Assembly (NCBI GenBank): GCA_937949535.1
Contig: CALEDI010000228.1
Span: forward strand, 1 to 39,978
Reading direction: 5' to 3'
Origin: an uncultured Lewinella sp.
GTDB taxonomy: Bacteria > Bacteroidota > Bacteroidia > Chitinophagales > Saprospiraceae
Length of the DNA stretch: 39,978 nt
Numbering within the stretch: position 1 is the stretch's first letter; the number at the start of each line of letters is the position of its first letter. Shown here one piece after another: positions 1 through 39,978 of this stretch. Made by a program: the position numbers and the translations under genes. The notes under the pieces are model-generated. The model searched no databases and was not told where the DNA came from. It was given only the letters and a program-made list of their open reading frames with translations.

Positions 1-281
1 TTACTTTTCCGAAAGGCATCTGCAACCGAAAAGCTAAAGCGCAAAGCGAAAGATTTGATGGCGAGTTTTTGCATTTTCAGCCCTCAGGCCCAGTATTTGT
101 GATCAGCCGAGGGCACAGCCAAAGGGTTTTGTTTCTTTTTCCCTAAAAAGAAGGCCCCCGGCAGGGATGTAAGACGAGATGAGTGCCTTGTAAGCCTGAA
201 ATTATAGCGGACCATTGTATATCGAAATGTTGATTTTTCGATTTTTCGATTTGTCGGCAAGTCGACATAACGGAACACGCC
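1..281. other. Left edge, no supportable gene
   Basis: No convincing gene is visible. A short reading frame on the minus strand starts with ATG at 72-74 and stays open to the window edge (about 24 codons), so a truncated gene running off the left side cannot be excluded, but nothing in it is recognisable. Around 230-252 the short unit TTTTCGAT is repeated in tandem. This stretch lies downstream of miaA and could hold its transcript end, but no clear hairpin with a T-run was found. Confidence 0.4.
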
Positions 282-1166
282 CTAACCAGCCAAAACTGCT
301 GCCACAGCTGCCTCTAGGCTGTCTACCGCTTGGTAAATCCCCCCTCTACCGAACCAAGTAACCTGTCGTTTGGCGTATCGTCGGCTATTTTGCTTGATGC
401 GTTCTACGGCGCGGTCGCGGGTGCAATTTCCGTTTAAGAAAGGCCACCATTCCTGATAGCCAACGGTTTGCAAGACGGGTAAGTTGCAGTCTGGGAAGAG
501 CGCCCTGGCCTCGGCCTCTAGGCCGTGTTCTAGCATGAGGTCTACGCGGCGATTGATGCGGTCGTAGAGCAAAGGCCGCTCGGGGTGGGTGCGGAGGTAG
601 ACGCACCGAAAAGCGCGCGGAGCGCGCTTGCCAAGAAAAGACGAATACGCCACCCCAGACGAATAACAGACCTGCAAAGCGCGCTCCAACCGGCGCGGGT
701 TTTGCTGGTCTACTACGGCGAAGTGAGCGGGGTCTAGCCGTTCGAGCTCGGCTTGGAGGCCTGAGAGACCTTGCGCTTCAACCAACTCCTGCACCTGCGT
801 GCGCGCCGCATCGGTCACGTCGGGGAAAACATCCAGCCCCTCGCAAAGCGCCCGGAGGTAGAGCCCGCTGCCGCCCGCCAAAACGGCATGGTCGTGTTGC
901 TTAAAAATCGTTTGGAGGCACGCCAGGCCCTCGCGCTCAAAGCCTCCCGCCGTGAGCGGCTCGTGGATGCTGCGGTCGGCCACGAAGTGGTGTTTCGCCG
1001 CCGCGCGTTCCTCGGCCGTCGGCCGCGCGTTACCAACCTCCATCTCGCGGTAAAACTGCCGGCTATCGCCGCTGATGATTTCCGTGCCGAAGTGCCGCGC
1101 CAATTCGATGGCGAGGGAGGTTTTGCCGGAAGCGGTGGGGCCGCCAAGTACGATTAGGGTTTTCAG
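282..1166 (-). CDS. miaA: tRNA dimethylallyltransferase (MiaA)
   Basis: MiaA transfers a dimethylallyl group to N6 of A37 in tRNAs that read codons starting with U. The reading frame carries the ATP/DMAPP-binding P-loop GPTASGKT near residue 10, followed by the family blocks IISGDSRQFYREM, LAGGSGLYLRAL and the C-terminal RYAKRQVTWF. No ATG lies in frame upstream of the P-loop. The in-frame TAA is at 1179-1181, and the only start giving the expected MKTLIVLGGPTASGKT N-terminus is a CTG at 1164-1166. Starting at the internal TTG (1101-1103) would delete the P-loop. From CTG the protein is 294 residues, close to the usual roughly 300. The identity is strong; the exact start is inferred. Confidence 0.9.
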   Translation of the reverse strand: MKTLIVLGGPTASGKTSLAIELARHFGTEIISGDSRQFYREMEVGNARPTAEERAAAKHHFVADRSIHEPLTAGGFEREGLACLQTIFKQHDHAVLAGGSGLYLRALCEGLDVFPDVTDAARTQVQELVEAQGLSGLQAELERLDPAHFAVVDQQNPRRLERALQVCYSSGVAYSSFLGKRAPRAFRCVYLRTHPERPLLYDRINRRVDLMLEHGLEAEARALFPDCNLPVLQTVGYQEWWPFLNGNCTRDRAVERIKQNSRRYAKRQVTWFGRGGIYQAVDSLEAAVAAVLAG

Positions 1167-1215
1167 AGGAGAGGTTGTTTAGGGGGGAGATGAGTTTTTT
1201 TTGATGTACCTACAC

Positions 1216-1247
1216 GCTTTGCATATAAACATGTTTATATGCAAAGC
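1216..1247. repeat. Perfect 32-bp palindrome
   Basis: The half-site GCTTTGCATATAAACA is followed directly by its exact reverse complement with no spacer. It abuts the stop codon of the S8 protease (1248-1250) and lies about 50 bp upstream of the miaA start, with both genes on the minus strand. It could fold as a hairpin at the 3' end of the protease mRNA, but no T-run follows it on that strand, so it may instead be a protein-binding site. Confidence 0.8.
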
Positions 1248-2642
1248 CTACCGCTTTTCCATCAACATCCGATAAGCCGCAGCAAAATCCGGCTGCCCAT
1301 ACCCCAGTTTATTATCAGGCGCGTCCGCTTGGTTTGCCGTAGCCCGCACCGCATCGAGTAGTTCCTGATTGGTGGCATCTGGGACGGCCTGCCGCAGGCA
1401 GGCCAGCAGCCCCGTCACCAGCGGCGAAGCCAAGCTGGTGCCATTGGCGGAGGTAAGTCCACGGCCGTTGCCCGAAACGGCGGCAACGTCTACGCCGAGG
1501 GCGCTTACGTCGGGTTTTGTCCGGCCGTCTGCCGTGGGGCCGTAGCTGCTGAAGTAGGCGCGGCTTCCGTCTTTGTTTAGCGCACCGATGGCAAACGCTT
1601 CGGGGCTATCTGCGGGAGTGCTGACGAATTTCCACGGGTCTGCGCCCGAGTTTCCTGCGCTGGTAACGATGATCATTCCGCGCTCAAAAGCGGTCGTGAT
1701 GCCTCGGCTCGCGGGGCTCGTTTTTCCGTCTAGGTCTTTGTACTTATAATCCATCGATTTGGAGCTAAACGTGGTGTAGCCCAACGAACTATTAACGATA
1801 TCTACGCCAATACTATCGGCTATTTCTAGCGCGACAACGTAGTTGATTTCCTCCAATCGATGCTCGCCTTTACCGTTTTCCGTTGTGAAGAGTACGTACC
1901 GCGCCTCGGGCGCGGTGCCGATGAAGAAAAAAGGATGGTTGGCCGCCATAGTGCTCAGTACGGTAGCGCCGTGGGTAGAGCCGTCTAGGGCGGTGCTGTC
2001 TTGTTCCACCACGTCGTAGTTGGCGGGCACTTCGGCTTCTTCGTTGTAGCCCAGAAAATCTTTGTAGCCTACGCTCGGGAAGCCTCCGTCGAAGACCCCA
2101 ACCAGTACGCCCTTGCCCCGAAAGCCCCAGGCGTGCAGGCTGTCTCCTTTCATGCCCGTAAGGTTACCCCAACCGTAGCCGTAAAAACGGGACGCGATAG
2201 GCACGGCGTCGGCCCTAGGTTCGGGGCGGTCGAGGTTGGGAACAACGGGTAGCGGAGATGGGCGATCATACTGCACCGGCGCGACTAGCTCAACGTCGGT
2301 AACGAATTTCAGCTTGCGCAACTTCTTCACTTGTGGTCCAGCGGCGGCCACGACCACGCCGTTCATCCACTTGCTTTTCAGCCAGAGCGTTGCGCCCGTT
2401 TCTAGCACTTTGCCGAGGTACTTCGGGCTCAGCGGCAGGTCCGTTTCCGTGACTGCTGCGCCGTGGGCGGCGCGGCGGAGCAGGGCGCGTTCGCTCAAGA
2501 ACTCGTCGGGCTTAGCCGTGTTGTATTCGGTTCCTTTTTTGTCTTTGAAGCTCACCATGTACATGCCCGTTTCGGATGTTCTCTGGGCAAATGATGGCAA
2601 CGAAAGCAAAAGGCAGGTAGCAAGAAAGAGTAGTTGTTTCAT
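1248..2642 (-). CDS. Secreted subtilisin-like serine protease (S8 family)
   Basis: This is a 464-residue exported endopeptidase. Residues 1-20 form a signal peptide ending FA^Q. A propeptide-like region (about 21-125) carries the motif FLSERALLRR that I associate with Bacteroidota S8 proteins. The catalytic triad is readable as Asp185 (GVFDGG), His224 (STHGATV) and Ser403 (GTSLASP), with the oxyanion-hole Asn331 in SAGNSG. No T9SS sorting domain follows the catalytic domain, so the product may stay in the periplasm or leave by another route. It is a single gene between miaA and aroK, all on the minus strand. A NotI-type repeat lies about 60 bp upstream. The substrate cannot be told from sequence. 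Confidence 0.9.
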   Translation of the reverse strand: MKQLLFLATCLLLSLPSFAQRTSETGMYMVSFKDKKGTEYNTAKPDEFLSERALLRRAAHGAAVTETDLPLSPKYLGKVLETGATLWLKSKWMNGVVVAAAGPQVKKLRKLKFVTDVELVAPVQYDRPSPLPVVPNLDRPEPRADAVPIASRFYGYGWGNLTGMKGDSLHAWGFRGKGVLVGVFDGGFPSVGYKDFLGYNEEAEVPANYDVVEQDSTALDGSTHGATVLSTMAANHPFFFIGTAPEARYVLFTTENGKGEHRLEEINYVVALEIADSIGVDIVNSSLGYTTFSSKSMDYKYKDLDGKTSPASRGITTAFERGMIIVTSAGNSGADPWKFVSTPADSPEAFAIGALNKDGSRAYFSSYGPTADGRTKPDVSALGVDVAAVSGNGRGLTSANGTSLASPLVTGLLACLRQAVPDATNQELLDAVRATANQADAPDNKLGYGQPDFAAAYRMLMEKR

Positions 2643-2704
2643 TTAGTTTGTTTTGTGGCTTACACTGTACTAATAGACAATGTTATGGGCTTTCCGGTTT
2701 ATTA

Positions 2705-2724
2705 GGGCGCGGCCGCAGGTGCAA
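2705..2724 (+). repeat. NotI-site dispersed repeat, copy 1
   Basis: The sequence contains GGCGCGGCCGCAGGTGCAA, also found near 7697, 14805 (inverted), 19747, 26034 and 31068, with a degenerate copy at 39773. Read on the minus strand it points (TTGCACC end first) toward the S8 protease start 60 bp away. Confidence 0.8.
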
Positions 2725-2761
2725 TGCGGGGTTAACAAGACGCTTGGTTGATGGGCTAGCC

Positions 2762-3268
2762 TTAGCCCACTAGTAGCTTAGCCAAAACCCGCCCGACTTC
2801 CGCCTCCGGGTCTGCCAAGGCCAACTGAATCTGTGCTTTTTCGTAGTCTCCTCGGCGAGCGGCGAGTTTGTTAGTGATGAACGTTTCCAGTTCTTGGGCC
2901 GGTTGGAGGACCGGGCGGTGCGCCCGGCCAAGCTCCAAGCGTTGCAGCAAGACCGAGACCGGTGGGTCTAGGAAAACGGTGACGCCGTGGGCGTTCATCC
3001 AGTCCATGTTGTCATTAAAGCAGGGGGCTCCGCCGCCAGTAGACACCACCGTTGCGCCCAGTTCGGCCGTTTGCCGCAGGGTGGCGGTTTCTAGGTCACG
3101 GAAGGCGGCCTCTCCGTCGTCAGTAAAAATCTGGCTTATTGTTTTACCCGTGCTGCGCTCAATGGCTTCGTCTAGGTCCAGGAAGGGCAAGCTCAAGGCC
3201 GTAGCCAACCGCTGGCCTGTATACGACTTGCCGCAGCCCATGAAGCCGGTAAGGTAGATGGTTTTCAT
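2762..3268 (-). CDS. aroK: Shikimate kinase
   Basis: This 168-residue cytoplasmic enzyme phosphorylates shikimate at O3, the fifth step of chorismate synthesis. The Walker A motif is GFMGCGKS at residues 8-15; DLDEAIE carries the shikimate-binding Asp; STGGGAP is the family's GGG loop; and the LID-region Arg appears in AHRPVL. The ATG at 3266-3268 was chosen because MKTIYLTGFMGCGKS is the normal N-terminus; an upstream in-frame extension runs through repeat sequence and is not credible. An IS110-family insertion region begins only 21 bp before the start codon, so the native promoter may have been displaced. The downstream shikimate gene aroA lies at 7879. Confidence 0.95.
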   Translation of the reverse strand: MKTIYLTGFMGCGKSYTGQRLATALSLPFLDLDEAIERSTGKTISQIFTDDGEAAFRDLETATLRQTAELGATVVSTGGGAPCFNDNMDWMNAHGVTVFLDPPVSVLLQRLELGRAHRPVLQPAQELETFITNKLAARRGDYEKAQIQLALADPEAEVGRVLAKLLVG

Positions 3269-3289
3269 TATAGGACTTGTTTTAGAAAT

Positions 3290-3313
3290 AACGTGAGGTT
3301 TGCCCATAAGCAC
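3290..3313 (+). repeat. Left arm of GTGAGG palindrome
   Basis: The 24 bases are identical to positions 14566-14589 of the intact copy. The next bases (AGGGCGCTTC) match that copy only loosely (CGGACGCTCA), so the left and right arms around the IS may come from different repeat copies or have diverged. Confidence 0.8.
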
Positions 3314-3370
3314 AGGGCGCTTCAGGACCTCCTTTAGCTTTGCAGAAGAACGAATTAGAAAGAAATTGAT

Positions 3371-3422
3371 ATTTAATATCGGCGGTCGTCTCATCAAGAG
3401 ACGACGACCGTCGAGATTAAAT
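3371..3422. repeat. Long hairpin in the IS 5' region
   Basis: An imperfect inverted repeat of about 20 bp per arm (core CGGTCGTCTC and GAGACGACGACCG, outer TTTAAT and ATTAAA) surrounds the loop ATCAA. It lies between the left palindrome arm and the transposase. It could be part of a structured non-coding RNA of the IS or an unrelated palindrome. No reading frame covers it convincingly. Confidence 0.6.
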
Positions 3423-3648
3423 GTTAATTTCCCCCACACCAGATTTTGGAACAAAACAAGACTCGTTGAACTATCGGAGGTAAACTAATAGGATCTCCAT
3501 ACGCCACTTCTAACGAAAAAGGCTAAGCTTCGATTCAGCACCTTCGATAGTTTATGATTCGCCCAAACCCATATAGCAATCCATCTTCACAGTAGTAAAG
3601 GAGGAGGGAAGCGAATTAATCAACGAGCCTCATAATATTTCACAAGAT

Positions 3649-4656
3649 ATGTTATTTTCTATCATTATTGGAGTAGACAGCGCCAGCGAGAAGTTCGATT
3701 GGCACGCCCTAGATGCCCAAGAAGTTGAGCTCGGCTACGCGGAGACCAAGAACACCTCCACGGCCATTCAGACTCAGTTCACGAAGCTGTGCCAAGACCA
3801 TAAAGTACGGCCTGAGAAAGTGTTGGTCTGTATTGAAAATACGGGCCTGTACTCTCTTCGATTAGCTTACGAATTGTATTTGAAGAAGTTCTCCGTATGG
3901 ATGCAAGACGCCTTTCATCTAAATCACTCTATCGGCCGTGTCAAGGGTAAGACGGACAAACTCGACGCTTATCGCATTGCCAAGTATGCAGTGCGTAACG
4001 CTAAGGATTTCAGTGCCTTCGTCCCCAATTCCAAAGCCTTAACAAAGATTAAAACGCTAATGAGCCAACGCAAGAGAATGGTTAAAGCCAAAAACTTGTT
4101 GATGGTGCCCATCAACGAAGAGCGTAAGCACAATCCTCATGATTTATCGGACTGTTACGATGAAACGGATGCTGTAGTGGCCTTGATAAAATCGACGATT
4201 AAAGCACTGGACAAGAAGATCGATAAAGCGATCAAAGCAAATTCTGAATATCGTAAGACGTACGAGATCCTACAATCCGTAACGGGTATTGGTTCCTTAA
4301 CGGCTAGGCTATTGATTGCCAAGACCAACAATTTTGCCAATGGTCTGGAAGGGCGAAAACTCTGCTCTTTAGCTGGAGTAGCTCCTTTTCCTAGAGAATC
4401 GGGAAAGTGCCTTAAGAAGAGGCCCAGTAATGGAAGTAGCTCGGATCGAGAACTGAAGAGTTGCCTCTACCTAGGAATGTTGCGCCAAATAAAAATGGAC
4501 AACAAGATGAGCAAATACTACGCCAAAAAAAAGGCTGAAGGGAAGCACCACAATAGCATCATAAATGCAATGGCCAACAAGATTTTACATGCAGCAATTG
4601 CCTGTCTGAGAAAAGGAGTTATGTATGACGAAAATTATACACATAAACTTGCATAG
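3649..4656 (+). CDS. IS110-family transposase (DEDD)
   Basis: The 335-residue recombinase moves the surrounding IS. The N-terminal RuvC-like DEDD domain shows GVDSA (first Asp), CIENTGLY (Glu) and GKTDKLDAYRIA (paired Asp). The C-terminal Transposase_20 domain shows SVTGIGSLTARLL and LCSLAGVAPFPRESGK, followed by a Ser-rich stretch (NGSSSDRELK) where the family's catalytic serine is expected. No frameshift or stop interrupts it, so it may be active. Codon use looks more AT-rich than the neighbours, consistent with transfer. Family members are known to use a non-coding bridge RNA; here the only sizeable non-coding part is upstream of the gene. Confidence 0.93.
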   Translation: MLFSIIIGVDSASEKFDWHALDAQEVELGYAETKNTSTAIQTQFTKLCQDHKVRPEKVLVCIENTGLYSLRLAYELYLKKFSVWMQDAFHLNHSIGRVKGKTDKLDAYRIAKYAVRNAKDFSAFVPNSKALTKIKTLMSQRKRMVKAKNLLMVPINEERKHNPHDLSDCYDETDAVVALIKSTIKALDKKIDKAIKANSEYRKTYEILQSVTGIGSLTARLLIAKTNNFANGLEGRKLCSLAGVAPFPRESGKCLKKRPSNGSSSDRELKSCLYLGMLRQIKMDNKMSKYYAKKKAEGKHHNSIINAMANKILHAAIACLRKGVMYDENYTHKLA

Positions 4657-4674
4657 ATCATAGCAATCGAAGCG

Positions 4675-4750
4675 TTTATTTCTGCCTCTGACGAAGTCGA
4701 GGTAGAAATAATCCTTTGAGCGTCCGGTGCTTATGGGCGAACCTCACGTT
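4675..4750 (+). repeat. Inner hairpin and right arm of GTGAGG palindrome
   Basis: Positions 4675-4711 form an inner hairpin (TATTTCTGCCTC paired with GAGGTAGAAATA, loop GAA). Positions 4715-4750 are the complement of the arm seen at 14566-14601, with one difference. Together they form everything of the palindrome except its left arm, which is replaced by the IS. Confidence 0.75.
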
Positions 4751-4887
4751 GTAAAGCATCATTAAGGGACGCCGTACCTGAAAGACAAACAGAAGTTTGA
4801 GGTCAAAGACACAGTTACTAACTTGTGCTGGCGTAAAGCCCCCGAAGGACTTTCTTCGAGCAAAACGCTAGCATAAACCTCGTAAAC

Positions 4888-5724
4888 ATGAACATCCTCA
4901 TCACTGGCGTCTCCACCGGAATTGGCGCTACCACGGCGGAGCTTTTACTGAACAACGGCCACCACGTTTACGGAACAGTTCGGAAGGCCAACGATGCTGA
5001 AAAACTTGCCTTGCACCCTGCGTTCAGCGCCCTAGTGATGGACGTCACGGACCGCCCAAGCATAGCCAAAGCGATAGCCACCATCAAAGCGACCGGCAAA
5101 CCGCTCCACGCCGTAGTCAACAACGCCGGTATTGCCGTCTCTGGCCCGTTAGAAACCATCGCTGAAGAAGACTACCGCAAACAATTCGACGTCAACGTCT
5201 TCGGCAACTTGGCCGTAAGCCAAGAAGCCCTTCCCCTCCTACACGCCGCCCGCGAGGCGGGCGAAACCAACGTAAAAATCATCAATGTAAGCAGCGTCTC
5301 CGGCTACGTAACCGCCCCCTACACCAGCCTGTACTCGGCCAGTAAATTTGCCGTCGAAGCCCTCACCGACGGTATGCGCCGCGAGCTAAGCTCCTTCGGC
5401 ATCGACGTACTTAGCGTTGCACCCGGCCCAGTAAAAACTCCCATCTGGCAGAAGGCAAAAAACCAAACCAAAGCATTTGAGGGTACCCGCTACGCCCACA
5501 TCTTAAACAAACTTGGTGCCTACACCGACTCCGCAGAAGCCGGCGGGGTCGCCCCTGAAGTAGTTGCAGGTGCCATTCGGGAAATGCTAGAAAAAGACAA
5601 GCCCCGCCCAGATCGCTTGGTGATGAAAAAAAGAGCGTGGCTCGTTCGTTTACTCATGCTCTCCCCCAAACGCTGGCAAGACAAGGTGTTCCTGAAAAAC
5701 ATGAAATCTAATAAGCGGTACTAA
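4888..5724 (+). CDS. Short-chain dehydrogenase/reductase
   Basis: This 278-residue NAD(P)-dependent oxidoreductase has a Rossmann fold. The cofactor glycine motif TGVSTGIG is at residues 7-14, NNAG follows in strand 4, the catalytic Ser is in NVSSVSG, and the catalytic Tyr and Lys are in YSASK. After the active site, PGPVKTPIW is the usual cofactor loop, and a basic C-terminal tail (KKRAWLVRLLMLSPKRW) may touch membrane. The 231 bases upstream contain the right palindrome arm and a weak hairpin, and no clear promoter. The substrate is unknown. A second, unrelated SDR occurs at 25167. Confidence 0.9.
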   Translation: MNILITGVSTGIGATTAELLLNNGHHVYGTVRKANDAEKLALHPAFSALVMDVTDRPSIAKAIATIKATGKPLHAVVNNAGIAVSGPLETIAEEDYRKQFDVNVFGNLAVSQEALPLLHAAREAGETNVKIINVSSVSGYVTAPYTSLYSASKFAVEALTDGMRRELSSFGIDVLSVAPGPVKTPIWQKAKNQTKAFEGTRYAHILNKLGAYTDSAEAGGVAPEVVAGAIREMLEKDKPRPDRLVMKKRAWLVRLLMLSPKRWQDKVFLKNMKSNKRY

Positions 5725-5790
5725 CGCTACTCATCAATTTACACTTTCATGAACAACCAGACTACTCCAAACCTCGTTCTTTAAACTACA

Positions 5791-6462
5791 ATGACGCCCC
5801 GCCACTACTCTCAAATCTATCGCCAACTGCGCGATTTAGACCCGCACGACTACCAGCGGGTCATCCGGCGATATGAGGAAAAGGAAGACGAACTTGGGCG
5901 GCTAGATGCGCTGGAGCATTTTGAACTAACCGTTTTCTACGTAGACGCGCTTTACCAAACGGGGGCGTTCCGGCAGCACCAACTGATGGTCGATCTGGTG
6001 ATTGAAGCCAGCATTCGGGAATGTTTTGTGGTGGTAGAAGGGTTTAGTCAGGACGTTTTCCAGTTCATGCTCTTCCGCAAAGCCGCTGCGGCTTACCGCT
6101 TGCGAGATTTTGACACAGCCATCCATGTGGGGCGTGAGTTGGTCCGGATCGATAGTGGGCGAGATTTATACGTCCGTTTTCTGCGGGTAGCGCTGTTCAA
6201 ACAACAGGTTAGGGTGTTGCAATTTGGGCGGGCGGCTTTCATCTTTTGTATTCTGTTTACTGCCCTCATCATCACGGTCAACTTATTGGTAGTTGCCAAT
6301 TTCTACCCTCGGCTAGAGGCGTATTTCCAGTGGGCCATCGGGCTCACTTTTGCGACGGGTCTTTTGCTGCTGATCGGTAGCTATTGTTTTGCTGCTTGCC
6401 GCGCTCATTTCTGGGCTTTTGGTTTTCAGCGTTCTTTAGAGATGCCGTACAAAAAACAGTAA
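5791..6462 (+). CDS. Unknown protein with two C-terminal membrane segments
   Basis: The 223-residue product is not recognised. The first 145 residues are soluble and helical-looking, rich in charged residues (YRQLRDLDPHDYQRVIRRYEEKEDE at the N-terminus would suit a helix). Two hydrophobic segments follow at about 151-172 and 180-200, then a short basic tail ending MPYKKQ, so the soluble part is probably anchored to the inner membrane. The gene starts 66 bp after the SDR on the same strand, and an 11-codon ATG frame (5749-5784) sits 6 bp before its start; that small frame may be chance. An inverted repeat straddles its stop codon. Confidence 0.75.
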   Translation: MTPRHYSQIYRQLRDLDPHDYQRVIRRYEEKEDELGRLDALEHFELTVFYVDALYQTGAFRQHQLMVDLVIEASIRECFVVVEGFSQDVFQFMLFRKAAAAYRLRDFDTAIHVGRELVRIDSGRDLYVRFLRVALFKQQVRVLQFGRAAFIFCILFTALIITVNLLVVANFYPRLEAYFQWAIGLTFATGLLLLIGSYCFAACRAHFWAFGFQRSLEMPYKKQ

Positions 6463-6479
6463 GTTATTTATACGGCATC
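6441..6479 (+). terminator. Inverted repeat straddling the stop codon
   Basis: GATGCCGTA at 6441-6449 and TACGGCATC at 6471-6479 pair exactly, with the stop codon (6460-6462) in the loop. No T-run follows, so intrinsic termination is uncertain; it could protect the mRNA 3' end. Confidence 0.4.
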
Positions 6480-6601
6480 CTTTACCGAACAAATAGGCTA
6501 TTTTGCTGCTGAATTAATAGGGGCTTAACACGGAATAGTACGTTGATGGCGTTCTTTGTGCCCTGACACTTACCTTTAGGATTAAACAAAAACGCACAGC
6601 T

Positions 6602-7513
6602 ATGAGCAAGCCAACCTTAGTAATCTTAGCCGCCGGAATGGGCTCCCGCTACGGCGGCCTGAAACAAATTGACGGCGTAGGCCCCAGCGAAGAGGGCATC
6701 ATTGAATACTCTATCTACGACGCCATCCGCGCCGGTTTTGGTAAGGTGGTCTTCATCATCCGCAAAGACATTGAAGCGCCTTTCCGCGAAAAATTCGACG
6801 GAAAGTTTGGCGACCAGATCGAGGTAGCCTACGCTTTCCAAGGCATGGACAGCTTCGTTCCCGCAGACGTAGACCACTCCAAACGCGAAAAACCTTGGGG
6901 CACAACCCACGCTATGCTGGTAGCAAAGGACGTATGCGACGAGCCTTTTGCCGTCATCAACGCCGATGACTACTACGGCGTGAAGGGATTCCAGAAAATG
7001 GCCGACTTCCTCAACAACGAAGCTTCCCCTACGCTCTTCTCCATGTGTGGTTACGTGCTCCACCGGACGCTCTCCGACCACGGAACGGTAAACCGGGGCG
7101 TAACCGTTGTAACCGAAGACCATATGCTCCAAGACGTCAATGAGCGCCTCAAAATTGAGCGCGGCGCAGACGGCAAGGTGACTTACCTCGGAGACGACGA
7201 TGGCCTCCGCCATGGCTTAAAAGACAACGACGTAGTGTCCATGAATTTCTGGGGCTTCCACCCCTCCATCTTCCAAACCATCGAGGATGGGTTTGCGGTA
7301 TTTGCACGAGCCAACACGGAGAACCCCCGCGCAGAATACCTCATCCCCGAACTCATTGATGGGATGATCAAAGACGGCTCCGCCAAGGTGAAGGTGCTCG
7401 TTACCGACGATAAGTGGTACGGCGTAACCTACCAAGAAGACAAACCTCGCGTGCAGGAAGCCTTCACGAAATTGGTCGCAGATGATGTTTACCCTACGCC
7501 TTTGTTTGGGTAA
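6602..7513 (+). CDS. Sugar-phosphate nucleotidyltransferase family protein
   Basis: This 303-residue protein belongs to the NTP-transferase fold. LAAGMGSRYGGLKQ at residues 9-22 is the nucleotide-binding signature, and INADDYYG (about residue 120) holds the metal-binding Asp pair. Enzymes of this fold join NTPs to sugar phosphates to make NDP-sugars for cell-surface glycans. The sequence is of the stand-alone type common in Bacteroidota, and I cannot name the sugar. A -7-like box TACCTTTA lies at 6571-6578, about 24 bp before the ATG. The neighbours give no pathway clue. Confidence 0.85.
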   Translation: MSKPTLVILAAGMGSRYGGLKQIDGVGPSEEGIIEYSIYDAIRAGFGKVVFIIRKDIEAPFREKFDGKFGDQIEVAYAFQGMDSFVPADVDHSKREKPWGTTHAMLVAKDVCDEPFAVINADDYYGVKGFQKMADFLNNEASPTLFSMCGYVLHRTLSDHGTVNRGVTVVTEDHMLQDVNERLKIERGADGKVTYLGDDDGLRHGLKDNDVVSMNFWGFHPSIFQTIEDGFAVFARANTENPRAEYLIPELIDGMIKDGSAKVKVLVTDDKWYGVTYQEDKPRVQEAFTKLVADDVYPTPLFG

Positions 7514-7600
7514 GCCACAGCCGCAACCACAATGCTGAAACCTAACGTTAGGGCAGAGCCACCCTACCTCAAGCTGCCCTGAAAGGGTGCTACGTCTAGC

Positions 7601-7643
7601 GCGATGGGCTGATCTTGGCCTTCGGCCTCGTTCAGCCCATCGC
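7601..7643. repeat. Two-tier hairpin between nucleotidyltransferase and aroA
   Basis: GCGATGGGCTGA (7601-7612) pairs exactly with TCAGCCCATCGC (7632-7643), and an inner GGCC TTC GGCC hairpin sits in the loop. It lies about 90 bp after the nucleotidyltransferase stop. There is no T-run. A separate 12-bp perfect palindrome CCTAACGTTAGG lies at 7541-7552. Confidence 0.65.
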
Positions 7644-7696
7644 ACACGAGACCGATTTGGTGCTTGCCCTATCATTCTATCTGCTATCAAAAACAA

Positions 7697-7720
7697 GGGG
7701 CGCGGCCGCAGGTGCAAAGG
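7697..7720 (+). repeat. NotI-site dispersed repeat, copy 2
   Basis: It contains GGCGCGGCCGCAGGTGCAAA followed by GG and a T-rich stretch, as in copies 4 and 6. Unlike most copies it does not point toward a downstream gene: the TTGCACC end reads toward the 3' end of the nucleotidyltransferase. Confidence 0.8.
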
Positions 7721-7779
7721 AGGGTTTTCCGGCACGGATGCACCCCTTAGGCATCGTCGTTAACAGGCAAGTTGGGGTG

Positions 7780-7809
7780 TTGATCTGCCAGCGGGGTAGG
7801 CTACCTTTG
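7780..7809 (+). promoter_or_regulatory. Predicted aroA promoter
   Basis: A -33 TTG at 7780-7782 and a -7 TACCTTTG at 7802-7809 are separated by 19 bp, matching the Bacteroidota housekeeping promoter. The transcript would begin near 7815, leaving a leader of about 65 nt before the aroA ATG. Confidence 0.6.
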
Positions 7810-7878
7810 CGTTCGGCTTGGTTTTCGGACACGAGCTGCTCGCCACAGGGCGATCCACCAGATGATAACTTTAAGGAA

Positions 7879-9138
7879 ATGTACGAACTAAGCCACCCCG
7901 GCACCTCACTGAAAGGCCACATTGAGCTTACGGGCTCCAAGTCAATTGCCAACCGAGCACTCATCATTCGCGCCCTGACGGATGGGGACTTCCCCATCCA
8001 TCGTCTTGCGGCGGCAGACGATACGGTCCGTTTGGAGAAATTGCTTGCAAGCGAAGACGAAGTGCTCGACGCGGGGCCTGCGGGTACCACGTTTCGTTTC
8101 CTTACCGGCTACCTTAGCCGGCGGCCTGGGCACCAGGTCCTGACCGGGAGCCAACGGATGAAGGAACGCCCCATTGGCATCTTGGTGGAAGCCCTCCGAG
8201 AGTTGGGGGCAGACATTGAGTACACCGAAAACGAAGGCTACCCTCCTCTGCGCATCGGGCAATCTGCGCTAGACCAGACGAGCGAACTCACCATCGCAGC
8301 GGACACGAGTAGCCAGTACATCTCTAGCCTACTGATGCTTGCGCCTACCTTGCCCAAGGGGCTGCGGCTCAGCTTGGAGGGCAACATCGTTTCGGTGCCT
8401 TACATCAAGATGACCCTGTCTTTGATGGCTTACTTTGGGGTAGAAAGCCGCTGGGAAGGGCAAACGATCATCGTTGAACCACAAGCTTACCAAGCCCGGG
8501 AGTTTACCGTTGAGGCAGACTGGTCTGCGGCAAGCTACTATTATGGTATTGCTGCTTTAGCTCCAGAGGCGGATTTGCAGATTGATGGGCTTTTTGCGGA
8601 AAGCGTACAGGGAGACTCGGTTGTTGCGGAGCTGTATGAGCGCTTTGGTGTAAGGACTACCTTTAATGATGCGGGCTTACAGATCGTGAAGCCAGCTGAT
8701 GCGGCGGTACCGCCGCTTTTTGAGCAAGACTTTGTGGATTGCCCAGACATTGCCCAGACGCTGATGGCGACCTGTGCGGGGCTTGGGGTGCAGGCGCTTT
8801 ACAGTGGCTTGCAAACCCTTTTCATTAAGGAAACCGACCGCGTGAAGGCCATGCAGACGGAGTTGGGGAAGTTGGGCATTGCGCTCTACAAAATCCCCGC
8901 CCACATGAGCGGTGCGGCTGAGGGGCAACAGTACTTCGGGCAAGAAGGTAAAGCTGATTTCTCCGCCTCCGGAACACCTGTTTTCATGACCTACCACGAT
9001 CATCGGATGGCGATGGCGCTAGCGCCTTTGGCTTTATTGCACCCTGTCCGAATTGAAAACCCTGAAGTGGTAGGGAAGAGTTACCCCGACTTTTATACGG
9101 ACTTTGGTAAGCTTGGCTTCCGTACCGAAGCGCTGTAG
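7879..9138 (+). CDS. aroA: 3-phosphoshikimate 1-carboxyvinyltransferase (EPSP synthase)
   Basis: The 419-residue enzyme joins PEP and shikimate-3-phosphate, the sixth step of chorismate synthesis. Substrate-binding motifs are TGSKSIANRAL near residue 18, AGPAGTTFRFLT (the PEP-binding loop, here with Thr-Phe where many homologues have Ala-Met), SSQYISSLLM, LFIKETDR, DHRMAMALAP and VVGKSYPDF near the C-terminus. The ATG at 7879 was chosen because MYELSHPGTSLKGHIELTGSKS fits the family and lies after the predicted promoter; the frame is open further upstream but runs through repeat and promoter sequence. The PEP loop is of interest because it is where glyphosate sensitivity is determined; class cannot be set by eye. 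Confidence 0.95.
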   Translation: MYELSHPGTSLKGHIELTGSKSIANRALIIRALTDGDFPIHRLAAADDTVRLEKLLASEDEVLDAGPAGTTFRFLTGYLSRRPGHQVLTGSQRMKERPIGILVEALRELGADIEYTENEGYPPLRIGQSALDQTSELTIAADTSSQYISSLLMLAPTLPKGLRLSLEGNIVSVPYIKMTLSLMAYFGVESRWEGQTIIVEPQAYQAREFTVEADWSAASYYYGIAALAPEADLQIDGLFAESVQGDSVVAELYERFGVRTTFNDAGLQIVKPADAAVPPLFEQDFVDCPDIAQTLMATCAGLGVQALYSGLQTLFIKETDRVKAMQTELGKLGIALYKIPAHMSGAAEGQQYFGQEGKADFSASGTPVFMTYHDHRMAMALAPLALLHPVRIENPEVVGKSYPDFYTDFGKLGFRTEAL

Positions 9139-9727
9139 AGGCAGCGAGTCTAAAGTATGCGCTGTAGCTAGTACAGGTGATTTAACGTTCTCTCAAAAAC
9201 GGCTACCGCACCTGCGTTCGCGCCTACCGCTTAAGTACGGAGGGGGACAAATGCCTTTTTTGACCTTTATCGGTAATAAATTACCATTAAGGGCTATGCA
9301 AACACTCACTTTTCGGGCCCCACCCCATCAATATGGGGTGTAGCCCCCCCCTTTATCACCCTACCTTTGATTTGTCGAAAGGGAGAGGTGCAACTTTCTC
9401 TATCGAGTTTTTCCAAAAAGCGTGTTTATTTTGAGGCCTGCGAATTGTTGGTTTTTCGCCGCCTCCTGAAAGGTTTTTATTTTGGCGCATAGCGCCCTAG
9501 ATTCCAGTTATTACAAAGTAGTTAGAAAGCTACAATATAAGGTTCGGGCGGTGCAACGTCACGGACCTTTTTTTTTAACACCACCTTTGACACTTTCTAC
9601 CACGCAACCAACGTTCCTTAGGCTGTACCTTTATGCGCTTTTCCGGAGTCCTCTGGAGAAAGTGCTATTTGTCAACATGTTTTTCTGCCCATCACTCACG
9701 GGGCACTTCCCTTTGAACTCCTTCGGT
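9139..9727. other. 589-bp intergenic region before the adhesin
   Basis: No gene is supported. It contains small hairpins: GGTAAT/ATTACC at 9272-9285, CACCCCAT/ATGGGGTG at 9321-9340 followed by a C-run, and GGCGC/GCGCC at 9484-9496. Promoter-like -7 boxes are TACCTTTG at 9362-9369 and TACCTTTA at 9626-9633. The reading frame of the adhesin is open back to a TTG at 9482, but that part lacks export features. Confidence 0.5.
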
Positions 9728-12700
9728 ATGCATCACGGTTATACGCTCCGTTCCTTATCATTACTCTGCCTCATTTTTTGTTTGCTGGCTCCGCTTGGTT
9801 TGCTGGCCCAGCGGCCTCATACGGTCAAGGTTCCGGAGCAGAGCGCGGTTGTTCCATCTTCGGAAAAAATGGAGTGTAACGATGCGGGAGAGATAGGCCA
9901 GTTTTCTGGCTTTATGATGCAAAGCAACAGCTTTGGTGATAACCTGACGCCATCTGATGTGATCCAGTATAATCTTTGGCCAAAGGATACCATTTTTCTT
10001 TGTTTTGGGGACGAGTTTACAGTCAACATAGCAAGTGGTTCTGAAGACCTATCGGGGGACCCCAATACTGCTACAACCCCAGGAGTGGGTTATGCTTTCT
10101 ATAATTGTGCACCCCTAGAGGATGGCCCAATCTTGACAGATATTGCTGCTGATTTCTGTGTTACGAACAATGGACTGGACCCTTTTGATGACCTGACCAT
10201 TGCGGTGCCTTCGGGGTATGAAACAGGTGATTATACCCTGACGGTTGCTAACGATGTACAAGGCGGCCTTACGATTCCGGGCTTATTCCCCAACGCGATG
10301 GCCGAACCTACGCCAGTGATACTCACCTTGGCTCCCATTACTTTTGACCGGGCTGCTGCAGGTGTTGCTGAATATGAAGATGGTGGGCAATGTGTAAATG
10401 TTTCAACAGACCAGACCTTCACCGTTGCGTTTCTCAACCCTATCACGTTGTCTAACCTAGACATGGCGCCGGTTGATTGTGTTGGTACCTTTGAAATCCG
10501 TGGTGGTGCGCCGGAGCTGCTTGGAACCAACGACTACAATATTGAAATCGTGAACGAGGTAACGGGGGAGCGAGCTGTCATCCTGACTCCTGCTAGCCAG
10601 ATTCGGCATAACGCACCGATTTTTTACCAAGTACCTACAGCGGGCAACTATTCGATTTCTATCGATGACGACGGGGTAGGCTGTAGTATGGTAGATAACA
10701 TCATTGTTAACCACCCGACGGGCTGCCCTCTTCCGGTGGTGTTCAATATCGAGAGAGCCCGAGGGTTGCCCGGAGAGCAGGTTTGTGTAGACATAATGCC
10801 TGAGAACTTCATTGATGTGGTAGGCTTTCAATTTGATATTGAGTTTGACCCTAGTGTGCTTCAGTTTGATAACGCTAGCAACCTACACCCCAACCTTTCG
10901 GCTGCTAGCTTTGCTTTCAGCGGGCCGCCCACTCTGCCTGCGGGTACTGCACGGTTTTTATATTCTGACTTGACGCTTTCGGGAGCTGACATCCCGAGCA
11001 ACGAGGCCGTATTCTCTATATGTTTTACAATTCTGGGGAACTTGGGCGATCAAAGCGATGTGAGTGCTGTAATTAATACATCAAGCTTTACACGTAGCCC
11101 AACACAAACGGGCATACTTGTTGTCAATTCCGGCTCAGTAGTGGTTACGGACAAAGCCTTCCTGGTTACCCTTGACAAGACGAACGAAACCTGTAACGGA
11201 GACAATACGGGGGTCATTTTTGCAGAAGCACTTGGAGGAGCGAGCCCTTACATTTTTTCTCGCCGCCGAATCTCTCCTGTTCCAGAAGCGATATTCACCG
11301 ACGATCAAACCCGTACAGGCAACCCTGCCTCTGTTAATTACTTTGCGCGAGAAGACGGGGTGTACGCCATAAGGGTAGTGGATGCTAACGGCGCCGAAGT
11401 GATTGATACTATTGAGGTAGAAGCTGGGCTAGCCATTGGTGTAAACGTAGAAGTCATCTCTCCACCTAGCTGTAATGGCTTTGATGATGGCTCCATTCGC
11501 GCCGTTGTTTTTGAAGACGGCGTAGAAGTCGTATCTCCACTTGCTGCTGGCTATAGTTTTAGCTGGGAAGGAAGCTCCGCAACCGGAGATATCCGGACGG
11601 GGTTAGTTGCTGACCAGTACGAGGTTACAGTAACCTCTCCCGAGGGGTGTTCCAGTGATGACCGGGGCAACCTTAACCAACCTTCCGACGTCCGGGTGCG
11701 CCCAGACAACCCCGACGATGCGGTAAGTAGCGCAACGTGTACCAGCACCCCCGATGGGTCCATCACGATTACCGCCGACGGAGGTACAGGGCCTTATGAC
11801 TTCATGTGGGGAGGAACCTTAGGAACTGACGATGACGCTGCGATGTCTACCCGAAACGGACTTCTCCCAGACGAATACGCTGTCATCGTAGCGGACGTAA
11901 ACAACTGTCGGGATACGGCCAACTTTGTTGTCGATGCTCAAAAGCAGTTGATTATAAACTCTGAGGTGGACTCCGCCTCTTGTTTCGGCATTTCCGATGG
12001 GGTTATTCGCGTCAATGGCTCTGTTACTGGAGCGATGGCCGTTTTGCCTTATGAGGTAACCTTACTTGATGAGTTCGGCGCTGTCATTCAAGCAACCCAA
12101 CCTATTGTTGACAATTCCCTGCCCTTCGTCTTCTCCGGCCTCAGTGCGGGGCGGTACGTAGTTGTTCTGGATGATCAGGACCCAGCTATGGGCTGTGAAG
12201 TAACCGACACTTTCGAGATATTCCAACCGTCGGTCTTAGTAATTGACAACAACCTCATGATTACCAACGAGACCTGTATCACTGGGAACGATGGCACGGT
12301 AACTGCGGCTGTTTCTGGAGGAACCATGCCTTATGAATTCCGCTTCGTGAACGATAGCCTGGATGTCCGGATGGATACCATGCCTCCGAACGGTTCCCTA
12401 ACTGGCCTCAGCGCAGACCCTAACTACATACTCATTGTTACTGACCAGAACGGCTGTGAGGCTAGGGTAGACTTCCGCATTAATGCTCCGGAAAGTGCTA
12501 CACTCGGCGTCATTGATACGAGTTTCATTACCTGCCCAGGAGACAACGACGGGATACTTACCGTAGTCGCTACCCCGCCAACAGGAGAGACAATCACCTC
12601 TATTTTCTGGTTTATACTTAATGCAGATGGTAGTAGAGGAGCTCAGGTAGCAAGTGGGCCATCAACCCTGAACAATCTAGACGTTGGCAACTACCTCGTT

Positions 12701-14566
12701 GAGGTGACTACTTCCAATAGCTGTGTTGCACAGAGCTTCGGTACGATTGTCAGCCCCGGAGAAGTTTTCCTTGAGGAGTTTTCGCAAAACAATCCGCAGT
12801 GCCCTGATGATGCTAACGGAAGCATTTTCCTTACCCCCGGTGGGGGTACTCCGAACGGAGACGGGACCTACAACTACGTTTGGTCTACCGACCCCAACGG
12901 AGCCCCGACAACGAACCCAGCGTTTACCAACCTCAGGGCGGGCACTTATACGGTTACGGTTACGGACGCTAACGGCTGTCAGCCTCCCTTTGATACAACC
13001 TTCGTTTTGGTAGACCCACCACGCATCACGGGCACATGGCAACTAACGCCCGTAAGCTGCCCCGACGACCTTACGATGGACGGCGCGGCAACCTTCACCG
13101 CAGCGTATGAAGACGGAACCGTTTCCAGCTACGACTTCGAGTTTTCCTCCGGAACGGAAATAGTGAACAGAACTATGGCTACCGAAACCGGACTACCCCG
13201 AGGGCTAATTGCCGTAGAAGTTAGTGATGGCACCTGTTCGGAAACGTTCACGGATACCATCCGGAGCCCCGATGAGTTTGCGGTGGAGATCGTCACCAGT
13301 CCCATCAGTTGTAATGGACTTACAGACGGAGGCGCGGTAGTGAACATTAGCGGTGGTACGCCTGGGTATACCTTTGGTTGGTCCGTCTCGGCGGATACCG
13401 ACAACACCGTGGAGGGTTTGGCCTCTGGAACAGGTTTTACGGTTGAGATAACGGACGACAACGGATGTTCGCCCGGAACCCAAACCTTCAACATCCCCGA
13501 ACCAGACCCGCTAACCCTTTCTATAGACCCTGTAACAACTACGCAAACAGTACGCTGTGCGGGAGACATGAACGGCCAGATCAATGTATTCGTTAGTAGC
13601 GTCAACAACAATGACCTAGCCACTAACCCGTATAGTTGGTCTGGGAACGTTGCAGGGCCAAACGAATCAAGTGCGACAAACCTTTCCCCCGGTGCTTACG
13701 GCATAACGGTTACTGATGTGGAGGGCTGTCAGGACAGCCTCACCTACATAATCGGAGAGCCAGAAGCAATTATTTTTAGCGTACTCCCGATTGAAGAGCC
13801 GCTTTGTTTTGGCGAAACGACTCCGATATTGGTAGATACGGCCTTTGGTGGTACGTCAAATGGTATCGGAGACTTCACCTTCTCTGTAAACAACGATGGT
13901 TTTCGGGTTCCCGTTGGGCAAACCGGGACCGCCTTTGCTGGGGAGGTAGTTGTGACGGTCTTTGATAGTGTAGGCTGTTCGGCGGAGCAGACCTTTAGCG
14001 TGAACCAGCCACCACAGGTATTGATTGACCTTCAGGAGGAGATTGTGATAGAACTTGGAGACAGCCTTACGCGCTTGAACCCACTCATCAGCCCTGCTGG
14101 CGACGTGTATGAATACCTCTGGACGCCCGGAGATTTCTTGAGTTCGGACACGGTCCGTAGCCCATTGATCTATCCGTTTGAAAGCCTGGACTACCAGTTC
14201 CGCGTGACCAACGCTAATGGGTGCCAAGCGTTCGCGAACATCTTCGTTGAGGTAGACGCGAACAGGAACGTTTACATCCCGAACGTATTCAGCCCCAACC
14301 GTGATGGTAGGAACGAAGATTTCCGAATCTTTGCCTGCCAAGGTGTACAGCTCGTAAAGTCTGTTCAGGTTTATGACCGTTGGGGAGCTGTTGTGTTTTC
14401 AGAAGACAACTTTGAGCCCAACTGTTTGGACGGGATTCAGCTTTGGGACGGCAAAGGGCAGAACGGAGAAACCGTTAACCCTGCGGTATTTGTCTACATC
14501 GTTGAGGTCGAATTCTTGGACGGTGTAACGTTGGTCTATCGGGGCGATGTAACGGTACTTCGATAA
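9728..14566 (+). CDS. SprB-repeat surface adhesin with cohesin-like domain and T9SS type B sorting domain
   Basis: A 1,612-residue secreted protein. The ATG at 9728 gives a good signal peptide (TLRSLSLLCLIFCLLAPLGLLA^Q). Residues about 338-475 (ARGLPGEQVCVDI ... VVGFQFDIEFDPSVLQF ... SICFTILG) resemble a cohesin-type beta-sandwich. Eleven SprB-type repeats follow from about 480 to 1435, each opening with a Cys motif such as SCNGFDDGSI or TCITGNDGTV and ending in a Y-x-V-T-V-x-D-x-x-G-C pattern. The last roughly 110 residues (NVFSPNRDGRNEDF ... VQVYDRWG ... WDGKGQNG) are the gliding-motility-type C-terminal domain that directs T9SS export and surface retention. SprB-like adhesins serve gliding or attachment; that role here is inferred. 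A large hairpin repeat begins at its stop codon. Confidence 0.9.
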   Translation: MHHGYTLRSLSLLCLIFCLLAPLGLLAQRPHTVKVPEQSAVVPSSEKMECNDAGEIGQFSGFMMQSNSFGDNLTPSDVIQYNLWPKDTIFLCFGDEFTVNIASGSEDLSGDPNTATTPGVGYAFYNCAPLEDGPILTDIAADFCVTNNGLDPFDDLTIAVPSGYETGDYTLTVANDVQGGLTIPGLFPNAMAEPTPVILTLAPITFDRAAAGVAEYEDGGQCVNVSTDQTFTVAFLNPITLSNLDMAPVDCVGTFEIRGGAPELLGTNDYNIEIVNEVTGERAVILTPASQIRHNAPIFYQVPTAGNYSISIDDDGVGCSMVDNIIVNHPTGCPLPVVFNIERARGLPGEQVCVDIMPENFIDVVGFQFDIEFDPSVLQFDNASNLHPNLSAASFAFSGPPTLPAGTARFLYSDLTLSGADIPSNEAVFSICFTILGNLGDQSDVSAVINTSSFTRSPTQTGILVVNSGSVVVTDKAFLVTLDKTNETCNGDNTGVIFAEALGGASPYIFSRRRISPVPEAIFTDDQTRTGNPASVNYFAREDGVYAIRVVDANGAEVIDTIEVEAGLAIGVNVEVISPPSCNGFDDGSIRAVVFEDGVEVVSPLAAGYSFSWEGSSATGDIRTGLVADQYEVTVTSPEGCSSDDRGNLNQPSDVRVRPDNPDDAVSSATCTSTPDGSITITADGGTGPYDFMWGGTLGTDDDAAMSTRNGLLPDEYAVIVADVNNCRDTANFVVDAQKQLIINSEVDSASCFGISDGVIRVNGSVTGAMAVLPYEVTLLDEFGAVIQATQPIVDNSLPFVFSGLSAGRYVVVLDDQDPAMGCEVTDTFEIFQPSVLVIDNNLMITNETCITGNDGTVTAAVSGGTMPYEFRFVNDSLDVRMDTMPPNGSLTGLSADPNYILIVTDQNGCEARVDFRINAPESATLGVIDTSFITCPGDNDGILTVVATPPTGETITSIFWFILNADGSRGAQVASGPSTLNNLDVGNYLVEVTTSNSCVAQSFGTIVSPGEVFLEEFSQNNPQCPDDANGSIFLTPGGGTPNGDGTYNYVWSTDPNGAPTTNPAFTNLRAGTYTVTVTDANGCQPPFDTTFVLVDPPRITGTWQLTPVSCPDDLTMDGAATFTAAYEDGTVSSYDFEFSSGTEIVNRTMATETGLPRGLIAVEVSDGTCSETFTDTIRSPDEFAVEIVTSPISCNGLTDGGAVVNISGGTPGYTFGWSVSADTDNTVEGLASGTGFTVEITDDNGCSPGTQTFNIPEPDPLTLSIDPVTTTQTVRCAGDMNGQINVFVSSVNNNDLATNPYSWSGNVAGPNESSATNLSPGAYGITVTDVEGCQDSLTYIIGEPEAIIFSVLPIEEPLCFGETTPILVDTAFGGTSNGIGDFTFSVNNDGFRVPVGQTGTAFAGEVVVTVFDSVGCSAEQTFSVNQPPQVLIDLQEEIVIELGDSLTRLNPLISPAGDVYEYLWTPGDFLSSDTVRSPLIYPFESLDYQFRVTNANGCQAFANIFVEVDANRNVYIPNVFSPNRDGRNEDFRIFACQGVQLVKSVQVYDRWGAVVFSEDNFEPNCLDGIQLWDGKGQNGETVNPAVFVYIVEVEFLDGVTLVYRGDVTVLR

Positions 14567-14676
14567 ACGTGAGGTTTGCCCATAAGCACCGGACGCTCAA
14601 AACGTTCGACTGAAATGCCTAGTGTAGATGGCATTTTAGTCGATCCTTTGAGCGTCCGGCACCCCAACCTCACGTT
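14566..14676. repeat. Intact GTGAGG palindrome (about 111 bp)
   Basis: The outer stem is AACGTGAGGTT at 14566-14576 with AACCTCACGTT at 14666-14676, then CGGACGCTCAAA with TTTGAGCGTCCG (14647-14658). The inner stem TCGACTGAAATGCC (14606-14619) pairs with GGCATTTTAGTCGA (14630-14643). The outer arm starts inside the adhesin stop codon, so the hairpin could serve as its mRNA end, although no T-run follows. Arms of the same repeat flank the IS110 element at 3290 and 4715. Confidence 0.85.
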
Positions 14677-14804
14677 ACGACAACAGTTTATGTTGATAAC
14701 ATTTATTACTTTAAACAATAAATAGTATCAATAAATTTCTCTATCTTCGCCACTGCGCTGAAGCCGGAGAACGAAGTCTTTTCCTTGCCTCTCTAGAGAG
14801 CCTG

Positions 14805-14826
14805 CCTTTGCACCTGCGGCCGCGCC
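14805..14826 (-). repeat. NotI-site dispersed repeat, copy 3 (inverted)
   Basis: The plus strand reads CTTTGCACCTGCGGCCGCGC, ending 28 bp before the parC ATG. Its orientation relative to the gene is the same as for copies 1, 5, 6 and 7. A -7-like TATCTTCG lies upstream at 14742-14749, so the repeat is probably in the transcript leader. Confidence 0.8.
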
Positions 14827-14854
14827 AGAAGAACAGCTAAGAAAAGATACCAAC

Positions 14855-17503
14855 ATGAGTGATAAGGCACAGGAACCCCAAGGGGAACACGCCTCCGACA
14901 ACGAAGAGCAAATCACGACCCTAAAAGGTATGTACGAGGATTATTTCCTCGACTATGCCAGCTATGTGATTCTGGAGCGTGCCGTCCCCACCATAGAGGA
15001 CGGCCTGAAGCCCGTACAACGCCGCATCTTGCACGCCCTCAACGAGATGCACGACGGCCGCTACCATAAAGTAGCCAACGTGATTGGGCAAACGATGCAG
15101 TACCACCCCCACGGCGACGCCGCCATCGGCGCAGCCCTAGTCAACATGGGCCAGAAGAACCTCATGATTGACCCCCAGGGGAACTGGGGCAACACCCTAA
15201 CCGGCGACTCCGCCGCCGCCAGTCGCTACATCGAAGCGCGGCTCACTAAGTTCGCCACCGAGGTGATCTTCAACCCCCAAACCACCGAATGGCAGGTGAG
15301 CTACGACGGCCGCAAGAAAGAGCCCGTCAACCTACCCGCCAAGTTCCCGCTAGTGCTCGCCCAAGGGGCCGAAGGCATCGCCGTAGGCCTGAGCACCAAG
15401 ATCCTACCCCACAACTTTATTGAGTTGTGCAAGGAGAGCATCAAGATTTTGCAGGGCAAAAAACCAAAGATTTATCCCGACTTCCCCACCGGCGGCAGCA
15501 TTGACGTATCCGACTACCAGTGGGGAAAACGCGGCGGAAAGATCAAGATTCGGGCAAAGATCGAGAAGATCGACAACCACTTTATCGCCATCCGGGAGTT
15601 GCCCTACGGCATGACGACGAGCAGCCTGATTGACAGCATCCTGAAAGCCGTCGATAAAGGGAAGATCCGGATCAAAAAAGTACAAGACAATACGGCCGCC
15701 GAAGTAGAAATACTGATCGAGCTGGCCTCCGGCATCAGCCCCGACGTGACGATCGATGCGCTCTACGCTTTCACCAACTGTGAGCTTTCCGTCTCCCCCA
15801 ACGCCTGTGTGATCATTGATGGAGACAAGCCGCACTTCATCTCCGTGCTCGATATTCTGGAACACACCACCCACCAGACAAAGGCGCTCTTGAAGATGGA
15901 ACTGACCATCAAGCAGAAGGAGCTGGAAGAAAAACTTCACTTCGCTAGCCTAGAGAAAGTCTTCATCCAAGAACGCATCTACCGAGACATCGAAGAGGCA
16001 GAAGACTTCCCTGAGGTGATCGACATCATCCGGGCCGGGCTGGAGAAATATTTCCGGGATCCGCTAGACAAGAAGAAGGCCGGAGATACCCGCATCCAAC
16101 TACTGCGCGCCATCTCCGAAGAAGACATCGTTCGGCTCACCGAAATCCGGATCAAGCGGATTTCAAAATACAACAAATTTAAGGCCGACGAACGGATGGC
16201 CGCACTCGAAGAAGAGCTCAAGCAGGTCAAGTACGACCTAGAGCACCTCACCGAATACGCCATCGCTTGGTACGAAATGCTGCTGAAGAAATACGGCAAA
16301 GGGAGGGAACGAAAAACGACCTTCGACAGCTTCGAGAAGGTGAAAGTTACCATCGTTGCCGCCAACAACTCTAAACTTTACGTAGACCGCAAGGAAGGCT
16401 TCGTGGGGAAAGGGCTAAAAAAAGAAGAGTTCGTAAAGGAATGTTCCGACATCGACGACATCATCGTCGTGCTGAAAAACGGAACCATGATGGTGACCCG
16501 CATTGCAGACAAAACCTTCGTAGGCAAGAACATCATCCACGTAGACGTATGGCGCAAAGGCGACGAACGGACCACCTACAACATGATCTACCTAGACGGT
16601 AAAACCGGCCGGGCGATGAGCAAGCGTTTCAACGTGAAGGCCATCACCCGAGACCGGCCGTACCAGCTCCACAAAGGGGCCAAGGGATCGAAGCTGCTTT
16701 ACTTTAGTAACAACCCCAACGGGGAGGCGGAGATTGTGAACATCCTACTCAGCCCCGCCTCTAAGGCGAGGGTGAAAGACTTCGACTTCGACTTCGCCGA
16801 ACTCGCCATCAAAGGCCGGGCTTCGGGCGGCAACATCGTAACCCGCTACCCCGTCCGGAAAGTGACCATGAAGGAGGCAGGAAAGAGTACCCTCGGGGCA
16901 CTCAAAGTCTGGATGGACGAAGTGAGCGGCCGCCTCAACCTCGAAGAACGCGGCCAACTGCTCGGCGGCTTCGATACCGGAGATAAACTGCTCGTGTTGC
17001 ACTACGACGGCACCTACGAACTGGAAGAGCTGGACATGACCCGCCGCTACGACCCCAAGCAGGTCTTCTACATCGGCAAATACCACGACGATATGGTGGT
17101 GAGCGCGGTCTACTATGAAGGCGAACGGAAGCTAACCCTCGTGAAACGCTTCGAGATAGAGACGAGCGCAACGGGGCAGAAGTTCAACTTCATCACCGAC
17201 AACCGCCAGTCTAAGCTCTACCTCGCTACCGTACACCCGAAGCCGGAAGCGGAAATTGCCTTCAAGGTGAAACGAGAAACCCAGAAGAAGATCATCCAAC
17301 TCGCCGACTTCATCGACGTGAAGGGCTGGAAATCATTGGGCAACAAACTGCACGATGGCAAACTGACTGGAGTGAAGGAACTCAACGAAGCCTATGTGCC
17401 GCCGGTGCGGGAGGCGAAGGGTAAGGCCGCTACTAAACCGAAAGCAGGGCCAGCGGATACACCGGGGCTCAAGCCCGGCGACACCATAGAATTGGACTTT
17501 TAA
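14855..17503 (+). CDS. parC: DNA topoisomerase IV subunit A (GyrA/ParC family)
   Basis: An 882-residue type II topoisomerase breakage-reunion subunit that unlinks daughter chromosomes with ParE (not in this window). KPVQRRILHAL (residues 52-62) and YHPHGDAAIG (83-92) form the quinolone-pocket region, and the catalytic Tyr is Tyr125 in AASRYIEARL. A coiled-coil-like stretch (about 350-480) is followed by a beta-pinwheel C-terminal domain. The C-terminal domain lacks the GyrA box (QRRGGKG) and has GAKGSKL in a comparable place, which together with length favours ParC over GyrA. The tail is Lys/Pro-rich. An exact 11-bp inverted repeat straddles the stop codon. Confidence 0.88.
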   Translation: MSDKAQEPQGEHASDNEEQITTLKGMYEDYFLDYASYVILERAVPTIEDGLKPVQRRILHALNEMHDGRYHKVANVIGQTMQYHPHGDAAIGAALVNMGQKNLMIDPQGNWGNTLTGDSAAASRYIEARLTKFATEVIFNPQTTEWQVSYDGRKKEPVNLPAKFPLVLAQGAEGIAVGLSTKILPHNFIELCKESIKILQGKKPKIYPDFPTGGSIDVSDYQWGKRGGKIKIRAKIEKIDNHFIAIRELPYGMTTSSLIDSILKAVDKGKIRIKKVQDNTAAEVEILIELASGISPDVTIDALYAFTNCELSVSPNACVIIDGDKPHFISVLDILEHTTHQTKALLKMELTIKQKELEEKLHFASLEKVFIQERIYRDIEEAEDFPEVIDIIRAGLEKYFRDPLDKKKAGDTRIQLLRAISEEDIVRLTEIRIKRISKYNKFKADERMAALEEELKQVKYDLEHLTEYAIAWYEMLLKKYGKGRERKTTFDSFEKVKVTIVAANNSKLYVDRKEGFVGKGLKKEEFVKECSDIDDIIVVLKNGTMMVTRIADKTFVGKNIIHVDVWRKGDERTTYNMIYLDGKTGRAMSKRFNVKAITRDRPYQLHKGAKGSKLLYFSNNPNGEAEIVNILLSPASKARVKDFDFDFAELAIKGRASGGNIVTRYPVRKVTMKEAGKSTLGALKVWMDEVSGRLNLEERGQLLGGFDTGDKLLVLHYDGTYELEELDMTRRYDPKQVFYIGKYHDDMVVSAVYYEGERKLTLVKRFEIETSATGQKFNFITDNRQSKLYLATVHPKPEAEIAFKVKRETQKKIIQLADFIDVKGWKSLGNKLHDGKLTGVKELNEAYVPPVREAKGKAATKPKAGPADTPGLKPGDTIELDF

Positions 17504-17517
17504 GAACCAATTCTATG
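17485..17517 (+). terminator. Inverted repeat straddling the parC stop
   Basis: CATAGAATTGG (17485-17495) and CCAATTCTATG (17507-17517) are exact complements with the TAA (17501-17503) in the 11-nt loop. No T-run follows. A second small hairpin GGGCT CA AGCCC lies just upstream within the gene. Confidence 0.45.
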
Positions 17518-17551
17518 CTCAAAAGCGTTATCTTACTACAAATAACAAGCC

Positions 17552-17797
17552 ATGGTAGCCGAAGTCCCGCTGTTCAAACAAATTACTGATATGTTAGCAA
17601 GCTCTCGTTCTCCGCAGGAACTGTTGGCCCTTAAAGCTACAGAAGCAGAGGAACAGCGCTATCAGGAGTTAACGCAAAAGAGTCATATTGACTTGCTAAC
17701 AAGTGAAGAGCGAAATGAGCTGGCACGGTTTGAGGCCGTAGAACACATTGTTAGAATGGCTAAGATTGAGGCATATATTAAACTCAAGGAACATTGA
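17552..17797 (+). CDS. Small protein of an HNH-nuclease cassette
   Basis: An 81-residue soluble protein with no motif I recognise. It looks entirely helical: FKQITDMLASSRSPQELLALKATEAEEQRYQEL followed by LLTSEERNELARFEAVEHIVRMAKIEAYIKLKEH. The stop codon overlaps the TTG start of the HNH gene (TTGA), which indicates translational coupling. Base use is more AT-rich than parC and dapD on either side, suggesting the pair arrived together. The role could be regulator, adaptor or inhibitor of the nuclease, none of which is shown by the sequence. Confidence 0.75.
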   Translation: MVAEVPLFKQITDMLASSRSPQELLALKATEAEEQRYQELTQKSHIDLLTSEERNELARFEAVEHIVRMAKIEAYIKLKEH

Positions 17798-18219
17798 GCT
17801 TACGCGAAAACTATATTTCCCAGACCTTAAGGCTTCAAGTTGCGGAAAGAGCAGAAAACAAATGTGAGTATTGCCTTATCCCCGCAGTATTGACATTTCT
17901 GTCTTTCCACATTGACCACATTATACCACTTAAGCACGACGGGCTTACCATAAATTCTAACTTGGCTTTTTCCTGTAGCCTATGTAACCAGAAGAAAGGC
18001 CCCAACTTAGCGACCCTGATCCCCGGCACCCGTGAGTTGATCAGATTATACCATCCTAGGGAAGATACTTGGGCTGAACATTTCACCCTGAACAATAACG
18101 GCGTTATTGTTCCTGTGAGTAGCGTTGGTGAAGCCACTATCCGCATTCTGGACCTAAATATTACGGAACGAATCCAAGAGCGCGGACGGTTGCTTTCGGC
18201 AGGTGTTCAACTAGTCTAA
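17794..18219 (+). CDS. HNH endonuclease
   Basis: A 141-residue nuclease of the HNH fold. Zinc ligands are seen as CEYC (Cys24, Cys27) and CSLC (Cys61, Cys64). The catalytic core is HIDHIIP (His39, Asp41, His42) and the N residue is in NSNLAFSC (Asn56), followed by NQKKGPN, the usual end of the domain. All key residues are present, so it should be an active nuclease. The TTG start at 17794 overlaps the preceding gene by 4 bases. Its stop overlaps the converging dapD stop by 4 bases. Target and biological role (defence, mobility, repair) are not evident; no methylase or transposase is adjacent. Confidence 0.85.
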   Translation: MSLRENYISQTLRLQVAERAENKCEYCLIPAVLTFLSFHIDHIIPLKHDGLTINSNLAFSCSLCNQKKGPNLATLIPGTRELIRLYHPREDTWAEHFTLNNNGVIVPVSSVGEATIRILDLNITERIQERGRLLSAGVQLV

Positions 18220-19031
18220 ACCGCCACGTCGTTGTCGCGCAGCGCAGCGTTCAGGCTCGTCTTCTTGTCCGTACTTTCCTTGCGCTGCCCGATGATGAGG
18301 GCGCAGGGAACTTGGTACTCGCCCGCTGGGAACTGCTTGGCGTAGGTACCGGGAATGACCACCGAGCGAGGCGGAACGTAGCCCTTGTGGGTAACGGGTT
18401 CGCTGCCGGTAACGTCGATGATGTGGGTGCTCTTGGTGAGTACAACATTAGCGCCGAGTACGGCTTCTTTGCCTACGCGAACGCCTTCCACCACGATGCA
18501 GCGGGAGCCGATGAAGCAATCGTCTTCAATGATCGTTGGGGTGGCCTGTAGTGGTTCCAAAACGCCACCAATACCGACGCCACCGCTGAGGTGGACGTTG
18601 CGGCCGATCTGTCCGCAGCTACCAACTGTTGCCCAGGTATCTACCATAGTTCCGCTGCCAACCCATGCGCCGATGTTGACATAGCTCGGCATCATGATTA
18701 CCCCTTTTTCGAGGTACGCGCCGTAGCGCGCGATGGCGTGGGGCACTACCCGAACGCCCTGGGCGGCGTAGTCTTTTTTGAGGGCCATTTTATCGTGAAA
18801 CTCGAAGGGGCCGACCTCGATGGTCTCCATCTGGCGGATGGGAAAGTAGAGCACTACTGCTTTCTTTACCCATTCGTTGGCTTGCCAACCATCGGCGACG
18901 GGCTCGGCAACGCGGAGGCGGCCTTTGTCGAGTTCTTCGATGACGGCGTTGATGGCTTCTTGGGTTTTGGCTTCCTTGAGGAGCTCGCGCTGGTCCCAGG
19001 CGGCTTCGATGATAGCTCTTGCGTCTTGCAT
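18216..19031 (-). CDS. dapD: Tetrahydrodipicolinate N-succinyltransferase
   Basis: The 271-residue trimeric enzyme uses succinyl-CoA to acylate tetrahydrodipicolinate in the lysine/meso-diaminopimelate pathway, which feeds peptidoglycan synthesis. The N-terminal helical domain is followed by a left-handed beta-helix of hexapeptide repeats (GAWVGSGTMVDTWATVGSCGQIG, then GGVGIGG and IEDDCFIGSRC). The ATG at 19029-19031 (MQDARAIIEAAW) is preferred to the upstream frame extension, which adds 23 residues of intergenic-looking sequence. It converges on the HNH gene with overlapping stops. Confidence 0.94.
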   Translation of the reverse strand: MQDARAIIEAAWDQRELLKEAKTQEAINAVIEELDKGRLRVAEPVADGWQANEWVKKAVVLYFPIRQMETIEVGPFEFHDKMALKKDYAAQGVRVVPHAIARYGAYLEKGVIMMPSYVNIGAWVGSGTMVDTWATVGSCGQIGRNVHLSGGVGIGGVLEPLQATPTIIEDDCFIGSRCIVVEGVRVGKEAVLGANVVLTKSTHIIDVTGSEPVTHKGYVPPRSVVIPGTYAKQFPAGEYQVPCALIIGQRKESTDKKTSLNAALRDNDVAV

Positions 19032-19175
19032 TTTGGGGTGTGTTTTTTGGGAAGGCAAAGATGGGAAATTAGAGGGGGTTTGCAAGCAGGGCCGGATCAT
19101 CTATCCGTCGGTTATACGCCGCCGAAGGTTGGTTAGGAAGTGCTGAAGGATAGATTAACAATACCTTAGGCATCC

Positions 19176-19204
19176 TTTGGCTTGGTTTCGCGTTCTTATC
19201 TTTA
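19176..19204 (+). promoter_or_regulatory. Predicted promoter of the small exported protein
   Basis: TTTG at 19176-19179 and TATCTTTA at 19197-19204 with 17 bp between resemble the Bacteroidota -33/-7 pair. The start codon follows at 19225. Confidence 0.5.
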
Positions 19205-19224
19205 CCAAACAAAAACCAATAGCT

Positions 19225-19680
19225 ATGCGTACCCTGCTCCTTTTCTGTGCCCTTTTCGTTTTCTCCGGAACCGCCGTTCAGGCGCAAAATGCGAACCTTT
19301 GGAAGACGCTTTCCAAGATCACTTACGAAAAGAAATTCGACGAGCTGCTGGGCTTCAAGGTCGATGTGCCTGTTTTCAGTGAAGGCATCAGGGCGCTTGA
19401 GGGCGAAATTGTGGAGGTGAGTGGTTACATCGTCCCCGTGGAGGGCTATAAAAGCCACACGGAGTTCGTGTTTAGTGCTTACCCCTACAATATGTGCTTT
19501 TTCTGCGGCGGGGCTGGGCCCGAAACCGTAATGGAAGTGACCAGCAAGGAGCCCGTAAAGTACAGCACCGACCGGGTAAAACTGCGCGGCAAACTCCTCC
19601 TCAACAGCGACGACATCAACCGCCTAATGTATGTCCTCATCGACGCCGAGTTGGTGAAAGGCGGAATGGACGGCAAGTAG
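19225..19680 (+). CDS. Exported protein of unknown function (DUF3299-like)
   Basis: A 151-residue protein with a signal peptide (MRTLLLFCALFVFSGTAVQA^Q). The mature part has a compact beta-rich look: LEGEIVEVSGYIVPVEGYKSHTEFVFS, then YNMCFFCGGAGPETVMEV with a CxxC pair, and VKLRGKLLLNSDD near the end. This resembles the OB-fold periplasmic proteins annotated as DUF3299 (tentative, from memory). The ATG at 19225 gives the signal peptide and follows a predicted promoter. The function is unknown; the CxxC could bind metal or form a disulfide. Confidence 0.75.
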   Translation: MRTLLLFCALFVFSGTAVQAQNANLWKTLSKITYEKKFDELLGFKVDVPVFSEGIRALEGEIVEVSGYIVPVEGYKSHTEFVFSAYPYNMCFFCGGAGPETVMEVTSKEPVKYSTDRVKLRGKLLLNSDDINRLMYVLIDAELVKGGMDGK

Positions 19681-19746
19681 GTCTGTACTTTACCCACGCT
19701 GAAAATACCTGTGGGGTAGCGACTACAAGACTACCGAACTAAATAA

Positions 19747-19767
19747 GGCGCGGCCGCAGGTGCAAGG
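19747..19767 (+). repeat. NotI-site dispersed repeat, copy 4
   Basis: GGCGCGGCCGCAGGTGCAAG, followed by GAAAGTTTT. It lies 66 bp after the stop of the exported protein and points antisense toward it, like copy 2. Confidence 0.8.
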
Positions 19768-19787
19768 AAAGTTTTCGGCAATGTTGG

Positions 19788-19983
19788 GAACTAGGATGAT
19801 AAGAATGTTGGTAAAGTTGCCACGAAACTCGACAGGCGAACTTTTTCGCCACGTAAAGAACTCGTAATTCCTAGGGTGTAATATATTCATGTGGAACTAA
19901 ACATGTACCCAGTTCTATAAGCGAAAAAGAATTCGACTGGCGAGTTTGGAGAAGTTCATCAAACATTCTTATCACCCTAGTTC
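19788..19983. mobile_element. MITE-like element with 22-bp terminal inverted repeats
   Basis: A 196-bp non-coding segment is bounded by inverted repeats: GAACTAGGATGATAAGAATG with two further bases (19788-19809) and its complement at 19962-19983, with one mismatch in 22. Subterminal inverted repeats ACTCGACAGGCGAA (19827-19840) and TTCGACTGGCGAGT (19932-19945) lie inside, plus a TTTTTCGC/GCGAAAAA pair. No reading frame of note is inside. A non-autonomous transposable element is the simplest reading; a large regulatory hairpin upstream of the next gene is the alternative. Confidence 0.65.
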
Positions 19984-19991
19984 GGAACCGC

Positions 19992-19999
19992 TATCTTTG
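19992..19999 (+). promoter_or_regulatory. -7 box upstream of glutaminyl cyclase
   Basis: TATCTTTG fits the TAnnTTTG consensus, 33 bp before the GTG start at 20033. No good TTTG lies at the -33 position, which falls within the right end of the MITE-like element. Confidence 0.45.
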
Positions 20000-20032
20000 C
20001 TCCTCCGAGCCAAAACCATTTAAACCAACCCC

Positions 20033-21058
20033 GTGCTAACACCCCGTCCATCTTTCGTTGCCGTACTGTTTGTACTTGCAGGCTTACTGACTTTTTCCTC
20101 CTGCGAAGACGATGCTGCGTCAACCTCCACTGCACCTGCGCCCCCGCCCAAAATAACCCGCGAAGTGGACCCCAACGCAAAACCTGTACCTCGTTTCGAC
20201 GCCGATAGCGCCTACGCCTTCGTAGCCAAGCAGGTCGCCTTCGGCCCCCGCGTAATGAACACCCCCGCCCACGACGCCACCGGCGACTGGCTGGTAGCTA
20301 AGCTGAAATCGTTTGGCGCAGCGGTAGAAGAACAAAAATTTACCGTCCCCGCCTACGACGGCACTCCGCTGAAAAGCACCAACATCATCGGCCGCTACAA
20401 TCCCGAAAATGAGTACCGCATCATCCTCGCCGCCCACTGGGACACCCGCCACGTAGCCGACCAAACAGACGACCCCAGCGCAGTAGTAGAAGGCGCCGAC
20501 GACGGCGCCAGCGGCGTAGGTGTCCTCCTCGAAATTGCCCGCCACCTCGGCCTATCTACCCCCAACATCGGTGTAGACATCGTCTTCTTCGACGCAGAAG
20601 ACTACGGCCAGCCCGGCGAAGTCTACAACCAAGACAGCTGGGGCCTCGGTTCACAGTACTACGGCAAAAACCTGAAAGCCCCGAAGCCGCAGTACGGTAT
20701 TCTCCTAGACATGGTTGGCGCTAAAAACGCCCGTTTCGGCCGCGAGGGGTACTCCACTCAGAACGCCCCCATGTTGGTAGATAAAGTATGGCGACTGGCC
20801 AAAGGCTTGCCCATGTCAGCGGCCTACTTCACCGACGAAAAACTGCAACCCCTTACGGATGATCATTTCTTCTTCATGCGAGAGTCTGGTGTGCCGATGA
20901 TCGACATCATCAACTTCAGCAGGACCAACACCAGAGGCTTCGGCGACCACTGGCACACCGGCAATGACGGCATGGACATCATCGACAAAAACACCCTCCG
21001 GGCCGTAGGCCAGGTGGTGGTCGCTGCAGTTTACCGAGATGCTGCGGGGACTTTTTAG
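20033..21058 (+). CDS. Glutaminyl-peptide cyclotransferase-like M28 family protein (lipoprotein)
   Basis: A 341-residue exported zinc enzyme. The GTG start gives a lipoprotein signal ending FSSC (Cys24). The M28 fold carries AAHWDTRH (about 133-140), GADDGASG (154-161, metal Asp), FFDAEDYG (185-192, catalytic Glu and metal Asp), TDDHFFFM (275-282) and DHWHTGND (305-312, metal His). The last block and SQYYGKN match glutaminyl cyclases rather than plain aminopeptidases. Such enzymes turn N-terminal Gln of exported proteins into pyroglutamate. All five other predicted signal peptides in this window are cut before Gln, which supports that role. An ordinary aminopeptidase remains possible. Confidence 0.82.
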   Translation: MLTPRPSFVAVLFVLAGLLTFSSCEDDAASTSTAPAPPPKITREVDPNAKPVPRFDADSAYAFVAKQVAFGPRVMNTPAHDATGDWLVAKLKSFGAAVEEQKFTVPAYDGTPLKSTNIIGRYNPENEYRIILAAHWDTRHVADQTDDPSAVVEGADDGASGVGVLLEIARHLGLSTPNIGVDIVFFDAEDYGQPGEVYNQDSWGLGSQYYGKNLKAPKPQYGILLDMVGAKNARFGREGYSTQNAPMLVDKVWRLAKGLPMSAAYFTDEKLQPLTDDHFFFMRESGVPMIDIINFSRTNTRGFGDHWHTGNDGMDIIDKNTLRAVGQVVVAAVYRDAAGTF

Positions 21059-21062
21059 CGTT

Positions 21063-21106
21063 TCTGGCACAATTTGGATAGCGATCGTGCCGGAGGCACT
21101 CAACCC
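21063..21106. repeat. GGGTTGAG hairpin, copy B
   Basis: TCTGGCACAATT (21063-21074) pairs imperfectly with GATCGTGCCGGA (21083-21094), followed by GGCACTCAACCC. The motif (complement GGGTTGAGTGCCTCCGGC) recurs at 34601-34655 and 39797-39820. It lies directly upstream of a promoter box. Confidence 0.6.
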
Positions 21107-21118
21107 GAAAGTAACCCC

Positions 21119-21126
21119 TACCTTTG
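21119..21126 (+). promoter_or_regulatory. -7 box placed for a leaderless mRNA
   Basis: TACCTTTG ends 4 bp before the ATG at 21131. If transcription starts 5-7 bp after the box, the mRNA would begin at or next to the start codon. Confidence 0.5.
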
Positions 21127-21130
21127 CACC

Positions 21131-21313
21131 ATGGATATCCTCATCACCATAGCGCTGGTCTACTTCGCCTACCGTGGCTACCAGTGGTACACCAACGTTT
21201 ATGAAGAAGTTAACGGCCCTAAACGGCCGCGTGAAGTACACGAAGACGAGTTCGCCAACACGCCCCCCCCAGCCAACGAAGACGACTACATCGACTACGA
21301 AGAGGTGACGTAA
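21131..21313 (+). CDS. Small membrane protein (possibly DUF4834)
   Basis: A 60-residue protein with one membrane segment at its N-terminus (MDILITIALVYFAYRGYQWY), followed by a short charged tail rich in Pro, Asp and Glu (NTPPPANEDDYIDYEEVT). The architecture resembles the small Bacteroidota proteins called DUF4834, a tentative match. The ATG at 21131 follows a -7 box; an upstream frame extension reads through a repeat. The function is unknown. Confidence 0.65.
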   Translation: MDILITIALVYFAYRGYQWYTNVYEEVNGPKRPREVHEDEFANTPPPANEDDYIDYEEVT

Positions 21314-21580
21314 GCTATCGCGTAGCGATTACCTCTCTCACCTCCAACGTCCGCTATCGCGTAGCGATTACCCTTCAGATAACCCCGGACGTAGTCCGGG
21401 GTACTCACCTCCCCGGACGCAGTTTGGGGCCTCTCTCTCACCCGCTATCGCGTAGCGATTATCCCTCGGATCTCTCCGGACGCAGTCCGGGGTACTCACC
21501 TCCCCAGACACCGTCCGGGGTACGCACTCCCTCCGGACGCAGTCCGGAGTATTCATCTCCCCTCGGAACGCAGTCCGAAA
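21314..21580. repeat. Array of two alternating short palindromes
   Basis: Motif A, GCTATCGCGTAGCGATTA, occurs exactly three times (21314-21331, 21353-21370, 21444-21461). Motif B, a CCCCGGACGCAGTCCGGGG-type palindrome often followed by TACTCACCT, occurs about six times with variation (near 21383, 21411, 21475, 21502, 21531, 21562). The stretch fills nearly the whole gap between the small membrane protein and the pseudouridine synthase. It holds no plausible gene. Confidence 0.85.
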
Positions 21581-21601
21581 TCTCCCCGTAACCCTTCTCC
21601 C

Positions 21602-22285
21602 ATGCCCACTCTCCCCCGCTTCAACGGCCGCATCAGCGACTGGATTCTACACAAAGAGAACCAACTCATCGTCTTCAACAAGCCCTCCGGGCTGAGTGTA
21701 CAGCCCGACAAGACGGACGGCCCCAGCCTACTCGGTATGGGCGCGGCCTACGTCCGCCACGACCTTTACCTCATCCACCGGCTAGACCGGCCGGTCTCTG
21801 GCGTAGTTGTGATGGGGCAGAAGCCCTCTGCCCAAACCGCCCTGACGAAGCAACTCCAGGCGGGCACGATGGGCAAGCACTACTTGGCCATCGTGGCTAA
21901 CCGCCCCGAAAAAGACGAGGACACCCTGAAGCACCACCTCAAAAACGCCCCCGGCAACCGCTCCGCCATCGACGAAGCCCCCAGCCCCGGCTCCAAACTC
22001 GCTGAGCTGAGCTATAAATACGTTGGCAGCAGCGACCGCTACCACCTACTAGCCATCACACTAAAAACCGGCCGAAAACACCAAATTCGTTGCCAGCTTG
22101 CCGCCATAGGCTGCCCACTACGCGGAGACACCAAGTACGGCTTCAAGCGCGCCAACCCCGACAACAACATCGACCTGCACAGCCACAAAGTTGCCTACGA
22201 CCACCCCGTCACCGGCGAGCGGGTAGAGCACATTGCGCCGCTACCGGAGGGGACTGTTTGGGATGCGTTTCGGGAGATGGTTTAG
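21602..22285 (+). CDS. RluA-family RNA pseudouridine synthase
   Basis: A 227-residue enzyme that isomerises uridine to pseudouridine in rRNA or tRNA. The catalytic block is LIHRLDRPVSGVVVMG with Asp62. The N-terminal strand LIVFNKPSGLSVQPD and the later LKTGRKHQIRCQLAAIGCPLRGDTKYG are the conserved RluA motifs. It lacks an S4 domain and is short, so it is closer to the RluC/TruC-like minimal type; the target base is not assignable. It is 30 bp upstream of rsmG, so a translational-machinery operon is likely. Confidence 0.9.
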   Translation: MPTLPRFNGRISDWILHKENQLIVFNKPSGLSVQPDKTDGPSLLGMGAAYVRHDLYLIHRLDRPVSGVVVMGQKPSAQTALTKQLQAGTMGKHYLAIVANRPEKDEDTLKHHLKNAPGNRSAIDEAPSPGSKLAELSYKYVGSSDRYHLLAITLKTGRKHQIRCQLAAIGCPLRGDTKYGFKRANPDNNIDLHSHKVAYDHPVTGERVEHIAPLPEGTVWDAFREMV

Positions 22286-22315
22286 TACCTTCGCCCCCTC
22301 AAATCCCCCACCACC

Positions 22316-22951
22316 ATGACAGCAGACCTGATCTTCGAGCACTTCCCCAACCTGACCGACAAACAAAAGGAGCAGTTTACCGCCCTAGACGCGCTCTACC
22401 GCGACTGGAACGCGAAGATCAACGTCATCAGCCGTAAAGACATCGACAACCTGTACGTCAACCACGTACTGCACAGCCTAGCGATTGCCAAGGTGGTGAA
22501 GTTTCGGTCTGGGGCCAAGATATTAGACCTTGGCTGCGGTGGTGGTTTCCCCGGTATTCCGCTGGCGATTTTGTACCCCGAGGTGGAGTTTCACCTAGTA
22601 GACGGCATTGCGAAAAAGATTCGCGTCTGCAACGAAGTGATTGAAGGCATCGGCCTGACGAACTGCAAAGCGGAGCAAAAGCGAGCCGAGGAGATCAAGA
22701 AGCCGGTTTACGACTTCGTTGTAACCCGCGCCGTAGCGAAGATGGAGAAGCTTGCGGAGTGGAGCTTGCGGCTGATTACGAAACGGCAGCGCCACGCGCT
22801 GCCCAACGGCATCCTTGCGCTAAAGGGCATTGGGCTTACGGAAGAGATGTCCGCTTTCCCGAAAGGAGCGGTAGAGGAATTTCCGATTGCGAAGTTTTTC
22901 CCAGGCTACCCTTTTTACGAGGTTAAGGCGGTAGTTTACTTGCAGTACTAA
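22316..22951 (+). CDS. rsmG: 16S rRNA (guanine-527-N7) methyltransferase
   Basis: A 211-residue SAM-dependent methyltransferase (GidB) that modifies G527 of 16S rRNA. The SAM-binding loop ILDLGCGGGFPGIPLAI lies at residues 69-85; the N-terminal WNAKINVISRKDIDNLYVNHVLHSL and the later VVTRAVAKMEKL are family hallmarks. It follows the pseudouridine synthase with a 30-bp gap. Loss of this enzyme is known in other bacteria to give low-level streptomycin resistance. It converges on the next gene. Confidence 0.95.
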   Translation: MTADLIFEHFPNLTDKQKEQFTALDALYRDWNAKINVISRKDIDNLYVNHVLHSLAIAKVVKFRSGAKILDLGCGGGFPGIPLAILYPEVEFHLVDGIAKKIRVCNEVIEGIGLTNCKAEQKRAEEIKKPVYDFVVTRAVAKMEKLAEWSLRLITKRQRHALPNGILALKGIGLTEEMSAFPKGAVEEFPIAKFFPGYPFYEVKAVVYLQY

Positions 22952-22985
22952 AATTTGTAGGGGCCAGGCGGAAGAGCAACTTAGG

Positions 22986-23846
22986 CTATTCTTCTTCGGC
23001 CTTGGCTTTCTTTTTAGGCTTGGCTTTTGCTTTAGGCTTGGCCTTTGGCGCTGGCTCAGCTTCTTCTGCTGGTTCTGGTTCTGGGTTGGCGGCGGCTTCG
23101 GCGTCTAGACGCTCTTTGTCTTCCTCTTTCCTTTTGGTTATCTTGTTCAGTAGGATTGCGGCCTTAATCATGAAGTCATCGTGGCACTCAACGTACTCAT
23201 TGAAGACCATAAGTAGGCGTGCGGCATCGAACGCGGCGGTGCCGGGAACGATCTGGCGTGCGGCGATGGGGTGCAGCCAGTACTCTAGGTTGTTGGAGCG
23301 TAGGTAAGACTGATCGGTATGGAAATCAATCACCATCGCCAGCTTGTTGAGGCTGAAGAGGTAGTCGGTTTCCCGGTTCAGGTCTTTCTGGATATCAATG
23401 ATGTTGATGTAGTCGAAATTGACCCCAGAGCGTTCGCAGAGGAAGATGTCTCTTCGGCCATCAAAAACGATCAAGTCGTCAAAGCGGTACTTGCGCAGGT
23501 TTTTGAACAAGAAATTCCGGACGGCCATTTTGGTCGAGCGGAGGTTGCGGAAAGCATATTGCAGTTCCTCTTCTTCCAAGCGGAAGTCTTCCTCGTAGCG
23601 GAAGCGGCGGTTGGTACGCATATTGAGTACTTCACGCACCCTACGAGTGGTGTGGCCTAGCTCGTCGGTTTCGGCGTAGACATCAACGATGTCTACATTG
23701 GCTTGATTGATCCAGCTTTCGAGGAAAATTTTGTTGGAGCCTCGTTCAAATACGAGGAGTGCGATCTCACTAATCGCGTAGAAGTTGGGGTATCCTCCGT
23801 AGATGTTTCCATACTTCAGTTCTAGGAATGCTATGTTCTCGTTCAC
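22986..23846 (-). CDS. Unknown protein with possible nuclease-like fold and Lys/Ala-rich tail
   Basis: A 286-residue protein. Residues 1-225 are globular: FLELKYGNIYGGYPNFYAISEIALLVFE at the start and FSLNKLAMVID ... AARLLMVFNEY near residues 160-220 recall the layout of DnaQ-type 3'-5' exonucleases, but the acidic catalytic set is not complete, so this is only a suggestion. Residues about 240-286 are low complexity: a Glu/Pro/Ala part followed by AKPKAKAKPKKKAKAEEE, similar to histone H1-like tails that bind nucleic acid. It converges on rsmG. No function is claimed. Confidence 0.75.
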   Translation of the reverse strand: MNENIAFLELKYGNIYGGYPNFYAISEIALLVFERGSNKIFLESWINQANVDIVDVYAETDELGHTTRRVREVLNMRTNRRFRYEEDFRLEEEELQYAFRNLRSTKMAVRNFLFKNLRKYRFDDLIVFDGRRDIFLCERSGVNFDYINIIDIQKDLNRETDYLFSLNKLAMVIDFHTDQSYLRSNNLEYWLHPIAARQIVPGTAAFDAARLLMVFNEYVECHDDFMIKAAILLNKITKRKEEDKERLDAEAAANPEPEPAEEAEPAPKAKPKAKAKPKKKAKAEEE

Positions 23847-23916
23847 GGCTTGAGGTTAATTCAGTTTTGTTCCCGGTAATCTTCAGAAAACGTAAAATAA
23901 GGGCTTGCTGGCAGTA

Positions 23917-24003
23917 ATGAATAACTACTTGTTTATTGTAATCTTAGGGACGTTATTCGCCATGGGCCGTCTTCAATACCGCAAGGTAGGTAATCAGACA
24001 TAA
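23917..24003 (+). CDS. Possible 28-residue hydrophobic peptide
   Basis: An ATG frame in the gap upstream of the Lys/Ala-tail gene encodes MNNYLFIVILGTLFAMGRLQ with a basic end (YRKVGNQT). The hydrophobic segment followed by positive residues fits a small membrane protein, but there is no promoter box or conservation evidence and a chance frame is equally likely. A palindrome GTAAAG GT CTTTAC follows at 24005-24018. Confidence 0.2.
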   Translation: MNNYLFIVILGTLFAMGRLQYRKVGNQT

Positions 24004-24036
24004 AGTAAAGGTCTTTACCTAAGTGAAAGGTTCAAC

Positions 24037-25146
24037 TCAAGGCCATAATTTGGGTATAAAACGACCATCACGATAGATTTCCTGCCCGTCGGCATAGATA
24101 ATGCCTCCGTTTTTCATGTCGGCTATCATGTCCCAATGAACGGTACTTTCGTTCTTCCCTCCCGCAACCGCGTAGCTCTGGCCGATGGCCATGTGAACAG
24201 ACCCTCCAATTTTTTCATCAAAGAGGATGTTTTTGCTGAAACGGTCTATGGTGTAGTTGGTGCCTACTGCTGCTTCCCCAAAACGCCTCGTTCCGGGAAT
24301 GTCAAAAGTTTCATCGAGTACTTCTTGGCCGCTTTCAGCCTCCCATTTTATGATTTCACCGCCCTTTACAGTTAGCGTTACGCCCTGCACGGTTTTTCCG
24401 TTACGGATGGCGGGGTAGTCGAAGTAGATGTATCCATTGGCGGAGTCTTCTTCTGGGCTGGTATACACCTCGCCGCTCGGCATATTCGTTTGCCCATCGG
24501 AGTTGATCCACGTTCGGCCGTTGGTTGTGAAGGTAATGTCGGTTTTATTGTTGACGTACCGGAAGGTAGAGCAACTGTTCATGTGGTCTACTACGGCTTG
24601 TTGGCGTTTACGGACTTCCAACCACGCAGCGCGCGGGTCTGCCTGATCGATCTTGGTTGCTTGCGCAACGAAAGCCGTGTATTCTTCAAGACTCATCTCG
24701 GCTTCTTCGGCCAGGGCGGGGCAGGGGAAAACACAGAGGCTCCGCTTTAGGCGGCGGTCTGCCGTACGGTCAAAATACGTTTTAAGTACAGGCCCCATGG
24801 CCGCACGGCCGGCTTCGCGCAGGGCTGGCGCGGCTGGCGCTTCGCGCAAACTGAAGGGCGCCCGGATGTTGATGTAGGCTTCAAACTCTTCAATGGCTGT
24901 TCGGTAAAGACTGGGGATGTAAGCAAACTGCTCTACACTGCCGTAGTTCCGCATAGCAGCGGCCGAACCTTCTACCGAAAGACTGTACTCTAGGTGGCCG
25001 CCGGCCTTCAATACCTCTTTCTTGATTTCAGTGATGAGCGGTGCAGCGAGAACGGTTGAGCTGACAAAGAGCCGCTCGCCTGCCTGGAGGCTTACGCAGT
25101 AGTTAACAAGTAGGTGAGCGTAAGCGCTTAGTTGTTGTTGGGTCAT
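24037..25146 (-). CDS. M29 family aminopeptidase
   Basis: A 369-residue cytoplasmic metallo-aminopeptidase of the AmpS/AmpT type. Metal-binding blocks are PSGEVYTSPEEDSANG (Glu), then GTRRFGEAAVGTNYTI (Glu), GGSVHMAIGQSYA (His) and VHWDMI (His, Asp) toward the C-terminus. The length is slightly short of the usual roughly 400 residues, but no key block is missing. The ATG lies 20 bp after the stop of the SDR gene on the same strand, so the two are probably co-transcribed; what links them is not clear. Confidence 0.9.
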   Translation of the reverse strand: MTQQQLSAYAHLLVNYCVSLQAGERLFVSSTVLAAPLITEIKKEVLKAGGHLEYSLSVEGSAAAMRNYGSVEQFAYIPSLYRTAIEEFEAYINIRAPFSLREAPAAPALREAGRAAMGPVLKTYFDRTADRRLKRSLCVFPCPALAEEAEMSLEEYTAFVAQATKIDQADPRAAWLEVRKRQQAVVDHMNSCSTFRYVNNKTDITFTTNGRTWINSDGQTNMPSGEVYTSPEEDSANGYIYFDYPAIRNGKTVQGVTLTVKGGEIIKWEAESGQEVLDETFDIPGTRRFGEAAVGTNYTIDRFSKNILFDEKIGGSVHMAIGQSYAVAGGKNESTVHWDMIADMKNGGIIYADGQEIYRDGRFIPKLWP

Positions 25147-25166
25147 AGGATGGGGGATAAAGGAAG

Positions 25167-25991
25167 TTATCGTTTGGTTAGAAACTTGGCGCGGTCAAGC
25201 CCTCGGTGCAAAATCCGCTCATAGCTTTCTGGCATCAGGCGGGTGATCCTATCAATGAAGCTGGCATCAGGACCGATCGTGACCCTGTTTTTGCCGCGCT
25301 TTATACCGTTGATGATGGTGGTCGCTGCTTGCGGAGCAGTGGTTTTGGCCATCTTATCGAAGCGGGTTACAAAGCGTTCATGTCCGTTTTCGTTATTGAC
25401 CATCGCGTTGCGCGCGATGTTGGTTTTGATGCCGCCGGGGTGAACGCAGACTACTTGTAGGCCCGTACCTCGCATCTCTACCCGCAGGGTCTCCGTGAAG
25501 CCCCGAACGGCAAATTTACTTGCGCAGTAAGGTGCCTGACCGGGGCAACCCATCAGCCCGAAAACACTGCTGATGTTCACCAAGCAGCCGCCGTCGTGTT
25601 CCCGCAGATGGGGCATAAAAGCTAGGGAACCGTAAATGACGCCCCAGAGATTGACCTGAATAATTTTTTCGTAGTCTTCAATGGTACTATAGATCGCGGG
25701 CGTTATTTGCTGGGTTATCCCGGCGTTGTTGATCACAACATCAACCCTACCGAGCGATGTGTGCGTAGTAGTCGCAAAATCTTCTACCGCTTTCCGGTCG
25801 CCTACATCAAAAGCTTTCATGTAGCCTCGGCTGGCTTCGGGCAGTTCGTCCCAAGTAGCTGTTAGGGCGTCTTGGTTCCAGTCGTTCAGTACTAGTTTGG
25901 CGCCAGCTTGGGCAAATTGCCGCGCTAGCTCACGGCCAATACCTGAGCCTGCGCCGGTAATGACGACTACTTTATTTTGAAAATTTTGCAT
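25167..25991 (-). CDS. Short-chain dehydrogenase/reductase
   Basis: A 274-residue NAD(P)-dependent oxidoreductase. TGAGSGIG (about 13-20) binds the cofactor, NNAG follows, Ser is in NISSVFG, and Tyr/Lys are in YCASK. The C-terminal part (PDASFIDRITRLMPESYERILHRG) is of the kind seen in SDRs annotated as acetoin- or lipid-related, which is not decisive. The ATG at 25989-25991 is preferred; the longer frame starting at 26054 would translate the NotI-type repeat as LRPRP and is rejected. It heads a probable operon with the M29 aminopeptidase. Confidence 0.9.
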   Translation of the reverse strand: MQNFQNKVVVITGAGSGIGRELARQFAQAGAKLVLNDWNQDALTATWDELPEASRGYMKAFDVGDRKAVEDFATTTHTSLGRVDVVINNAGITQQITPAIYSTIEDYEKIIQVNLWGVIYGSLAFMPHLREHDGGCLVNISSVFGLMGCPGQAPYCASKFAVRGFTETLRVEMRGTGLQVVCVHPGGIKTNIARNAMVNNENGHERFVTRFDKMAKTTAPQAATTIINGIKRGKNRVTIGPDASFIDRITRLMPESYERILHRGLDRAKFLTKR

Positions 25992-26033
25992 GTTGGTATA
26001 AGTTTTTATAGACGGAGCGTTTAGCAGAGCATT

Positions 26034-26056
26034 GGGGCGCGGCCGCAGGTGCAAGG
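26034..26056 (+). repeat. NotI-site dispersed repeat, copy 5
   Basis: GGCGCGGCCGCAGGTGCAAG starts 43 bp upstream of the SDR ATG (minus strand) and points toward it. On the minus strand the repeat is preceded by TTACCTTG, a weak -7-like sequence. Confidence 0.8.
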
Positions 26057-26257
26057 TAAGGGTAAAGATGAGTCATCCCGAATTATTAGATTAGGCGACT
26101 ACATTCCTTTGCCGAGTGTAAAATTTTCAGCGATCAGCGAATAGTATTCAGGCGAAACGGTTCTGAACGCTACCCGCTTTTTTATATGAACCAAGCCTTG
26201 ATGGTTGAAGAGTGCTTTGGAAATACGACGCAACCTTCCAGAAGACGCATGTTTGCT

Positions 26258-26899
26258 TTACTCCTGAATCACCACCGCCGCTGCCGTTTCGTACTTGCTA
26301 AAATTGGTGTAACCAAACAGCTTCTTCGCGTCTTCACGGCTAAGTTGGATATCGGGGAATTTATAGCCCTCAGGGCAAGCATAGCGGCCGGTGGCTTGCA
26401 GGGTAATCTTTTTGTCTGGCCGGCTAGGGAGGAAGACTTCAACCTGTTTACGAAAAAAGATGCCAGACTCGCAAACGTTTGCGTAGCCGCTAAAGGGCTG
26501 TACCTCCCGCTCCGGAATACTGACCTTCACTTCCTGGGCCTGATAGGCCCAAGGGCCGATGCGCTTGTCTCGCATCTTGCGCATTTCCCGAGCTGCGGGA
26601 GATTCGTAGTCGAGCTCTTTTAGCTTATCGATCAGTTCAGGATCGGTGAAATGAAATAGTTCGTGCTTCTTCTTGAGCCAGTTCGTTGCGCCAGCGGCGG
26701 AGTATTCCTCGCTGAAAATCTTACTAATCAACGTCTCATCGTCGGCCATGTCTTTTTCCAGGTCAATGACCAATTCGGCTTCGCCGTACTTCCAACGGAT
26801 ATCGGTCGTTTTGGCCTCCGTGCCGGTAAGCCCCCAACCGATGGCCAAGCCAGCAAGCAAACAGACAACGGCGAGAATGATGGTATTGGTAGTGGACAT
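26258..26899 (-). CDS. Membrane-anchored protein of unknown function
   Basis: A 213-residue protein with one N-terminal membrane segment (TIILAVVCLLAGLAIGWGL) and a soluble domain most likely in the periplasm. The domain has a charged helical part (LIDKLKELDYESPAAREMRKMRDKR) and a beta-rich part (VEVFLPSRPDKKITLQATGRYACPEGYKFPDI) with two Cys that could pair. No family was recognised. It stands alone; the 158 bp between its stop and the NotI repeat hold no gene. Confidence 0.7.
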   Translation of the reverse strand: MSTTNTIILAVVCLLAGLAIGWGLTGTEAKTTDIRWKYGEAELVIDLEKDMADDETLISKIFSEEYSAAGATNWLKKKHELFHFTDPELIDKLKELDYESPAAREMRKMRDKRIGPWAYQAQEVKVSIPEREVQPFSGYANVCESGIFFRKQVEVFLPSRPDKKITLQATGRYACPEGYKFPDIQLSREDAKKLFGYTNFSKYETAAAVVIQE

Positions 26900-27014
26900 A
26901 TTTTATGGGTGGTCTGGAAAGTTCGGCTTAAATGTACGTTGTTACGGGCTGAGATTCAGGGCAGAACCGTGATTTATGTGTAATCCGCCACGTCTTTCTC
27001 CTCTTGGCTTGAGG

Positions 27015-28715
27015 TCAAGCATGTTGCACTGCTGGCGAGTCCCACCCCCGATCATTCTGCTTATCGTCCAGATAAACCAGGGCACTCTGGATGGAGAGAA
27101 AGTGATGTTCCGCTCCCATTCGCTCCATGAGCCCACACTGGAACAGCTTATCCCGCACAGGACCAATCATGCCGCACAGGCAAAGCTCAGTGCCTTGCTT
27201 TTCAAGGGCATCCAGAAACCCAGTAAGGACGAAAACACCGCTGGTGTCGATATCATTAATCGTGTGCCCATCGAGAACTACCGCGCGGAGGCCTTCGCCC
27301 CGCTGCCGAACGAGGGCCTCCATCTGGTCGCGGAAGTATTCCGCGTTGCCAAAGTAAAGCTCCGCATCAAAACGAACGATGAGCACATCCTGTTCTGCCT
27401 CCGCCTCCGAGAAGCGCTCAACGTTGCGGAACGCATTCGTTCCCGGAACCCGGCCCAACTCCGCCAAGTGCGGCCGCGCCGCCCGCAAAAAAACGAAGAA
27501 CAAAGACAGCAACACCCCGCCCGCAATACCGTACTGGAGGCCTGCGAAAAGGGTGAAGAAAAATGTAATCAGTAGCGTGAATAGTTCCTTCGGGGCAAGC
27601 CGCCAAAGCCGTTTCATCTCCGCGAAATCAAATAGGTTCCGGACGGAGAAAATGATGATCGCCGCTAGCACAGATATAGGCAAATGGTAGAACGAAGGCG
27701 TAAAATACAGCAATACCGCAACGAGCAATACAACTGCCGCAACATTGCTAAGTGCGGTCCGGCCGCCTGCCCCTTCAACCACAGCGGAGCGGCTAAAACT
27801 AGCGGAAGTCGGTATGGCCTGGAAGAAGCTGCCCGCAATTTTACTGATGCCCAGCGCTACTAGCTCGCGGTTGGGGAGCACCCGGTAGTAGTTGTGTTGG
27901 GGAGAAAAAGCCTTGCCGATGGAAAGGGTCTCGATAAAACTGATGAGGGCCATCACAGCGGCTACGGGCAAGAGTTGCTGTAAAGTCGTGAACTCAAACG
28001 CCGGTAAGGAAAACTGGGGTAGGCCCGAGGGTATTTTTTCTAGTGTGGCAACACCCCAAGATCCCCCCCAGAAACCAACAACGAGGGTAGAGGCCACCAA
28101 CAAGACCAGCATGGTGGGGAACTTGGCCGGCAACCACCGCTGCGCAACGAAGAGTAAGAACAACGCACCAATGCCTAGCAGGGTAGACGGTAAGTGCAGG
28201 CCAGAAATGTTTTCCCACAACGAGAAAACCGTTTGGTGCAAATAGCCTCCTCCGCTGGTCTCAATCCCCAGCAAGGTATCTAACTGAGAAACAATGATGA
28301 GTACCGCCGCCGCAGACACGAAGCCGGAGAGCACTGGCCGGCTAAGCAAGCTCACAATTCCGCCGAAGCGACAGAGCCCGAAAAGCAATTGTAGCAGCCC
28401 CGTCAGCGCCGCTAAAACTATCACGTATCCCAAATACTCCGCTGAAAAAGGCTCGGCTATTCCGCTCAACCCGTTCAAACACAGCAAAGACGCAAGGGCC
28501 GTAGGCCCAACGCTAACGTGGGGGGTAGAAGCCAACAGAGCATACACCAACATCGGCACCAAGGCAGCATACAAACCGTAAACGGGGTCTACGCCCGCCA
28601 GCATCCCATACGCCATAGCTTGTGGAATGAGGAGAATGCCCAAGGTCAGCCCCGAGGAGAGGTCCGTTAAGGCCTCCGTCTTTGAGTAGTTAGGTGGGGT
28701 GGGTAACCAGGGCAT
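27015..28715 (-). CDS. SulP-family anion transporter with STAS domain
   Basis: A 566-residue inner-membrane transporter. The N-terminal part (about 20-410) holds the transmembrane core with the SulP signature GLTLGILLIPQAMAYGMLAGVDPVYGLYAA and PTSASFSRSAVVEGAGGRTALSN. The C-terminal STAS domain (about 440-550) includes VVLDGHTINDIDTSGVFVL, where the Ser/Thr of the anti-sigma-antagonist-like site is present. Family members carry sulfate, bicarbonate or other anions; the substrate cannot be told. Neither sulfate assimilation genes nor a carbonic anhydrase are adjacent. Confidence 0.92.
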   Translation of the reverse strand: MPWLPTPPNYSKTEALTDLSSGLTLGILLIPQAMAYGMLAGVDPVYGLYAALVPMLVYALLASTPHVSVGPTALASLLCLNGLSGIAEPFSAEYLGYVIVLAALTGLLQLLFGLCRFGGIVSLLSRPVLSGFVSAAAVLIIVSQLDTLLGIETSGGGYLHQTVFSLWENISGLHLPSTLLGIGALFLLFVAQRWLPAKFPTMLVLLVASTLVVGFWGGSWGVATLEKIPSGLPQFSLPAFEFTTLQQLLPVAAVMALISFIETLSIGKAFSPQHNYYRVLPNRELVALGISKIAGSFFQAIPTSASFSRSAVVEGAGGRTALSNVAAVVLLVAVLLYFTPSFYHLPISVLAAIIIFSVRNLFDFAEMKRLWRLAPKELFTLLITFFFTLFAGLQYGIAGGVLLSLFFVFLRAARPHLAELGRVPGTNAFRNVERFSEAEAEQDVLIVRFDAELYFGNAEYFRDQMEALVRQRGEGLRAVVLDGHTINDIDTSGVFVLTGFLDALEKQGTELCLCGMIGPVRDKLFQCGLMERMGAEHHFLSIQSALVYLDDKQNDRGWDSPAVQHA

Positions 28716-28770
28716 TGGGTAGTAACGTTTGGACTTTGGAAGGCGTACAAAGTTATCACTTTCAGACCAC

Positions 28771-29493
28771 TCAGGTCGTTTCCGAAGGTTTCACTGTAGC
28801 AACCTGAAAAGAAAACCCTACCCCATGGATGTTCTCAATCTTGATCCGTTGGTCTTCCTTGAGGTACTTCCGCAATCGGCTAATGAAAACATCCAAGCTG
28901 CGCCCAAGGAAGTAGTCGTTTTCTCCCCATATTTTTTCCAAAATGGCTCCCCTCTCGCTCACTTGGTCTCGGCGTTGGTTGAGGTAGCCCAGCAGCTCGG
29001 CTTCGCGGCGGGTTAGGCGGCGGGGGGCTTCGTCTTTATATTTCAGTTGTAGTTTTTCCAGCTCGAAGGTGTAGTCTCCGATCCGCCGAAGGTCAAAAGC
29101 TGGCGAAGACGGGCGCACTTTGTTGCGCCGTAAAAACACCTCAATCTTCAAGATCAACTCCTCGATGCTGAAGGGCTTCGTGATGTAGTCGTCTGCCCCC
29201 AAGCGAAGCCCTTGCAGCCGGTCTTCTTTGAGGCTCTTGGCGGTAAGGAACAGGATGGGCACGTCTTGGTTTTTTTCCCGAATGCGGCGGGCAAGCTCAA
29301 AACCATCTACCCCCGGCAACATCACATCGAGCAGGCAGAGGTCGTAGCTGAAGTTCGTCTTCTCAATTTCTTCTAGGGCGGCGGGGCCATCTGCGCAGTG
29401 GGTGACGGTGAAATCGCTCAGCTCTAGGTTGTCTCGGGTTACGAAGCTTAAGGATTCGTCGTCTTCGACGTAAAGTAAGTGTGCTTTAGACAT
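28771..29493 (-). CDS. OmpR-family response regulator
   Basis: A 240-residue DNA-binding regulator. The receiver domain has the acidic pocket (VEDDES near residue 9), phospho-acceptor Asp56 in CLLDVMLP, Thr84 in LTAKS and Lys106 in TKPF. The C-terminal winged helix (RLTRREAELLGYLNQRRDQVSERGAILEKIWG) binds DNA. It follows the histidine kinase gene by 100 bp on the same strand, forming a two-component pair resembling the RprX/RprY type of Bacteroidota. The SulP transporter lies just downstream but the regulon is unknown. Confidence 0.93.
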   Translation of the reverse strand: MSKAHLLYVEDDESLSFVTRDNLELSDFTVTHCADGPAALEEIEKTNFSYDLCLLDVMLPGVDGFELARRIREKNQDVPILFLTAKSLKEDRLQGLRLGADDYITKPFSIEELILKIEVFLRRNKVRPSSPAFDLRRIGDYTFELEKLQLKYKDEAPRRLTRREAELLGYLNQRRDQVSERGAILEKIWGENDYFLGRSLDVFISRLRKYLKEDQRIKIENIHGVGFSFQVATVKPSETT

Positions 29494-29593
29494 GGCTTAT
29501 TGTGGTATGCTCGTGTGAAAAAATGCTTTGATGAAAACGTAGTGCATGGGGCGGCATTCATGGTGATGGACGGAAAAAACCGACATCACTTCT

Positions 29594-30892
29594 TCAGAAA
29601 CGGGTTTTGCTGTTCGTTAGTAATGGCATTCGGAGGTGGAAAGTCGTCCCTTGCCCTTCTTTGCTTTCTACCTTGATCTTCCAGTTATGTGCACGGCAAA
29701 TTTGGTAGACGTAGAACAGGCCAAGGCCGAAGCCTTTAACATCGTGTACATCTCCGGTTGGTACCCGATAGAACTTCTCGAACAGCCGGTCTTGGTGCTC
29801 TTTACTGATGCCTGGGCCTTCGTCGGCAACATAGAGGTGGAGTTGGTTTCCTTTTTGCCGGCCGCCAATCGTTATTGTGGGGTTGTTGCCGCCGTACTTC
29901 ACCGCGTTGTCCAGCAGGTTGTGCAGGATGTTGGAGAGGTGAACGGGGTCTGCGTTTACCATCAGTTGGCCCTCTGGCAGTTGGGTTTTCAGTTGTCCGC
30001 CCCGCTCTTCGGCCCGTACGGTGATGCTGCTGAGGAGAGGCGGCAGTAACCCCGCCAAATCCATCCGTTCTTTCACAACCTCAAAGCTCCCCTTCTCGAT
30101 ACTGCTGATCTGGAGCACCTTTTCTACCTGATTGTTCAGGCGTTCATACTGCTCATGAATCAGGGTTGCGTAGCGGCTCAGTCGGCTATCTGCCATGATG
30201 CGCTCGTCTCGCTGAAACACACCAGCCGCGATGCGGATGGTGGAGAGCGGCGTTTTGAACTCGTGGGTCATGTTGTCGATAAAATCTTTCTGCATCCCCG
30301 CCAGCCGGCGCTGGTGGAGAATTACGATCATAGAAAAGATGAAAAACGTTACGGTAAGCAACAAAACAACCGTGAAGAAAAAGACCACCTGCATCTTCTC
30401 CCAGAGGTAGCCGGTGCGTTCGGGAAACTTTACGCCGAAGTAATACAGCAGGTTTTCGTCTGGTGGTAGGTAACTGGCTTTCGTGCTGGCCTCTTCGGGC
30501 TGAGGCTCCGTTGTTGGTTCGCAGCGCGCGCCGTAGGCCATTCGGTCGCTCGTACAATCAAAGATGGCGTACTCAAAAGGTACATCGAGGCTCAAGCCAA
30601 CCAGTTCTTTTTGCATCAAATCTTCCAGTTGCAGCGCGTCAATTTCTGATTCGATATTGACGATGAAGTAGTTGCTGCTCCGTTGGCGAACAATATCCTG
30701 ACTCGGCAAGTCGGAGTTGTTTGCCGCAGCCAACTGGCGCGCCACCCCGTAGAGGGCCAGTTGCGCCTTCTGCCGAAACTCCGAGTCGTTCAGGTTCCAA
30801 GTAGTCGCTACCCAGTACGTTTGCATCCCGACGATGCCAAGAATAGCAACGACGCCCAGGACAATAACCCGGTTGATGATGGACTGCTGCAT
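29594..30892 (-). CDS. Sensor histidine kinase
   Basis: A 432-residue inner-membrane sensor. Membrane segments are at about 8-30 and 168-192 with a 135-residue periplasmic loop between. The phospho-accepting His210 is in DNMTHEFKTPLSTIRIA, and the ATPase domain has NLLDNAVKYG, DEGPGIS and GFGLGLFYVYQI. The ATG at 30890-30892 (MQQSIINRV) is preferred over an upstream frame extension of 28 residues that would add a second hydrophobic stretch. The similarity to RprX is from the DHp motif. The gene precedes its response regulator. A NotI-type repeat lies 175 bp upstream. Confidence 0.92.
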   Translation of the reverse strand: MQQSIINRVIVLGVVAILGIVGMQTYWVATTWNLNDSEFRQKAQLALYGVARQLAAANNSDLPSQDIVRQRSSNYFIVNIESEIDALQLEDLMQKELVGLSLDVPFEYAIFDCTSDRMAYGARCEPTTEPQPEEASTKASYLPPDENLLYYFGVKFPERTGYLWEKMQVVFFFTVVLLLTVTFFIFSMIVILHQRRLAGMQKDFIDNMTHEFKTPLSTIRIAAGVFQRDERIMADSRLSRYATLIHEQYERLNNQVEKVLQISSIEKGSFEVVKERMDLAGLLPPLLSSITVRAEERGGQLKTQLPEGQLMVNADPVHLSNILHNLLDNAVKYGGNNPTITIGGRQKGNQLHLYVADEGPGISKEHQDRLFEKFYRVPTGDVHDVKGFGLGLFYVYQICRAHNWKIKVESKEGQGTTFHLRMPLLTNSKTRF

Positions 30893-31067
30893 TAGTAAGG
30901 GGGTAAGGGAGTAAAGGGGAGAAGAAATAAAAAGAACGATAGTAAGAAGGCCGTAAATCCTTGGCTTCTTGTACATCCTTCGTTCATTAACAAGGCATTA
31001 ACCAGGGGCCTTGTTGAGGTATACGCGCTTTTTACGGCCATAAAAAGGTGCCGAGCGTATTCTTGGA

Positions 31068-31089
31068 GGGCGCGGCCGCAGGTGCAAAG
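31068..31089 (+). repeat. NotI-site dispersed repeat, copy 6
   Basis: GGCGCGGCCGCAGGTGCAAA followed by GAAAGGTTTT. It points toward the kinase gene on the minus strand and lies about 65 bp before the tRNA promoter on the other side. The 30893-31217 gap holds no gene otherwise. Confidence 0.8.
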
Positions 31090-31154
31090 AAAGGTTTTTA
31101 GCACCGCTCTCCGAAGAGGCTACCTGTTCTCCGAGAAAAATTTATGCCAAACGT

Positions 31155-31186
31155 TTTGCGCAAAACATCTAGCTACAGTATATTTG
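31155..31186 (+). promoter_or_regulatory. tRNA-Gln promoter
   Basis: TTTG at 31155-31158 and TATATTTG at 31179-31186 are 20 bp apart, an excellent match to the Bacteroidota -33/-7 promoter. Transcription would start near 31192, about 26 bp before the tRNA. Confidence 0.75.
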
Positions 31187-31217
31187 CGGCCGCTTAGGGA
31201 TGTATGTCCCTGCTGCA

Positions 31218-31291
31218 TAGACCCATGGTGTAATTGGCAACACATCAGATTTTGGTTCTGTCGTTCAAGGTTCGAGTCCTTGTGGGTCTAC
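31218..31291 (+). tRNA. tRNA-Gln (anticodon TTG)
   Basis: The acceptor stem TAGACCC (31218-31224) pairs with GGGTCTA (31284-31290). The anticodon loop TTTTGGT gives anticodon TTG, which reads CAA. The T arm is CAAGGTTCGAGTCCTTG, a perfect stem and loop. The D arm GTGTAATTGGCAACAC is present. The 3' CCA is not encoded, as is usual for the phylum. A promoter precedes it and a terminator follows. Confidence 0.95.
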
Positions 31292-31298
31292 AGAAATT

Positions 31299-31330
31299 GC
31301 TCCTTTCACTTCGGTGAGAGGGGCTTTTTT
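31299..31330 (+). terminator. Intrinsic terminator of tRNA-Gln
   Basis: GCTCCTTTCAC (31299-31309) pairs along its full length with GTGAGAGGGGC (31314-31324, two G-U pairs) around a TTCG tetraloop, followed by six Ts. Confidence 0.85.
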
Positions 31331-31627
31331 GTTTTGGGGTGGAGCCAGCCTTTAACTAGCGGCAAAACGACACTTCCCCCACACAGTAAAGCGTCACCTA
31401 ACCCGCTTTGAGGTAATTTTATATCTTTGCTCCTACGCCCTCTACCCTTTTCGAAACCGTACCTTGAGCTGATCTCTGACAATTTCAATAGGCTATCCAC
31501 ACAGACTTTTTTTGTCCTGACCATCGAACAAGTGTGCTCTAACTACGTACAACCTCGTGTTGCCGACAGATCGCTCTATGGCAACGCTTAAACGATTCTA
31601 ATCAATTCAGTATAAAACCAACGTTTC
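31331..31627. other. Leader region of the beta-helix protein gene
   Basis: No gene. A -7-like TATCTTTG lies at 31422-31429 and would give a leader of about 190 nt. A hairpin GTTGCC ... GGCAAC sits about 50 bp before the start codon. Whether the leader regulates translation is unknown. Confidence 0.45.
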
Positions 31628-34471
31628 ATGAAGCAATTATTACTCCTTGCCTTCCTTTCCGTCTTCAGCCTCGGCCTCAGTGCCCAGGTTTTTGTAGACG
31701 CTGACGCTACTGGTGCCGCAGACGGCACCTCTTGGGCCAACGCCTACACCAACCTCAACGATGCCCTCCTAGCCGCACCAGCAGGTAGTTCCGTATGGAT
31801 CGCTGATGGTACGTACACTACCCCAGACTCCGTTTCCTTCTTCATCAATAAGGAGCTTACCGTACTCGGTGGGTTCAACGGTACCGAAGCCGACGCCACT
31901 GCGGCAGACCCCGCCGCCAACGAGACCATCCTTAGCGGAGACGTTCTGGGCAACGACGTTGCGGGCACTTACGACAGCCTCACTTTTGTAGACAACAACC
32001 GCGTCCTCTTCATCCAAGACACCAACGAGGTTTCTGCGTACACCGTCACCATCGACGGCCTGACCATCACTAACGGCGGCATCGCGCTAGACCAACAAGA
32101 GGGAGACCCCCTAACCGTATTCGCCGGAGGAGGTATCCGCACCTTCGCCCGCACCAACGCGAGCCGCCTCAAGTTTACCGGCAACCGGGCCAACTTCGGT
32201 TCTGCCCTTGCCGCAGTCTTCAACTCTGCCAACGGTTCTACTTTCGATGAGATCACCCTCGAGGGCAACTTCTCCAGCGGTAGCCACCAGTTCTACGTCA
32301 ATGGCGTAAATGACCTTACCGTCTCCAACTCCGAGTTCATCGGTGCCGAAGGAGAGCAGCAAGAGTCTGGTTTCGTGAGCGTCAACTTCGCACTCGGAAC
32401 AACAATAGACAACTGCAACTTCTCCAACCTCGCTACGCCAAGTGGCCGCGGGGCCGGTATCCGAGCCGCAGACTGTGACCGCTTCTTGGTAAGAGGATGC
32501 TCTTTTGATGGCCTTACCGGAGACCTAGGCGGTGCCGTACAGATCTCCCAAGCCGGAGACTCCGAGCCCGAAGAAGGCGAAACAATGGGCCTCGATGATT
32601 ACACCTTCGATAGCTGCTCGTTCACCAACAACAACGCCGCTCGTCGTGGTGCAGCCATCACGTCGTTCAATACCAACATCAATGTTCTCAAGAGTACGTT
32701 CACCGAAAACCGTGGAGGTTCAATTGGTGGCGCATTCTACATGCAGCCTGCCGATGGCCGCTCCTACCAGCACAACTACGCCAACACCATCATCAGCGAA
32801 AACCAAGACGCTGGTGCAGGTGGTGCTATCTGTATGCTCGTTTTCGGTACCGCCGACGTAACCGGTACCATGAATGGCAACACCATGAACGGAAATATCT
32901 CCAACGGTGGGCAAGGCGCCCTTGCTTACCTACAAGGAACTAACAACTTCACCATCACCAACTCTGAAATCAAAGACAATGTAGCCGGTTTCGGTACCAT
33001 CATTACGCGTGGTGTGGTTGGCTTGGACGTCAAAAACGTAGACTTTGAAGAGAACGGCAACGGTACTGAGGCCTTCCAAGGTGCTGGTATTACCATCTAC
33101 TTCAACCCCGGTTCTCAAGGCATGACCATTGACAGTTCTACCTTTGTTGGTAATGTAGTATCCCAGAACGCCAGCATTCGTTCTGGTGGTGGGGCCATCT
33201 ACGCCCTAACACTAGACGATATCTTTGAGTACCCCATAAGCATCACCAATTCTACCTTCAGCGGCAACGCTGCGGCTGGTGACAACGGTACTTCTGGCGG
33301 TGCAATTCTCGCTTCTGGCTCGATGAACATGACGATCGACAACTGTGACTTCTTTGACAATACGGCTACCGGTGAAGGTGGCGCGATCAATGTTATCGCA
33401 GGAGAGTTCAGCCGTGACACTACGGACGGAGTGGTAACCGTCGTCAACGACATCGTCTCTGGTAGCATCACAAACTCCGGCTTCTTCAATTCCATTGCAG
33501 GAACTCAGGGCGGTGCCATCTCGACCCAGCAAGCAGTACTAGACATGAGCAACAACGTCTTAGTCAACAACGCGGCAAATGGTGCAAGCGGAGGCGCGAT
33601 CATCTTCAACGGTAACGCACCTCAGTTTGACGACGCAGCTGGTACGGTTACTGAAGTAGGCTCCGTCGTTCTTGATGCCAACATCATACACAACACCTTC
33701 GCCCTCAATATGAGCAACGAAGATGCTTTCGGTGACGACATCGCCATCTTCCAGCCCGGCGACGAAAACGATACCGACGTCAACTCCATCAATCTTGTCC
33801 TCCTGAACAATGCCTTCCTGAGCACGACCGGCCGCCCCAGCATCGAACTAGAACCTGGGTCTAACGAACCCGAAGGCTTCCTTGAGTTTGGCGACATCCG
33901 CGTAGAGTCGCTTGGTGGAAACTTCTACAACACTGAAGCAGACCCAGCTATTACGCTCAATGCTGCCGACATCACTGATGAAGACCTTAATGAGTTCAGT
34001 GAAATCAGGGACCTTTTCGTTGACCTTGAAGACAACATAGGTGAAGGCCCCAACTTAGACCTCATCATCACTGACCCGCTAGCCGACAACCCACTCATCA
34101 ACAACGGCGTAACGAACGCCCTCGTTCCTGCTACCGACGTTCGTGGCAACCCACGCGGAGATGCGCCAGACATCGGCGCTTACGAAGCGGAACAAGGCGC
34201 AGTATCTGTTGGCGAACCAATCGAGAACAGCGGCCTAGACATCACGTTCTTCCCGAACCCAACCCAGGATGTCCTCAACGTGCGCAACGACGAGACTTCC
34301 ATCGAGCAGTTCACCCTATTGGTAGCAGACCAGACCGGTCGCATCCTGAAGGCGAACCGTTTCAACGGCGTCAACAACCGCATCGATTTCACCAACGTTC
34401 CTGCTGGTGTTTACAACCTGCAGGTTGTAGTAAACGGTAAAATCTACAGCAAGCAGATTTTTAAGCAGTAG
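31628..34471 (+). CDS. Secreted right-handed beta-helix protein with T9SS type A sorting domain
   Basis: A 947-residue exported protein. Residues 1-19 are a signal peptide (MKQLLLLAFLSVFSLGLSA^Q). Next comes FVDADATGAADGTSWANAYTNL, the opening of polymorphic-outer-membrane/pectate-lyase-like beta-helix proteins. Repeating units such as SFTNNNAARRGAAITS, STFTENRGGSIGGAFYM and STFSGNAAAGDNGTSGGAI continue to about residue 790. The C-terminal 75 residues (ITFFPNPTQDVLNV ... VPAGVYNLQVVVNGKIYSKQIFKQ) are the T9SS type A sorting domain. Surface display or release is expected; carbohydrate binding or adhesion is a guess. Two hairpins including a strong terminator follow. Confidence 0.9.
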   Translation: MKQLLLLAFLSVFSLGLSAQVFVDADATGAADGTSWANAYTNLNDALLAAPAGSSVWIADGTYTTPDSVSFFINKELTVLGGFNGTEADATAADPAANETILSGDVLGNDVAGTYDSLTFVDNNRVLFIQDTNEVSAYTVTIDGLTITNGGIALDQQEGDPLTVFAGGGIRTFARTNASRLKFTGNRANFGSALAAVFNSANGSTFDEITLEGNFSSGSHQFYVNGVNDLTVSNSEFIGAEGEQQESGFVSVNFALGTTIDNCNFSNLATPSGRGAGIRAADCDRFLVRGCSFDGLTGDLGGAVQISQAGDSEPEEGETMGLDDYTFDSCSFTNNNAARRGAAITSFNTNINVLKSTFTENRGGSIGGAFYMQPADGRSYQHNYANTIISENQDAGAGGAICMLVFGTADVTGTMNGNTMNGNISNGGQGALAYLQGTNNFTITNSEIKDNVAGFGTIITRGVVGLDVKNVDFEENGNGTEAFQGAGITIYFNPGSQGMTIDSSTFVGNVVSQNASIRSGGGAIYALTLDDIFEYPISITNSTFSGNAAAGDNGTSGGAILASGSMNMTIDNCDFFDNTATGEGGAINVIAGEFSRDTTDGVVTVVNDIVSGSITNSGFFNSIAGTQGGAISTQQAVLDMSNNVLVNNAANGASGGAIIFNGNAPQFDDAAGTVTEVGSVVLDANIIHNTFALNMSNEDAFGDDIAIFQPGDENDTDVNSINLVLLNNAFLSTTGRPSIELEPGSNEPEGFLEFGDIRVESLGGNFYNTEADPAITLNAADITDEDLNEFSEIRDLFVDLEDNIGEGPNLDLIITDPLADNPLINNGVTNALVPATDVRGNPRGDAPDIGAYEAEQGAVSVGEPIENSGLDITFFPNPTQDVLNVRNDETSIEQFTLLVADQTGRILKANRFNGVNNRIDFTNVPAGVYNLQVVVNGKIYSKQIFKQ

Positions 34472-34487
34472 GTTTTAAGGACCAAGT

Positions 34488-34583
34488 GTTTTAGGCGCTC
34501 CTAAAACATCCGTCTCCACCTTTGGGCGGAAGGCAAGCAGCAAACTTCGGAAACGGAGTTGCTGGTTGGCTTCCGCCTTTTTT
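34488..34583 (+). terminator. Double hairpin terminator
   Basis: GTTTTAGG CGCT CCTAAAAC forms a perfect hairpin at 34488-34507. A larger hairpin follows: GGCGGAAG (34525-34532) pairs with CTTCCGCC (34570-34577) with further pairing inside, and is followed by six Ts. The second is a typical intrinsic terminator. Confidence 0.85.
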
Positions 34584-34600
34584 GTGTAAAAATTTGGATC

Positions 34601-34655
34601 GAGTGCCTCTGGCGCGATTATTTAAGGAAAAATCGCGCCAGAGGCACTCAACCCA
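34601..34655. repeat. GGGTTGAG hairpin, copy A
   Basis: GAGTGCCTCTGGCGCGATT (34601-34619) and its exact complement (34631-34649) form a 19-bp perfect stem with an 11-nt loop, then CAACCC. The motif recurs at 21083-21106 and 39797-39820. It lies just upstream of the pyrD promoter box. Confidence 0.85.
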
Positions 34656-34677
34656 ACTAAAGAAGGTTTAAATAAAA

Positions 34678-34685
34678 TATCTTTG
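34678..34685 (+). promoter_or_regulatory. -7 box placed for a leaderless pyrD mRNA
   Basis: TATCTTTG fits TAnnTTTG and ends 5 bp before the pyrD ATG at 34691, so the transcript probably starts at or beside the start codon. No good -33 TTTG is visible. Confidence 0.5.
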
Positions 34686-34690
34686 CCACC

Positions 34691-35773
34691 ATGTACCAAT
34701 TGCTGAAACCCCTGCTTTTCCAGATGGCCCCCGAACGCGCCCATCACCTTACCGTCTCTGGCTTGGCGGCTACGCTTGCGGTTCCGGGCGTTAGCCACGC
34801 CTTCCGGTCGGTGTACGATTTTGAGGATGAAAGGCTGGAGCGAACCGTTTTCGGTTTGCCCTTCCCCAACCCGGTTGGTCTTGCGGCGGGTTTCGACAAA
34901 GACGGCAAGTACTACAAAGACATGGCGTCCCTCGGGTTCGGGTTCTTAGAGCTCGGTACCGTAACCCCATTACCCCAACCCGGCAACCCGCGGCCGCGCC
35001 TCTTTCGCCTCCCGCAAGACGGAGCACTCATCAACCGGATGGGCTTCAACAATGAGGGCGTCGGGGCGCTGGTGCAAAGATTGTTGAAACGAGGCCGCCC
35101 CGGAAAAACCATCTTGGGCGGCAACATCGGTAAAAACAAAACCACCCCCAACGAAGACGCCGTTAGCGACTACGTGAAGTGCTTCGAGCAACTCTTCCCG
35201 CTGGTAGATTATTTCGTTGTCAACGTAAGCTCTCCCAACACCCCCAACCTGCGCGCACTACAAGACAAAGAACCCCTCACGGCGCTGCTCGCTACCCTAC
35301 AAAACCTGAACGTAAAACTCGCTAGACCCTCCGTAGCCATGGTTGGTGCGCCCCTCGGCAAACCCGGCGAGCTGTGGGCTGAAAAGCCCATCCTGCTAAA
35401 GATCGCGCCAGACCTCACGGAAGGCCAACTGGACGACATCCTCAGCATCGTCAGCGCTACGGGTATTGCGGGCATCATCGCTACCAATACCACCATCGCC
35501 CGCCAACCGCTCATCACGGATGCTGCGGAAGTGGCCGCCATCGGCAACGGCGGCCTGAGCGGCGCGCCCGTCCGGGCCCGCTCCACCGAAGTGATCCGTT
35601 ACCTCTACGAAAACAGCGGTAAAACGCTAGACATCATCGGCGTTGGTGGCATCAGCGACCCCATCTCCGCACAGGAAAAACTGGACGCTGGGGCAAAATT
35701 GGTCCAGGTCTACTCCGGAATGGTCTACGCTGGTCCCGGGCTGGTAAGAGACATCAAGCAGTCTTTGCTGTAA
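34691..35773 (+). CDS. pyrD: Dihydroorotate dehydrogenase (quinone), class 2
   Basis: A 360-residue membrane-associated flavoenzyme that oxidises dihydroorotate to orotate with quinone, the fourth step of pyrimidine synthesis. FMN-binding motifs are [16 protein letters not shown] (about 60-75), [33 protein letters not shown] and [12 protein letters not shown]; the substrate loop is INRMGFNN, and [12 protein letters not shown] (about 177-188) holds the catalytic Ser of class 2 enzymes. The N-terminal 45 residues form the helical membrane-docking part. Its stop lies 1 bp from the stop of the converging esterase gene. Confidence 0.96.
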
Positions 35774-35774
35774 G

Positions 35775-36848
35775 CTAAAACAACCACTCTACGGCCTTCG
35801 GGAACTCCTTCCCCCAGCGTGCTTCGTTGTGTTGCCCGTGGGGGTCTATCTCGGTTCGGAACTCAAGGTTGCATTCTCGGCTGAGGCGCTGAATTTCTTC
35901 TTGGAAACGCAGCATATTGGGTACCATCGTTTCGCTTTCCGCTTCGCCGCCGTAGAGGTAGACCTTCCCGTCGAACTCGCGGGTGAGTTGCATGAGCTGC
36001 TCCGGCAGGTCGGGCATTACCCAGAAGGACGGGCTGAACACCATCAGCCGGTCGTAGACTTCGGGGAAGTGCAAGCCCGCCAGCACGCTCACCAGCCCGC
36101 CGAGCGAGCTACCACCGATGCCTGTATGCCGAGGCGCTGGCCGGGTTCGGAAGTGCTGATCGATGTAAGGCTTGAGGGTGTTGGCCAAGAAGCCACAGTA
36201 TTGTTTGCCCTCCCCAACGCCTAGTTTGTTCTTCAACGACGGCGTAAACTCGCTCACTCGCTGGTGGTTGGCGTGGTCTATTGCTACCACGATGAGGTCG
36301 CCTGTTCCGCGCTCGCTCATGGCGGCCAGTTGTTTGTCTACGCCCCAACTGCCGTAGGGTGCGTAGTCGTCGTAGAGGTTTTGGCCGTCTTGCAGGTAGA
36401 GGACGGGGTAGTGCTTGTCGGTTTCGTAATAATCGTGTGGCAACAAAGCCGCCACCCTTCGGGTGCGGATGAGTTGGGGGATCTCGAAGGCTTCGTCGAT
36501 GATCTCAATCTTAGGCAAAAACTCGTCTCGGTAACGAAGCCCAGCCCCCGCCCAGTTTACTACCCGGTCGGGTTCCGTCCAGCGTTTCGCTACGTGGCGG
36601 CCGTGGTTTAGGGCGTTTTCACCGTGTTGGCCTAGTTCTACGGCTTCCCATCCTCCACGGGTGTATTTGTATTCTACATGGACCATGTCGTCGGGCAAAT
36701 CTAGCGTGATTTCCCACTGGCCGGGCAGTTGGCCAGCTTGCAGTTGGTAAGCGTCTTCGGCTACGCGCCATTTGTTGAACGAGCCAGCTACGTAGATCGG
36801 TCGGTCGTCATCTGTTCCAGTAATCAGGTTGAGTTTCTTGCGGGGCAT
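35775..36848 (-). CDS. Esterase with N-terminal carbohydrate-binding-like domain
   Basis: A 357-residue protein. Residues 1-95 look like a CBM48/AMPK-type beta-sandwich (PIYVAGSFNKWRVAED ... WEITLDLPDDMVHVEYKYTRGGWEAVE). Residues about 125-357 are an alpha/beta-hydrolase of the enterochelin-esterase (esterase D) type: VLYLQDGQNLYDD, the nucleophile Ser in IGGSSLGGLVS, and the catalytic His in PHGQHNEARW. No signal peptide, so it acts in the cytoplasm unless exported otherwise. Glycan deacylation or siderophore hydrolysis are both possible; no siderophore genes are nearby. Confidence 0.85.
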   Translation of the reverse strand: MPRKKLNLITGTDDDRPIYVAGSFNKWRVAEDAYQLQAGQLPGQWEITLDLPDDMVHVEYKYTRGGWEAVELGQHGENALNHGRHVAKRWTEPDRVVNWAGAGLRYRDEFLPKIEIIDEAFEIPQLIRTRRVAALLPHDYYETDKHYPVLYLQDGQNLYDDYAPYGSWGVDKQLAAMSERGTGDLIVVAIDHANHQRVSEFTPSLKNKLGVGEGKQYCGFLANTLKPYIDQHFRTRPAPRHTGIGGSSLGGLVSVLAGLHFPEVYDRLMVFSPSFWVMPDLPEQLMQLTREFDGKVYLYGGEAESETMVPNMLRFQEEIQRLSRECNLEFRTEIDPHGQHNEARWGKEFPKAVEWLF

Positions 36849-36898
36849 GCTTTAGGTAGTGTTATGGCATTCCTGAATATCATGAAGCAGCGGCGAAG

Positions 36899-38056
36899 TT
36901 AGTTTTTTGCCACAAGACTTCTGCGTCTAAAAAACAACCCACCAACCAAACCTGCGAGCATGAAACAGATGGCGATGATTTGGGCTTGGCTAAGCTCAAT
37001 GCCCAATACACTGTAGCGGTCGTTGATGCGGGCAAACTCAATGAAGAACCGCTCCACGCCGTTGAAGAAAAGGTAGAGGCAGAACAGCAAGCCGGGGATA
37101 TTGGTTAGTCGTTTGCGCAACGCCCAAAGGAGAGCACCGATGGTGAAAGCCATCAGCATTTCGTAGATGGAGGTAGGGTGAACGGCTTCGACGAGTTGGG
37201 TGCAGTATTCTACGTCGCAACCGGGGATGGCCTCGCCGCGCCCAAGTACGTTGTGGGGGAAGCGGAAGCTCCAGACCCAATCGGGCAAGAACCACCAGTC
37301 TGGCTGGGCGCTAGCGGTTTTTCCCCAGTCTCCGTCTCCGCTGAGTTGGCAGCCGGTGCGGCCTACGCCGTAGGCCACGATGAGGGCGGGAGCCACGGCA
37401 TCCATCACCGGAACTGGTTTGATGCCGTGCTTGCGCAAGTACATAAAGACAAACAGCGCTCCGCCAAGGAGGCCGCCGTAGATGGCCAGCCCGTCTCCGC
37501 TGAGCAATACGCCGAGAGGGTCGGCCATGAAGCGGTCCGTGTATTCAATGATGGCGAAGAACTTGGCGCCTAGTAGGCCGCCAACGGCGGCCATCAGCGT
37601 GATCGGCCCTACCCGATCGCTGGGGTAGACGTCTTTCTCGTACGGCTCCCCCGTTACGGGCTTGCGGGCCAAGTAGACGTAGTAGGCAACGAAGGCCGCC
37701 CCAACCAGTAAGCCAGACATCCACCAGCCTTCGGTAGAGAGCAAAACCGCGCTAGGGTCTTGCTTCCATGCCTCAAGGCTGGCGATGGCGTAGGGTATTT
37801 TGTAGCCCAATACAAAGCCGAACAAGCCGTTGAATAGGTAGTCCCAGATCGTTACGTCACTGCCAGGAACTACGATCACCCGCTCGGGGGTAAACTGGCC
37901 CAGTTTTTCCCGCCGTTGCAGTTCCCATTTCAGCAGCATAGCCGCAACTACGAAGGCCAAAAGCAAAAAGAGGCCAAAAGTCTTGAAGATACTCAACCAG
38001 TTGTCTTGGGCAGAGCCGAAAAGGTCGTGGAAGAGGTAAGAGAGGTCTGGGTACAA
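36899..38056 (-). CDS. lgt: Prolipoprotein diacylglyceryl transferase
   Basis: A 385-residue integral membrane enzyme that attaches diacylglycerol to the lipobox Cys of prolipoproteins. GDGLAIYGGLLGGALF carries the core active-site segment, followed by the Lgt signature region GVGRTGCQLSGDGDWG and HPTSIYEMLMAF, then ERFFIEFARINDRY. The protein is longer than the E. coli enzyme, with an extended N-terminal region and inserted loops typical of the phylum. The cyclase at 20033 is a predicted lipoprotein and would be one substrate. Confidence 0.9.
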   Translation of the reverse strand: MYPDLSYLFHDLFGSAQDNWLSIFKTFGLFLLLAFVVAAMLLKWELQRREKLGQFTPERVIVVPGSDVTIWDYLFNGLFGFVLGYKIPYAIASLEAWKQDPSAVLLSTEGWWMSGLLVGAAFVAYYVYLARKPVTGEPYEKDVYPSDRVGPITLMAAVGGLLGAKFFAIIEYTDRFMADPLGVLLSGDGLAIYGGLLGGALFVFMYLRKHGIKPVPVMDAVAPALIVAYGVGRTGCQLSGDGDWGKTASAQPDWWFLPDWVWSFRFPHNVLGRGEAIPGCDVEYCTQLVEAVHPTSIYEMLMAFTIGALLWALRKRLTNIPGLLFCLYLFFNGVERFFIEFARINDRYSVLGIELSQAQIIAICFMLAGLVGGLFFRRRSLVAKN

Positions 38057-38090
38057 AGGAGGCGGGAGTTATGGGTTAAGAACGGAGGTT

Positions 38091-38155
38091 GCTCGCACGA
38101 GCGGAGCGAGCATCGAAATTCCCCCTCTCCACCGGAGAGGGGCGGGGGTGAGGTT
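38091..38155. repeat. Two adjacent palindromes upstream of lgt
   Basis: GCTCGC ... GCGAGC (38091-38111) is followed by CCCCTCTCC ACC GGAGAGGGG (38122-38142) with GCGGGGGTGAGG after it. These lie in the 158-bp gap between lgt and the thioredoxin-like gene. The second is a type I have seen in many Bacteroidota intergenic regions. No T-run, so the role as terminator is unsure. Confidence 0.55.
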
Positions 38156-38214
38156 ACGAACGGATCGAGCATCCTTGGATACAACGCGCTGCAAGCCTTA
38201 CTCTTCGGCCCCTT

Positions 38215-39402
38215 CTATTTACTGTCTTCAATTTTCTTAATCAACCCATCTACAGCGCGGCCGTAGTTGGCTTTGCCTTCGGGCATCAGCTCTTTGGCCA
38301 TTTTGGCGTAGGTGAGTGCCTGTTCGGGGCGGTTTTGCTTCAGGAGGAAACCGGCTAGGCGGTAGTATTTGTCGAAGCCCCCATCAGGCGAAGCAGCGGC
38401 AACGGCAACAGCCGCTTCAACAGCCATATCGAGCACCTTGTCACTACCGATAAACTTAGATCTTGCAGCAGTTTGATAGGCTCCCTGCAAGCGGTTCATG
38501 TCTCCATCAACTCCTTTTTTGAGGTAGTTTTTCATGCTCTTCACGAAAGCTTTCTCATCGGTGCCTTTGGCGGCCATTTCAAACTTACCCTCTAGCGCGA
38601 GTTGCTTACCGGCCGCAGGGTCTACGGCGGAGAGTTTCTTGACCGCAGTTTCTAGTAGGGAAGGGTCTTTGTATTCTAGTGCGCGGGCCTTGGTTGCCTT
38701 CACGGCGCTTTTTACCGTTGCGTCAAATGATTCCTGACCGTTGAGGGCAATGAAGGCAGCTTTATTCTTCATCAATAGGTCAAAGATGCGACTATCGGCG
38801 TTGGTGGCGGCAACCTGAATGATGTTGAGGTTGTCTGGCGTGCTCAGGTCTTTCTGGCTGCGGAGGTAGTCATTGGCGATCTTCAGGTGCGGCTGCTGGC
38901 GACGGACGAGGGCACGGATGTAGGTGAAGGCCAATTTGGGCGCGCGGTCTCCGGCGTCCCACGCTGCGGAGAGGGCCTCGATGTCGTCTTGCTTAGCGAT
39001 GGCTTCGTTGGCTACCGCGATGAGGTTATCGACGGATTTGCCTCCTACGCTCGTGTGTACGGCTTCGTTTTTACCGTTTATCCACAGTAGGGTCGGGTAG
39101 GCCCGAACGGGGTGCTTTTTGCGGAAAGAAGTAGATTCGGCTTTCTCCATGTCCAGCTTCAAATTGATGAAGTTGCCATTGAAGACGTCGCCCACTTCGG
39201 CTACGGGGAATACGTTAGCGCTCATTTTTTTGCAAGGACCACACCAAGTAGTGTAAGCATCAACGAAGATGAGCTTGCCTTCCGCTTCGGCCTTCACGAG
39301 GGCTTCTTCCCAAGTGCCGTGGAAAAACTCGATGCCCTGCGCAGTAACGCCGAGGCTGAGGGAAAATAAGAAGACGAAGAGTGAAAGTTTACGTAGCAAC
39401 AT
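38215..39402 (-). CDS. Periplasmic thioredoxin-like protein
   Basis: A 395-residue exported protein. A signal peptide (MLLRKLSLFVFLFSLSLGVTA^Q) precedes a thioredoxin domain with WCGPC (Cys54, Cys57) and the cis-Pro in AYPTLLW (Pro103). Residues 135-395 are helical and repeat-like, ending in a TPR-like motif (YYRLAGFLLKQNRPEQALTYAKMAKELMP). The fold suggests disulfide reduction or exchange on exported proteins. The helical region may be a partner-binding scaffold. It reads in the same direction as lgt, 158 bp upstream. Confidence 0.88.
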   Translation of the reverse strand: MLLRKLSLFVFLFSLSLGVTAQGIEFFHGTWEEALVKAEAEGKLIFVDAYTTWCGPCKKMSANVFPVAEVGDVFNGNFINLKLDMEKAESTSFRKKHPVRAYPTLLWINGKNEAVHTSVGGKSVDNLIAVANEAIAKQDDIEALSAAWDAGDRAPKLAFTYIRALVRRQQPHLKIANDYLRSQKDLSTPDNLNIIQVAATNADSRIFDLLMKNKAAFIALNGQESFDATVKSAVKATKARALEYKDPSLLETAVKKLSAVDPAAGKQLALEGKFEMAAKGTDEKAFVKSMKNYLKKGVDGDMNRLQGAYQTAARSKFIGSDKVLDMAVEAAVAVAAASPDGGFDKYYRLAGFLLKQNRPEQALTYAKMAKELMPEGKANYGRAVDGLIKKIEDSK

Positions 39403-39489
39403 AGTTGGTTTGTTTTCTGGAAATGCTAAGGTAAGAGATTTGGAAGTCAGGCTGTTTATTACAACAAGAATAGCCTTGGTGTTGGTTCC

Positions 39490-39732
39490 TTATTTCTGTT
39501 TTTTTGTTTCTGGTTTCTTCGGTACGGGGTCTGGCCCGAAGGGGCCCCAGGGGTGGCAGCTGCAGATCCGTTTGGTGGCCAACCAACTCCCCCGCAGCGG
39601 CCCCCATTCTTGGATCGCTTCGATGGCGTAGGCCGAGCACGTAGGCTGAAACCGGCACTTATTAGGACCAAGCAGCGGAGACAAAGTCACGCGATAAATA
39701 CGGATGGGGAAGATTAGGAGCCACTTTAGCAT
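39490..39732 (-). CDS. yidD: Membrane protein insertion efficiency factor YidD
   Basis: An 80-residue protein of the YidD family (DUF37). The signature [15 protein letters not shown], preceded by LSPLLGPNK and followed by [21 protein letters not shown], contains the conserved Cys residues. It assists YidC-dependent insertion of membrane proteins. The ATG at 39730-39732 gives the usual [22 protein letters not shown] start; a 25-residue upstream extension reads through the degenerate NotI-type repeat and is rejected. The C-terminus is Lys/Pro-rich. Confidence 0.93.
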
Positions 39733-39772
39733 GCTTGGTAAACGATGTTTGGGGGCGATGGGTTGATTTTTA

Positions 39773-39832
39773 GGGCGGGGACGCAGGTACAAGGTTGGGT
39801 TGAGCACCTCCGGTGCGATCGGGCCGGAGGTC
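39773..39832. repeat. Degenerate NotI-type repeat (copy 7) joined to GGGTTGAG hairpin, copy C
   Basis: GGGCGGGGACGCAGGTACAAGG (22 bp, 39773-39794; here the NotI core is lost) runs directly into GGGTTGAGCACCTCCGGTGC (39797-39816), whose ACCTCCGG pairs with CCGGAGGT (39825-39832). The pair lies about 40 bp upstream of yidD. Confidence 0.65.
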
Positions 39833-39881
39833 TACGGAATATACATAAGTTTACACGAACGCCGTTTCACCCCTCGGGTGT

Positions 39882-39912
39882 AGTTCTCCAAACTCGACAG
39901 GCGAACTTTTTT
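39882..39912. repeat. Fragment related to the MITE-like element
   Basis: TTCTCCAAACTCGACAGGCG followed by AACTTTTTT is very close to the complement of the right subterminal part of the 19788-19983 element. The terminal GAACTAGG motif is not seen here, so this is a fragment or a related repeat. The region to the window end (39978) holds nothing else. Confidence 0.5.
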
Positions 39913-39978
39913 GTTGTAGAATTAGCGTCAATCTTATCAAGAGACAAACACTGGTTCTAATAACCAAATTATTCCTTT

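What the first reader, a model, noticed from the sequence alone, without database searches (positions are those of the whole stretch)
3290..4750. IS110-family element split into a palindromic repeat
The IS sits between a left arm (3290-3313) and the inner hairpin plus right arm (4675-4750) of a palindrome that is intact at 14566-14676. Some IS110-family elements are known to target REP-like or other structured repeats through a bridge RNA. This would be a clean example with an uninterrupted reference copy in the same window. The left arm diverges after 24 bases, so insertion into one copy or recombination between two copies are both possible.
Basis: partly seen in the sequence, partly recalled or inferred. 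Interest (0 to 1): 0.65.

Follow-up and report, generated by a model that had tools for sequence, protein, structure and literature searches.

The report
RNA-guided IS110 targeting cloverleaf repeat hairpin
A jumping DNA element in a bacterium carries a guide RNA that matches one hairpin of a repeat scattered through its host's genome, and every copy we could see sits in exactly that hairpin, which makes it a clear natural case of a known kind of RNA-guided insertion.

Summary
The observation largely holds. An IS110-family element (3332-4666, one 335-aa recombinase) lies inside a dispersed repeat. Full copies of the repeat are about 187 bp, fold as a three-armed cloverleaf and have MITE-like ends. 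The element splits the central hairpin at CAGGACC-TC-GAAGC. All 8 IS ends found in this genome (4 left, 4 right) are at that site; 34 uninterrupted matches to the site remain. The IS leader folds like a bridge RNA: its target loop fits both half-sites (15 of 16 points) and its donor loop the IS's own ends. Among 18 elements compared, 11 fit their own leader best, and guide and target change together. The mechanism is most likely IS110 bridge-RNA targeting of a host repeat, as known for IS621 and REP sequences. The 14566-14676 copy is a deletion derivative without the target hairpin, so it is no empty-site reference. The window copy is not a simple insertion: its flanks come from opposite orientations of the repeat, so it is probably a recombinant or an assembly join. 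Extra: the repeat core is a four-way framework with variable side hairpins under different ends, and joined IS ends form a Bacteroidota-like promoter.

The parts
3290..3331 (+). Left flank: outer arm of the repeat (plus orientation, deletion subtype) ending in the left half of the target, CAGGACC + core TC
   Evidence: the same subtype without IS is seen at C78 (L003) and, more diverged, at C330 (L004)
3332..4666 (+). IS110-family element (1335 bp) between two TC cores
3335..3342 (+). TAGCTTTG at the left end: candidate -7 box; its -33-like TTG (4649-4651) lies in the right end, 20 bp away only across the joined ends
   Evidence: consensus from PMC7366714 (passages)
3332..3648 (+). Non-coding leader holding the predicted bridge RNA (long 5' hairpin, target loop, donor loop)
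   Evidence: 3322-3648 folded, z -6.1; 3430-3630, z -3.7
3489..3497 (+). Left target guide TAGGATCTC (target CAGGACCTC; two C-to-U changes allow G.U pairs)
3527..3533 (+). Right target guide GCTTCGA, exact reverse complement of TCGAAGC
3572..3581 (+). Left donor guide TATAGCAATC (IS right end CATAGCAA-TC, 9 of 10)
3595..3602 (+). Right donor guide GTAAAGGA (IS left end TC-CTTTAG, 7 of 8)
3649..4656 (+). IS110 recombinase ORF, 335 aa
   Evidence: a profile of it and six relatives matches ISCro4 (7.3e-37) and IS621 (5e-36)
4667..4750 (+). Right flank: core TC + GAAGCG, side hairpin 1 and outer arm of the repeat (minus orientation)
14566..14676 (+). Deletion derivative of the repeat (outer arms + hairpin 3 only); lacks the IS target hairpin

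Best explanation
This is an IS110-type element whose bridge RNA, encoded in its 5' leader, directs a circular copy to the central hairpin of a dispersed cloverleaf repeat. The target is CAGGACC-TC-GAAGC. The hairpin is a palindrome, so the target is present on both strands, and IS ends are found in both orientations relative to the repeat. Shown here: homology of the recombinase, one common junction for all IS ends found, guide-target and guide-donor complementarity, and joint change of guide and target in relatives. Inferred: excision as a circle, expression of the bridge RNA from a promoter that the joined ends build (TTG-N20-TAGCTTTG), and RNA-guided strand exchange at TC. The window copy itself was probably altered after insertion by recombination with another occupied repeat, or was joined so in assembly.
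For: A search with the IS body alone (all 26 candidates scored) finds 7 places at E below 1e-20 and the next at 0.2; they give 4 left ends (C228, C328, C120, C223) and 4 right ends (C228, C57, C317, C87), and all 8 lie at the one site. 34 uninterrupted matches to the site within 2 mismatches, 26 of them exact, control 0. Own target against own leader 15 of 16 points, reached by 0 of 200 shuffled leaders and by none of 17 other leaders. Of 18 elements tested, 11 fit their own leader best. Donor guides are also present. Relative G013 (45% identical protein) has nearly the same ends but guides GGTTCTC/GCTTGGA and target GGTTCTC-CAAGC; its 13-mer, up to 1 mismatch, has 23 matches in G013 (control 3) and 1, 4, 2, 2 in G010, G014, G018, G001 (controls 1, 6, 4, 1). 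In 8 aligned leaders 7 of 9 pairs of the target-loop stem keep pairing through changes on both sides. TTG lies 18-22 bp upstream of the left-end TA in 16 of 18 joined ends but in 3 of 21 integrated left flanks.
Against: 7 of 18 elements did not rank first against their own leader (ranks 2-4); for G001b, G190, G001a, G365 and G316, 40, 20, 18, 7 and 6 of 200 shuffles did as well. Relatives that share guides may explain part of this. The 18 elements were picked by visible ends, and no tree-aware control was run. The stem count comes from the folding program without a control (the attempted count failed). Six of the eight IS ends lie on contigs that stop inside the IS, so left-right pairs are unknown. 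There are no RNA or circle data, and no test for terminal inverted repeats of the IS was run.
Confidence: 0.93

Rival explanations
1. The recombinase recognises the hairpin or cruciform structure itself, and the RNA match is incidental.
For: The target sits in a very stable hairpin (a full copy folds with z -14.2); IS110-type elements in other bacteria are often in REP sequences (PMC1525189, passages).
Against: Guide and target change together in relatives whose targets differ in sequence, e.g. G013, G051, G227, G172, G023.
Confidence: 0.04
2. The palindrome arms are the IS's own ends: one composite mobile element that carries the repeat with it.
For: Inverted arms bracket the IS in the window.
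Against: The repeat occurs without IS in many places. The repeat flanks next to the IS differ between IS copies (hairpin 3 side, hairpin 1 side, deletion subtype) while the IS-target junction stays constant.
Confidence: 0.02
3. About the window copy only: it is a simple insertion into an unusual repeat that already had two left-type arms.
For: Other deletion subtypes exist (106-150 bp), so an odd parent copy is possible. Lack of a direct repeat is weak evidence: 12 of 20 complete IS-free copies also show none of 6 or more bases.
Against: No IS-free copy with this arrangement is among those printed. The flanks (left ...TAGAAATA, right TGTAAAG...) show no direct repeat. The right-hand neighbour (SDR-like gene) was not found within about 1.5 kb of the aroK-like gene in any of 17 relatives' loci (tblastn), though such neighbours change easily.
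Confidence: 0.2
4. About the window copy only: the contig is an assembly join of two IS copies.
For: Six other IS ends lie on contigs that stop inside the IS; the first 129 and 118 bp compared of the IS are identical in C120 and C223.
Against: The right end carries one base not seen in the three other right ends, and the left end differs from C328 at 2 of 270 positions, so the assembler had something to separate copies by.
Confidence: 0.35

Closest known systems
IS621 (IS110 family, E. coli) and its bridge RNA
   Same: DEDD/Transposase_20 recombinase, leader RNA upstream of the ORF with target loop then donor loop, dinucleotide core, insertion into a fixed site of a palindromic genomic repeat (REP), promoter built by the circle junction (PMC11208160, passages)
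   Different: Core TC and target CAGGACC-TC-GAAGC; the target is the central hairpin of a ~187-bp cloverleaf MITE-like repeat, not a REP; the candidate junction promoter has the Bacteroidota form; the host is probably a Neolewinella
ISPpu9, ISPpu10, ISPa11 in Pseudomonas REPs
   Same: All annotated copies in one repeat family: 7/7, 7/7 and 6/6 in PMC1525189 (passages)
   Different: ISPa11 belongs to the IS1111 group, where the RNA is downstream of the transposase gene (PMC11187229, passages); here it is upstream
Natural reprogramming of seekRNA, ISEc11 and ISXne4
   Same: Related elements with changed guides and matching changed targets (PMC11187229, passages)
   Different: That pair is discussed around the IS1111 member ISEc11; here it is the IS110 type, and at least in G000 and G013 the target is a multi-copy sequence of the host itself
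MITEs and other bacterial palindromic repeats
   Same: Short, inverted ends, short direct repeats, many copies
   Different: Modular cloverleaf core with constant stems and variable side hairpins, seen under several different outer ends; mover not found

Membership tests
IS110 family | DEDD N-terminal and Transposase_20 C-terminal domains | tested here: met
IS110 family | No target duplication beyond a short core shared by both ends | tested here: met
   TC at both ends of the window copy and at all other IS ends in this genome
IS110 family | Long non-coding leader upstream of the ORF with target and donor guide loops | tested here: met
IS110 family | Circular intermediate and junction promoter | tested here: inconclusive
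   Promoter-like motif across the joined ends; no circle or RNA data
IS110 family | Catalytic DEDD and serine residues | not tested
   Residues were not mapped one by one
IS1111 subgroup | Guide RNA encoded downstream of the gene | tested here: not met
   Guide matches lie upstream; only 10 bp separate the stop codon (4656) from the IS end (4666)
IS1111 subgroup | Sub-terminal inverted repeats of 11-13 bp | not tested
   No search for short inverted repeats at the IS ends was made
MITE (the target repeat) | Inverted ends and target-site duplication | tested here: met
   Ends AACGTGAGG/CCTCACGTT; direct repeats of 6 or more bases in 8 of 20 complete copies against a mean of 0.44 (maximum 4) in shuffled pairings
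MITE (the target repeat) | Related autonomous element that moves it | not tested
   No dedicated search made
REP (the target repeat) | Small palindrome of 20-40 bp | tested here: not met
   About 187 bp with three inner hairpins; REP size from the abstract start of PMC3733652 in the listing

The most novel reading that the evidence does not exclude
In Neolewinella and its relatives, one lineage of IS110 elements keeps its ends and donor loop nearly fixed while its target loop is rewritten species by species to match each host's own abundant intergenic hairpin repeat. These repeats thus act as a shared set of landing pads that guide turnover tracks. In this species the pad is the central hairpin of a modular four-way-junction repeat whose side hairpins and outer ends are exchangeable, offering two opposed target sites per copy and so promoting inversions and hybrid loci.
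Probability: 0.4. Interest if true: 0.6.

Novelty: new member of a known kind. Interest (0 to 1): 0.42.

Why it matters
It gives a natural series of IS110 elements in one group of bacteria with similar donor ends and changing guide-target pairs, useful for learning bridge-RNA pairing rules (wobble, guide length, core choice) and how such elements pick safe landing sites. It also suggests a Bacteroidota version of the circle-junction promoter, and an unusual modular cloverleaf repeat that deserves its own study.

Tried and rejected
Rejected: 14566-14676 as the intact reference (it lacks the target). Rejected: repeat arms as IS ends. Rfam on the window gave only a tRNA at E up to 1, and on five loci with the repeat or a relative IS only one match far below its gathering score. 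A genome-collection search with the single protein found no relatives (records of this genome or very near it may be left out there). Synteny did not settle the hybrid question: the SDR-like gene was not found in any of 17 relatives' loci with the aroK-like gene. Both gene names are my own reading of the sequences; no family search was run on them. A first count of direct repeats used a fuzzy end search that shifted borders (4 of 26 with 5 or more bases against 0.48); it was replaced, which took 28 loci and recognised both ends in 20 copies. Elements for the guide test: 32 loci were examined for ends, 19 had recognisable ends on both sides, and 18 were scored (G335 dropped because only 6 bases follow its right end); ends were chosen by eye and motif. 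The first own-genome search for the IS included repeat flanks and scored only 40 of 86 candidates, so I repeated it with the IS body alone, all 26 candidates scored.

Literature: six searches showed no report of this element or cloverleaf repeat in the listings seen; only open papers are held, and the junction promoter in Bacteroidota was not searched for by itself. No paper was read whole; passages only.

Full report
What is there. The window (contig C228 of a 4.09-Mb, 335-contig, 88% complete genome) holds one IS110-family element. Its ORF 3649-4656 matches DEDD_Tnp_IS110 and Transposase_20, and a profile of it with six relatives matches the solved recombinases ISCro4 (E 7.3e-37) and IS621 (E 5e-36). 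The genus search held 21 genomes, own included. One sister genome, G002, carries a contig of the same length (17,414) and repeat position as a contig of Neolewinella agarilytica DSM 24740, so the host is most likely a Neolewinella; the name rests on that match alone.

The repeat. Full copies are about 187 bp and fold as a cloverleaf: an outer stem and three hairpins (DNA fold of one copy, z -14.2). The outer ends are AACGTGAGG/CCTCACGTT. Of 20 copies with both ends recognised (28 loci given), 8 have flanking direct repeats of 6 or more bases, against a mean of 0.44 and a maximum of 4 in shuffled pairings; 12 do not. It therefore looks like a MITE. The middle hairpin (H2) reads ACGCTTCGAGGTCCTGAGTACGCTTCAGGACCTCGAAGCGT. 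Several deletion subtypes exist. The copy at 14566-14676 keeps only the arms and hairpin 3.

The insertion site. Left junctions read CAGGACC-TC-CTTTAG and right junctions ATAGCAA-TC-GAAGC. A search of the genome with the IS body alone scored all 26 candidates and found 7 places at E below 1e-20; the next best has E 0.2. They give 4 left ends (C228, C328, C120, C223) and 4 right ends (C228, C57, C317, C87), and all 8 lie at this point of H2, so at least four IS copies exist. H2 is a palindrome, so the site is present on both strands: two left ends and one right end use the plus strand of the repeat, two left and three right ends the minus strand. The 13-mer AGGACCTCGAAGC matches 54 times (control 0; a copy can give two), and the uninterrupted minus-strand site 34 times within 2 mismatches (26 exact, control 0). 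Some of these lie at contig ends with the same sequence (for example C243 and C262), so the true number may be a little lower. C120 has a second repeat family inserted next to the IS junction.

The guide. The leader folds well (3322-3648, z -6.1; 3430-3630, z -3.7). Its target guides TAGGATCTC (3489-3497) and GCTTCGA (3527-3533) fit the target with 15 of 16 points (wobble counted half); none of 200 shuffled leaders and none of 17 other leaders did as well. Donor guides TATAGCAATC and GTAAAGGA match the IS's own ends at 9 of 10 and 7 of 8.

Relatives. IS110 homologues were found in 14 of 59 relatives besides the own genome, and with a profile in 85 of 398 family genomes, own included, at E up to 1e-15. 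Of 18 elements with two recognisable ends, 11 fit their own leader better than any other leader; the other 7 ranked 2 to 4, and for G316, G365, G001a, G190 and G001b 6, 7, 18, 20 and 40 of 200 shuffles did as well. G013, the closest relative (45% identity), has nearly the same ends but target GGTTCTC-CAAGC with guides GGTTCTC and GCTTGGA. Up to 1 mismatch, that target has 23 matches in G013 (control 3), and 1, 4, 2 and 2 in G010, G014, G018 and G001 (controls 1, 6, 4 and 1). Right ends in G010 (the 4 read; one search lists further matches there) read TC-CAAAAG and in G014 (3 of 3) TC-GCAGGTGCA. The latter resembles an interspersed repeat with 7 copies in this window, 5 of which hold GCAGGTGCA exactly. 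In 8 aligned leaders 7 of 9 pairs of the target-loop stem keep pairing through changes on both sides (no control run).

Promoter. Joining the right and left ends of 18 elements puts a TTG 18-22 bp upstream of the TA of the left end in 16 of 18 (the other two have one at 24); background for a window of that width in the right ends is 0.14. In the integrated state 3 of 21 left flanks have it. This agrees with the Bacteroides consensus, TAnnTTTG at -7 and TTTG near -33 (PMC7366714, passages), though not perfectly: 10 of 18 left ends match TAnnTTTG exactly and 5 of 18 have the full TTTG at that distance. Junction promoters are known for IS110 elements (PMC11208160, passages).

The window copy. Its left flank is the plus-strand arm of a deletion subtype (C78 is an IS-free copy of that subtype), and its right flank is the minus-strand hairpin-1 side. 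There is no direct repeat, which alone says little since 12 of 20 IS-free copies lack one too. The SDR-like neighbour was not found beside the aroK-like gene in 17 relatives' loci (gene names are my reading). So this copy is probably either a recombinant between two occupied repeats or an assembly join. The IS's first 129 and 118 bases compared equal those in C120 and C223, and the right end has one base not seen in three other right ends; this does not decide between them.

The repeat core. The framework GACGCTCAAAGGA-hairpin-ACGCTTCGAGGTCC occurs in 4 of 21 genus genomes (G000, G002, G007, G009; exact pattern) with different side hairpins and different outer ends. In this genome it also appears inside an element with ends GGTGATAAGAATGTTGGT (L146) and a diverged form of it cut by a contig end (L144). 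The IS target lies in its central hairpin.

Comparison. That IS110 elements are RNA-guided and often sit in repeats is established (PMC11208160, PMC11187229 and PMC1525189, passages). This is a new member of that kind with a new target type.

Noticed in passing
L146 (C68), L144 (C300), L093, L104, L172: A modular four-way-junction repeat core with constant stems and exchangeable side hairpins occurs under at least three different outer ends; what moves it is unknown.
   Followed up: partly
window 403-39803, 7 places (family D1), and an inverted copy near 14808: Interspersed repeat GGCGCGGCCGCAGGTGCAA (5 of 7 copies hold GCAGGTGCA); in sister genome G014 an IS110 relative sits at TC-GCAGGTGCA, so a similar repeat is a bridge-RNA target there.
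   Followed up: partly
window 19783-19988: 206-bp element with inverted ends resembling GGTGATAAGAATGTT/AACATTCTTATCACC, like those of the second family that carries the cloverleaf core.
   Followed up: partly
window 21314-21562: Cluster of short palindromes (GCTATCGCGTAGCGAT and CCCCGGACGTAGTCCGGGG types) in tandem.
   Followed up: no
L002 (C120), left of the IS: A further palindromic element with ends CAAACCGCTATACAT inserted in hairpin 2, apparently with an 8-base duplication (GTCCTGAG), read by eye.
   Followed up: no
L007, L020 (C179, C108) and L140 (C104): Contigs share the same left flank of the repeat, and C179 and C108 have different right flanks: recombination between repeats or unresolved assembly.
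   Followed up: no
window 34594-34656: 29-bp inverted repeat with a 5-base loop, 90% complementary.
   Followed up: no
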